NCBI GenBank assembly: GCA_002682825.1
Contig: NOKP01000022.1
Location: forward strand, 186,001 to 250,000
DNA: 64,000 bases
Source: Neonectria sp. B-13
Lineage: Eukaryota > Ascomycota > Sordariomycetes > Hypocreales > Nectriaceae
Direction: 5' to 3'
Under the pieces are notes generated by a model. That model searched no databases. It worked only from the letters and a program-made list of their open reading frames with translations, and was not told the DNA's origin. A program made the translations under genes and the position numbers. Shown in pieces: positions 1 to 64,000 of this stretch; the stretch's first letter is position 1; the number at the start of each line of letters is the position of its first letter.

Positions 1-100
1 TGATGTGGTCATTTCTGTCCTGGCGTTTTTGTTTCTGAAGGAGACCAAGGATCTCTCGCTTGAGGCTATTGCCAACCAGCGATTCAATAAGAGACTGTGA
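1..100 (+). CDS. MFS transporter, C-terminal end (truncated by window)
   Basis: Reading from base 2 gives 32 residues to a TGA at 98-100: a short hydrophobic stretch, then LKETKDLSLEAI and a basic tail (NQRFNKRL). The pattern ETK-x-LSLE after the last membrane helix is the standard C-terminal signature of sugar-porter-type major facilitator proteins. The rest of the gene lies upstream of the window, so substrate and length cannot be judged. The tRNA gene downstream is on the opposite strand, 160 bases away, so it may lie antisense to this gene's 3' UTR. Confidence 0.6.
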   Translation, partial: DVVISVLAFLFLKETKDLSLEAIANQRFNKRL

Positions 101-246
101 AGGAGAGAGCAGATGTATCGGGGAGAAGGCAAGATAGACCAAAAATAAGAATGCAACCAACCCCTCACACCCAAAAAGATCACCACACCAATGAATGATT
201 CCGTGTGTTACAACAGTTCACACATTCTCCAGGTGCTGGAAAGGGC

Positions 247-251
247 AAAAA
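247..251 (-). terminator. Pol III T-run after tRNA-Phe
   Basis: Five consecutive T on the minus strand, nine bases past the tRNA 3' end; the usual form of a eukaryotic RNA polymerase III terminator. Confidence 0.6.
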
Positions 252-260
252 GTAAAGGTT

Positions 261-387
261 TGCGGTTTATGTGGATCGAACACATGACCTTCAGATCTTC
301 AGTCTGACGCTCTCTATGAGATTGTTAGACTTAATGTGCTGGAGTTTTTCCAAGTTTTGCAACTTACCCCAACTGAGCTAAACCCGC
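261..387 (-). tRNA. tRNA-Phe (GAA) with a 54-nt insertion in the D-loop
   Basis: On the minus strand the gene begins GCGGGTTTAGCTCAGTTGGG (387-368), is interrupted by 54 bases (367-314), and resumes AGAGCGTCAGACTGAAGATC down to the discriminator A at 261. With the insertion removed it is 73 nt. The D-stem is GCTC/GAGC, the anticodon arm is TCAGA-CTGAAGA-TCTGA with anticodon GAA, and the T-arm is ATGTG-TTCGATC-CACAT. The acceptor stem pairs except for a G5-A68 opposition. The A box (369-380) and B box (273-281) are both intact. There is no intron at the usual 37/38 position. A T5 run follows at 251-247 as a likely Pol III stop. Identity as Phe is clear. Whether the gene makes a mature tRNA depends on removal of the insertion; a pseudogene is the alternative. 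Confidence 0.85.
314..367 (-). other. Intron-like insertion inside the tRNA-Phe D-loop
   Basis: The 54 bases start GTAAGT, end CATAG, and carry CTAAC at 328-324 with the branch adenosine 11 bases before the 3' end. These are the three spliceosomal signals seen in the protein-coding introns of this window, and the length is typical of them. Excision restores GTTGGG-AGAGCG, the normal D-loop/D-stem join. On the plus strand the same stretch begins CT and ends AC, so the signals fit only the tRNA strand. The position (between A and B boxes) and the signals differ from canonical tRNA introns. Confidence 0.75.
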
Positions 388-583
388 GCTTGATGAAAGT
401 GATGTTCTAATTTTGGGTCATGGAGCCGCCATCTTCGCCAGTGTGTGGGCCGCGTTGAGGGCATTCCCGCTTCAGTCTCCCACCTCCCACCCTATACTTA
501 GACTTGAAGTTAGCAACTGGAATAGCCGCGTTGAAGCAGAAAACGTTCCCTTCCATTGGCGGCAACGTACATCTTCAAACGCC

Positions 584-1339
584 ATGAACTGTGCCGGTTT
601 AGAAGACGCCCTTCGACCTACTGATGACACGTTCAAGGCATTTTACGAACGGGGCCACCGGACTTGGTATATACAGAGCACCTCCAGCCTCCTTGGTATT
701 AACAACATTGACCTTCATGAAGCAGCTTGGACCGGTACCCTTATGTCCTTCATCCAGGAACCGGTATCTCCGGTACTTCACGACTCGAGTTTCATCTCAC
801 GGGCTGATGAGTGCCGACTGATGTTTCAGACCCAAGAACCGCCTCGGGAATTCCCTCCAATATACCCGTATCCTCCTTTGGGAGACACGGATATCAGAGA
901 CACCGACCTTGGTGCTCAGCTTCACGCACGCTGTCCAGCAAATCATGGTCTTCAGTTCTTGTCTCTCACATGGAATTGTGTTGGGGGCAGGAAGGACATA
1001 CAAACAACAGGCCCCATATCTTTAGTGTCTAGGGATCACATTGTCCATAACCCGCAGGATGAGGATATAGCAGTTGAAGTGGACTATGGGTGGTTAGACC
1101 GAGAGAGGGATCTTTCCGAGGGAGTCACGCGCAATCTGTTCACCTGGATGCGAGACATGGATGGGTTCACTATTGCGGAGCGAGACATATATCGCCATGA
1201 ATGGATTGACGCTTTCGATTCGGACGACGAGAGTGTCCATCCGGAGGGAGATGGGGCTTCAACAACAGGTCTAAAGATTGATGCCCAGATAGGTCGTTGG
1301 ATGGCAAGGACCATGACCAGACGTTGTAACTCAATATGA
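584..1339 (+). CDS. Hypothetical protein, 251 aa, start uncertain
   Basis: I do not recognise this protein. The frame is open from about 413 to the TGA at 1339. The first ATG in frame is at 584 (context GCC-ATG-AAC), giving 251 residues; an upstream exon is possible. The product is soluble-looking, with no signal peptide or membrane segment. It has a tryptophan-rich middle (LTWNCVGG near residue 155) and an acidic, aspartate-rich stretch (DAFDSDDESVHPEGDG) near the C-terminus. Length, normal composition and lack of low complexity favour a real gene, but no known motif supports a function. It begins about 200 bases from the divergent tRNA-Phe gene. Confidence 0.4.
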   Translation: MNCAGLEDALRPTDDTFKAFYERGHRTWYIQSTSSLLGINNIDLHEAAWTGTLMSFIQEPVSPVLHDSSFISRADECRLMFQTQEPPREFPPIYPYPPLGDTDIRDTDLGAQLHARCPANHGLQFLSLTWNCVGGRKDIQTTGPISLVSRDHIVHNPQDEDIAVEVDYGWLDRERDLSEGVTRNLFTWMRDMDGFTIAERDIYRHEWIDAFDSDDESVHPEGDGASTTGLKIDAQIGRWMARTMTRRCNSI

Positions 1340-1677
1340 GAGTACCTAAATTCGCTGTCATATAAAGTGTGTGCATTCTAGTACACCGTTTGGCGGGCGG
1401 CATCTGAATCTGCGTCTACAGACAGCAAGTCACCGAATGATAGTAGGACTTATGTGCCACGGTATACCGGTAATTTGACTACTACATACCAATACGTTCC
1501 ACCGTCCTGTTAACAGCTTAGAAATCGCCCTCCATCGTCCCAGAACACCTCGCTCACACTCAACGCCCTGATACACTGAAGAAATACCCCAGTTGCCATC
1601 GAGTTATGCCTTACAATGAATCGTAACCCATCCCATTCCTTTCCCTAACAAACACCAATATTGTATCAAACCGCACA
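1340..1677. other. Intergenic, tail-to-tail
   Basis: Gap between the hypothetical ORF (+) and the AAA ATPase (-). It presumably holds both 3' UTRs; nothing else seen. Confidence 0.5.
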
Positions 1678-3925
1678 TTACTCATACAAGTCCTTGTCAA
1701 CATCCCCATCCTTGGACGCATGGGGACTCGTCACCTTGATACCATTCTCCAGCCTCGAGAGCGTCATCACGTAGCTCTTGTGGTCGCACCAGTTGCGCAC
1801 CATCTTGATGGCGTTCTTGATCTCGCGACCATTCAGCTGCCAGAGTGCCAGCTCGGAGATGTCCTCATCGTCAAGTGGTTTGTCGGCCGGCTTCGTATCT
1901 TCGCCTTCCTCAGTCACATCCGTCACCCGGGCGGCCTGCTCGGGCAGGCGCTGGAGGAACTTGTGCCAGATGCTCTCGCGGGCCTCTCGGTTCAGGGCCT
2001 GGAAGAGCAGGTGCAGGCTCACGCGGCTGCGGAAGGCGGTGTCGATGGTGTGGTAGAGGTTGGTGGTGAGGAAGATGATGCCGCGGAAGTACTCGAGCTC
2101 GCGGAGGAAGATGCTGACGAGTTCGTTGCGGTGGATATCGTTGGGGTTGCGCTCGGCCATGAAGACGTCGGCTTCATCGAGGAGAATGACGGCGTTCCAC
2201 TCTGTCGCCATTTCGAAGACACGCTTGATGTTGGCACCGAGTGTAGCTGCGTTGATCCCTAGGTCCTCAGCCTGCAGGTAAAAGAGCGGGCGATGCGTGC
2301 GGTCCGCAACGGCCTCGGCCGTGAGCGTCTTGCCGGTGCCCGGAGGACCAGACAACAGGATGATGAGACCCTGACCCTTTCCCACAATGACGTCCTCCAT
2401 GACCGCCGAGGAGCCGTTGGAGAGGTTGTGGTTCTCAACAAATGAGAGGACGAGATCCTTTTGTTGATCATCGTAAACGAGGTGTGAGAAGGCCTGGTCG
2501 TTCCAGATCATGGGCTCAATATCTTCAATGTAGAATTGGACTAAGAGGGATCACAGTTAGCATAGCTTTTTCGTCCAGTATTGTAGGACACTCACCCCAG
2601 AGCTTGTTCTTGAGGGCGTATCCCCCGACCATCTCGGACATAAACCCAAGCTCCTCGGGCTTCTCGAGCATCTCCTTCTTATTTCTCTCCGATTGTTTCT
2701 CAGTTAACCGCTTCTTCTGGGTCGACTGAGTTTTAGGTTGCTGAGACACCTCGTCCTCGTCTTCGTCATCTACTATTCGTCGCCGACGGTGGACATGGTT
2801 CCGCGCCGTTTCTGGGTCCTTGTTTTCCCGCTTGCCGAGGGCGAGGTGGTACTTGTTGTATCCAACCACGTCAATGAGAACGCGGCCCTCGACGTTGTGC
2901 TTCTCGATGCAGTCCTTGTCTCCGCCGTGCAGGGCAATGCCGGTGTAGCAGCTATATTTGAGGCCCTGCAGGTCCAGGGCCTTTCTCCCTCGGGCTACAA
3001 GGCGCTTCATGATGCTCTCTTGGTCCTGGTGGAAGTCGAAGGGATAATGACGTAGTTCACGAATAGGGTTGTTCCCGGAGAACTGACGGATAGGGAGTGA
3101 CTTGTCCTGCCAGATAAACTCCTCGCCGTTGAACGTCATGAACTTGCCGTTGATCAGGAGAAAGGACCCCTCGGTCTTCTTGACATACTCGGTGTCCTCG
3201 ACCTTGCAGATGAATTCCGAGTTGAGACCGTAGCTGTACACAGTGGAGCCACGGGGAAAGAGAGTCCATGCCGTCTTGAAGTCGATCAAGCCGCCGGCAA
3301 GGAGATGGCGTCTCTTGGTCTTTATTTCGCTAAACATGTCGTCGAGGAGCCTGAGGAACAGCTGTAGGTAGCCTTTGAGCGCATCGTCGACCGGGGTCTG
3401 GCGGTACAGCTCTTTGATCTCATCCTGGCAAAACCAGAGGCTTCGGAAGGGCTCCGTAAATTCGGCAGTGTCGTGGACATCGAGGTAGACGTTTTCTTTC
3501 TTCAGGATAGGCTCCAGCGCGGCCACCAGTATAGGGTTCTGGATCTCAATCTGGTGGTACTTGAGGGGAAACCGACCACCGACGCAAGGCCTCTTACGGT
3601 CCTTGATCTTGTAGACCTTGATGGCTACGCGGTCTTGGGCGCGAGCGGCAGACTTGGACAGCTGCTTGGGCGGGTAATCAACCCACTCAAAGCTGGAGGC
3701 ACTCGAGTTGCGGCCCTCGTAGAGAGTCTTGATGGTGGTGTCAGAGCCAAAGGTTGGGTCCTTGGAGGGCATGGCCGTCTTGGGATCATCCTCGGAGGTG
3801 GAGGACTCAAGATCGAGGGGCTTGTCGAGGGGAGAGTCCTGGCGGCGGGTGATCTTGCAGCGCCATTTCCAAACGAAGTCGGAGACGTCCTCGCGGTCAA
3901 TGTCGCGAATATCTCTGAGGCCCAT
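1678..3925 (-). CDS. AAA+ ATPase with N-terminal DUF7025-type region
   Basis: Two exons (3925-2596 and 2540-1678) joined across a 55-base intron (GTGAGT, branch GCTAAC, CTTAG) give 730 residues. The C-terminal third is a classical AAA module: Walker A GPPGTGKT at 508-515, Walker B AVILLDEAD at 560-568, sensor LTTN near 601 and the arginine-finger region FRSR near 613. The first 440 residues match the layout of a large fungal family, often annotated simply as AAA family ATPase with a DUF7025 domain, and include a basic/acidic linker (RRRRIVDDEDEDE) before the ATPase. The start at 3925 was chosen because upstream in-frame sequence reads like a leader. The family is soluble and its substrate is unknown; it is expanded in filamentous ascomycetes. 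I infer ATP-driven remodelling but no specific pathway. Confidence 0.88.
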
Positions 3926-5267
3926 GGTGACGGTGGTGCGGCAGGGCCAATGGATATTGACGGGTGGCAGAGTGTATGTGGAAGAGAGATTTGGTGAGGA
4001 AGGATGAAGGAGGGCAGCAAGGGGAATAATAAATATCCCACAGCCAACAATCGGCCACCAACCAGACAGCTTCATCCTCGAGCCTCGACTGTCAAGCCTC
4101 AAGGAGTCCTTGGGCCGGGATAGTTTCCGTCCCGTCGTCCTGCATGAGGGCGTGGCAGCCTGCTGACGTGTGTGGGGGCTGTATCTAGGACCGGCTCAGG
4201 ACTCAGTGCTGCCTGGCGACAGGACGGCATTGTTCTCTCCAATGAACAAGGCCGAGGCAGCCCAGTACCGAGCCCGGGGTGACTCGAGAGTTCCCAGCAT
4301 CAGGGAGCTATCGCATGGGGCGCCGCCTTTTGATGCTCGAGTGGCGCGCTATCGTTGCGACGGAGCTGGCACCAGAGTAGGCAGATTCGGAATCATGCTA
4401 GTGAACGGTGGTGCAAGTGCTGGCTGGTATGTCTGGCATCAGAGGTCGGAGGTTGGTCGCTGCAGCACAAGAAACGCCTGTCAGCAACCGTTGTATTGGT
4501 TATGTTGTCTCACGCATGTCTTGGTGGTCCGCATGAAGTCGTTGGATTGGCCGCCAGTGAGCTGCAGTGCCGGTAGGTCCCCCGCCCATGTCCCGGACGC
4601 CTTGACTCCACTATCACCCCACTGAACCGCACTAAACCAACAGGGGCCAGTCGCGGCTCGCCAGGGCAATGTTTGCGACGTTGTGCCCTGCACCTCCAGG
4701 CTCTTGCGGGGTGGATGCCTCCCGCTAGTGTGTAGCTTCAGCCCCGGTTGTCTGGCAATCAGGGTCTGGCAAGTAAGGCTTTCTCAAGCCACCTCATCGA
4801 TACGAGACGGTGCGATTCTTCGCTCTCATGGACCGCCACTGATTGGCCAAGTCGGACGCCAGGCTCCCAGGTGTGGCTGGCGGCCTGACAGTTGCCTCGC
4901 GATCGACAGTCCTCATAGCCATTCGTGAGACGACAGGTCGTTATACCAGATGCATCAAGTGTAAGGCATCAAGTGCAAGGGTTCACGTAGTTTTGCACGA
5001 GTGGCAGACGGAAGTCCGCCTCGGCACGAAAATAGGCCGCGATAACATGCTTTGTATTATACAGCTTATCGACATGTCCTTTACTAATTCATAGCCTTGG
5101 GTCTAAGGCTGCTTTGACGAAATCCTTATCCGTCCTGAACCAGCCATTTCTGAGCCTGTGTCCCCCAAAGCCATTGTCCCTTAACGTAGTATCTACCATC
5201 GTGTCATTGCCTTGTTCGTTGATCAATATAATGAATGTGCTCTCCCTCGCCCCCAGTTCATGGTAAT
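3926..5267. other. Intergenic, promoter of the AAA ATPase gene
   Basis: About 1.3 kb between two minus-strand genes. It contains only short, unconvincing reading frames (the longest plus-strand frame is 151 codons at 4170-4625 with no family resemblance) and no RNA gene I can recognise. It should hold the AAA ATPase promoter and the 3' UTR of the AT-hook gene. Confidence 0.5.
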
Positions 5268-7562
5268 CTATCCTCTCGACCTCAGTGCTCTTCGCGCTCC
5301 GACTGCTTCTGAACTCTTCTTTACCACGCCGGTTGGACCAGCACCGCGGCCTCTTGTCCGCTTCGGCACTTGCTCCTCCACGGCAGCTTTGGAGCTTGGA
5401 AGTTCGCCTTTGCCCGACTTGGGAGGGCGGCCGCGGGGTTTCGGCGCTGGCGCAGGCTTATCCTCAGTCACCTTCGCAGCACCGCGACCACGAGTAGTCT
5501 TCGGCGGCTCGGCTGCAGCTGGAGCAGTCTCGGGCTGGGAGCGCGTGGACTTTGCACGACTAGATACTGTAGTCTTCTCAGTGGCTTCGTTTGCTGCGCT
5601 CCGCCCTGTTCTTCGTGCTGGAGCCGCCGGCTCCTCAGCAGCCAGTGTTGCTCGCTGTCTCTTTGCGGGAGGCTCCGGTGCATCAGTCTGGGGTGCAGAG
5701 CGCTTTGGGCGTCCTCGTGTCTTGACGACCGGCGGTGTGTCATCTTCGGCAGTGGATCGAGCTGGTCTGCCGCGCTTTCTGGTTTCTGCCACGGGAGGTT
5801 CCTCTGGGGCGGTTGCACCGCGCCCACGTCGCTTTGCCACGGGCTCTTTTGCTGGTTCCTTTGCTGTTGATGCAGTCGGATTCTTTGGGGGGCGTCCGCG
5901 TCTCTTGGGTGGATCGACAGGAGCGACAACCGCCGCGGCATCATCGCTAACAGTCTTTGTAGCAGCTGGGCGGCCTCGCTTAGCGACAGCCTTGACAGGC
6001 GCAGCCTTGGTGGACGCAGAGTTTGAGGTTGATGCTGCGGCCTTCCTAGCAGGTCGTCCTCGCTTAGCAGGAGATGGCACAAGACGAGCTTTGACTGTTC
6101 TGCTACGCTTTTCGGGCAAGTCTGGATCTGTCGACCCGAGTCCCTGGCCCGAGGTTCTCGAAACAACGGGCTTCGCTGATGAAGGTTGAGGGGCATTTTT
6201 CGGTGGCCGGCCGCGTCGCTTGGGAGTTTCAGCGGCTTCAGCAGACGGAGGGACAACAGCCGGCGTCTTGCGAGGACGGCCAACCTTGTTTGGAGTTGTT
6301 GCCGCAGAGCTCGACTGGGCAGCTTTGCCGGGGGATGTGGCCGTAGCCTTCTGGATATCCGTGATAGCCCGTGGCTTCTTGGAACTAGCCTCGATCGCTG
6401 GCGTCGCGTCGGACTTTCTTGGACGTCCTCTTTTGACCGCGTTTGGCGTAGTGGTAGCTGGAGCGGCTATACCCTCGGATTTCCTTGGGCGACCGCGTTT
6501 CCTGGGAGTCTCGGCGTTGATCCGAGCCGGCATCGACTTGCGTGCACGCTTCGCGGCTGAGACAGGAGTTGACGTGACGGCCGGTGACGCAGGAGCAGTC
6601 GAGAGACGCTTGCGGGGACCATCGATGTGCTTGAGAAATATCTCAGCGGCTGCGTTGAGCATCTGGCTGCCATTGCGTCGGGGTCGCTTCGTAGACGATG
6701 GGGGTGGAATAACAGAGTCATCGACACTGCTTTCCCTGCTTGAGGATGATCCTTCCGAGTTAGTGTCCATTTTCTCAGGCTCTGCTGTCTCATCGACGTC
6801 GACATTTGTTGCTGCAGTTTCTTCGGTGTCCTGTACGTCATCTTGCACATCGGTTGCTTCCTCTTCAGCGACTTCTTCAAACCCATCGAGTAATTCCGCG
6901 CTCTTTTCCTCGGCAATCTCGACAAAAAGTTTTTGTACCTCTGTCTGGGCTTCGCTTGATTCTCTAGTGTCCATCGCGTCTAGCTTGGGTTCTTCCACGC
7001 TTCGCGCTTGATCGTCCCCATCACCAGTTGAGCGCGTAGCCGATTCTTGGAGTGATGATTCGCGAGCTGGTTCGGCATGGGCATCTATCTCCCCCAGGAA
7101 CGCGGGCCCGTTCGATTCTTGATGAGGAGACAATTTGCGCGATGTATCAGCGACAGGCTGCTGGACATCGGCCTTCGCCAAAGGCATTGCTTCTTCCGCT
7201 TCTGTAGACAAATCGGGACTCTGCGCAGGCGCGCCACGAGCCAATGGCGACGATTGGCGGTTGTTAGACTCCCATGCCCCAGATTTAGAGGTCGAGCTGG
7301 GCGGCGGGGCAGCATCTGGAGAGTCGGCGGCAGGCATGAACAGGGGATTGAAGAGTGGCGAAGTCTCTGGACGGTACGACTCGGCGAAGGAAGCATCGTC
7401 GGGGTTGACTTCGTTTGGGCTTGCCGCGATCGCGCTGGAAGCGTGAGGTGAAGTTGCGACGCCGGGCGAAGTCGCGCCTAAACCATGGTTGCGCTGCGTC
7501 CGTCCGAAGCCCAACCAATTGGACGCCGACCCGGGGACGTCGTCCGTGAAGCCGAAACTCAT
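5268..7562 (-). CDS. Multi-AT-hook chromatin protein, 764 aa
   Basis: A single open frame of 764 codons, intronless. The N-terminal part (about 1-280) is rich in Ser, Pro, Glu and Asp and becomes strongly acidic near residues 200-270. From about residue 280 to the end the protein is a string of about a dozen AT-hook cores (RGRPRK, RGRPPK, RGRPAR and degenerate RGRG forms) separated by Ala/Ser/Pro/Lys linkers, ending RRALRSRG. AT-hooks bind the minor groove of AT-rich DNA, so the product is very likely nuclear and chromatin-associated. No catalytic domain is visible. The start follows CGCC-ATG and the long uninterrupted frame makes the model secure. The gene is divergent from the Trk transporter. 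The precise role (architectural protein, kinetochore or transcription cofactor) cannot be told from sequence. Confidence 0.85.
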   Translation of the reverse strand: MSFGFTDDVPGSASNWLGFGRTQRNHGLGATSPGVATSPHASSAIAASPNEVNPDDASFAESYRPETSPLFNPLFMPAADSPDAAPPPSSTSKSGAWESNNRQSSPLARGAPAQSPDLSTEAEEAMPLAKADVQQPVADTSRKLSPHQESNGPAFLGEIDAHAEPARESSLQESATRSTGDGDDQARSVEEPKLDAMDTRESSEAQTEVQKLFVEIAEEKSAELLDGFEEVAEEEATDVQDDVQDTEETAATNVDVDETAEPEKMDTNSEGSSSSRESSVDDSVIPPPSSTKRPRRNGSQMLNAAAEIFLKHIDGPRKRLSTAPASPAVTSTPVSAAKRARKSMPARINAETPRKRGRPRKSEGIAAPATTTPNAVKRGRPRKSDATPAIEASSKKPRAITDIQKATATSPGKAAQSSSAATTPNKVGRPRKTPAVVPPSAEAAETPKRRGRPPKNAPQPSSAKPVVSRTSGQGLGSTDPDLPEKRSRTVKARLVPSPAKRGRPARKAAASTSNSASTKAAPVKAVAKRGRPAATKTVSDDAAAVVAPVDPPKRRGRPPKNPTASTAKEPAKEPVAKRRGRGATAPEEPPVAETRKRGRPARSTAEDDTPPVVKTRGRPKRSAPQTDAPEPPAKRQRATLAAEEPAAPARRTGRSAANEATEKTTVSSRAKSTRSQPETAPAAAEPPKTTRGRGAAKVTEDKPAPAPKPRGRPPKSGKGELPSSKAAVEEQVPKRTRGRGAGPTGVVKKSSEAVGARRALRSRG

Positions 7563-8806
7563 GGCGATAAATGACGATAGCCTGTGTGGTAAGTGAATTT
7601 CGCAACTATTGACGTGTGATGTTGATGTGAAGACGAAGCATAAGTGCGACCAACGCGTCGTCGCAAAGCACCTTCCATGTGATGTGAGCTTGTTTCGAGA
7701 CTAGCGCGTTTTGGTCAGACGCGAAGCGATTAATAGCCCCTTAGTCAGCTGTGTCCAGGTCATGTGATTGCGGCATGTCGAGGTGCCCACGGCATGTACC
7801 TAGGAGATCAACTCCAGCCATCATGGAGCTCTGGACTCGCACCTTATTGATTTCTCAATTAGAGCGAGGCTGTATTGGGTGGAAGGGTCCTTAAACCCAC
7901 CTAAAATGTCCAAGTCCGGGCTCTCGGTGTCTCATTCATTGATCTCACCCTGAACAACATGACTGAAGCAGATGAAAGCGGGGGAAAGGCCGAGACTGCG
8001 AGAGAACTCCCTCCCATCTTTAGTTGCTTGCTGGGACCGTAGGCAGGATAACGTAGTTAAAATAACCTTGCTAATAAATGTCCGCTCGAGCTAACGGTCA
8101 CGAAGCCTATTTTACAGTTTGACGTCTAATCTTTCATCCCCACATTAGTATCGGCCTGGTCTTAGGATCAGCAATCGTCATATCTCCTCCAGTCCGTCTA
8201 ATCCGCAGCACAGCCACCACCAACGATAACCGCTCGATCCGACACCTCCAACGGACCCGTGCCGTTCATCAATCAGTGTCGTCATCCCCCATGCCTAGCT
8301 GATGGTGTCCATCTACCAGATTGCCAACAGGGGGGGTGCGAGGCCTGCGCCTCTCCTCCACCGCCGTTACCGCCCAATATGAAAGACTGCGGCTGTTATC
8401 GGCCATACGTACAAGGCATCAGATGCCGATCCAACCATGTATCGGCCTGCATGCAAGGGACTCAGACTGGTCAACTCTTAACGCGACAATGACATCGCGT
8501 GGTTCCCTTGTCAGCGGAGGCTGTGTTGGGGTACCTTACTGTCGTTAGCTGGCCCGCTTTGAATGATGATGCACCACCTCCGTATTTGCCTCCTTGCTGC
8601 GGACGGCACTTGGATGGCTTGGCATTAATTCGCTCATAGTCTGTCATGTCTTCGTCTTTGTTCTACACCTTGGAATATAGATTCGACACTCGGAACACGG
8701 CACTGCACGCGTCCATACTCCTCATTCATAGTCCCTACTTGACCCGGCGGACGCAGCCAATTCCGGGGAATTTCCTCTGCGCTTCGTGCCAGAGCATCGG
8801 CAAATC
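7563..8806. other. Intergenic between divergent AT-hook and Trk genes
   Basis: About 1.2 kb shared upstream DNA. Reading frames are short. The Trk frame is open without an ATG from 8732 to 8807, with a possible acceptor (GGACGCAG) at 8755, so an extra upstream Trk exon is possible. No RNA gene seen. Confidence 0.45.
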
Positions 8807-11452
8807 ATGCGGCGCCCCTCATTCAATTTTGTAACCTTGCATTGTAAGTGCAGCGCCGAGACGCGATCCTCCTCAACCACGCGGTGGTGTGCCTGGAAAT
8901 AACCTTAGCCTGCAGATGTGTACATTCTTTTTATGGGCATCATGGGCCTGGCCATTCTCTACCCATACGGTAACATCAGCGCTGTGGACAGTTACTTCTT
9001 TGGAGTCAGCTCTTCAACTGAGTCGGGACTGAATACGTGAGTGATTGGATGCGTCAGGGTCAACCATTAAGAGCTAACCCGACGCGATGGCCTAGGGTTG
9101 ATCTGAAGGTTTTGAAGACCTACCAGCAGCTGTTCATGTACTTTGTGCCTGTAATAACCAACCTTGGCTTCGTCAACATCATCGTTGTCGTAGTACGACT
9201 CTGGTGGTTTAGGAAACACCTAAAGCAAGCTGGTTCGCTCCATCCGTACTCCTCGATGTCGTTCCGAATCGCTGATTGTTCTTGCATCTCAAGGGCCTCG
9301 TTTTCTAGGAGGGGCACGTCGACGCGCTCAAGATGGGGATCTTGAAGTGGGCACTAAGCCCTCAACTACCGAGACCCCACATGACTCACCTACCGTCGTC
9401 ACGGCGAGCGGCATTGACAGCACTCTGACTGAACACAAGAAGCTAGAAGAGGGTCAAACAGGAACCGAGAAAGCTGCCGTCCCAGAACATCCGTCCGAGA
9501 AGGAAGCCTTCGACCCTAATGATGACAAAAACGAAGAGTTTGCGCTGGAGCGCCGTATCACATTTGATACTTCGACAGACCACCATCCTAGAAGGGACAC
9601 AGCGCTGTATATTCCAGGCCCGCGTGATCGTGAACAAGGTAAGACGACGATGCTCACTTCAGTTCTCCACCAGAGCCTAACTTGAACATAGGACAACCGC
9701 TTTTCGAGCTCAGGGACGGCCGTGTAAGCCGGGACGGTATGCACTCGCCCTTCGCAACTACCGCTATTATGCTAACAATCCCAGATCTCCGCATCGAAGA
9801 AATCCCACGCCCAAGTTTCTCTTCGCAACCCAACGTCCGTCGCCGCCGCACCGATGGCCCTCTCGTATCCGAGGCCCGATCCGTGGAACGCGTCGTCGGC
9901 GTGGCTTCGTCCATGTTCATCCTTGGCAACACGGAAGCTCGCAAGGAGCGCCGTCCATCGTTGGGGTCGCGGCAGCCGACGCTGGCGGAGGACTTTCCCC
10001 AGCTCTCGCGCGAGGTCACGGTCGGACGGAACTCGTCGTTCCATAACATGACGTCCGAGGATCGCGAGGAGCTAGGCGGCATTGAGTATAGGAGCTTGAA
10101 GTTGTTGCTCAAGATTGTCATTAGTGAGTACCAGTTGCTTCTCATGCCACGAGGCTTACTAACGAGGGTAGCTTACTTCTTTGGATTGCATGTCTTTGGT
10201 GTCATTCTTCTTGTTGGCTGGATCCAGTATGCAAATCCCAAGTATTCCGAGTACATCGAGGAATGCGGCCAGGACAAGAACTGGTGGTAAGTAACGCTCC
10301 TATATCAGCATCCCATCCATTGTCTCACCTTCTTAGGGCATTCTACACAGCGCAGACGATGACGAGCAACCTGGGTTTCACCCTGACCCCCGACTCCATG
10401 ATCTCGTTCCGCGACGCCCCAGCGCCGATGCTCATGATGAGCTTCATGGCCCTCGCCGGCCACACCTTCTACCCCGTCTTCCTCCGCCTCTCCATCTGGA
10501 CCATGTCCAAGCTCGCACCCAAGCGCTCCTCCATCCAGGAGCGCCTTGCCTTCCTGCTGAACCACCCACGCCGCTGCTACACGCTTCTCTTCCCCAGCGG
10601 GCCGACGTGGGCACTCGGAGGCATCCTTCTCCTACTCAATCTCGTCGACACGGTTCTCATCATCGTGTTGGACCTCGACAACTCCGCCGTCTCGGACCTG
10701 CCGGCCGGCCAACGCGTCGCCGCGGCCATCTTCCAGTCCGTCAGCTCACGGCACACGGGAACTGCTAGCTTCAACCTCGCCGCCGTCAACCCGGCTGTGC
10801 AGCTGAGCTTGCTAGTCATGATGTACATCTCCGCGTACCCGATCGCCATCGCCATCCGTTCATCCAACACGTACGAGGAGCGGTCGCTGGGCATTTACCA
10901 ACCCGACAGTCAGCAGTACAATGAGGAGAAGGGCACTTCGTATCTCATGACCCATCTGCGGAACCAGCTGAGTTTCGATTTGTGGTACATCTTTGTGGGG
11001 ATTTTCGCTATTTGTATCGCTGAGTCTTCCCGCATCATGGACTCCAACGACCCGGTATGTCATCTCGTCGCTTTATATCTGTTCCGTACTAACCGTCCAT
11101 AGGCGTTTACCGTTTTCCCAATTTTGTTCGAAGTCGTATCGGCTTAGTACGTCCTCATGTTTTCCCACTTTGTTTAAAACTCACCTAACAAACTGACCTC
11201 CGTAGTGGCAACGTCGGTCTCAGTCTAGGGTATCCAACAGTCTCAACATCGTTTTGCAGTCAGTTCTCGACATTTAGCAAGCTTGTCCTCTGCGCAATGA
11301 TGCTGCGAGGCCGTCACCGTGGCCTGCCGTATGCCCTTGATCGGGCCGTCGTTCTCCCTAACGAACGCTCTATATGGAACGAGGACGATGCGCATGTCCA
11401 AGAGAGACCACGGTCTAGAGCTTCCGCTGTCGGGATTGATAGGTCGGCGTAA
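8807..11452 (+). CDS. Trk-family high-affinity potassium transporter
   Basis: Ten exons: 8807-8843, 8916-9036, 9096-9232, 9309-9638, 9692-9736, 9785-10123, 10172-10286, 10337-11054, 11103-11146 and 11206-11452; all phases close and give about 710 residues. It begins FNFVTLHY, typical of fungal Trk N-termini. The first pore region reads GVSSSTESGLNTVDL, the second NLGFTLTPDSMISF, and the last YGNVGLSLGYP, matching the repeated membrane-pore-membrane units whose conserved glycines form the selectivity filter. A hydrophilic Ser/Arg-rich cytoplasmic loop spans exons 4-6, as usual for yeast Trk1. The C-terminus has MLRGRHRGLPYALDRA, a family hallmark. It acts at the plasma membrane in K+ uptake. 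Intron 3 uses a weak donor (GTTCGC), and the start is uncertain. Confidence 0.88.
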
Positions 11453-11878
11453 TCCGGAGTGTGACGGGCAAGTGACCACACATAGACGGCTGGGGATTAT
11501 AGGTTCATAAAGTAGAAGAACGTCGTCTAGTCAGGTATTTTAGCTTTCATACCTTGGAGCATTGTATTGTCATACTATGATTGTTGGGTTCGGGAATCGG
11601 ATGAGGCGCTCATGGAAGAGGAACCTCCGCGTTCATATACCTACGTTTGTGTCGGCTTGATCGGCCGATGACTTTTGTTTTACAACATACGATACTTTCT
11701 ACATTACAGTCGCGGGGTGTTTCTTTACGTCGACATTTAGGATTTAGAATTAGCATCAAAGCCTCATTTTGAAATCACTGTCAGCAAAGAAGACTGATAT
11801 GAACAGTGTTGAAATTGTATATGTGCATCGTACCGGGCTTCCAGTGCCCCTTTCTCGGGGAGAGCAATTACAGCCGTA
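11453..11878. other. Intergenic, tail-to-tail
   Basis: Convergent gap between the Trk gene and the MFS exporter, AT-richer than its neighbours. It presumably contains both 3' UTRs; no other feature seen. Confidence 0.5.
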
Positions 11879-13969
11879 TCATTCATCGTCCATCTCTTCC
11901 TGCTCCCCTTCCAAGAGAATTTCATGTCCAGAGCCCTCGTGCATCATCAAGGCCGTCCCGCACCCCAGCGTCGCGACGGCCGCAACCCCCCACCATCCCC
12001 AGGCCACCATTCCGATATCCAGGCCGTAGCCGTACCACCATCCGCCTACGACGGGGCCGACGGTGCGGAACGCCGCCGACACGCTCTGGCCTAGGCCGTG
12101 GATGGTGCCCAGCACGCTCGGGTGCGGGCTGCAATTGTTAAGCAGGATGATGGTCGCCGGCAGCGTGAAGGTGCGCGCCATGACCTGCAGCAGCAGGATA
12201 AGGATGATGCCCGCCCAGATCCACGTGCCCGAGGCTGCCTCGGGGGCTTGTGTTGACGAGGGCAGAATCGACAGGTACGGGCCAATGAAGTAGGCCACGG
12301 GGAATAGGATGAGGAACCACCGGAACGAGCGCATCGTGCCGAGGCGGGCCTGCACCGGTGGGTACAGGGTGAATTGGAAGATCATGCCGATGAGGCCGAG
12401 GAACGAGCTCGCCAAGCCGACGGTCGAGGCCGGCATGCCCAGGCCGCCGGTGAAGAGCAGGGGCAAGGACCGGGAGTAGACCTTCTCGGTGCCGGTGCTC
12501 GAGCTGGGGGCCCCGTAGCGCGGCGTTGAGAGGAAGAGCGACCAGATGTTGGTAAAGGCGCCCAGCTGGAAGTCGTAAAATGCGCTGTTGATGAGGGTGA
12601 AGATGACGTTGCGCGTCCAGATGCGCGAGAAGGGCAGCCGGCCTACTTTCTTCCCGGGCTTTGCTGCGGCGGCGGCCTTCTCGGTGGCGGACTCGGTCTG
12701 TTCCCAGAGCGGAACTTGGGCGTAGCCGCCCATCATCTTGTTTCCAAAGAGGCCGGCTATGCTACGCCTCAGACGGTAGCCGAGATGAAGGCCAGGGTCG
12801 TACTTGTTGCGTCTAGTCTTGGAGGTCTAACGAAGATATTAGCACAGGTACTTTACACAGCCGGGCATAAGACAACATACCTCTTCGAGGAATAAGAAGG
12901 TGATGAGAGTGGAGAAGCCGAGGAAGAGGGCATTGAGGATGCTGGGCAGTGCAAAGGGGTAGTCGCGGATCCACTGGAACCCGAAGACGGCGCCTTCGCT
13001 GAACCAGTCGGGAAGTGTGGTGGTGGGATCAGCCAGAATACCGCCCATTACTAGAGATGAGGTGTTAGAAAGACTCAATTGTAGATAAGGGATGGGAATG
13101 AGGGTGAGAACGAACTTGGGCCGAGCATGCTGGCAGCGTTGAAGCTCAGGGGTAGAAGTAAGAAAGCTCGAGATTGGAACTTCTTCTCGACGGTGATTTC
13201 TGAAATCATAGTTCGGCTGAGACTTGTGTTAGTGCATGAACACAAAAACAGTGGCCCATGATTCCCCGTATGTTTCAACTCATCGCGTGTGATGCCCTCT
13301 CACTCACTCACTCGCCAGCCTTACTCATCCATCTTCTCTGACCTCCTCATAATCATCAAGGGGGATAGAGTAAAAATCTTCAACTCACATAATACCAACG
13401 GTGCCATTAATAGCACCTCCAAACGCCCTCCAGAACGCGGCCCAGAAGAAAGTCGTCGAAAACCCATATCCTACACAAGAGATGGCGGTGCCTCCGAGTC
13501 CAATGATCAAGGCCCACTTGCGGCCGCACCAACTTGCATCGGCAATATTGCCCCAGAGGATGGCAGTGCAAACCTGAGCGCCGGTAAAGCAGCCCTGCAA
13601 GACGCCGGCACGTTCTGAGATGCGGGAGTCGGACAGGTCGCTGTTCATGTGCTTGAGCTGGTAGAAAACATAGGCCTGTAATGAAGCGACCTGGAGAAAG
13701 TCGGCAAGGCGTCCGATGAAGAGCACAAACAGCTGGTCTTTCCGGGGCAGCGACATCCAGCTAACAGGTCCCTTTTGAACGGGTTGGGGTTCCTCGCGGA
13801 ACCTGGACTCAACGTCGGTGTCCTTCTCGTCGTACTCGTCCATGATGTCGGTGTCTATGGGGTTGTCCTCGGACTCAATATTGTGGACCGGACGGGATTT
13901 CCGGCGCCGATGACCTCGGGCGTCCAGTGGAACTGACACGGCTTCACTGTTTGATGACCGGACAAACAT
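11879..13969 (-). CDS. MFS transporter, ZIFL/YCR023C-like
   Basis: Four exons (13969-13389, 13216-13116, 13050-12881, 12826-11879) give 599 residues. After a charged N-terminal tail (about 1-75) come the first helices with the MFS loop 2-3 signature as WGNIADASWCGRK, then helices around GTVGIIRTMISEI, a second half with a long central loop, and an acidic C-terminus ending EGEQEEMDDE. This arrangement matches the fungal relatives of zinc-induced-facilitator-like proteins and yeast YCR023C: twelve-helix, drug:H+ antiporter-like carriers of the vacuolar or plasma membrane whose substrates are mostly unknown. Intron 1 is long (172 bases) and intron 2 has a weak donor (GTTCGT). The start ATG at 13969 is preceded by a pyrimidine-rich leader on the coding strand. 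Confidence 0.85.
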
Positions 13970-16900
13970 GGCGGCGGGTTAAGCAGCGAGGCAGAAGGAG
14001 ATAATAAACAACACGCCCAAAGAATGGTAGGACGGACGGATGACGAACGGTGGGGTGGGCAACACACGCTGAGCCCGCAGCACCACGTACACTCAGGCGA
14101 AGCCACCGAGGCCGAATGCGATGAGGGGTGTGTGCGGTGCGGCAAAGTATCCAAGGAGGGGAACGAAGCGTGGGATATTCGGACTAAAAGACGGAGATAC
14201 CAAGAAGGGAATGGAGGGTTGGGGGGAGAAGAGGCTAGGAAGCTGCCAAGAGGGGCTTGGTTTAGAGTGGGAGGCGAACCGAACGGGTGTGAAGCTTGGC
14301 TTTGGGGCAATGGGGTTTATGGAATGGGGAATGATGTGACGAAGCCCAAGGTGAGCTGTTGGAAGGTATGCTGAGAAAGAAGACGAGAGTGCGGCGCGGT
14401 AGTATGTAGCAAGGTAGTCAGTCCGTCTACTTGGTAGGTGAGTGGATCTGGGGGTGGATGGCGATAGGCAGATCTCAAGGGAAAGGAAAGATTGATTGAT
14501 AGAGTGAGGAGCAAAGAAGAGAATAGGAAGTGAACACAGAAGGAGAGTGATGAAACGGTAAGCGCCCCAAACCGAAAAAGAGGGTTTAGTCGCGTGCCAG
14601 CTACGTGGTTTACGCGGACAGTCTGACGACGTGCGCAAGAAAAGAAGTGGAAGGGGAAGTGAGGACGAAGTGAAGAGGATGACGACGACGCCAACGCCAA
14701 CGGAGAACGGACACTGAGCAGACGACGGGCCAGCTCGAGCGAGCAAAAAAGAAGGAGCGCGCCAGAGGGGGGTTTCATGCAGCTCAGTGACCAGCGAGAG
14801 AGCCCATTGGGAACTCGAGAAACAAGGATCTCATTCTTCATCCGGCCGAGAAGGAGGCGTGGCATGGATGGGGGACCGCATTCGTTTCCCGACCAGGTGG
14901 ATGGATCCCCTCAAAGCCAATCCAAGCCAAGCCAAGTCAGGTCAAGTCAACGACATGGATTCGCGGTGGATTATCCATGTGGAGGTTTGCAAAACTCGCC
15001 TCAGCGCCACGCAAGCCCCCCAAACCCGACGGACGGGCCAGAGAAATGAGGATCCCCTTGTTGCTGTGCACCCACCCCACCACCGTCAGTCAACTCATCA
15101 CCATTATTACCCCTTTGTCGCAAACGACCATTCCAGAAAGAATGGGGAAAAAATAAAAAGAAGACCAGTTACTCCACTTTCAAGACCAGCTCACATGCGC
15201 AACTGACTAGCTAGGTATTAAATAAAATAAACAGCCTAGCAGGTATGTCACTAGCTGTGACAATGAGCTTGTAGCCAAACATGTGCTTCCCATTATCTGC
15301 TACGCGTGAAGCAGCCCGTCAACTCCAACTCCAACACCGGGAAATACCCCCGTTATCGGGCAGTGCATGCCCCAAGTCCCGGCGGCTCGCCTGTCTGCAC
15401 ACACCACCTCACATGGACAGAATGCCTCCACAGAGAGAGGGACAACCCTGGGCAATCAATGGGGTGTGTGGAAGTGATGGTCGTTGAGAATCAACCTCAG
15501 AGATTCGATTTGATGCTTGATTCCCGGCTCAAATTCTTGGAGACACGCCCCCCTGGTTCCCCGGTTTTTCTTTGCCCCACTGAGACATTGAAAGTCGGAT
15601 GCTTGGGTGTGGAAGAGTGAGCGACGACCCATTTGCCCATGTAATGGACGCAAGCTCCGACAGTCCGATGCTACGACAGTCCGATGCTACGACACGATGT
15701 GTTCTCCATCTTCATCTTCATATACTATTGTTCTCAAGGCTTCAGTCTACTAGTAAAACAATACCATCATTCTCCAACCAGCATGCTGCGTCCTGTACTC
15801 TGCCGTGGACAACAGGTTGATATAAGCTTCCCTGCATCTCCCAAAATCATGGAACTCCCGTGCACACTTCCTCCAACAGTCCCGTCAGCTTCCACAACGG
15901 GACAAGCCTGCTCAAGACGGCCTGCCCACCCCCAGAAACCCGATGTAATTAACGCTCTACAAACCAACTAGAAACTTGGCAGTGCGCTGCAGTCTTGGCG
16001 GAGACGGGGGGCTGACCTGCGCTGTAAGCCCACACCCGCTTAGTGGTCCACTGAGGCGCCCTGAACCATGTCACTTCCAGCGGCTGTCGCAGGTACTACC
16101 GTCCACACCTCAAGTTGCGAGAGCCGCCAGCACCGCCACGATATCAGCGACAGCCTCCATCACGACTCCAAGGCATTGTATTCATAGCTCGACAAGAACA
16201 GCTGAAGGACTTGGAAAGCATTTGGACTTTTGTTTCAACTACACGTTCATCATTTTGTCCACATGAAAGACAACCTAGTATGTACTCGCAAACGTAATAG
16301 TTCCCATCCCCTCCGGCAAACATAATGAGACGACAGCTTCAGCACCATCCGCGGCAAAAGAAAGGCCACGCAATAGTCTAGTCAATATAAGTCCAATAAG
16401 ACACCTTCGATTCGGCATACGCATTTCCTAGTTAACCATTGAGTGGCGTCACGCCTCTCCGTCTCTAGTCAACGCCCTATTATGTCCGCATCTCACTCCA
16501 CAGCATCGGAGACATGCGTGCTCTTCCCGCGACATTCGATGCTAGAATTCAGTCTAAGCGCAAGGTCACAGCCGCCAGGTTGACCACGGCTTTGGTTGTG
16601 CGCGTCAATGGAGAACGGGCGGCCTCGTCATTTCACAACGTCGATATCTGTTCACACAACCACTCCACCGCGACTCCACTGCCTTAAGTGAAAGAATATC
16701 CACAGTCGTCGTCGCCGCTTCGTGCATTCGAGAAGGCCGCATCTTTCCTTTGGGTCACGGTTATCCGCCTCCAGACGCTTGGTCCTCCTCACCCCTGCCA
16801 TTGTTGTGTGTGCGGCGCAAAACGGAGCTTTCGTCGTCGGAATGCCAGAACGCCGACCGCCGACTTGCGCAGGGATAGAATCGCTTGTGTCAGATATCTT

Positions 16901-19900
16901 ACATCGTCGCTCATTTCATCCTCGTGGTTTGCACTTGTGGTTTGATGGCTTTGCGGGCGATCGCCCGGCCTTGCTCGGTTGCAGGTCGATGGAAACCCTC
17001 CCGAGACAATATCGGCTTACAAGTAGCAATTCGCTTCCTGTTCAGCCTCCACCTTTGGGCGTCATGGGCAAGTCGATTCGGATTGTACTGTATTCTTACA
17101 GATCGCAGTACTGTAATTAGCAGGGTATCAACCTGTACTACTTACTGGTCTTTCAGCAGTCAGCACGCCGCATTTCTCGAGATCCTCTCCATGCACCCGA
17201 CTTTGCTATTCCTACCCTCGTCCCATCCGCAGCCCCAACTGCCGAAAGGTCCCTTTCGCTACCTCCACTCTCGGCAAATCCGATCTGATTCTGCGCAAGT
17301 CTTCAAGTAACGTCAGAAGCCCTCGAATCCTGCCTCAGCCACCGCGCGTTCCTCGAGACCGCCACCAACTTCGCCTCGAGTTCCGTTCCTTTTTGTTGTT
17401 GCCCACATCCCGCGTCGCCAACACGAAACCGGAACGGGTGATGGTTCTTCTGGCGGACGGATTGGCCGTGCGTAAGGCTGAGCTGACGCACCCTAAGGCC
17501 ATCTGCATACGTAGACTGTTGCGTATTCCCGGACGGGCGCCCCGGCGCAATCCATTGTCGGATGTCGCTGAGCAATGGGTACCGTCCTGAGTAATGGCAG
17601 TCATCGGTCCGTCGGAGGCCCCAGCCTTCATGGCCACTGCTGGTGGGCCGTCCGCAAATCACTTCAGGACCAACCATGCCAATCGTCCTGTTCCCTGGTG
17701 CTAGTCAAAGCCCGAGCATGTTTGCGACCCTAATTTATTGGGCTCTCGGCCATTTGTGCGGTGAACAAGTTACTTCACGTTATATTGCATGGTATACATC
17801 ATCCTCCAGTTGGATTCGATGGCCAACGCATGAGGCACGTGGCTACTCCTGAAGATCAATGAACATTGAGCCGCAGGATCTTCAGACTGGAGAATTAAAG
17901 GATAGAGAGAAGTGGCAGGCTTTCCAGAAAGGTCCACCTAGACGCTCATCCAAATAACAAAGCTGGGACGAAACCTGCACCCAGTGGAGATGAGCATCAG
18001 GAGCCCTGGTCTGGACGACTGGGTACACAACAGCCTCAAGATTTCTACCGTCACATCGAAGGGCGACAAGGAGATCAAGGGCTTGACTTGTCACACGCGG
18101 AACTTTAGCCTCCGGCTCCTTTCTTCTTCGTCGACAAGAACACAAGCAAATGGTGAAACAGCGGGGAGAGGATCCTGTACAATGCTTGCTATCACCACCC
18201 AAGGCAATCATGGTCCTTGCCGGTGAACCCAAGCACACGAAAGGTATCCTGTAAGACAGCAAACCAGTGAGCGCCGAGTCCGTATGGGCTGTAGGCTGCT
18301 GAACATGTCGACTCAAGTCCCATTCGTTCATGCGTACGTAAGGGAAGGCCAGTCAGTGCTCCGTCTGGTCTGACGGCCTGTCGCGGGTTGATTTGGATGA
18401 ACATCTTGGCGGGAAGGGCCAGGGATCGGAACAGAATGATTACATCCCCTGAGTGGTGGAGGAATCCTTCCTAACCCTATTCCTCAGACACACGGGTTGG
18501 ATCAGAGGATTTCCCCATCTCGAGAACTGTCCAGCGAAGTAAGAGCTAAGCATGGTCGATACAGGTACAGGCACAGTCACGGTGTAAGCAAGCAAGCAGA
18601 CCCTGGAGCATACCCTGACGAACGGAGAGATGAACCAGGGACACTGGGGGTGAGGAAATCGGGACTTTGAAGATGCACCCTTGGACCCTTAGGGAGCTTC
18701 TGGCTGGATTATTGTGGGGGAGGTGATGGGATTATCAGTCTTGGCTGTAGAATGTGTGGAGTCAGGGGCCGATGACCCGTGAGACCGACATCCGGGAGGA
18801 TATCGGTGCCGATGTGTGAGACGCGCGAACGGCGTTGGTACTGCATGAGGATACTGCATCAGGTGAATCTAATGTAGAGAACTTAGGTGATGCTACGTAG
18901 ACGTAGATGGTGCTGCTGGATTTGATTTCCGTGGATATCATCGCTGTTGCTAATGTCGCTGTTGATGATGTCGCTGTTGTTCATGTTGATGACACGGCCC
19001 GTGGTCTTTGCACTCCGATCAGATAAAGCGACGAAACTAAAACTCCGAAAAAGTGGGAAACCTACGTAGGTACACACGTATATGCGATTAAACACAGCCA
19101 TTGAACGCCGCGCAGGAACGAAGAGCAAAGGCACAGACGGTGGACCCTCGTGCCGAATCAAGCCCGCAGTGCGACGAGGTAGATTCCCACGCAACACGCA
19201 AAGAGAAGGGGAAATAAGGATAAAAAGATACAACCGTCTCAAAATGAGGGTAATCGCGATATCCGCGACGGGTGACGGCGATCTAGTGCTAGGCCGCGTC
19301 AGCCTGAGTGTGGGTACAGGGCATGTTTCTTAGCCAGGGGACGGACCATGTAGGTACTACCTCGAGCTGCATTGGAAGACCAGAGGGTTGCTGCGAATGC
19401 GAAGTAGGGTAGGCTATCTGGGTGACAGGAGAGGAAATTGGGTCTGTTGGTGATGGTGGCCTTGAATGGCTGGTGAGCCAGCCGTCTTGGCTGAACATCT
19501 AGAGAACCAGCCGCGTCTGTTTTCCAGGACTTAAGAGGATAATGAATGGGGTCATCCCGGCCGATGTCGTATCGTTCCCACAAGAGGCTCTAGTAGCTTG
19601 AGGCGTTGGGATGGCTCATGCAAGTCGACGACGGTGCGGTAGAATTGGCTGGGAAAGGGTGCTAATTCTAACCAACTGCCGCCATGTCTCTACTGGACAT
19701 AGAGTCAAGCAAGATGTATTGGTGTGTTAATCACACGGAAATATGGCCTAATTTAAGACAGACATACAGATAGACGGACAGATGGAGGCATGTCGAATTG
19801 CAGCCAGTCCTTGGCACAGCATGTTGGACGTAGACAAGCCCGCCTCATGCAAGTTGGCCTTTTCTTCTGATTCACCCTCGAGGCCTCCTCCTCCTCCCTA

Positions 19901-20857
19901 AAAATCCATGTCTGAAAGTCTGGATACAATGGACACTGTATCAAATCCAACATGGAACCGGCATCATGGAGATTTGCCATGACGCTTGCGCATGCTGAAT
20001 CTCCACTGAAGTATGTCCGCGCTACGGCCATGTGCGACGATTCGCATGGGGGAGCGTTACAGCGCGCCACCCACTGGAAACTGCCCCTGTTGGTACCTGA
20101 CATGGGAAAGCTTCCGGCCGCTAGGATGGCGCTAGCCAGACGGTGGAGCGGGGCGTGGCGTTAGTGGGTGGACTTGGTGGTGGGGGACAGGAGGACCTAT
20201 TCCTCTTCCCCCTGTCACGAACGCCCTCAACTCACATCTTGGGAGACAAGAAAGCTGCTGCAAACGCCAAGGGAAAAGCTTGGCCCTCCGCCCAGGGGAA
20301 AGAAGCGGATGGCATGTCTGGGCGTGTCTTGAACAGAAACAAGCGTCAAATTCGTAAGTGGTAAAGTAAAGTGCTGCGAGTTCTGATCATTGCGAAATAT
20401 GGGGAAACTAGACTACCTGGTCTACCTGGTCGCTTCTGACGACGTCCGAATCGGTGACGAGTCTGCCACCTCCCGCTCTGCACTAGAGCTTGCCGCGCCA
20501 GGGGGGAGTTGATCAGTGCTAGTCCATGTACTATGTAGACAGACTGGAAGTGGAGGGAACGCGACGCGTACAAGCACTACTTTGTACATGTCGTCTGTCG
20601 GCCGTCTTTCATTCTTATACCTGCCTCGACAACTGCATCTGTCTGCCCGTCCTTCTGTCTTTCCTGTATCTCCATCTCTTTAAGATTCAACCTCCATCAG
20701 CCCGATCCTGTCTTGTTTGGTCTCTCGCTCTATCTCTGTCCTGCATCAGCTTGTCCCATTTCTCTCTCCGTATATTCTCCCATTGCCTGCTTGGTTCTCG
20801 GCGTCCTTGATACCCTCTTCTCACTCAACACCTTGAAAACACATTGATACCTTCACA
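13970..20857. other. Gene-free stretch, about 6.9 kb
   Basis: No reading frame here shows family resemblance or a coherent exon chain. 14,000-14,900 is pyrimidine-rich on the minus strand and likely the leader/promoter of the MFS gene, which explains the long Ser/Leu/Phe-rich frames there. Other contents are a run of CCAAG/CAAGTC units near 14,925-14,955 and a 16-base tandem duplication at 15,658-15,692. 20,600-20,857 is a pyrimidine-rich leader of the sulfotransferase-like gene. No tRNA or 5S rRNA recognised. Confidence 0.5.
15658..15692. repeat. 16-bp tandem duplication
   Basis: The unit CGACAGTCCGATGCTA occurs twice head to tail, followed by a partial third copy (CGACA). Small recent-looking slippage repeat in noncoding DNA. 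Confidence 0.8.
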
Positions 20858-21791
20858 ATGGCCTACTCTGCCACCTACAAGCCGCGGCCCGCTACCGATG
20901 TCTTCACCTCGGACACCGACATCAACCGCCGCAACTGCACCCGTTCCGTGCCCATGAAGGTTCTGATTCTGGGTCTTGGTCGCACCGGTACAGCTTGTAT
21001 GTCTTCTCCTTTTCCCCTTGCTTCACTTCATAAGCTGTGTTCTTGTCTTGAGCATCCAGGCTAACATCCACTGTCCAGCCATGCGCACCGCCATGAAGCA
21101 GCTCGGCTACGTCGACACCTACCACATGATGAACTGCTCCATCGAGAACCCTCCCGACGCCCTCATGTGGATGGACGCCCTCACGGCCAAGTTCGACAAG
21201 AAGGGCAAGCCCTTCACCCGCGAGGACTGGGACCAGCTCCTCGGCGGCTCCCAGGCAGTCTGCGACTGGCCGGCCATCGCCTTCGCCAAGGAGCTCATCG
21301 AGGCCTACCCCGAGGCCAAGGTCGTCCTCACCAACCGCGAGGTCGACTCGTGGCACGCCTCCACCATGAAGACGGTCTACTGGCGCGTCACCGACCACGA
21401 GCTGCGCTGGCTCTCGCACTTCGACTGGGCCGCCGGCATGTACTACCCCATGCTGCGCAAGTTCTTCGACACCTTCTTCGAGGGCGACTTCCCCAACACC
21501 GGCAAGGACGTCTTCAAGCGCCACTACGCCGAGGTCCGCAGCCTCGTCCCCAAGGACAACCTGCTCGAGTACCGCGTCCAGGACGGCTGGGGCCCGCTGT
21601 GCGACTTCCTAGGCGAGCCTGTCCCCAAGGGCTGCTCGTTCCCCAACGTCAACGACAACTCCGACTTCGTCACCCGCTCGCGCCGCCGCAACCGCAACCA
21701 GATGTACAACGTTGCCCTACGCTATTTCTGTATGCTTCTTATAGCTGTCCTCTCTGCCTTCACTGTCCTCCGCTTCATGGCCTTGATTTAA
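20858..21791 (+). CDS. P-loop sulfotransferase-like protein with C-terminal membrane helix
   Basis: Two exons (20858-20996, 21079-21791) across an 82-base intron (GTATGT, GGCTAAC, TCCAG) give 283 residues. GLGRTGTASM at about residues 38-47 is the phosphate-binding loop of the fungal Sulfotransfer_4 family (often mislabelled NAD-dependent epimerase). Family features follow: a YVDTYHM segment, KVVLTNREVDSW (second strand with Arg for PAPS-like binding), and WGPLCDFLGEPVP near the end. The last 25 residues form one hydrophobic helix (FCMLLIAVLSAFTVLRFMALI), implying a tail anchor. Coding DNA is strongly GC3-rich compared with its surroundings, suggesting high expression. Sulfotransfer activity is inferred from the family; the acceptor is unknown. 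Confidence 0.85.
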
Positions 21792-24700
21792 TTTCGCCGT
21801 CCGCGCGGGCCTCTCTCCTTCAAACGTATCCACCTGACGATACGCGCGTTTCTTGTCGGGAGACAAGGGAGGGGTGGTCAAAGCCGCAAATGACGCCAGG
21901 ATCGTCGTTCTGTGAATGCTCGCGTATCTTGGCAGCAGTGGTATGATGAGTCGTCTGTCACTCTCACACAACGAAGGGAGTAGAAGATTATGGGAGGGAT
22001 CAAAGGCATGTCGTTGCTTGAGACTGGAACAGCCTACCGCATTCCGAATCAGTATATCAGCCTGTCCCTCTTAAGCAGGCGTGGGAAACACGCAACTAGA
22101 ACTAGAGTTCGTTTCGTTCCGAATTTCCCAAGCACGCAGTTGGCCAGGAAAACGACTAGTCTGGCCACTGCTAAGGGAAGCACAAAATGGGTTCTTAGTT
22201 AAAGTGCCAGTCGGTTTGGCTGCGCACGACGGTGGCGTTGTGGGCGTTGGCAAGCATGTTTTTTTGATAGTAAATATAAATCATTGATATGATTGACCTT
22301 GTTTCATGCAATGGAACTTTTTCTCGTGTTTGGTTGGTAATGGCTGAGACAAGTTTATTGTTGCCAAGGCAGCGGGAGGAATGAGGTGGCCAACCCACGA
22401 ATTCCAATATCTCCAGTTTCCTGTGGACAGGCACAATCTGCCAAGACCATAAATGTGCCCTCGCCCGCACGTAATGCCGACGCCAAAATAAGACTTGCAA
22501 GATGGTTTCTAGTCGCTTTTAGCTCTGAGGCATGGTGTCGCATGTTGCGGTTTGCCGACGGGGGCTCATTTCGGGACTCTGGGCGAAGGGAGCTCGCTCT
22601 GGACCAGGAATTGCAACGGTACGGCTGCTCGAAGATGAGGCTGCCTAGGAAATAGGCAACGATGATCAAAGGGCGACGTATAAGCTTGAAAGACACCAAT
22701 CCAGCAACAATCACTGGCGTAGATGGCAACAGAAAACACTCACAACCCAATCGATCACAGGACGTCCCCATAACCTCAAAACCCATGCCACCAATCCCAC
22801 TACACGCTCTGCACACCCCCCTTCCCCTAGTCCGTCAGCCCTAAGAGCCATGCAGCAGCCCGCCGTGCCTTGCATTCCCCCCGCGCATAAATCCGGGGGA
22901 GGGAAACCACCAGGAAAAGCTTCTTTTTGTTCCGACTTGCAGCTAGCTCGGCCGGGGGTGGTGGTGAATCTCGTCACGTCATCGCAGGCCGTCGTTGACG
23001 TGCGCGGGGGTGGATTTGGTCAGCGTGGTATTGGGAGAGACTATCGCCGTTTCGGTGGGCTTGGCGGGTGTGGGATGGTGCTCGTAGTGAGCCCAGAGCT
23101 TATGGTCTACGTGGGCTTGCCCAATAGTATTTATGAAGGTTACGAAGCTGGGACTAATACGATGTTATCACGTCTCGAGACGACGGCCGACTCAACATGC
23201 CCGGAATCTCTGCAATTGCCGTAAGAGCCCTGACGGGCAAATTCACCGCATGGCCCAGAACAAGTGCAGCTTTATGCCGGCATACCAATCTTCCTGGCTG
23301 CCAGAATACAGAACGGTCTGGTCATCGAGATGTGCGACTTCGGGCTAAAAGAACCCGTAATCGAGGTTATATCAGCATGTTGGGTAAAGAGCGATGCCAG
23401 GTAGCTGTGTCCATGATATCGAGATGCGAACTTTGAGAAGGCCACGGGAAATCCCGAGTTCGTCATTCGGAAGGGAGCTACTCTGATCTGTTCCTTAGCC
23501 GTGCTTGCTGCGTTCGTCGTGAAGGAAGAAGCCTCCATTTGCTGTCAGTTTGACCTTCGGGTTATTCTAACTATCCGGAGTTCATCGTTGTCGGTTTACA
23601 TGGCTCCGATACCTCAAAGGAAAACGGTATTCGAATATCGACTTGCTGTTTAACGCGTCGCTTCGGGAGTGCCGTTGCAGAAGTCGCCCACCTACGCGCT
23701 GGACCATTCAAACGATGGCAAATAGAGCACAAGGGTTCCGTTTTGCTTTCTTTAACTTGGTCTCCTTGTTAATACCGCTAAAGGCGTCTCGGTTGTTCTC
23801 AGGCGGTTGATCAAGTCGTCTTCAGGTACGGCAAATTCGTAGTCTATTTTAAGTCATCCCCCAGACGCAACTGGGTATCGTTCCTCTGAGCAAGATAGCT
23901 CACCTTTCAAAATAACTCGTCAAGGATTCTTCATCGCAGTACTGACGGTCGTAGCAGAGAGAATTGACGAATATATCTCAGTCTGTGTTTTTCTGTTGAA
24001 CTGTGTGGCCTGTCGGTAAGTGACGAAGCCCAGACCGGGAGTCTCGGCGTTGACACTAGAGCAACTGGTCACACCCCATAGCACAAAGCTCCCAGAATCC
24101 TTGGACAAAACCTTGAGCAACGGGTTTAAAGAAATTTCCCAACACGCTACCAGAGGAACTCGTTCCTTTTAAGGCGTTGCTGCAAAGGGGTAGCGGAGGT
24201 TCGTGGGGGGCCGAGCAGCCGATCGTCCGGTGTACGAATGCGGAGTAATGAGCCGAGTTCCGCAATACGAGGTCCAGAATACGAGAGGGCCAATTGCATT
24301 CTAGATTGTGGTCAAGGAACCGACAATGAGAGGGGCTGTGAAAATAAACGGCTTGCTATTGGGCCGCTCGTAGCTGTGGCTCTGGTTCTGGCAAGTTCAG
24401 TCATGATCGGGGTTTCATGGTCCTGGCTAATACGTTATTGGGTCTTGAAGAAACACACATCCGCTGTAGCTCCTGAGGTTACTATGTATGATACCATAGG
24501 TCTTGAGACTTAGGAGGTAACCACCGATGTGACTGAGGAGCATTCCAAAAATCATATAGCGCACTAGAGACAGCGCATCCCTTAATCATTATCAGATATC
24601 TCAAGATACAAGCTGTGTTGCCTGATAATAACAAGTTATCCGCCAGATCCTCTATAGACTTAGGGGTATTAGACAATTCGGCCTGTCAGTCAGGGCCTTT

Positions 24701-24801
24701 CGCCCACCGCCATGACCTTAGAGGGCCTTAGCTAATAGATGAATATAAAGGACTTGGTGTATTTAGCCCAGGGCTAGTAGCATAATTGCAATTTATTATG
24801 A
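21792..24801. other. Intergenic, about 3 kb
   Basis: Mostly noncoding. One short plus-strand frame at 24,238-24,513 (91 codons) contains a single hydrophobic helix (LAIGPLVAVALVLASS) and could be an exon of a small membrane protein, but no start context, partner exon or family supports it. 23,500-24,800 is AT-richer than the rest. No repeats or RNA genes seen. Confidence 0.4.
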
Positions 24802-25394
24802 CTAAACTTTAAAATGCTCTTCCGTATCCGTACACTTAATGTCAATCGGGAAAAGACAAATGCTAAGTGATATGGAAGAATCCAGGCCGTTTTCAGAGTC
24901 GTAAATACGAAGACGCAGCTCGAAGGGTTCGGTTTCGTCGACCAACTCTTGAGACTCACCCAAATTCTCACAGCCCTACCTCTGGCCAACCAGGCTCTTC
25001 TTTGGTGGACAGAGAGTCAGTTCGAAATCTATCTTTATTTTAAACAACATTGGTTGTGAGGCTTGTGCGATCCATCATACGTAGAGGGCGTGCTGAGTCC
25101 TTACTCTAGCGACTCGGGAGGATCGGCCGTCTCTCTGTTTATCCTTGGGGTAGGCGGTATTGACGAACCACCTCTGCTTGGCTGTAACAGTGTGAGTTTA
25201 TTTCTTCATCCACATATATAAGTAACGATCCCGGCTGGCTTACCTTCCACAAGACAACCCGCACCGTCTCAGTAGTCAAAATCTCGGTTTCATTTATTGC
25301 CGTACCACCATATTGCTTCGAGCGAAACCGTGGCTCATCAAAAGGCGATGGTTTGGGTGATGAGATCGGCGTCCTTCCGCGTTTTGACTTCTTC
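24802..25394 (-). pseudogene. Exon-like fragments, unassigned (possible decayed or multi-exon gene)
   Basis: Three protein-like pieces lie in order on the minus strand. Piece A (about 25,394-25,244) has RTPISSPKPSPFDEP and TEILTTETVRVVLWK and ends at a good donor GTAAGCC. Piece B (25,181-25,101) follows a TTACAG acceptor in phase and ends PPESLE-stop. Piece C (about 24,975-24,802) reads ETEPFELRLRIYDSENGLD and stops at TAG. A and B join cleanly across a 62-base intron; I could not find a splice path from B to C or an unambiguous start upstream of A. Composition is protein-like, but I recognise no family. It may be a degraded accessory gene or one whose other exons I missed. Confidence 0.25.
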
Positions 25395-25825
25395 TCCTCT
25401 AGTCAGGCCCTGGATTCCCAGTAATCGTCCCGTAGTAGTTCGCCATCGACGATGACACGGCTCCCAAAATGTTGGAACATAGACCGCGCAGTGATGACCA
25501 CGATTGTAACAGGGTGAAGCGGCGGAAGGATGTTCTAGTGGACAAGATTGACCCTGTTGGCCAAGCTGGTAAATCCAATGCAAATTGACTCGTTCTTAGC
25601 GAACAATAGGTACCAATATCGATGACCCAGTGTCTTCATGCACTTGGAAGTGAACATAAGAGCTCATCACCTCGCCAGGAAAGCAAGAAGGACCTGCTCT
25701 TGTACGCACGACTGTGGAGCCATCTACTCGTTCAATGCCTTGCGGCCCGTGGGTGTCTCCTGCTGGGCAAATTCGGAGACTGCGGACGGGGCGCCGGATT
25801 GGCGGGGCTGTTGTTGGGAGCGTCG
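25395..25825. other. Intergenic or 3' UTR of zinc-finger gene
   Basis: About 430 bases downstream of the zinc-finger gene stop. A second minus-strand frame (ending near 25,732) stays open past that stop, but no splice pair links it. Otherwise empty. Confidence 0.4.
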
Positions 25826-28566
25826 TCAGCGGCGCTCCTCGGGATGTCGTCTCTTCCTATCTTCGCCAGCGCGGTGCATCTCTTCGATGTCTTTCTCCAA
25901 GGCGGGGTTTTGGAGGTCAGTACTTGGGAGGGAATTGGACCCGGAGAAGCCGCCGATGCCGCGGAGGATGTCGTCGGCCTCCCGGTGACCGCCCTCGTCA
26001 ATGTTGAGGGCCTCTTGGATTGAGCTGAACCGTCGGCCAGAATCGATCAGTCCTTCGCGGAGACGGCTGCGGGTGAGGCGTGGATGCGGTAGTAACTCTC
26101 GACGAGGATGGCTATGGGGATTAAGTGGCTTTGCGGTTGGCATGTCAGAGATCGTCTTGCCAGTTTTCAACGCCAAATCTCTTAGTTCGACTGGTCGTCT
26201 CAATGAAGAGCCTGATTCTGAAAATTCAGATTGCAGGCTTTTGATCGTTGGTGGCTCATCCCGGGTTGACCACCCCGCCTCTATCCTGTCTGAGTCCTCG
26301 TCTCGCTCATTCAAACCTTGGTCTGAATTATCTGAGAAATCTTCGACTTTCCCGACATCCATTATGGCCTTGCCTTTGTCTTTACTCCCCGCACTTTTCG
26401 TCGGTTCCTCGGTTTTTATCTGTTCCTCCATGTCGAAAAGTCCTTTTGAGGGCTCGCCGCGGGGCATTTTGCTTTTCATTCGGGCTTCCTCAATATCAAT
26501 ATGTTTCCAGTTCAGAGACTGGACTCTGTCGTTGATTTCAGTCGTGTACATGAAATCCTTCAGCTTGGTCGAGAATCCTTGGTATCGTACAACCGCCTCT
26601 GTGGCATCGAGGCACGTCTCTTTAAAATGAGAGTCAAGATGTAGGCAAATTGAAAACTCCCCACTACCTGTCTTCTTGCGGCAGAAAGGGCAGGTAATCG
26701 GCGGCCACTCTGGACCGTACGCATGCTCGGTTTCCAGGTGCGACGCCCAATCCGTTAGTGTTGCGAATGGCTCTGAACGACGCTTGCATTCCTGTTCATG
26801 GCAGATCCAGAGTCTCATGTCATTAAATGCATGTTTTCTATTCGTTCAGTCAGCAAGTCTTCGCATCTTTCAGACAAATCCGTACTGCCAATCATATTCA
26901 CCAGTGAAGTGATGAAATTCCCTACATGTTGGGCACTTGAATGGTCCAAAGCAGATTGTACCTCCAGGAGGACTCGGAATGCGCGGGCTCCCATCGTCAG
27001 GAAAATACAGCTCAGAAAACGGGCGGAGGCCTTTCATTATCGTCGCGGTATTCTCGTGCTTATCGATCTCCAATCTCTCGCGTTCGCAAAGGTAATTCAT
27101 GTAAGCCGAGCTTAAGGCCATGGCAAGATCAAAGGGGGCTTCAGGGAAGCGATCTTTGATCAAAACAAAGAAAAGGGAGCGAAAGGTGGGTTGAATACGT
27201 CGCATGCCTCCATTAACAACAGAGTGTGGGTCTTCCATAACTTTTGCTTCCAGGTCGAGCGTTGATGGTCGAAATCTGGGGTCGGGCTCTAAGACATCCT
27301 CAACGCATGTCTCTTTCAGGTCGAGTGTTGGTGTTCGAATGAAGGCGTCGAGCTCCAAGAGACACTCGACATCCGTCTCTATCTCACGAGCATAGTCACC
27401 CATATCATGAAACTCCGAGTCTGAAGACTGTTCACTGTCACTTCCAATCTCGCAATCATCCTCATCATAATCGCTGTCGCTTTCGGAAACTTCGCCGAGA
27501 GGTTTACCGTGACAGTCGGCAAAGGAGGAAGCTTCTTTAGCAAGTCGCTTAAGAACTCTCGTTTGAACAGTGCGGTCGAGTCCAAGCCTCGGTATTATTC
27601 CTGTAGCATGTCAATGGTTTTTTTATCCTGGGACAAGGTCGTACCTTTAGTCAAGACGGTTCCAATGTTAACCAGGAACTCCGATAATTTCCAGCGAAGA
27701 AGTGGAGATTTGGCAACCACCTCATCCAACTCTCCATTGACGACACCATAGCCATCCGACCAGAGGATCAATGTACTTCGACTTCGGTCAAGGCTCTTCA
27801 AGAACGGTGTTGACAAGATCTTGGTTGACGATGGATCAGTCAAAACTAGTTGCATTGCCGAGATGCATTCCCCGCAAAGTCGACTCAACAAACTAACAAG
27901 AAGCCGATGCAAAATTATGGAAGTCGGCTTCAATTGCATATTGAAATCTCCCACGATAGTGCTTGCAGGCAGGGTACGTGAAGCAAGGACGGAAAGGCTG
28001 GCAGGCCCTTTACCGTCCAAGATGGAAGCTGAGTCGTTCTGGTCGGTGCCATACTGACTAGAGGACTGCGGATGTTTGGGAGATCTCCTCTTTAACCCTA
28101 CATCCATGCCGTGGGTGTCTGACTGAGTTATGTGGGTGGATATACCGTCATCACCAGTATGTAGGGGAGCAGAGGTCTGAGTGGTGAGTTCGGCATTGGT
28201 CTCTGGTAGTTTCGGTGCGTCATGAGTCCCGTCGTGTGCGCTCCAGGTTTGGTGTTTAACGCCGGACTCTCTGTTGGAGTTGTATGAGAGGCGAGAGGCG
28301 CTAGAGGTACTGACGGTGATTTCACCTTCATCGTTGCATTGAATCTCGGCACCCTGTACTCGGGCAGCGGCTGATTTGGGTACCTTGATGATGATGTTGT
28401 CATTCTCACTAGGTGATGATTGAGCCATGGATTTAGCAGGGTCGCCTGAGGCTCTGTCTTCGGTATGATCGTCCATCTTCTCTTGACTCCTAGGCAGTGC
28501 TGGCGGGATCATTTCGTGAAGTTTCGCTTCTTCCAGCGCTCGTTGAGCAAGATAGTCCGATTCCAT
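25826..28566 (-). CDS. Fungal C2H2-type zinc-finger domain protein, 882 aa
   Basis: Three exons (28566-27645, 27600-26886, 26837-25826) across introns of 44 and 48 bases. The N-terminal 200 residues are Ser/Thr-rich and disordered-looking. A conserved alpha-helical region follows (residues about 200-330: LLVSLLSRLCGECISAM, DRSRSTLILWSDGYGV), then an acidic stretch (DSDYDEDDCEIGSDSE). The zinc-finger block lies at about 530-620: CPTC, QKHAFNDMRLWICHEQEC, ASHLETEH, CPFC and LHLDSH, the Cys/His pairs of a non-standard C2H2 array. This organisation is a large ascomycete accessory family of unknown function, often near incompatibility-type genes. The C-terminal 230 residues are charged and low complexity. 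The exon 2-3 join recreates the family motif W-Q-K-H-x-F. It is divergent from the DUF7580 gene, 324 bases apart. Confidence 0.72.
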
Positions 28567-28890
28567 TCTGCGCGCTTAGTGAGCGTAAGGAGTCGATTGT
28601 GGTTCGTATTTCTGGGAGGACGAGTCGGCCTAGATCGCGTTGGAAGCTACTCAGGGATTTACGGGAGAGAAGGCAGATTCAAACAGGTGGCAGGACGGCT
28701 CAGCCTACCTCCAGCTCCATGCCGACGCCGAGGCAGAAGAGTCGGCTGCATAAGCGCCGCAGAGGCCGAGTTACATGGCGAGGCTCTGGTTGGAGGCCAA
28801 TGAATGTCCCCGCACCAAGGCCGCCGACAGAGATCCGTTTCCAATTCAGCTCCTACTCTATTGTTCTTCGCATGCTTCATTTCTCCCATC
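28567..28890. promoter_or_regulatory. Shared divergent promoter region
   Basis: The 324 bases between start codons of the zinc-finger gene (-) and the DUF7580/HeLo-like gene (+) must carry both promoters. No recognised operator; location inferred from geometry only. Confidence 0.45.
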
Positions 28891-30713
28891 ATGGCCGAGC
28901 TAGCTCTAGGCGTCGCGGGCGTAGTCCCGTTGATAGGCCTAGCCGTTAAGTCCTACCGACAAGTCCATTCTAAGCTGAAGACATTTGTTCACTACTCGAA
29001 GACGCTGAAGCATATGCGCAAAAGACTCAATCTCAATCGGTCCATGTTCGAACTGGAGTGCCATTATCTCTTACGCTTCGCCTTCGATGATGGAACAATA
29101 AAAGAGATGAAGGCTGACGGGAGCCGAACTGAATGGAACGACGTAGAGTTCGAAGGCAAGGTGCGACTTGGCTTGGGAACCAACGATGAAGATTATATGG
29201 GCCTGGTGGAAGATGTTGGCGAGGTCGTTGAAGAACTAAGTCAAGCGATTGGCCGCTATGGTGCAGACACGCATGAGGTACGACTACAGTCCAAGGGAGA
29301 GCCACCTCTAACATTTAGTTTCTCTAGGGCGAGAAGTTGAAAGACACTATGCGCAGACTGAAGAAACGCGGAAAGCTGGCCATCGCCGAAACTGAGTGGG
29401 AAAAGACGACCAAGAAGCTCCGCGATCTCATCCAAGATCTCACAGCTTTACGGGAAAAGCTTCAGGGACTCAACAAACCGACCCTGCCAGAACGAGGCAG
29501 CACCATCGTGGGCAGTAAAGAATTCAGTGTTCTCTCCGACATTCCGAGAATCAGATCTGCGTCCAGCGCTCTATATCATGGTCTCCGCGAAGCCTGGGAC
29601 TGCAGTGAACGAAGTCACAGCCGGCACGCCGTGAACCTCTTCATGGAATCCTGGAGCACACTGCCCTTTTACCCTCTACAGCTCCATCTATCCATCTTAG
29701 GGAAAGGCATGAGTGATGAAGGATCCTTCAAGGCAGCCAGGCTCAAAGTGGAATCCCGACTCCAGTATCAAGCTGAGGGTCCCTACCTGACACCATCAGA
29801 GTCTCCAGAGGACGGTACGGAAGATGCCCAACCGCCAAGGAAGCGTATCAAACTTGACGCGTCCACCACAGACCCACAAATGCTCACTAAAACGGAAGAT
29901 ATGCCTATTACTCCAGTGCGGCCATTCTCTCCTGGAAGTAGTTCATACTGTGAAAGGGAGTTAAAAAGTGTTTGCCTCAGCCTCGTGCGACCTCTTGGTC
30001 ACTCAGACGACGACTTTCTAGGATACCTAGACACGAAATCCGACAAAAAATGGCGCCACAGCTTCTATACAAGTGCTCAACCCAAAAACGTTCCTCGGAA
30101 CTCGAACAGGACCCTTTCCCTGAAAGACTTCTTTACTCATTCACCTGGAACGCAATTCTCTGTCCTTGAACGCCTTGAATTAGCCCTGAAGATTGTAGAA
30201 GCAGCATTTATGTACCACCGCACACCTTGGTTGAGGAGATGCTGGCGTATCGGCGACTTCTCACTTCTAGCTAATGACGATGAGTCAATTAGTACTTGTC
30301 TCAAGACTCTACATCTCGGAGCAGAGTTCGCGCAAGCAAAGGTCTGTGACCAGGAGATGGAGGACGTCCGCAATTCCAGTAATCCCAACCTTTTAGCGGC
30401 AACAGAAGACGAACTGCTCTATCACGGCGTCGGAGACGTGACATTACACAGTCTCGGTGTTTCCCTCCTTTGCGTCGACTGTTGGACGAAGTTCGAGCCG
30501 GACGACTCACTAGCTGTTCGAAAAGCAGCACGACGAAGTACGTTTGGGCCGAGGTATCGGGACATTATCAACAAATGTCTAGGATACCTTGGTCAGGACG
30601 AGGATGAATTCCGACCGAGTGCTATAAGCGGCCAGGAGAGGGTGTTCCTGGGGGCTATAAAGTCCTTGCAAGAAATGATCGCGAGCCTCAGCATCACGGA
30701 TGAGGGTTTGTGA
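28891..30713 (+). CDS. DUF7580 / HeLo-like domain protein, 590 aa
   Basis: Two exons (28891-29277, 29328-30713) across a 50-base intron (GTACGA, TCTAACA, TCTAG). The N-terminus begins MAELALGVAGVVPLIGLAVK, the hydrophobic opening typical of fungal HeLo-like/DUF7580 proteins, and continues as a long helical region to about residue 165 with many charged heptads. A Lys/Arg-rich patch (PRKRIKLD, near residue 290) looks like a nuclear-localisation signal in a disordered linker. The C-terminal region carries the DUF7580 features LGVSLLCVDCW and RDIINKCLGY, resembling the C-lobe of a kinase-like fold without catalytic residues. HeLo-type N-termini in other fungal proteins mediate membrane-targeting cell death or incompatibility; any such role here is inference. 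The start at 28891 was preferred over an in-frame ATG at 28804 because it begins the conserved motif. Confidence 0.75.
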
Positions 30714-31337
30714 TAGTGGACTTGAGTTCTTTATTCGGTTGTGCCTTTATTATACCCACCTGGAGCCTCTAGCATAGGAAGTCTACCTTGTAGGGGATCT
30801 TCAGGTCATTGATGAGACTTGCTTTGGTTGAGGACAAGCTACTCAAGACCGGAGAGAGTGTGTGACCCGGCCGGTTTGCAAACACAGGCCCAAAGTGTGA
30901 GAGACATGGAAACTAAGATACAGATTATGGTGCATTTACAAAATTAGGCGTATGCCTGTCTAAGACCATAAGATATAATGCCTTGACCTACTGCATGCAT
31001 TTACTGCGTTGCCTATCAATAAGAGAACATTGGCTATTGGGATGGGAAAGTATCAGTCTCATACTAGCAACAACAAAGTGACGAAGGGAAGTTCTCCATT
31101 GGGGGCGAGAGGGACTTCAATTTGACTTTTGTTACTATGCCCCTCGCGGAGTGCGAATTCATCTCTTCTTTCGTTGCAAAACTGCATCTACCAACATTTC
31201 TGTGCATGCTTCCAAGTCTTCCCAGAGTCTGTCACAGTCCTTGGGCTCAATTCAATATTCTCCCAGATAAATCCAACGCAGGGGAAGAAGTACAGCAACA
31301 CACAGTTTAACACACCATCGGGGCTACACTCACGATC

Positions 31338-31505
31338 AGGTCCTGGCAACATAAGCCAAGGAGATTTCCCAGTCTTCGCAAAGCGTCACGATGCCTTCTA
31401 GCTTCGTTCACATACAACCAACGCAGTAGCTCACATAACACACATTCACAGCACCACCAAGTCCTTGAAACTAAAGCCAACGAGATTCCCCAGTCTTCGC
31501 AGGGT
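31338..31505. repeat. Imperfect direct repeat pair (about 48 bp, 120 bp apart)
   Basis: 31,338-31,385 and 31,458-31,505 share the pattern GTCCT-G-AA--AAAGCCAA-GAGAT with the common end CCCAGTCTTCGCA. They are diverged copies with no inverted ends. Function unknown. Confidence 0.55.
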
Positions 31506-34496
31506 GCAGTCAGCCGGCGGTGCATACCGACGAGGAGTTGACGACAACAACGCCAGCACCAATACACCTTTGTCCAAAAGGCGAGTCATTCTATGCATGG
31601 ATACTCCAAAGAATCTTCAGCACTATGCGGCTTTAACTTCCTAGCCAATGACACGAGCACCAGAATACCAACTCGGTCCAAAGAACCCTATCTTCAAGAA
31701 GACAAGCCCCGACGATCATTCTATTTTACTTCGATCCAGCACCCGCGATCAACCCAGCTCTATAACTCCAGACGCATCTCGAGAGTCTATTCATCTAGAG
31801 CGAGTCAGGTACGAGTGACGTGATTGTTGCGAACTTAGCTTAGAGTTCCCGCGATAGCATGGAGGTCATCGCGATATGGATAGAGTTGACCCAAGACCGA
31901 GATTGCCTTCAGAACTAGGCAACTAACAGCACATCTCGCCCATGCACAAATTGGGCATGTACCTCGCCCCGGCTTAGATAGACAATGGAAAACTCTGCGT
32001 CGTGGATAGCCTCATCTCGATCCCGCAACCGTCGGGCACCAGCCCCACCATTCCAAGATGACAAGCCTAAGTGACCACGTTCACAAACCCACTTGGAAAC
32101 TCCACCAGCTAAATATTCTCGAGTCCACATCGATAAGATGGTCTCGCGGGACCCAGAAAAAACTCTCCTAGCGCCTGGTCATACGCGGGTCCAGAACCGG
32201 CGCCCAATCCAACCCGTCGGAGCCTGTTCCCCATTATTCACGGAGAAGAAAAAGGATACGTGTTAAAGGAGTATGGAACCACCTACGTCAGCATCGTGCG
32301 ACGCGAAAATAACAAGGTCAGCGGCCTTTGCTCGTGTGGAAAGGTTGAAAGGTGTTGTTTCAGCCCCGGCCTCGGATTCCTCGGGCGCCGAAAGGAAAAC
32401 GCAGCACCCGCTTCCAGAACATTCATGTCCAAATAGCTGACCTCATGGCATTGAGTTTCGATGTTGCTTTTTCGTGATCGAATGGTAGCTTTACGGCGCC
32501 ATCCGACGGGCCTATAGCCACGGCGGAACAGCTCGGACCGAAAAACTGAAGTAAGAAGGGTCAAAGTCTAAGTAAACAGCCTTGTCACGAGGCTATCGGC
32601 GGATGTGGTCAGGATTTGCAGCTGAGGGAAGATTCCTTGGGTTTGCGGTCCTGCCAAGAGCTTCTTCCCACGCGGTTTGATGCCATGAGGATCAGAGCTG
32701 CAGAACTCTATCAACCGGCAATGGGACCAACCTCGTCTCTTCGCCAAGTGCCGATAGCCACGCGTTTCCTCAGGCGCAGCACCAACACTTCTCGTAAGCA
32801 CACGCACAAGTATAAAGGCTATTCATTCATTCATCAGCATTCCAGCTTTGCGCCACCGACTGGCAATTGGCATTGACTCCCCCAACCCATCCCCGTCGGC
32901 CGTCGGACCGTGCGAGTTAATGACGGCCAGGCTGCGCCGCAAGCCCACATCGTCTCCCCGAACTGTGATCGGCACTCTGGCGTGTGGTCTAGTGGCCGCA
33001 CAGACGGATCCAGACTTTCCGCGAGCCGAGCGCTCGTCTAATCATGTGGTGAGTTGATGAGCAAGAAGCTGAGCCTTTTGGTCCTGGTGTGTCAGGGGAC
33101 ATCGCCGTGCATCGCCGCGGGCGCAGAAGCTATGGACGAGAAAGAATGGAGGGAGGGTCTTTCGGGTTGCAGTAGCGGGAAGCCTCCGCGGACGGGTGGG
33201 TTGTGCTGGCTACGTGGCGAGCTCTCGATAGAACTTGGGTTGGGTAAGATGGACTGCATCTGAGGATACCGATAGGCTCAAGGTTTTCTAGCACCCGCAC
33301 ATGCTTCTCGTGGTGCTTTCGCCATCGACAGGAATGCCCATGTCAGCGAGGGCGATGCAAAAGCCGGCTTATGAAAGGATGCTATTCTGGCTAACAGCCA
33401 CCACCACCACGCAATGCTTCATCTCGAAGCAAACGGGCCCCAGCGGGTCACGCCCGAGCCAGAGCGAAGAACCATGTGCTTGCTTCTCCCTTCCCTGCAC
33501 CGCCTCTCCACCGCACCTCAGCCCGGGCGTTGAGCTGAGTAGTACAATGTCGTCGGCTTTCCGCTAGGGAAGTAGATTAGCCGAGTGATTATTATTACAG
33601 ACGGGACAGTTAGTTGCTGAAGAAAAGGACGAGACATATTCCGGGGGAACACGAGGTTGGGTGGGTTTGCTCTTGCGGTGAGGGTCGAATCTCTCTCTTC
33701 TCTTTCTCCTTTTCTCCTTGTTTTTCCTCGCCAGAGTGCTTGCGTATGTCGACGTGAATACACATAGGGAGCTTATGCAGAAGGTCGTATCCGCGAGGCA
33801 GTCTTGACTTTGTGCCGACAGGACGACTCGTCATGTGTGTGGTGTAGGGAGGCACCCAACTCATCTGTATCTTGGGACCAGTCAGTTGTGGGTGCTGTAA
33901 AAAGAAACAAGGTGAAATGTGTATCAGGCAGGTCGTCATGGGATAATCCCATGCCTTTCAGCCATTCCTTTGTCTTGGATGGTGAATGGTGGATGGGGGG
34001 GGATCCGCGGGCTCGTTCAACACCATCCGTCATCACCAACATCATCGCCTTCACCATCACGTCCCGTAGTCATCAACGAGATCAACAGATCAGCCAACCA
34101 CAGTCGCACGAGCTCATCCCTGCTCGCTGCTCCCAAAGTCCCGTTCTCCATCGCCCCAATAATCGTTTTGCCCTCCAACTTGGTAAATTCGTTCCTACCA
34201 CCAGCTCGTCCTCCTCAAGCACACACAAACCCCTCCCTCTTCCCATCCATCCATCCATCCCATCTCTCTATCTCCACTCCACCATCTTTTCCCTCCTTCA
34301 CACCCATTTTCCATTCCAGCCCCCCACTAACGCATGCCGTCCGCCTTGTCCCCGTTCTGTCCCCGCCCATTGGCCGCCACCTCCCGCCCTGTTTTTCTCT
34401 CACAGCAGCGTCGCATCCATCCCCAAGGGAAAACGTTCCTTGGCCAATCTCGGGGCCGGAGGAAGAGCCCATCCCAAGTGGGGGAGGAGACAAGAC

Positions 34497-34521
34497 TGTG
34501 TGTGTTGTGTGTGTGTGTGTG
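34497..34521. repeat. GT microsatellite
   Basis: Interrupted (GT)n run of about 25 bases in noncoding DNA. Confidence 0.8.
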
Positions 34522-35739
34522 CGTGGTCTGTCTATCGGGTGCGCAGCAAAAGCCATTTACGTTTTCTCGCGCCCTCTCGCTAGACTAGTTGCCTTGCCTT
34601 CAACATGTGCCCGTGGAAAGCTAGCTCAGGAGACTGTCTGTCCTAGCCTTGGGAACTGACCATCCGGGCCTTTTTGGGAGGGCTCCATTCCCACGTCCGG
34701 CGATTCCGGGAACGTCTACTACTTCCGACTGGCAGTTGGGGATACGAGAGACGTAAGAACTGCGGAGAGTAACTGCAGGACAAACACTTGTGCAAAATGG
34801 TACAGTCGCACGGTAGCATGTACTAGTAACAGGTTTGAGGTTGAAACGGTTATCGATTCTTTCTCTTTCATTTGATCGGCTAAGGCGGCTTCGAGGCCAC
34901 CTACCGTCATTCAAAACGTATTGTGCGCATGTTCTCAGCGCGTTGGCTATTGAGCCATCCTCTCGCTCTAATCTTCTCAACACTGAGTTTCCAGTCCTAT
35001 TTTGCCACTGAGTCCCATTCCGTCGTCAAAAGGTAATAAAAAAGAGAGAAGTGTATGTGACATGCTTCTCGACCCACGAACGTCTCGGCCATTCCTCCGT
35101 TTATCGAAAGAGACGCCTCCACAAAGTGGTGATTAAAACTTGTGTTTTATCATCTCGAGGGCATCGTCCCATGTTCGTATGAACCCAACCAGGCGGTAGA
35201 AAAAGTCGAAAGCCGTAAGGGTTCGGGTGTGAAGAGGGTAAATAAAAATGAAAACTCCGTCTCCAGAATCTTTGCAAACAGTGTCCCCGTTTCACTGCGC
35301 CATACAGCATGCTTCTCTACAAGAACTGGTCTTGCCCATCCTCATAATCCTGGCAGAAACTCCACGCTTTTAAAAGAAGAAAACAGATACAAAGTAAAAA
35401 AAGAAGATCCAAACGCATGTTTTGTCGTGAATAGATACACAAGGCCGAAGTGAAGTTGGGTTCCGGACTTTCATTTCGTGGTTCGTAAAATTTTGGCGTG
35501 ATCCTGGCACGGCTTTTTTTGGGTCATCCAGATATATGTAGTGTCCCTTGGGGTTTGATAATGTGTCCAAGGGTCGATGATTAAAAACGTCGAGTAGTGT
35601 CCAAAGAAGTAATAAAGAATCCAAGTAGTCCTATGGCTTTGTGGTGATTTGCCATGGGAGTTCCATCCAGGACATATGTGGCAGAGCCGAGACTCAACAG
35701 ACAAGATCTTTTCAGACATGAGGAATTTGTAGTTGGGCC

Positions 35740-37349
35740 CTAGTAACATCCTTGGAAGGTTGGCATGAAGGGGACCTGTTGGTGAAAGGGAACATGGTGC
35801 TGAAGCATCGGCACCTGTTGAACGTATTTTACCATATCCCAGATGGGGAAATATGATTTGGGTTGGCATGGAGCCTGGATCGGAATGGGCGCCTGGACTT
35901 GAACAGGGACCTGGGAGCAGTGCATGGGTTGAGGAACCACCATGGATATGGGCAAAACAGGAACAGGACCGGAGTAGTTCTGGGGCACAAATTCCTGGCT
36001 GTGGTAGATGAGTTGCTCCCTGGATTCCTCTGGGTCATAAGCGTGGGGCGTGTAGTCCTGAGGAGTCTCCTGGAGGTGTTGTTCCTGCATGAAATCGTCG
36101 TCAAGGTCGTCGATGGTAGAGCAATCGCTCGAGGTGAGCGAGCCCTCATCGTCTGAGGAGGCCGGGGAGAGAGGAGAGTCGTACTCGTAGTCGTCAAGGA
36201 TGGCATCCTCATGGGAAACGTATTTGGGTAGAATGTGGTCGGGCGAAGCCGGGGGTGTCGGGGGAGCGATGATCGACATCGGCGGCACCGTAAATTGGGA
36301 GCAGGTCATGATCCTGGTTCGGAGCTCAGGGAGAGTGATCCGCTGCTCCGGAATGGGGTTGAAGATCCGTCCCAGAATGTCGTTCAGTTCTTCCGACAAC
36401 GGGAGGATAGACTGGAGGAAGTCCTTGGAACTAGCATAGGCCCGGTACGTGGAATCCTGGAAGGAAGCTTGTTTCCATGGGTTGCGTCCACAGGTAAGGT
36501 TGACGAGGATAACACCAAGGCTCCAGACATCATTGGGGGCGCACATGTAGTAGGGCTTCCTGGTAGAGGGGTCCAAACATTCTGAGAGAAAGAAAAAGGG
36601 AATCGTTAGTTGTCTGTCATGGGAAGGGTGGGGGCGAGAGAACTCAGAAAAAGGGAAGAAAATGTACCTGGACTCATGTAGAAGGTCGATCCGCATCCAT
36701 AATCCTCGGAACGGTCTTCAGAGGTGGCCAGACCAAAGTCGGCCAGCTTGACCGTGTCTCCATGGTTGGTTACCAAGATGTTCTCCGGCTTGAGGTCCCT
36801 GTGATAGATTCCCAGGCTGTGGCAGTGCTCCACGGCATCCAGGATTTGGAGGAAAATGTTCCTGGAGAGCTCATCCTTACCAACATATTGACCACGCTCC
36901 GTGATATTCAAAAAGAGATCGCCTTCGGGGCAGTACTCTAGAATAACATAGATGCAGTCGGGGTCACTCACGATCTTCAGCATGCCAACAACGTTGTTAT
37001 GTGACGATGCTTGGTAGTGAAGACGGATCTCGCGTTGTTGGTAGGCACACTGCCGGGGATCCAAGGGAGTTCCATCAGGGTTGAATTTGCTGAGGCACTT
37101 GACGGCATACTTCTGTCCGGTCTTGATGTCGACGGCCAAATAGACGACGCCATATGCGCCGGTACCAAGGATGTCCGTCAACTGGAGCTTGCCCTCAAGC
37201 AGACGGCCAAGTCTTTCCTCTGGAGCGAGGGGAATATAACGGGCCTGGAAGTGTCGAGGCGCACATGGTTGTTGGACGGCGCACTTGGGGTTGTCGAAAC
37301 CAGGAGAGGCCGGAGGGGTTGCGTAACCGAAGGGGGCATGATGCTGCAT
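35740..37349 (-). CDS. Serine/threonine protein kinase, Ran1/Ksp1 (Sks1/Vhs1) type
   Basis: Two exons (37349-36668, 36581-35740) across an 86-base intron (GTACAT, ACTAACG, TCTCAG) give 507 residues. The kinase domain starts near residue 52 and is complete: glycine loop GTGAYGVV at 62-69, Lys84 in YAVK, catalytic HRDLKPEN at 183-190, DFG at 204-206, and SPE rebuilt by the splice junction. The inserted motif TRKPYYMCAPNDVWSLGVIL is characteristic of the fungal Ran1/Pat1-Ksp1-Sks1 group. These act in nutrient signalling and control of meiotic or filamentous development. The C-terminal 200 residues are acidic, then Pro/Gln-rich and low complexity, ending FMPTFQGCY. The unusually long gene-free DNA upstream suggests complex regulation, but that is inference. 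Confidence 0.9.
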
Positions 37350-38028
37350 GTTATGCGATTGATATCCAAAAAGGTCCTAAACGGGGTGTGGTTCTTGGGT
37401 TGGTCCGGGCCAAAAGAGGATACCAAACGGGACAGAGATATTAAAAGGAAAGAGAAAACACAGAAAGAGTATTTTCCACGGGCCAAGGGATCCTGATCCA
37501 ATCCAAATTCCAATGGTTCGAAGAAAAAAGACTCCTGCGGGTTGAATTGACGATGGGTTGCGTGGTGGTTTATCGTGTAAGAGGTCCCGAGGGCCGAATC
37601 AACGGGTCGAGATGAGCAGAGAGGCAAGGTTGGTGGTTATGGATGTCGCCGTCCAGGAAGGTCGAGTTGATGGATTAACAAGAAAGAGGCGACGAGAGGA
37701 CCTAGTGTCACGACTGCGGAAGCAGACGGGCGGATGGAAAAGGAGTTCGGAAGGAGTGTCGTGAAAGTGGTGATGAGGTCCCTCAGAGTCAGAGCGCATC
37801 ATCCGGAGGGTGGGCGATGTGAGGTAGTTAACAGGCCGTGAGCACTGGAGCAGCCTGTGATGGGACACACTCAGTTCAAGGCGAGGCGTGCGAGGACAGG
37901 ATACGTACTCGTCACGCCTCGGGCTTGGATTGCGTGGAGCACCCACACCCCCAGGGCCACACCAGGACCACACCAGGGATCCACCAGCTTCATCAGACCC
38001 TGGTCCGGTTGGAGAGATTACTGGACAT

Positions 38029-38052
38029 GGGGCCTTGTCGGGGGCCTTGTCG
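38029..38052. repeat. 12-bp tandem duplication
   Basis: GGGGCCTTGTCG twice head to tail. Confidence 0.8.
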
Positions 38053-40318
38053 TGGCCAGCGTGTGGCCGTGTGCTTGGTGTGTTAATGCGCCGGCTATTC
38101 TTGTCGGTGCTCGTGGAGCATGGAGCATCCTGTGTGGAGCATCCAGTATGGAGCAATGGGCATGGATCATGAAGCTGGAGCGGAGCAGCGCCAGGTTAAG
38201 GTTCGCCTGCCTTGGCTTGCGAGGGGCGTTGAGGGGCGTCGAGGCGTCAAGGGGGCGTCGACTATCCCAGCAGGGGCGCCTCGGTGGTGACGCTGAGCAA
38301 TATACGAGAGGCAAGGGTCCGAAGGTAGTCTGACACACCAAATAAAGTGGTTCGCCTGTGTCACTGCCTCCAGCAAGCCAGGCGAGGCCCTTCTCCCCTC
38401 AGCACTAACGCCATCCATCGGCCCACTCCAAGGCCACAGTGTCTCGTCCAGTCAGAGGCAGTGGCCGCCCATCTTGGACTCATCGTGGTTGATCCATGGC
38501 GATGGGGCGGAGGTCGGGTGCGGGCAAGCCTCTGTTGTGCTGCTGACACGCTTCTCGCTCCTCGCTCCTCGCTCCCTAGCCTCTATGTCCAGTGTGTCCA
38601 GTTGTGCTGGGTGTTGCGTGTCCTTCTGTGCTTTCTGTGTTGCTGGCGGCCCTTCCGGCTTCAGCTCTCCGTGCTGCCTGTTCCCTCTTCCCCACCGTCG
38701 GGCGAATCGTCACAGTCGACAGCCCCGTGATGGCCAAGGCTTTTGCTCCTTGGCCCGTCTTCTGACTTTCGCCTCCCGTGTGTCTCTTTCTGACTCTGAC
38801 CCTGACTCTGGACCTCTGCCCAGGCGCGGCTCAAGGGGTAGCTTCGGAAGCCGGCGCACAACCAAGACAAGACATGACGAACTTGCACTGAGTTTGGGGT
38901 GGGGGCAGTCCGGCCGTACCTTCGTACACATGCTTCGGCCGGCCATTGCCCCAAGATACCAGATGGAACGAACGGCAAACCTTGCTCACTGGAATCCTCC
39001 GCAAACAAGAAAATATCCGGGACTGCATGAGCCATTGGCTCGTAGAGAGCATACAGACGGTCTTCCGTGGCGCTTGGCGACGTGTTGTGCGGACCATCCG
39101 GAATGCATGAAGTCATCGAGTTGGGTCCGTTTGAGACCCTCTCTTCTGTGCCTTTCTAGACGTATCAGCCAAAGACTCTGGCTCATCGCCCCGGCGCTGT
39201 TGGGTTGGACCGCCCGCCAGCCTCCTGCTTGCTGCGCTGCTGCAGAAGCTACATAGTACGGCACTCAAGTCTTCGGATCAGCAGGGGGGCTGAAAGTGAA
39301 CTGGCACCACTACTGCAGGCGGTTGGGGTTGTCGATCAGTGATAGCACTGGCCCGCCCGCCCAGTGAGCTTTCAAGTCGAAGAGTCGTGTCGGCAGGTCG
39401 CTTCCCCGTCGGGACTAGAGCGCCTAGCCAGGTGCAGAACAACGTACCGATGCCAGAGGAGTTTGTCTGACCATCCACACCCAATGAAGCCCACCTGGAG
39501 TTATGCAAATAGGCGGTGGGATCGACGTCCAACGCAGTGTGTATCGAGTTGAGGCATCCCAGTGGCTAGATAGTTATGCAGTTCCATTTCCCATGTGAGG
39601 CCCAGTCCCAGACTACAGGCGCAACCATGGGTCGCCGATGGGGCGCTGGTATAAGCCGAGCGTTATAGAGCTAGGCTGACGGAAGGAAGGTCTGGGGTTG
39701 TTGGTTTGCATCGGTAGCTACACAACTACTATGAAGACAAGGCGGTTATTGTCTCACGTCGTAGGCATTCCTGTTCCCCATCATGTTGGTGTTGTTCGGC
39801 GGCAAGCGAGGCTAGGTAGGATGTGTTTTCGTGGTCTCACGACAAGTAAAACAGCCGCCCGTCTGGGTGCCAACCTGGCCTCGATGATCGAGGCCAGCCA
39901 TCTGCCAGCATGTTTCCACTGAGAGCATCAAACGTGGTCCAAGTTGTTGCAACGGTTGCAGGGCTGGCCGGTGCCTGCCTACCGCACACAAGGATGGTAG
40001 CTGTTAGTGGATATACAACTGTTCAGAGCATCTTGATGTGACGGTTCAAGGGTCCAGGTAACGACCCCCCTCTCAACATCGACTCAATACCTTCCAGAAA
40101 GTAGCGTGGCAAGTCTTCAGCTAACAAGCACGTCCCTGTGATGTACTGTCCTGGATGCATGGGAACGCAGACCCTGGCATCGGGTTGCTGAAAAGAGACG
40201 GCTGCAGGGCTGGTGTTGTTCTGATTGGGGCCTGACGCCGGGCCGAAGACACTTGTTCCCTGTCGCAACAGGCGCAGTGCTACCCAGCAGCCTGCTGCTC
40301 AAAGTGAGGTGCATTCAT

Positions 40319-40360
40319 GTGTGCCAGAGTGTGCCAGAGTGTGCCAGAGTGTGCCAGAGC
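40319..40360. repeat. 10-bp minisatellite, four copies
   Basis: GTGCCAGAGT repeated four times head to tail (the last unit ends AGC), followed by GT-rich DNA. The 10-base period matches about one helical turn. Noncoding. Confidence 0.85.
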
Positions 40361-42182
40361 GTGCTCGACAGTGTGTGTGCCTGTGTGTCCGTGCGTCTGT
40401 TGCGAGCGTGCAGCGCATGCAATCCCACCTCGACAGAACAGGACAAGCAGGCCACGACGGGCGAGACGGAAGAGTGAGGCTGTCAATGAGGAACGGGCTG
40501 CAGTGGAGGCGTCCAATGGACAGCAGGAACGGGGCGGATGGTCAGGGGAATGCGCCCGTTGTTGTCCACTTTGCTGTCACACTACCAATCTTGTCGCCCG
40601 TTGAATGCGTGTTGGTTCACCTGCTTTGGTAGCACCGCAAACAAGCAGAAGCAGAAGCACATTCCAAGACGGCAACCCCCCGGCATCGACAACACCATAC
40701 CAGTCCAGTGTGGTGTGTATTCGTATGCCGTACATATTCGCAGTAGGTGGGCGTCTTAGACGTGTATCCTGTGTTTTCAGGACAGGTATTTGCACATCCA
40801 CTACCCATTGACAGGCAGATGTGTATCGTGGAGGTGTCGCTCGTGTCTCTCCGATGTTCTGTTTTGTCTCTTCCGATGTGTACTGTTTGCCCCAGCCACG
40901 GAGCCTGTTGCCCGGCATCGGGTGATACTGCGCTCCCTTGCTTGGTCGATCTGTTCGACGGCACACACGACGCTGCAGGCTGCACCGGAAAGCCGAGCCT
41001 CTGTTTGTGAAAGACGTCTGCCGGCCCGGCGAGGAGCCAGAGAGCCCAGAGAGCCCCGAGACCTGTCAAAGGGAGGGTCCCCCGAGACACGGTTTCATCC
41101 GAGCAAACGCTGTGTGGACAGGAGACGGCGTTTTGACGGGTCATGATGCGAGAAATGCATGTTGCTGGCGCCCTGATCTCAGAGACGACGGTCTAACACG
41201 CAATGTTTGCTGCTCCAGAGTGGCGGTCAGTCCGCTAGTATGGGGTATTAGGCATCGCTAGGGGTCTAGGCTGCTGGCACAGCTGCTAGCACCAGGCACA
41301 AGCACCAAGCACCGTACTGGAGACTGGCCTGTGTTGTGTTGCGTTGCCTGTGCTTGGCCGTCGCAAGGTCGGTAATACTGTACGGATCCCAATCTGGAAG
41401 AGTGCTGAAGCGTCACAGTGCTATGACGGCTGAGTTCTGATGCATGGGTGGCATGTCAAATCACGGGTGCGACTAACCGCTTCAGGCATAGCGGCTTCGA
41501 TATCTCAGCGTCCAAGAGAGCGCCTGTGGCCCCTTCGCGCCCAACGTCACAGACACAGGCAAACAGGCCAACAACAACAAGTCGTCGACGTTGAAAGCAC
41601 TCCACCAGCGAAGAAACGAGAACTGACGGCCTACCAATGCTACCCACTGCTACCAGCCGCTACAAGCCTGCAACCCTGGACGTCCATGCAGACGCCATGC
41701 GGCAAGGCCCCATAGCCCATGCCCAAAGGTCCAAGGACGTGCCCAGCGTTCCAGGGCACCCATGCGGCACACCGCAGGGCACACCCAGGCTTCAACGAGG
41801 TCTTCAATCTCGTTGATGGTGGCTCATTGATGGAGAATGGGTGGGAGAATGGGTGAATGGCCCATCATTGATTGATGGCTCACACTGATGGCTCGCCAGG
41901 GAACATGGCCCCATTCAAGTCCGCACTGGCTCCCCAGCTACCAAAGTGCCTCACTTCAACCCACCAAGAAGCCATCTCAATCTCCCTGGAAGTCTGGGGC
42001 GTCGATCACGCACTCTAGCTGGAGCACGGCGCTCGCTCTAAGCCTGCTCGGTGATGGCCTCGACTTCATCATCAGTCATCACATCACTTCCCAAGTTTCC
42101 CACCGTCAGCCTCAGACGACCAAGTACCTCGTCAACTCGTCAAACTGCTACACTTGATCACTTGCAGCCAAGCCCAATCCAG

Positions 42183-42204
42183 TCCCCGTCCCCGTCCCCG
42201 TCCC
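42183..42204. repeat. Hexanucleotide repeat (CCCCGT)
   Basis: Three full copies of CCCCGT plus partial ends in noncoding DNA. Confidence 0.8.
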
Positions 42205-45200
42205 GTTCACCTACCGCAAGCCGCTAGGCAGATCACCCATTCCCACCCTCTACCGCGGCGACGCCCTCCACCTGAAGCAGCCCACCAAACAGGAGTTGAT
42301 TCAGTTCATGCATGGGCTGATTATCACAGGCACACTGCGTCAGAATCCTGCTCGCTGTGGCTGACCGGTGACCTTCACCTCTCCAATTCGCCTCTCCACA
42401 CCTGCACCACACCTGCAGAAGTCCAGACGGCAGCCGACGTCGTCTCCTGAGTTCTGATTCGACCAGCGGCCTCCTCCTCCGTCCTCGCCGGCCCATCCGT
42501 CGAGAGCCGGAGCTGGGCGCATCGACGCGCTTCCATTGGTTATGCCGTGCATTTGTGATAGATGAGGTTGGGATATCCGTTCCAGGGAATCTTGCAGCTG
42601 CGCTGAGAGAAACGGTGAAGATGGGCAACTGCTTGATCCAATCAGCATTAGCCTTGGCTATCTCGCAACTTGCGCAACCCACCCGAAAGAACAAGTCCTT
42701 GAGTCATGGCGCATCCGGGCCAAGTTGCGAACTGTCAGCCGGCACTGGCTCTACCCAGATTAGAGTCCACTCACCAACACCAACAGCTTTCATCCAGCCG
42801 CAACCTCATTCGGGAGGCAGTTTTGAGGCAAGAGAGGCAAGAAGTCGGGTTTGAAAGGCTCCGAGCACACCACTAATTCTGCCTTCCGCCACCACCGCGT
42901 CGCAACTTGGCTCGCTGGGGGTTAGCAAGGTGTCACCAGATCCAGTAGAAGCCAAAAGCAAGGCCTGACAGACAGCGAGATCGCCTGCTTTCCCCAGCCA
43001 TCTGGCGTTCCCCGGCCCAGATCAACCCATCTCTCAGAATCCCGCCTGGGATCTCGCAGAGAAACAACCCGTAGTCCTCCAGAGCTCGGACGCGCCCGTG
43101 GTCCGAGAAAGTGCGGGAGCCTGTGCTCGATACTCTCCTCAAACCAGCTCACCGTCACTCTTGTTTCTCGACGCTTCATGCGCTATCGATCGATTGAGGG
43201 GACGTCTTTCCTAAGATGGCCACCGTCCCCTGGAGTATCTGATTGCGTTAAGCATACGATTCGCCCATGTTTTCAAGCTCAACTAGTTCATGGAGCAAGG
43301 ATGGCGCACGTTTCGCTATGGGCCGATCAGCTTCAATGGCAGTCGGCAACCATGCCCCCGAAGCAAAGTGCAATGGCCTCCTCGCAGATTCACCGCCTTA
43401 CGGCATTGCTGTATCATGTGTAGCGTCGACGCAAGGGAGGCGACGACGACGAGACATTGGCTCGATGGCTGAATGAGGCCATTGACCAGGAACCATGGGA
43501 ACCCCGCCGGCTCCTCAGCGTCGACCTCTTGCAAGAGTCGAATGGCGCTCGATCAATCAATAGCGTGCCATCGGGGGCGCCCAGGACTGCAAATCCGGGG
43601 CCACCAAGGCCACATGTTCGTCGCATGGCATTGGTGCTGGGTCCCGCAAACGCGCTCGCCGTCGCCGAAGTCTAAGTACGATCTGGACCACTAAACGGCG
43701 CAGGCGAGCAGCTGGCCGATGGAGGGCTAGCACAGCGGGATGGCATCCGGGGGCGCCTGGAAGACTCTGCTAAAGTCGACGCGGTTACAGTGGCCAGGCC
43801 GGCGATGCGTTAGCGGGCTTGGTTACTGGCAGGCAAAGGAGCCGGCGTGGACGTCTGCCGAAGCCGCGGACGCGAGGGTGGTATCAATGCGTGGGACGAT
43901 CCAGCGTCACCTTGATTGAGGTGTTGCAGCTCCCAGCCAGTCACGAACGCCTCCAGAGACCCTCTACCGGCAGTAGCCTGTGGCCCTGTGTTTGGTGTGG
44001 CCAGGATTGTGTCATGGGCTGCGCATGACGATCAACGTCCGCCCACAGGGACGGCAGAGCGCCGGAGGTCTCCTGATCGGTCACCCGCCGACCGCGACAA
44101 AGTGGGGACTTCGCCCGGGGCCGCCCCGGTGCTGGCACACGGAGGACAACATCGGGGTGCTACCCTGAACTGAGTCTGGGGTTTGTGGCATGCCGTCTGT
44201 TTTCTGTATCAACGGGTTCACGATGTGTGCTTGAGTTTTATATTGGCCCGTATAGACTCCGTGAAGCTGGAGAACCTCTCTGGTTGATTGTCGATGCATC
44301 TCATCTCGAAGTCTAAGATCGACGTCTACAAACTGAAAATCTTCACGAGAACTTACGAGGTCTCGGTACCTCAACATTTACGAGTCGTCGTCTGAAACAA
44401 TAACCACAAAAAAATTCATATCTCGCGCATCTCGTAATCGCCGTCGTCCTCACCGCCCTCTCAATCCCATCAACTGCAGCGCGACACAACACTACGCTCG
44501 TCAAGAACAGCAACTGCCCATGAGACCGCACCCGGTTCAAGTACTGCTACCAGACTTCGCAGCCAAGGTTGTTAAAAAGGCAAGGAGGAGATCGCAGAGG
44601 ATGCTTGGTGGTAGCGATCGTTCAATTGCCATCGTCCCGGGTGGCGATGACGGCGACGGACGGACAAGGCGGGATGGAAGTTGCGGACGGCAGGGCTCCG
44701 GACTGCAAGGGGATAGGGATCGGCCGGCGAGGCAAACATGGAACGATGACGGCATGAGCTTGGGGATCACCCATGGCTATTTTGTCATCAGCCTCAAGAG
44801 CCGAGACGCTGAGACGGGCCTCAACCTTGTTCAACTCTGATCGTCCGCAAGGCGAAACACGATGATCCCCCTAGCATGTCCAGGCCGGTCGTCATTTCCC
44901 CTGTTCATTGTCCGTCCGGCGTGGCTTTTTCCACGTCGTTTACTTCAAACACGACGCAGTCCGAAGCGCCCGAGCCGCCGGCATTTGCACTGCACGTTCC
45001 ATCATCCCGTGTAGGTACGTACAGCCGTATCTGTCTATCTTCAAGCCATCTACTGCACAGTATCCATTCCTTTCATTTTGACAGCGGTAATTTCATCGAC
45101 GGTCTGTGCTCAACCCCAATCGTCCACCGAAACAGGTAAGGCAACAAAAGAAAATACCACAAAAAGTGAGGCTGTGGGCGCGGGAGAGAGTGGAAACCAT

Positions 45201-47291
45201 GGAAATTGACGTTGCTTTTGCGGCGCCGCTCGGTTGGCGAGAGCGGGCACAAAGCAAGGGGAAAAGAGGGAAAAGCAATAAAAAAAACCGATGGACGGAG
45301 AATCCAGGGGTGTCACGGGCCGTGGGAAACGGTGGGCTCGAGCATGCAGTTGCATGGGACATCCCGGGTTTCGCTTTGATTAACTTGGTCCGGACTATCG
45401 AATTGGTATCCGTAAAAGAAGTGGCGTTGCAGGTTCGTTACAGGATTGCGCAAGCCCAACGGACGGGATAACTCATGCGCAACGAATAACCAATTCGCCT
45501 TCTTTTTCCCCCCGTGGATACGGACGGATATTGAGTCGTCAGCCCGCTCGCTCGCTGCACAACGACCTGAGTGGCAACAAATCAATAGATCCAAAACCAA
45601 CGTGCATACACGGCTCGTACCAAGAATGCACAATCTACGAGAAGCACAGTGCCCGATTTTGACAGCTGCGGCGCGTGCACTTCGGTGGTTGTCGTTGTGC
45701 CAGCACATATTGCCGGTGGATACTTGCTTCTTACCCTGCAGGTTGACAGCGAAGAGAACGGAACATGAGGAGACGTTCGATTTTTGTTTATTCTCTTTTG
45801 TCTTGCTTGACGCTGGGTTACTAGAGGAGTCTTTGTGCAGGCTGTATGGATAATACCGAGTGTGAATGCCCCCTTCGTGGACATGTATCCCTCTACGCCC
45901 GCAGGCCGGGGTGACGTGAGTGAGATGTAAGATATGTAAGATATGTGATATGGCGTTCCTTCCAAGAAGAAGCAACGAAAGAAACGCACATCCATCACGC
46001 GTCCAACTTCCACAGCCCAGTTACGAAGTATAGTCGCTCACACGGCAACACCCTCCCTCCCTCGTCCCCGCCCAGCAAGTCTCGTCTCGTCTCAACCCGC
46101 CTCGGCCTACCAACTCGCCGTTGCACCACGTCGAGAAAAGCCTCGTCTCTTCCTTCTCCCTTGTAACATTGTCACACCGGGGCGGGCGGGCGGCGCTTTG
46201 CTTTACTTTGTGTGCGACGCCGGGAGGCCTGCGTCCGCAGGGCGTGATTTGGTCCACTTGCCGATGAGAAACAAGGTGCGGGATGGCATCGATGTCTTAG
46301 ACTGGGTGGTGGCTGTATTGTCTCTGTTGGTTGTCGTTGCAACTCACTTACACCGAGTCAACCAACCACTCAACACCCCCTCGACCATCTGTCTGGATCA
46401 TCCCCGGGCAACAGACAGCCTACATGCAAGGCATCTATCTCACCAGCCATCCTTCGTGTCTGACGGCTCCTTGCGTCGTCCATCCCTTCCACAGCGCAAC
46501 CGGACCCACGATGCCACAGTATTATCGTGCCCGACAACCCACCCGGCCGCCCCCCTAAACTGACTGACTCTCCTTTTCGCCCGCCGTTACGAGGCCGGGC
46601 TGTGCTGCCTAGGTGTGGAATACAGCACGCCTTTTCTCACCCCTTGCGGGTCCACAGCGCCCAAGGCAGTCATCTCGCTCGGAACGACAAGGCTGGCGTC
46701 GGTCTCGTTAAGTCGTAGCCCCAACAAACAGAACAAAACGGCACCGTTTTTAGGTTTAGTTGTTTCCCGTAGGAGCCGAGCCCGAGCGAAGGAGTCGTCG
46801 CATGCCCGGCAGCATCGCCTCCGGGCTGGCGCCTGGGTTGCGGCGCAGTCGGGCGGACCCCAGAGCCAGAGCCAGAGCCATGGGTCATGATGACGGATGA
46901 GACGGGACGAACTATTCCTGTCACGCCCGAGTCTGACCAAAGAACGGACGCTAGATGAACCAAGACTCACCAATGTTCACCATGGGTGTGAATGATAGGT
47001 GTGAATAGTCGAAACCATGTCACGGACCGTTGTCCCAAATCGCGACTCATCATCGAGCCATTGCAAGACATGCGACACGATGATACCATGGCTTGACGTG
47101 ACGGTGACACATTCAACACAGGTAAACCCAAGATTGCTCCTCGATGTTCTACCCAAGGTCTAGAGCTCTTCTAACCTGGTCTCAGCCGATCCACCAGTTA
47201 CGCGATGACATACAGTACATTGTTTCAAGGGCCGAATTATACATTTTGATCCATCTGTCCTCCCAGAGTGTCCCATCCCTCAGACAACCTG

Positions 47292-50200
47292 CTAACGTCG
47301 CGAGGTCCCCGCCCTTGACGTAAAAAAGGGGTGTCGCAGCGCATCTGTTGCCTTGATCCGCTTGTCTGGGTTGAGCGTCAGACAATGCTCTAGCAGGTCG
47401 ATGAAGTGGTTCAGCTCCCTGGTTTCCGTGTCATCCATCCCACTCGACGCGGCCATCAGTCGGGTCCGCAGGTCGCGTGCGGGCTTGATCATCGAAAGGG
47501 TCCGGACAGCAGTCTGTAAGCGAGTATCCGTTAGTAACTGATCCAACGAGTTTCTAAATCAAGAAGACACCGGGGGCGCATGTGAGAACGAGAGATCTGA
47601 TGGACCGGGGTTGGCGCTTGGTCGCGGCCTGGTTCGGGTAGGGGTTCACATGCATGGGCTGCACATGTCGTCGCAAACAACGACACGCGAGGGATGTTGG
47701 TTGTGTTGGCTGACTCCGAGATGAGGGACTGGGATGCGGACCGGGAGGTTGGCAATGGGTGCGGCCAGATCAGGGACCTCGACGGTGTGGATGTCCCGCC
47801 ACAGAGGCCATCTCATCTACCATTCCATGGGTGGTGGCTGGCCTCTGAGGAAGGTCTAGATCCAACATCCCCAGATGGCTGGGTGACGTTGGCTGATCTT
47901 GACACTCCCCACAAGTCTGAGCGCTTCCGCTGCAAGGGATGCCACTCCAAGCGCTTACCCTCGCAGAGCCCCATTCCCAAGACGACCGCCCCCAAACCCC
48001 CTTGTCCGTCTGGGGCAAAAATAGAAAGGATGCCTGCATCAAGCATCCCTCGAAACGTGAACGGGCGCTTGAGGATGGGGGCAAGGGAGAAGGGGGGTAG
48101 AGAGAGAAAACGAAACAACAACGGTAACATGGAAGAAATGTATCAGAACGTACCTTGTTGAGGATCTTGTCCCGCTCGATGCTGACGAATTGTCCCATCT
48201 CGTCGAAATGAACACCCGCCAGTTGCCCACGCTTGAACAGCTTTGGCGTCAACCTGCCACGGATCTCCATGATTGCCTTGAGCATCTGGTTATTGCTGTC
48301 GCCTGTGAACAAGATCTTGCCCGTGTATAGCTCATACAATGTGCATCCGATGGACCACATGTCTACCGCGTAGTCATACGGCATTCCTAGGATGATCTCT
48401 GGCGCGCGATAGAATCGGCTCACCAGATACGGCGTGATTTCAGTGTGCGCTGTTGCGGCATCCGATCTATCGATGGCCGTGCCCAAATCGCAAATCTTGA
48501 GAACGTTACGATTTTCGTTGACCTATTATTTCAAGTAAGCAGTCTATTTCCACAAGGCGAGGACCACCGAGAGCTTACCAAGATGTTGTCGGGCTTCAGA
48601 TCGGCGTGGATGATGCTGCACTTGCGCATGTGGGCGAGGGCTACAAATATCTGGTAGGCGTACGTTCGGGTTGCCCCCAAGTTGATACCCACGTTGTTAC
48701 CGAACTTGCGCAATACCTCACGCAGATTCAGGCTCAGGTTCTCAAACACCATGCAGAGATGGCCATTGTAGTCAAACGCCCGCTCAAACTTGACAATGTG
48801 CTTCCGGTGTTCGGGATCCGCGTCGTTGAGCTTTTCCAGGATGGCAATCTCAGTGTAGCCTCCCTTTCGGAGAGCGTCATTGTTGCGCATCATTTTAATC
48901 GCAACGAGCTCCTTTGTCGTGATATCGACAGCGCGAGCTACGCCCGAAAACATGCCCTTTCCGAGAGCGGCCTGGATCTGATACCGCCCGTTGAGCACCT
49001 CACCAATTCGGATCTTGTAGTATCCGTCCTTGTCGTCGCCTTCGAGAATTCCACCTTTGGCGACGACCTGGATATCGGGTGCCGAACCGTTGGCATCGGT
49101 AGTTGTCGGAGCGGCTGTGGGCTTGGTCGCATACTTGTCCTCGTCAAAATCCTCGGCGAACATGTCAAAGTCCTCATCGTCATCGTCGCCGGAAGACTTC
49201 TGGGGCTTTTGTTCCTGGGGTACTTGCGTTTCCTCGTGCGGCTGCTGTTCCGCAGTTGTGGCAACATGCTCACCGTGAAGCACAACGTGCCCATGCCGAA
49301 GCTCACCGCGTTTCTCGTCTTCCTGCATGTCAACGGTAGGGTCGTAGTCCGCAGCGGAGGGGCCATCCTCGTCATCAACCTTGACCTTCCCATGGGAGTT
49401 CATCAGCTGCGTGTCGTCCAGGAGGTTGATTCCACCAGGGGAAGGCTCATCATGAGATGCAGGCGAGCGAGGCGATGCTAGGTCTAAAGAATAGATTAGC
49501 TCTTGATATCCTGTAGCAAGGAAGCAACGTACCAGATCGAGGGGTTCTTGGGGTTTGAGGTGTTGCTACCTCGGATTGCGACTTCACGGGGCTATCGAGA
49601 TAAGTGGACGCAGGCGATGCTGCGTGGGCCTTGGTAGCTGCGCCAACAGCGTGAAGGAGGAGTGGAGTTGCAGAGCTAGACTTGGCGAGGATTTCCTGAC
49701 GCCGTTTGCGCCGCCGCTCGATCTCAGCCTCTTCGTCGATAGGCTCAGGCTCTTCAAAGTCCTCCTCTGGTTCTGGTTCAGCGAAAGACACCCTATTGTT
49801 CGATTAGCTCCGGCCTGCAATAATATATATGACGTGGGGCAGCTTACTTCTGGGAAGTCCTGGAAGAGCCATGCCCATTGGAAATCCCTTTGTTCGGTTT
49901 AGCATCATCTTCTTTGGCGCGTGAAGCCTCTCCTACAGTGGTCCTTCTGGACACAAAACCAGCATCCCGAGAGTTACGGTCATCATCGTACTTCAGCCCT
50001 CTGGGGTCATCGCGCCGGTCATAGTGGCCTTCTTTGACGAATCGATCGTATCTGCCTCTATCGGGGCGCCCGGATCGTTGAGGGGATCTGCTCCGGTTTC
50101 GGGGGCGTTTATTAGAATATGAATCGCGGTTTCCACGGTACGCGTCTCTGTCACGGCTCCTCTCGCGGTCGCGGCTGTCGTGGTTGAGATTTGAGGCGCG

Positions 50201-50572
50201 GGACGTAGGGTGGTCTAGGTCGTCGTAGGAGGGACGGGGCCTCCGAGGGTCGTCACGTCGAGTTTCATCGTACTGGGAGCGGAAATGTCTTGGATCATTG
50301 TCGCGGGGCCTACCGGCATATTGATTCCCATCTCTTTCTCGTTCTCTGGTCCTGTCTTTTTCGTCGCGTTGGCGCTTGAAGCCGCGCGGCGATGGGCTTC
50401 GTCGAGAGTTGTTGCTGTGCCTAGAGGCGGCATCGTGGTCCGGAGTCGAGAGTCTGCTTCGATGTCTGTCTTGACGGTCAACACCGCTTCCTCCAGGGTG
50501 CCGAAGTGAAGTTGCCTTCAAATCCTCAACGCCATTCTCGACGATTTCACCCTCGTCCGAACTGGACGCCAT
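47292..50572 (-). CDS. prp4: Dual-specificity kinase Prp4 (spliceosome-associated, DYRK/CLK-like)
   Basis: Five exons (50572-49848, 49792-49533, 49483-48579, 48522-48154, 47513-47292) give 826 residues. The first 240 are an RS/RD/RE-rich domain with many Arg-Ser and Arg-Asp pairs, typical of splicing factors. A conserved GPSAADYDPT motif (about residue 370) and acidic DDDDEDFDMFAEDFDED precede the kinase domain (from about 494): GKGMFSGV loop, AIK lysine near 525, HADLKPDN near 620, DLG in place of DFG (as in other fungal Prp4), YRAPEI, and a C-lobe ending HPFF. Prp4 phosphorylates tri-snRNP proteins during spliceosome activation in the nucleus. Introns 1-3 are 49-56 bases; intron 4 is 640 bases (47,514-48,153), far longer than any other here. 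It is divergent from TMA7. Confidence 0.9.
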
Positions 50573-51372
50573 GCTCACTGAGTGCGGTGGGATGGAAATC
50601 CCAGTGACTGTGGGGTGCCTTGAGGGAGAGAAGGAGGCAGGACGAGTCAGCGAAGCGAACTGGGGAGACAGAGCGCAATGGGAGAAGAGCCCAACCGGAT
50701 GAGTGGTGACTCCTACTAGGCTCAAGATCGAAGTTGAAGGAGGAGTTGACGGAAGTTGAAGCGGATGGAAACGACAACGAGGTGGAGGAGAAACAGACGG
50801 AGACAGTAGAGGAGGGAGCAAGGGAGCAAAGCAGCAATGGAAGGGTACGTGATGACAGAGATGCCCAAAGTGATGGACGGCCTCCTGTATCTGTGTGTGT
50901 TTGCTCGGGGGCGTTGCGAGCGTCGATAACGTCAAGACCTGATGTCGTTGCTAGTCTCCAGACTTTGACGTAACGATGGATGCAGTCGCGCAGCTACGTC
51001 TTGGTCTGCCTAAGGTATGACTCGGTGGAGGAAAAAAACTTGATCCATGCCGCATTAGGTAAGCCCCAAAAGACCCTTATCGCGCTGGGCCTGGCACACT
51101 GCCACTGTCCGGTGGGCGACGGGAATTCCGTACTTCGTACAGCGCCTTCGCAGCGCCTTATTAGTGGATTTACCGCCTGTGGGTCCCCTGTGGCGGCTGC
51201 CTCCTGGGCGGTCTGTGGGGGCCCGGAGACGAAAGGGTCCCGGCTTTCGTCTGACTGACTTTTGCTGCGACGACTCCTTCGCCACAGCGCTTCTTCATTC
51301 TCTGTTTATATCGCTCTCGCTCTCGCTACTCTTCTTATTTCACGCGCAATCAACACCAGAAAAGCAATCATC
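50573..51372. promoter_or_regulatory. Divergent promoter region of PRP4 and TMA7
   Basis: 800 bases between two start codons. A polypurine tract on the plus strand (about 50,720-50,835) forms a pyrimidine-rich leader for PRP4; a (CT)-rich leader (51,300-51,345) precedes TMA7. No coding region seen. Confidence 0.5.
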
Positions 51373-51748
51373 ATGGGCGGCAACAACCGAGAAGGCAGGT
51401 CCACATCGCTCTGCTCCCTCCTCCATCATTCTCCCACCGCATCACCCCGCCAGACACTAACCCCTCCAAACTACAACAGGCGGCAAGGCCAAGCCCCTCA
51501 AGGCGGCCAAGAAGGCCAACAAGGAGCTCGACGAGGACGACAAGGCCTTCCTCGAGAAGAAGCGCGCTGGTACGAACCAACCCCCCTCTCCCCCAGATCG
51601 CTGGGCGACAACAGGAACAAGTTCCGGCTGACACGACGGTTGCTACGCTGTAGAGGAGAAGGCTCGCAAGGAGATGGCGTCCAAGGCCGGCGGCAAGGGC
51701 CCCCTCAACACCGGTGCGCAGGGCATCAAGAAGAGCGGCAAGAAGTAA
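51373..51748 (+). CDS. TMA7: Translation machinery-associated protein 7
   Basis: Three exons (51373-51394, 51480-51569, 51654-51748) give 68 residues, the normal size of TMA7. The product opens MGGNNREGGKAKPLK, contains KELDEDDKAFLEKKRAEEKA, and ends GPLNTGAQGIKKSGKK, all hallmarks of the family (coiled-coil CCDC72/TMA7), a small basic protein associated with ribosomes. Intron 2 (51570-51653) is GT-AG with CTGAC. Intron 1 (51395-51479) can only keep the frame if its donor is GC (AAG|GCAGGT) with a normal CACTAAC branch and ACAG acceptor; the nearby GT donor two codons later would shift the frame and destroy the conserved sequence. Very high conservation makes the protein identity secure. Confidence 0.93.
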
Positions 51749-52528
51749 ACGCGCCGCAGCCCCTTTGGATACTGTGGCCCGTGACTACGGCGAACGACGG
51801 TCAGGGTTTTGCGATGGCGTGAGCCGAGGCTCCCAAGGCGCAGCAGAAGCCAGGCTTTGGCGGCTGGTGTGGTGTTCTGGAAGCTGGGACATGCGCTCTC
51901 TGATGGTTGACGAGAATATGAAATCCATGCCGTGACAAAAGGCTGACCTATGTAGCCGTTGCATTTCTCCGTGACGTATATGCTCTGGGTGCTTTCTGCT
52001 GTTGACTTTGCTCCCATGATCTGACTACCCATGCCTCTATATCCCGCTTCCGAGGCCTTCAGCGGTGACGGGAGTAGACGACCGTTCCCTACCACCAGCC
52101 CGATAGCGACACAGCAACAACAAAAAGGTGTCGCAAAAGCTCATGACACCGCCCAAAACGTCCGTCGACATCGCGGATCAGACTTCCTTCGACGGAGGGT
52201 CTTCCATTTACGTAGTTTTTAGTGGGCCGACTATCCCAGAGGCGTGCTCTAGCCTCGGGATCGTTGCTTCTGCGGCGCTTCCGCTGCGTGTCTTTTCCAT
52301 GTGCTCGTCCCAACAAAAGCACCCTGGCCAACAACGTCAACACGCGGCTCCGGCTTCTCAACTCCTTGAATCAGAGGGTCCATCTGACGGAGACTTCGAC
52401 GGTTATATAAAGTAAGAACCGCAGCCATTTACAAGTTGGCTTGGTGTATAGGAAGGGCAACGGCTAAACGTAGCTTTTATCAAGTGCTAAATTGCTGAAC
52501 GCTAAAACTTGCATCAACTCATATCATC
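51749..52528. other. Intergenic, about 780 bp
   Basis: 3' UTR of TMA7 and promoter of the AdipoR-like gene, both plus strand. Short frames only; TATATAAA at 52,404-52,411 may act as a TATA element for the downstream gene. Confidence 0.5.
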
Positions 52529-53590
52529 ATGACAAGCCAACAACACGCAGACGGCGTCCGCCAACGGCGTCCCTCCACCACTGAAACCTTTCTCAGCGCC
52601 GCCAAGTCCGTCGAGCAAAAGATAGAACAATCGTTCCTCATCTTCTGGGACGACCTGCCCGACTGGCGTCGCGACAACCACTACATCCTCACCGGCTACC
52701 GCCAGTCGCAGTCCTCATATGCCCATTCGCTGCGCTCGCTCTTCTACCTGCATAACGAATCCGTCAACATCTGGTCGCACCTTCTGGGCGCCATCGTATT
52801 CCTGGCCACCGGGGCGTACATCTACTACGTCGTCTACTGGCGCTACGAGTCGGCGTCGCCCGCGGATGTCTTCGTCTTTGCCTGCTTCTTCGGCGGTGCT
52901 GTGGCGTGTCTGGGCATGAGCGCAACGTTCCATGCGCTGTCGAACCACAGCGCGATGGTCGCCAAGTGGGGGAATAAGCTCGATTATACGGGCATCGTGG
53001 CCTTGATCGTCGGCAGCTATTTCCCCGCGATGTACTATGGCTTCTTCTGCAAGCCGCACTTGATGGAGGTGTATCTGTGGGCGGTAAGTCACTCGGATTC
53101 TTCGGAGGTAAAGCGAAGCACTCACTAACACGATCAAGATTTGTTCCCTCGGTCTCGGCTGTGGGCTCGTTTCATGGATTGAACGCTTCCGCACGCCAAC
53201 TTGGAGACCCTACCGCACCATGATGTTTGTCGCCCTCGGTCTCTCTGGCGTTGTTCCCGTTATCCATGGCTGCATCATCTACGGCGTCCAGGGGCTTGAC
53301 GAACGGATGAGCGTCAAGCTAGTTGTCCTCCACGGTGCCATGTACATCTTTGGCGCCTTTCTCTACGCCGTATGTCTCGTTGCTCCCGATGATTTCTCTC
53401 GCGTCTTGCTAACAATGAGCAGTTTCGCTGGCCTGAAAGGAGTTTCCCTCGTATTTTTGACATCTGGGGCAGCTCTCACCAGATCTTCCACATGTGCGTC
53501 ATCATGGCGGCCGTAACGCACTTCTACGGCATGGCCAAAGCCTTTGACTACCATCACACCGTTATGGGATCCCAGTGTCTCCAGGGTTGA
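52529..53590 (+). CDS. Hemolysin III / adiponectin-receptor family membrane protein (Izh-like)
   Basis: Three exons (52529-53083, 53139-53369, 53423-53590) give 317 residues. It is a seven-helix protein of the PAQR family. After a cytosolic N-terminus with YILTGYR and LHNESVNIWSHLLG, the family's metal-site motifs appear in order: SATFHALSNHS (about residue 130), KLDYTGI (about 150), and the last-helix pair HQIFH (about 285). Those histidines bind zinc in structurally characterised members. Fungal relatives (Izh proteins) are implicated in zinc and lipid homeostasis and osmotin response. Intron 1 has a less common AAG acceptor, with a CACTAACA branch; intron 2 is standard. It converges on the TFIIIC gene with only 71 bases between stop codons. 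Confidence 0.92.
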
Positions 53591-53661
53591 CTGTCTACGC
53601 CCAGTCCGCGGAGCCTTGGTTCATAAATCAATTCGTCATATCGCCTTTGTGGTATCATCCC

Positions 53662-55853
53662 CTACTTGTCTAGCCCAAGATCCATGACCCTTACCAACCC
53701 TGATCCCAATGCCGCTGCTGCCCAATATCCGTACTCCTCGTTCGGATTCCATTCCACCGCTGTGATTCTCGTCAACGGCTCATAGACGACCGCTCGCGTA
53801 GGATCTGACGGACCAGCTCCATCCTCCTCTTCATCCCCGACCACTTCCTCGGTGTCCTTCTTCTTCACCTTCTTGCCCTTCTTGACTGGAGGCTTAAAGT
53901 CCGTCTTGGGGTTGACGTTTCGTTCCAAAATAAAGCCCTGCAGAACCCGCGATACTCCGCGCACCCCGGCTGGCGACTCCTTCGAGAAGAATTTTGCCGG
54001 GCGGTGTTCGTGCTGGAAGACCCTGATGCGGTCAGAGGGTTCACGTTTGGTAGTAAAAAGCTCGACTTGTGGGTTCAGCGCCCACAGCGAGCCGTCCATG
54101 GACCCGATGAGCAGATACGGGTGCGTACGCCCGACAGAGAGACATGAGGGAAAGCTTTGGCCGGTGAAGACTCGGCGAGCAACCGGGTATTGAGCATGGT
54201 GCATGAAGCCAATCTGGGTGTTAAGCACGCCGGCGGAGGGATACGTGGAGAAGAAGCCAAGGAGGTGATCGCTGTATCCGAGAAGGTTGGGTTGCGAGGC
54301 GACAGTTAGGGCCTGGACCTCGGTTGTCTCAACACTGGGATCCCTCAGGTCGATGAGCCTCACAGTCCCACCAACGGGGTAAGAGGCGATGATGTACGGC
54401 ATGGACGGGTAGCCTGAGACGAGGTCGAGGATGATGTTGTGGTGGACAGGGTGTCGCGAGAGGAGGCGATTAGGACGAATGGACCAGAGGGCGATAGTGC
54501 CGTCCGTGTAGCCTACGACGAGGCGGTTGAAGTTGATCCACGTGAGAGTCGTTGCCTGGATGTCCTCCTGATCCGGGAATTTAAGTGTGGCCACTGGGTG
54601 CTGTGCCTTGTCTGGAAAAGAGTTAGGAATAACAGAGTAGCGAGGATAGAAATGCTAAGCAAGGAGGAAGATATCTCACCATAACTCCCGTCTCCATCGT
54701 CACCCGCCTCAACGACATACACATTCCCATCCCCACAAAGAATCGCCAAGTGCCCAAAAGCAGGACTCCATTTCACCCTCCGCGCGCGGCCATGCTCGAG
54801 ACATATCGTCCTCCGAAGCCTCGGCCGCTTGGACGAGGGCCGCACCAGCCCATCGTCGGCCCGCTCCCCGACAAACTCCCATAGTTGGACGACGCCATGT
54901 CTCTGGAAGTCGGGCTTCACGGACTCCTGCTCAAAATCGTAGTGCTCTTGGTCGGAGTGCGGGATGATGCATAGCGCCAGGAGTTGGGTCGTGTCGGGCT
55001 TGTGTTGCGGTGCCCAGTCCATGCTGGTGACGATGCCGCCGGCGTCAAGCATCCACCCTGCGACGATTTTGGTATCGCACTCATCTTGGTCGAACGGGAG
55101 GCCGGATTGCGAGAGTGAGTATGCATCGCCAGGCACAAAGTTGATTTCCCGCTGGGAGTCGTGCGGTCCTATCAACACTGGCATTGCTCTTCGCTGGAAA
55201 CGGTAAGGCTGAGCTTCGTCGTCCGACAACCGAAGCAGAGAATCGCCCTGCGGCATGCTGCTCTTCACCCGCTCGAACCAATGCTCAGCATTGGAAGCCT
55301 CCCTCTCGAAGAAGTTCGGCGACCACACGCCTCTGTTCGTCTGCCCGTGCTCATCCGCCTTCTCCCGCGGTGGCAACACGGTCCAGTCCATCCAGCGATC
55401 CAGCATCCCATGCGCCATCTTAACACCGCCCTCGTGCCTCCCGTACCACATGTCCACGAGCGCATTGCCGCGGAGACCGCGATCGTACGGCCCGCAGTAC
55501 GCTCTCACGATGCGCCCGTCCGCCGCCACGGGCTCAACGTCCAGATAGCCCGTGACACCGATTGCGCGGAGATTGAACGGGCGGATAAGCTTGATGCGCT
55601 GGCGGGAAAACCGGTCGGGGACGCCTTCGGGGTCGCTCACGGAGGCGTCGGACTCGACGACCTCGCGCTCAAAAGCGAGGTCATCTTCCTCGACGCTCTC
55701 CTCAGCTGCGGCCGCTGCGGCCGCTTCGAAATTGTCGTCGTCAGCGTCGGCTCTCTCGTCGCGCCTGTGGACGATGTCTTCTTCCGAGCTTCCATCGAAG
55801 TCGTATTTCTCGACCGCGTAGCTCTTCGTGCGATTTGACCGGCGCGTCCTCAT
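53662..55853 (-). CDS. TFIIIC-type transcription factor subunit (Tfc6/Sfc6-like, WD repeats)
   Basis: Two exons (55853-54680, 54611-53662) across a 68-base intron (GTGAGA, CCTAACTC, TCCAG) give 707 residues. The N-terminus is basic (MRTRRSNRTKS), then acidic and Ala-rich (EAAAAAAAEESVEEDD). From about residue 120 on the protein shows WD/beta-propeller-like strands: VWSPNFF, VTSMDWAPQ, VQLWEFVG, VKWSPAFGHLAILCGDGNVYVVE, VVGYTDGTIALWSI. A Lys-rich insertion (KKGKKVKKKD) sits near the end. The arrangement matches the fungal TFIIIC subunit Sfc6/Tfc6, part of the complex that recognises B boxes of tRNA genes for RNA polymerase III. Assignment rests on overall pattern, not on a diagnostic residue. 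The start at 55853 was preferred over an in-frame ATG farther upstream. Confidence 0.72.
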
Positions 55854-56258
55854 GGCTGGGCGGGTTGTGAGTTTTGCGGGTGAGAAGTTGGTGTAGAAAG
55901 TCAAGGTGAGTGGGCAAGTACTTGGTGGGGCGTCGGTGAACAGCTTCATTGTCGCATTGCTCGACTTCAAGCAACACAACAGCTACCTATAGCCAGCAGG
56001 AAGATATAACAGCTGAGAGTTAAATCTAATTTCATCATTATTAATTAATTCAACCTACATGTTTGTTTGGGAACATGCTTTGAAGATGGTTGGTATCACA
56101 TGGACTAGTCTTTCAGTTTGAGTGGGAGCAGACGCTTGTAGTACAATGGGAGAGAGTGAGAAAACCACAAAACATTTGGTGGATTGATTTCTAATAGGCA
56201 AGCTTGTCTCCTTTAGAGTCATCGGACCCTATGTGATATGTCACTAAGTTAAAGAAGC
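55854..56258. other. Intergenic, about 400 bp
   Basis: Promoter of the TFIIIC-like gene and 3' UTR of the BTB gene, both minus strand. AT-rich near 56,020-56,060 (TTAATTAATT); no other feature. Confidence 0.5.
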
Positions 56259-57424
56259 TTAGTTTCCCTTGCATTCACATCCTGCTAAGCCTTGTCGAAA
56301 GCAAGACAAGCAAAGGCCCTTTACTTCCCCCTTTAGTCCATTACATAGCCTTTTGCCCTCATCAATAGCAATTTTTTGGAACTCTGGGCCGAATGAACCG
56401 TCCAACTGGGGCTGGAAGTGTCGGATGCAGGTTAAAACCTCGTGAACTGACACGCGTGGGGCGCCGAGCTTCCTGGTGTGGAAAACCCCCCTGTCGTCGT
56501 AGTCGAAGAGCGAGTTCCAGTAGTCGTGGGATATCTCAACTTCAAAATGGCTCTCATGGCTCATACGATCAAGCATGTCAGTGCGAACAATACACGAAGC
56601 TCGAGAAAGAATATTCATTTGCGTCTCCGAGAGCATCCCTTTGATAGGTTATTATCCGCATGCATAAATGAGAAAAATTAGCACGTTCTGTTTGCGCACT
56701 TACCTGCGAGCTTGTAGAGTGTGCCAGTATCGGCCAAGCCCGAAGTTGTGTCTTCCATTTCGGCGGCGAGACTCATGAATGAGCCAGTGTGCTCTCGAAT
56801 GATGCGATGACTGACTCTTCGGAAATGGTCCTTTGCTCCAAACTCATAACATAAAAGCAAGAGAAGAAAGAGGTGCGATGAATTCAAGTCGTAGCCTGCC
56901 TTCTCATCTCGGGACCTTTGTGCCTCGATCACTTTACTTGCTTTGGACCCGTACTCAACAGATTTATGCAATCGCGCATGATATGTACGTTGTACAGTGA
57001 ACACGTAGTTGCTAATCCAGGCCTCGACGTAAAAATGGACAGCGGGAACGAGGTTGTATTTGTCGGCCATGTAGAGGACGCAACGTAGGTCTTCCAATGT
57101 CGGGACCTGGTCTTTCAACTCCCGTTGGTGGTGGAGGATACGACACACATGGATGAAGGCTTTTGGATCATCATCTGGCAATGGGATCTCGACAGGTTTG
57201 TCTCTGGAGGTAGCCAGCGCTTGTCCTTCTTTGAAGTTCGGGCCAAGCATAGCTGCGAAGACCGGAGACGCGGCCTTCATGACGCCCGAACTAACTCGAA
57301 CCCTTGTCGCTCCACTTCCCAGGACGAAAATGATGTCTCCATCGAGGGCAATTTTCTCAAAGTCTGTATGCTCTGGATATGTTGGCATATCGGAAGAAAT
57401 GGCATCGTGTGTCCTCTTTGTCAT
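56259..57424 (-). CDS. BTB/POZ domain protein with C-terminal Cys tail, 366 aa
   Basis: Two exons (57424-56704, 56638-56259) across a 65-base intron. A BTB fold lies at about residues 22-130: DGDIIFVLGSG (the D-x-F/V-LxxG opening), RVSSGVMKAASPVFAAML (the S-x-V-F-x-x-M/L core), IPLPDDDPKAF and LYMADKYNLV. An all-helical region follows, then a short Cys-rich tail GLCLSCFRQGLAGCECKG that could bind metal. BTB domains dimerise and in many fungi link to Cul3 ubiquitin ligase, but this lineage-expanded group has no assigned function. The start at 57424 gives a compact protein beginning MTKRTHD. A second BTB gene with a similar tail lies 2.6 kb away beyond the Fic gene. Confidence 0.8.
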
Positions 57425-58515
57425 GGCTGAGAGAATGCTGATGCTGTGACATAGAGGAAGGTGAGGGGTCCAGGAAGGAGATCTTGGTATGAGAAGAGAA
57501 GTAGAAAACGGAGAGGAGTTGTGTTGCAAGAAGAGAGAGGAGCTCTAGTGGGAAGAAAGAAATCGGCTGCCTATGGGTGATTGATGTATTGTTAGTGAAT
57601 CATCGGAAGACAGATTATTGCCAACGAACGAAGGAACGATGCTGGGCTTTTACTCAACCAGCATTGGGCAAAAAGAAGAGGCTGCTACATTGACAACTGT
57701 TGACAGCTGTCTAAAACTGCATTGTGCCTGCTTGTAGTTACCACTAGGATACATTTGCCAACATCTTCGCCGAGGAAGAGTTCTCCTAGCTGCCCGAAAC
57801 TAGACGGCCACCAACCAACACAAAGTCAGATACCAGATCATCGCAGAATTCAGAGTTCATTGAGCGGTTTGCACATCCTGTCTTATTATTCAGTGTCTAG
57901 ACGCAGTTGAACATGAGTCTTACAACTCGGCCCCATTACTGTTCCCATTCGCTCTCCTTTAGACAAAGGAGGTTCTCTAAGTGTCGAGATCATCACATGG
58001 CGGCCCTGTGAGACCAGGACAGGGCCGAGAAACTTCTCAAGATTGCATACAGCCGTATCCTGGAAGGCAAACTTCCTACTACTTGGCGGCCTCTGTTGGG
58101 CACACCTTCATGACAGCACATTTCGAGCAACCCCTTCTACACCGCAGAGCACAGAAAGTGGGGAGGCGTTGTCCCTGGCGTTCTGGAATCTCCCTCCCCC
58201 AACCCGCAGATCCTGGACGGCCTGACCCTTACCATCCACCTTTGACCATAGAGGCATCTCTTCATTCAGAAGGAACATGGATAATTCTATGATACTTTAG
58301 GCACCTTGCTAAACACTTAGGCAGTACCTACTTAGGTAAGAGTCAGTACCTTAGTACCTAGGTACCTTAGGTCCCTAAAGTAATAACCTTAGGGTGAGTC
58401 AACACCTTAGGGGCTGGCCGTGTATCTTCTCCATCGCTTAGAAAACCTTCCTCAGGCCTAACCTCTGACCTACCCTAATTTCTCTGTCTTCTTCCTTCTA
58501 TTTAACACTACAGCC
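57425..58515. other. Divergent intergenic region of BTB and Fic genes
   Basis: About 1.1 kb shared upstream region. Notable for the cluster of ACCTTAGG/ACCTAGGT elements at 58,303-58,425 immediately upstream of the Fic gene. No coding region seen. Confidence 0.5.
58303..58425. promoter_or_regulatory. Cluster of (T)ACCTTAGG / CCTAGGTACC elements
   Basis: Within about 120 bases the core CCTTAGG/ACCTAGGT occurs repeatedly in both orientations, including the overlapping palindromic run TACCTAGGTACCTTAGGT near 58,355. It sits 90-210 bases before the Fic start codon. This density is far above the rest of the window. It may be a binding-site array or a hairpin-forming repeat; the function is inferred only. 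Confidence 0.5.
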
Positions 58516-59601
58516 ATGGACTCCTTCAAGAAAATCGACAACATGAACCTCGCCCGGGCCATCCGCAAAACCATGAAGCATGGAGCGGAGACGTCTGTCA
58601 TCATTTCCATGGATGATGCGTATGACTACAACATCCTTGGCGACGAAGTTGACCCCGACGACCTCTACGAAGAACTCAAGTCGTCCCTTGAAGAGTTCGC
58701 ACAGTCTTTGAAGAGTTCGTCCATCGATGAGAGGGCCTTAGAGAACAAAATAAGCGACACGTTGGCACGCATGGTCTTCGGTTCCAACATGATTGAGGGT
58801 GCAGGAGGCGGATTGGATACCACCCTAAAGCTATGCCGAGCCGTCTTCCAGGGAGAGGGAGAGAAGATCCCGGAGATCCAGGAAGGAGACACAGACTATG
58901 AGACCTTACAACGCGACTTGGCACAGAAAGGTATGCCACACGACACCGACGCTGTTCTCCGAAGCCATCACGAGATCGTCCAGCATGCCAAAGCCACAAG
59001 CTACATCATAGATGAGATCTGCATCAACGGCGAAGATATTTCAGAGGAGGCAATCCTACAGACACATCGCATCTTGACCCACAAAGTCGACACCGAACAA
59101 GGCATGTGCTGGGCAGAATATAGCGGCGTCTACCGACAATGCGATGTGAGTGCTGGTCTTCACCAGTACATGGATCCCCGCCTAGTTCCTGGTGCAATGC
59201 GGACAATGATTCGATCTCTCAACAGGGATATTCAGGATGCTATCGACTCTGGAGAGATCGATCCTATTGTCCTCGCAGCGAAATACAGCCACACTTTCGT
59301 GAACATCCACCCCTTCGTCGACGGAAATGGACGTGTCTGTCGCCTTATTTTGAACGCCATTTTGCTCAAGTACAGTGGCATTGTCGTTTGCATTGGCGAG
59401 GAGGAATCCGATAGGGAGAAGTATATGGAGGTCGCGGTGGGTGCATCAATGGCGGAGGCATCAGCTCGCGAGGAGGACATGGACGGTCTGAACGAACACC
59501 ACAAGCCGAAGCATTACAAGGGCCTTGCATCTTTCATACTCCAGCATGCGTGCGACAGTATGCGGGAGCTTACTGATTTACTCAAGAAGGACCAAGCTTA
59601 A
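58516..59601 (+). CDS. Fic-domain protein (predicted AMP-transferase/AMPylator), 361 aa
   Basis: Intronless 361-codon frame starting CC-ATG-G. The catalytic Fic motif HPFVDGNGR is complete at 265-273, with the invariant His and the phosphate-binding DGNGR. Upstream, SNMIEG at 90-95 matches the S/T-x-x-x-E-G/N inhibitory helix, placing it in class II (self-inhibited by a Glu that blocks ATP). EYSGVYRQ at about 201-208 corresponds to the flap region that positions the target. Fic proteins generally transfer AMP from ATP to hydroxyl side chains. The N-terminal 60 residues are family-unrelated and partly acidic. No signal peptide or membrane helix, so a cytosolic or nuclear location is likely. 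It is flanked by two BTB genes. Origin by horizontal transfer is possible, as Fic genes are scattered in fungi, but unproven here. Confidence 0.9.
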   Translation: MDSFKKIDNMNLARAIRKTMKHGAETSVIISMDDAYDYNILGDEVDPDDLYEELKSSLEEFAQSLKSSSIDERALENKISDTLARMVFGSNMIEGAGGGLDTTLKLCRAVFQGEGEKIPEIQEGDTDYETLQRDLAQKGMPHDTDAVLRSHHEIVQHAKATSYIIDEICINGEDISEEAILQTHRILTHKVDTEQGMCWAEYSGVYRQCDVSAGLHQYMDPRLVPGAMRTMIRSLNRDIQDAIDSGEIDPIVLAAKYSHTFVNIHPFVDGNGRVCRLILNAILLKYSGIVVCIGEEESDREKYMEVAVGASMAEASAREEDMDGLNEHHKPKHYKGLASFILQHACDSMRELTDLLKKDQA

Positions 59602-60065
59602 AGTCGGAGGTTGGGATATTGATTCAGTTTTATTTCACAAGAAGAATGAAAAGAAAGAAGGTTGTGGATGTTATTCACTTTGCACTAATTTATGTTACCA
59701 CGATGATATAGCTTTTTGCAGACGATTGGTTCCATACTGATATACCCCATGTTTCTTATTCATCGACACTGTTTATCTACCCTTTGAGTTCACTTCAATG
59801 CTTCATTCTGAGCCATGAATGAGGAGCCTCCTTCATGAGTCAGGTTTACGGTGAGAGCCACGATGATCTCAGAACTGTGATAGTTAGCTCCCGACCCCAA
59901 ATAGAGCCTACCACTAGCCGTGGAGAGATGCCATCTACTAAGTGTCAACCCAGGGGAGTTCCAAAATGAATCTCTCTAGCCTGCGTCATCCCACTCTTGC
60001 AGCATCTCCTCTTCGGTGTCCAGGGCGTACCCAGCAGGGATGAGAGAGGCTGCGGTTCTTCGGCA
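59602..60065. other. Intergenic, tail-to-tail
   Basis: Convergent gap between the Fic and second BTB genes, holding their 3' UTRs. Nothing else seen. Confidence 0.5.
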
Positions 60066-60880
60066 TTAGTGGTACCTGCGACCGCACCCACTTCCGCGAG
60101 CAAGAAAAGATTCTTTGGCGGTCTTGAAGCAGTATAGACAGAGGCCTTTGTCTTCGTTTCTTAGGCGTTTAAATTCGCGGATCTCATTAATGGCCACTGT
60201 TGTAATGTCAGACTCTGTTCGGCGAGCGGTGTGGTCATGGTGGATATACTCACAAGCCAGCCGGAAACCCAGAGCGACATCTGGCATTTCATCTACCAAC
60301 TTGGGGCGCAAAGCATTGTCAAATCCGGCCAGTCCCTTGCTGATTCTGTGAAACGACTCTGGAAGTTGAAACCAATACGCTGCAATCAGGAGCTGCCAGC
60401 GTTCTTCCGGACCGCTGGTCAGAGGACCACGAAGCCAGTAAGTACCCGCGTAGACCAGCCGAGAGGTCATGGAGTACTTATCCGCTAATATGGCAATCTT
60501 CTGAATCTCTCTTGGCTTCAAATCGGCTATGCTAGGGTCTGCTCCGTAGACGACTTTGAGAATTTGTTTCATGGCTGGGATATCATCTTTGTGGAGCCCC
60601 TTCGCCATGTTGAGTTCTACATCAAAGCCATCCCCATGCTTGACGTTCAAGTATGGAGAGATATGATCAAGGAAGTGCCCAGATATGTGGAATTTTGGCG
60701 GCTGCGCGTCGCTCCAAGTAAGGACATCCGTGGGAGGGTTTGGCGAAGCCTTCGGTGATGATTCTTCGGTCTCTAGTCTTGTTGTTAGCAATTCGATCTC
60801 AGTCAAAATTTAAAAAAGAGACGTGCCATACCTAAGCCAACGAGCTTGACGCGTTTAGCTTCATGCTTGGGCGATGCCAT
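60066..60880 (-). CDS. BTB-like protein, shortened N-terminus, 251 aa
   Basis: Two exons (60880-60832, 60772-60066) across a 59-base intron (GTATGG, GCTAACAA, ACTAG). It opens MASPKHEAKRVKLVGLE. The segment FHISGHFLDHISPYL through MKQILKVVYGADP and IAILADKYSMTSRLV corresponds to the second half of a BTB fold (compare the neighbouring BTB gene), but the usual D-x-x-x-x-V/F-x-V-G opening strands are replaced by WSDAQPPKFHI. The C-terminus GLCLYCFKTAKE ending with a Cys/Arg motif parallels the Cys tail of the first BTB gene (GLCLSCFRQ). The two are therefore probable diverged paralogues. It shares a 494-base divergent promoter region with the TRAPPC12-like gene. Function unknown. Confidence 0.72.
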
Positions 60881-61374
60881 CCTACTTGCTCAGTGGTCCA
60901 GGGCAGGACTGGAATGAAGTGGTGTGACGTTCAGAAATTTGAGGATGACGGCTGAGAGAAACTGCGTCGAAGGGAAGAAGAAAACATGCTGCTACTGGCA
61001 GCTGTCGGACCTGCCGCTCAGCTGTTCACGGCTGTCATGACGGCAAATGTCAAGCACCTTCCTTGGCAGATTGTTGGGACCCAACTAAGGCAAGCAAACT
61101 GGCAATGAGGGAGAGTTCCATTCAGCCATGCAGCAGAGGCCAGATGGGGCTAAAAATCGCTTACCAGGGGCATGGGAAATGGTGGCGAAACAAATGTCCA
61201 ATATATTCCATTTACATTAATTCCATGGTGTTGTGGACTTGGTTTGCGAGACTCAGGCGTCGTTGTGAGACCGAGAGAAGTTTGCCGACAATTATCCGCC
61301 AGGTGCAACACCACGCCAGCTCACCAGCTCAAGTACGACAACGACAGCATCAACCGACCACAAAAACAGGAATC
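60881..61374. promoter_or_regulatory. Divergent promoter region of BTB-like and TRAPPC12-like genes
   Basis: 494 bases between two start codons; no coding region or recognised element. Location as promoter inferred from gene orientation. Confidence 0.45.
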
Positions 61375-62944
61375 ATGAGTGACCCGCTGAGGTCGCCGAG
61401 TCAAGGGCATTCCAGAAACAAGTCGGCCACAAAGGGTATGTCCAAAGCCCCACTGGGAACACGGTGTTGCTGTCGAGCAGGCCAGCTCAGCTTGCCCCTC
61501 TGCAACGTCATCTCAAGCCGCCTACCAAATGCCATCAGAGACATGGCTATCACCAAACTCCGACATGGCACTCAGGTCGACTGACACTCCCGTAGCTAGA
61601 CCAAGGTCCTCTACTAAAGGACCTCTCGATGTCGTCGAGTGCGTACGCCCTCGCCCCTGTCTACTCCCTCGCCTCACCTCCAACTGACCCATCCCAGTGA
61701 CCCACTAACATCTCATCAAACCGCCGCGCAATCCGCTCAGCCAACACCACCACCTCGATCCAGGATCTCATCCCCTCATATCCGCTCATCTGCAGATTCG
61801 CCCGTCTCCCAGCTCGGTGAGGCCCGTGCCAAGGACTTCTCATTTCTGCTCCGGCCAGAGATCTACCATCCTCTCACTCCCCTGAATGTCCCTGTGGCGT
61901 TCCGCAATTCATCAAAGCAACCAAGTCCCGAGGCGCCCCTGGAGGAGTTGTTGGCTCATGGCCATTTCCGAGCTGCTGCCATAGCTGCGGTCCAGGAATT
62001 GACGGGCTCAGGCGCGAGCGGGAGTATCGACCCGACGGATTCGAACAGAATCTTTGGGCTGTTGTATACCCGCTTAGCATGCCTGACGTTGATTGACTCT
62101 ACGCCCCTGGCTGCTCAAGAGGTCAAGGCCCTCGAAGATCTCAACGACATTCGAACGTATGTTGATGACACGACCGGCGAGCACCTGGTTCCATGGGAAC
62201 TCCGGGTCCTCAATGTCCGTCTCCAAGCCCTCGGTTTTGGCGACCGACGGCGAGCTGTCATGAGCTACCACGACCTCGCGCGAGAGGCCCGAGACAACAT
62301 CGCCAAGGCCTCAGCGCAGCACGACAACTCGGCAAGAGAACTCTGGAAGGCCCGCCTCCACGACCTCGGTATCCAAGTCGCCGGCGCCCTCATCGAGATG
62401 GACGACCTCACCGGTGCAGCGCACCACCTTAGCACCCTGCGGGACCGGGGCGATGGGAAGATGGCGTTGACCAAGGCCCTCCTGTGGCTACACCTGGGCA
62501 ATGCAGAGAGCGCCAGGGAGTGTGCTCAACAGGGCACCAGCAATAACCAGGATGCGGACAAGATCATCTTGGCGCTGTGCGATATGGCAGACGCGAACTA
62601 CGACTCTGCGCTGGAGCAGTGGAAGGATCTGAAAGAGACGACGGATGACGAGATGGTGGGCGTCAACATGGGCGTGTGTCTGCTCTACTTGGGAAGGATA
62701 CAGGAGGTATGTACTAGTTCCTGTTCACCTGAGCAAAGGCTAATAAATCTAGGGACGCGAAATCCTTGAAGAACTGGTAAACTCAGGCCTGTCGTCTCAC
62801 ACGCTCCTGTTCAACTTGTCGACCATATACGAGTTGTGTACGGAGAAGAACCGCAATTTGAAGATCAGGTTGACGGAACGCGCTGCTGCGATGGAGACTT
62901 CGGCGGCTGGATGGGAGAAGACGAACGGGGACTTTAAGCTCTAG
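61375..62944 (+). CDS. TRAPPC12-like TPR protein
   Basis: Four exons (61375-61435, 61596-61642, 61741-62706, 62753-62944) give 421 residues. The N-terminal 60 residues are Ser/Pro-rich with RPRSSTKGPLD and RSRISSPH. From about 80 on the protein is helical, with paired-helix TPR-like repeats (LEELLAHGHFRAAAIAAVQ, ALIEMDDLTGAAHHLSTL, ALLWLHLGNAESAREC, MGVCLLYLGRIQEG). The end ILEELVNSGLSSHTLLFNL-STIYELCTEKN is the strongly conserved signature of TRAPPC12, a subunit of the TRAPP complex that acts in ER-Golgi membrane traffic. Introns 1 (160 bases) and 2 (98 bases) are inferred from phase and from avoiding stops, so residues 20-36 are the least certain; intron 3 is only 46 bases. Confidence 0.8.
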
Positions 62945-63386
62945 ATTTACGAGTGACGCACTAATGTCTGTTTTTGCCATGCCTTCTTGCTGTGGTCGTT
63001 GATGTGTTTCCGGCGTAGTAGTGAAGAGACTGGAACTCAGACTGTCTTCCACTCGTCCTCTTTGGGGGCATTGGAAATCGGCTCGCGGCCCAATTCAACA
63101 CAAGGATTCGGGTTTAGTCATTTCTCCTGCCTGAGGAAATATTCTGTCGGGCCGGATGTGTCTCTCCAACTCCCGTCACGGCCGGTGCTGGCTCAATTCC
63201 CCCGCTGGGTCTACCCCACACGGCCCGACGCGGTAAACCCGAAGCCGCGGGGAACCTCGGCAGGCGGATGACCTCGTCTCCAACGCAGAGCTCATATATC
63301 TCGGTCTTTATTTACGTCGAACGGAGTATCTTGTTGGCTTCAGAAAACCGCATCTCTTAGACGTTCTCAAATATTTACAGCCCATC
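62945..63386. other. Intergenic, about 440 bp
   Basis: 3' UTR of the TRAPPC12-like gene and promoter of the SDR gene; nothing else seen. Confidence 0.5.
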
Positions 63387-64000
63387 ATGTCGTCAGATCG
63401 TGTTAGCCAAATCACTGGCCATCTCAACTTCCCCAAGGGTTTGTTGGCTGGCCAGGTCGCCATCATCACCGGCAGCGGGCAGGGTATTGGCGCCGAGGCT
63501 GCGCGGCTGTTTGCAAATGAAGGCGCCAAGGTTGTCATTGCAGACATTGATGATAGTATGTGATGACTTCCCGTGTGAATGGCACTCCGACTTACACAAC
63601 CAACAGAAAAGTCCGCCGACGTGGCTAAGAGCATCAACCACAACGGCGGCCAGGCCATTGCCGTGGCCGGCGATGTCACCGACGCCGAGTACATAAAGAC
63701 GCTGGTCAAGAAAGCGGCCGACTTCGGCGACGGCAAGATCAACATCATCGTCAACAACGCGGGCTACACGTGGGACGGCGTCATCCACAAGATGACGGAC
63801 AAGCAGTGGGATACCATCATCGCGCTGCACTGCACGGCGCCCTTTGCCCTCATCCGCGCGGCCGCGCCGTACTTCCGCGTCAAGGACGGCGCCCCGCGGT
63901 GCATCGTCAACATCTCGTCGACGTCGGGCGTCCACGGCAACGCTGGCCAGCTCAACTACGCGCTGGCCAAGGCCGGCGTGACAGGCTTCACCAAGACCAT
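63387..64000 (+). CDS. Short-chain dehydrogenase/reductase (3-oxoacyl-ACP reductase-like), N-terminal part
   Basis: Two exons visible (63387-63555, 63607 to the window edge) across a 51-base intron; 187 residues are present and the frame continues past 64000. Classical SDR features are seen: TGSGQGIG at 28-35 for NAD(P) binding, the acidic VIADID end of strand beta2 (Asp suggests NAD preference), NNAG at about 118, the catalytic Ser in ISSTSG, and YALAK with the catalytic Tyr and Lys near 177-181. The order and the opening QITGHLNFPKGLLAGQVAIITG resemble FabG-like oxidoreductases common in filamentous fungi. The substrate-binding C-terminal part is outside the window, so the substrate is unknown. 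Confidence 0.9.

Follow-up and report, generated by a model that had tools for sequence, protein, structure and literature searches.

The window analysed here, a stretch of DNA of 64,000 nt, contains a tRNA-Phe gene with a short insert in the D-loop. The features of this locus are as follows.

261..387, minus strand: tRNA-Phe(GAA) gene, 127-nt precursor; exact removal of the insert leaves a 73-nt sequence recognised by ARAGORN as tRNA-Phe(gaa)
368..387, minus strand: exon 1, 20 nt (5' strand of the acceptor stem, 5' strand of the D-stem, D-loop up to G20), identical in 8 of 8 genome copies
369..380, minus strand: A box TAGCTCAGTTGG, immediately preceding the intron, from the sequence
314..367, minus strand: 54-nt intron of spliceosomal type between G20 and A21, from the removal test and comparison of inserts
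362..367, minus strand: 5' splice site GTAAGT (GTANG in 17 of 17 distinct inserts)
324..328, minus strand: branch-point element CTAAC, within GTCTAAC ((C/T)TAAC in 17 of 17 distinct inserts)
314..316, minus strand: 3' splice site TAG, at the end CATAG (AG in 17 of 17)
261..313, minus strand: exon 2, 53 nt, from the rest of the D-loop to the discriminator A73, 100% identical in 8 of 8 copies
298..300, minus strand: anticodon GAA, in an anticodon loop that has no 37/38 intron (ARAGORN on the spliced sequence)
273..281, minus strand: B box GTTCGATCC, within exon 2, from the sequence
247..251, minus strand: TTTTT, probable Pol III terminator, 9 nt past the gene (all seven distinct tRNA-Phe copies have T5-T7 at +8 or +9)

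The 54-nt D-loop insert with GTAAGT, CTAAC and CATAG, and the complete tRNA obtained on its removal, had both been predicted originally and were confirmed. The branch-point adenine is 11 nt from the end of the insert, and the junction has a one-base ambiguity (G). ARAGORN calls nothing in the unspliced gene, and the Rfam match to it is distorted: it scores 30.1 bits (cut-off 29), and its 5' half consists of intron sequence. The combination of the three splice signals occurs in 2 of 383,676 stretches of 53-55 nt on both strands of the window, one of them being the tRNA-Phe insert.

Two introns of protein-coding genes were mapped confidently in the window by comparison with protein relatives, their coordinates being counted by hand.

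2541..2595, minus strand: mRNA intron of an AAA-ATPase gene, 55 nt, GTGAGT..GCTAAC..TTAG
54612..54679, minus strand: mRNA intron of the TFIIIC subunit gene tfc6/sfc6, 68 nt, GTGAGA..CCTAAC..CCAG

Both have GTGAG donors and CTAAC branch sites and are of the same form as the tRNA inserts. A candidate intron in a TRAPPC12 gene was left out, as its borders are uncertain. Proteins of Neonectria punicea, N. ditissima and N. magnoliae match the TRAPPC12-like protein at 90-91% identity, and an N. ditissima protein matches the TFIIIC subunit at 85%, which places the fungus in the Nectriaceae, close to Neonectria. The product of tfc6/sfc6 acts on tRNA promoters; that this gene (53662-55979, minus strand) shares the window with the tRNA-Phe gene is probably a coincidence. 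The window also contains a single open frame of 361 amino acids with a Fic domain (58516-59598, plus strand), here in a fungus.

The genome assembly comprises 60.9 Mb in 123 contigs, with mirrored stretches present. When the whole assembly was searched with the 73-nt spliced tRNA, exon 2 matched at 100% identity in eight places, and no match spanned the splice junction. Reading of these loci showed that all eight are interrupted at one and the same base, the inserts being 53-55 nt long, and an independent pattern, designed for the T-arm and acceptor and allowing up to three mismatches, returned the same eight places. Two of the copies form a mirror-image pair centred at half of contig C56, where, with a single fixed offset, 7458 of the 7725 positions compared agree with their mirror image; the flanks of these copies are identical over 60 nt on the upstream and 40 nt on the downstream side. 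The pair was counted once, giving seven distinct genes. A self-mirrored look, with tRNA and pattern matches paired symmetrically, was observed in contigs C56, C50, C72, C105, C45, C59 and C47, and such contigs are probably an assembly artefact that inflates gene counts. Exact patterns of the Phe junction had no matches in a collection of viral contigs and a collection of genome contigs, neither of them fungal.

Patterns built on the A box were used for other tRNAs. The first returned the eight Phe copies only (three matches in the reversed control), and two further ones had no matches (controls 0 and 1). These patterns demand two free bases before GG and miss boxes such as TGGCCCAATGG. We considered this null result as evidence against other interrupted isotypes and rejected it, as the pattern was at fault: a pattern combining the B box with the intron signals, and omitting the A box, found two more families. 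It matched 39 places, namely the eight Phe copies, one tRNA-Arg, one tRNA-Gly and 29 others that were judged by eye; the reversed control gave 44, and thus the raw count shows no enrichment. A wider intron pattern matched 124 places against 83 in the control, and nothing from it was used beyond the Phe copies.

Removal of 54 and 51 nt from the tRNA-Arg(ACG) and tRNA-Gly(TCC) genes, respectively, yields 72-nt tRNAs that ARAGORN accepts. One DNA search with both spliced sequences found seven copies of the former and three of the latter; all ten were read and all are interrupted. The same search found no match across the Arg or Gly junction, although diverged copies could escape it. This arrangement in two further families lay beyond the view of the original prediction. 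After removal of the inserts, ARAGORN recognises tRNAs in the window Phe gene, in all seven Arg copies and in one Gly copy (L113); the other Phe copies have exons identical to that in the window, and the other two Gly copies (both labelled L120) have the same exons by pattern. Exon differences among the Arg copies are confined to one of them (L119) and amount to two bases. The B-box pattern is blind to GTANGC and GTANGA donors and to TTAAC branch sites, and thereby to six of the seven Arg and two of the three Gly inserts, so still more isotypes besides Phe, Arg and Gly may be affected. Four of the Arg(ACG) genes are located within 3.5 kb (G000:C39:3117895-3121455), and the three Gly(TCC) genes stand in tandem within 0.6 kb (C43:270880-271515); the introns in both clusters are unlike each other.

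In all three families the insert lies beside the GG of the D-loop: after G20 in Phe, after G19 in Arg and after G18 in Gly, this numbering being our own reading with a one-base ambiguity in Phe and Gly. The lengths of the 17 distinct inserts range from 51 to 57 nt. All inserts start with GTANG (GTANGT in nine, GTANGC in six, GTANGA in two), contain a branch element (CTAAC in 15, TTAAC in two) whose adenine is 11-13 nt before the end, and finish with AG (CAG in 11, TAG in four, AAG in two). In one Arg insert (L116) two motifs overlap, TTAAC at 16 and a later CTAAC at 12, and the latter was counted. The weaker signals are thus the two AAG ends, the two TTAAC elements and the eight GTANGC or GTANGA donors.

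The interiors of the inserts have diverged. Within families their mean identity is 0.39 (Arg), 0.44 (Phe) and 0.53 (Gly); between families it is 0.36-0.37, and interiors that had been shuffled gave 0.36 (60 pairs sampled). In a subfamily of five tRNA-Phe inserts, 3 of 25 columns are variable at the ends (the first 6 and last 19 columns, a split chosen after seeing the alignment) and 26 of 30 in the interior. Conservation of the ends with divergence of the interiors indicates that the splice signals are under selection and that the introns are old relative to the divergence of the gene copies. The inserts combine what is expected of U2-type spliceosomal introns: the donor, a branch site near the acceptor, the terminal AG, a drifting interior, and length and form like those of the two mRNA introns mapped in the window.

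The folding of the interrupted precursors was also considered. The whole window precursor folds better than all 200 of its dinucleotide shuffles, whereas the intron alone does not. With shuffled interiors (n = 200), the numbers folding as well as the natural precursor were 4 for C56, 10 for C45, 24 for C43, 6 for C42, and 43, 104 and 143 for the three C40 copies; the seven Phe precursors thus have no common fold. A conserved helix between the end of exon 1 and the intron was rejected, as the observed pairing is reached by 1417 of 2000 shuffles. Pairing of the 3' segment of the intron with the anticodon arm was matched by 2 of 2000 shuffles over the seven Phe inserts, a signal that comes from five related copies. 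In these copies (C45, C43, C40) the segment CCTTCACTGRC is conserved between the branch site and the acceptor. Both strands of the anticodon stem are possible pairing partners of this segment, which might thereby stop early folding of the precursor, but this prediction is rather weak.

The interrupted genes look like active Pol III genes, judging by their boxes and terminators. Exon 1 contains the entire A box in Phe and Arg, and the A box of Gly shares its final G with the start of the intron. The B box belongs to exon 2 and, in the seven distinct tRNA-Phe copies, is 98-100 nt from the A box. All 17 genes have a run of at least four T starting within 20 nt past the gene end; it is at least five T long in 15 of them and four in two Arg copies (L116, L117). 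In all seven distinct tRNA-Phe genes the run consists of 5-7 T at +8 or +9. The added length is not unusual here, as an ordinary tRNA-Ser gene has a 47-nt intron in the anticodon loop.

U6, another Pol III gene, provides a comparison within the same genome. When 47 of 3129 candidates were scored, two U6 genes were over the Rfam cut-off. One of them (L025, contig C83) is uninterrupted. The other contains an intron.

G000:C1:5177376-5177481, minus strand: U6 gene (L026) with a 55-nt intron of spliceosomal type, from the sequence

This U6 insert has the form GTGAGT..CCCACTAAC..ACCAG with an ACTAAC branch site and lies within the conserved stretch ACGATAC/AGAGAAG. It contains a B-box-like element GAGTTCGAAAC; a B box inside the U6 introns of Schizosaccharomyces was reportedly described by Frendewey in 1990. 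The SRP RNA gene, with 280 nt matched for a 293-position model, has no room for such an intron.

Taken together, these observations lead us to the following reading, to which we assign a probability of about 0.92: the window contains a functional Pol III tRNA gene whose insert is a true spliceosomal intron of the U2 type, all tRNA-Arg(ACG) and tRNA-Gly(TCC) genes found are of this kind too, and the supply of the three tRNAs would depend on the spliceosome. The observed basis is the anatomy of the genes, the interruption of all copies found, the conserved signals set against diverged interiors, the promoter boxes and the T-runs. The original suggestion that the Pol III gene contains an intron of spliceosomal type thus has strong sequence support from 17 distinct D-loop inserts sharing their signals in three tRNA families, while its companions, recent insertion and a dead copy, are not borne out, as detailed below. 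Several points count against the spliceosomal reading: exon 1 of the interrupted genes is only 17-20 nt long, some of the inserts have the weaker signals listed above, an uninterrupted copy may be missing from the assembly, and Pol III transcripts are without the cap and the polymerase tail that aid splicing.

One alternative, which we regard as very unlikely, is that the inserts are atypical tRNA introns cut by the tRNA splicing endonuclease and ligase, like the D-loop introns of archaea and Cyanidioschyzon merolae. The endonuclease has no need of GT, a branch site or AG, and yet these are the conserved parts. The strict 3-4-3 bulge-helix-bulge is absent from all 17 inserts, the central helix having 0-2 of 4 pairs. 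A relaxed scan for this structure gave 9 of 10 pairs in five of the seven Phe inserts and 8 of 10 in the other two, which could be taken in favour of the endonuclease, but such scores are common by chance: of 2000 random inserts, 362 reach nine or more pairs and 1196 reach eight or more.

In favour of this alternative, the endonuclease route itself should be present in this fungus, given the ordinary 37/38 introns of other tRNAs. A tRNA family search, in which 63 of 1967 candidates were scored, gave 56 tRNA matches, which are the best-scoring tRNAs and no census. The D-loop is unbroken in all of the 46 matches that were read (48 ARAGORN genes at 43 loci, two seen twice). Introns in these other tRNAs are in the anticodon loop, 7-47 nt long and, by eye, without spliceosomal signals. 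ARAGORN seeks introns in the anticodon loop only, so this position is partly by design; full-length matches nevertheless show intact D-arms. These ordinary introns indicate that a normal splicing route exists for the tRNAs that carry them, while the inserts described here sit at the GG of the D-loop and not at position 37/38. Extracts from a review (PMC3978253) bear on both sides: position 20/21 is the junction site of one type of C. merolae permuted tRNA, with D-loop introns known in that alga, and the nucleomorph of Guillardia theta has many ectopic tRNA introns without a defined bulge-helix-bulge motif, but eukaryotic endonucleases are described as having likely co-evolved strictly with position 37/38.

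The introns could also be spliceosomal but reside in genes read by Pol II, or inside longer Pol II transcripts, with splicing coupled to that transcription. Splicing is normally coupled to Pol II, which favours this possibility; we nevertheless find it highly improbable. The A and B boxes and a short T-run are in their usual places, and U6, likewise a Pol III gene, has such an intron here. No common Pol II promoter was seen. The main alignments between five 3-kb tRNA-Phe loci (one containing all three C40 copies) span 151-188 bp, indicating that these dispersed loci have little in common beyond the gene, and identity in the 60 nt upstream is 0.32-0.55, the mirrored pair excepted.

It is hardly credible that the interrupted copies are pseudogenes and that functional tRNAs are made from genes not seen. 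In favour of this, ARAGORN makes no call on the unspliced window gene and the assembly may be incomplete: with 123 contigs and mirrored stretches, an uninterrupted copy could have stayed unassembled. However, all copies found in three families are interrupted, and a genome-wide search for a normal tRNA-Phe gene, the finding named at the outset as fatal to the interpretation, returned none. The window gene, proposed as possibly dead, is one of seven distinct genes with identical tRNA bodies and has intact promoter boxes and terminator. Exon 2 is the same in all eight Phe copies, six of the seven Arg copies have no exon differences, and promoter boxes, T-runs and splice signals persist throughout. 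Finally, reading the Phe codons and the Gly codon GGA requires such tRNAs, and these codons would be unreadable without them.

A recent burst of introner-like elements into tRNA genes, which would agree with the same D-loop spot being struck in three families and had been put forward originally, is scarcely tenable, since all seven distinct tRNA-Phe genes found carry the insert, the interiors within this family differ widely (identity 0.16-0.93), those of different families are no more alike than shuffled ones, and a search at E up to 10 with the window insert alone as query, including 4 nt on each side and with very common words skipped, matched only itself and the two mirrored C56 copies and none of the five other Phe inserts, so that there are not many near-identical copies of it in the genome.

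Returning to spliceosomal introns in working Pol III genes, the following course of events can be proposed. Guided by the A and B boxes, which are intact, Pol III would make a precursor in which the intron sits where the A box ends and adjoins the conserved GG of the D-loop. The spliceosome would recognise the GTANG donor, the (C/T)TAAC branch site and AG, and the intron would leave as a lariat. Its removal would restore the D-arm; as the D-arm cannot form otherwise, the introns presumably must be removed. End trimming and modification would then yield a normal tRNA-Phe, with splicing presumably coming before RNase P. As the assembly yielded no uninterrupted copies, the supply of the three tRNAs in the cell would depend on the spliceosome. 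That the introns of three families all sit where the A box ends points either to a spot that spares the promoter or to a site that insertion prefers. On a wider scale, it is quite likely that in this lineage of Nectriaceae several isoacceptors (at least Phe-GAA, Arg-ACG and Gly-TCC, possibly more) are made only from genes whose D-loop is split, adjacent to the A box, by spliceosomal introns of old origin that the spliceosome removes.

In textbooks, tRNA splicing by endonuclease and ligase is separate from mRNA splicing by the spliceosome. Here three whole tRNA families apparently need the spliceosome for a job that textbooks assign elsewhere. If this is true, some nuclear tRNA introns form a class that the spliceosome excises, and translation capacity is tied to splicing capacity. 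Confirmation would mean that a pre-tRNA lacking a cap and having a first exon of 17-20 nt is a possible substrate of the spliceosome, and that splicing defects lead directly to tRNA shortage. It would also provide a natural test of spliceosomal intron gain in non-mRNA genes, with three families hit at the same spot beside the A box. Genes with D-loop introns can escape standard tRNA detection, as ARAGORN misses the window gene, and tRNA counts from standard annotation could then be wrong for such fungi.

No precedent for spliceosomal introns in tRNA was found in the open-access literature (bioRxiv being outside this scope), and such absence is not proof. The canonical eukaryotic introns at 37/38 are similar to the inserts in that they reside in Pol III tRNA genes and are removed before the tRNA functions; they differ in position, in signals and, presumably, in the machine that removes them. 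The tRNA-Phe of Neurospora has an ordinary intron in the anticodon loop, so the present lineage would have lost that intron and gained one in the D-loop.

Introns of mRNA type in U6 snRNA genes were reportedly found in Schizosaccharomyces pombe and others by Tani and Ohshima in 1989 and 1991. The fungal U6 introns share with the inserts described here the presence of a spliceosomal intron in a short Pol III gene. The difference is in the host, which here is not U6 or U3 but tRNA of three families, tRNA-Phe, tRNA-Arg and tRNA-Gly. The U6 RNA belongs to the spliceosome, and the view given in an extract of PMC10484740 is that reverse splicing near its catalytic nucleotides gave rise to the U6 intron. 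The introns of fungal U3 snoRNA genes, as given in part of PMC5832005, have a GTRWGT donor, an RCTRAC branch site (129 of 138) near the acceptor and a YAG acceptor. Thus they too interrupt a short gene for a structured RNA and follow the same signal rules, although U3 is not a tRNA and its introns average 92 nt. The rRNA genes of lichen fungi, according to an excerpt of PMC8527467, contain spliceosomal introns, of 57 bp in the case tested; this again is an ectopic spliceosomal intron in a non-mRNA gene of an ascomycete, albeit in rRNA repeats. Archaeal and C. merolae tRNA introns resemble the inserts in their D-arm location. However, in the portions of the literature cited, those introns are tied to the bulge-helix-bulge and the tRNA endonuclease, whereas here the strict motif is absent and the spliceosomal signals are present.
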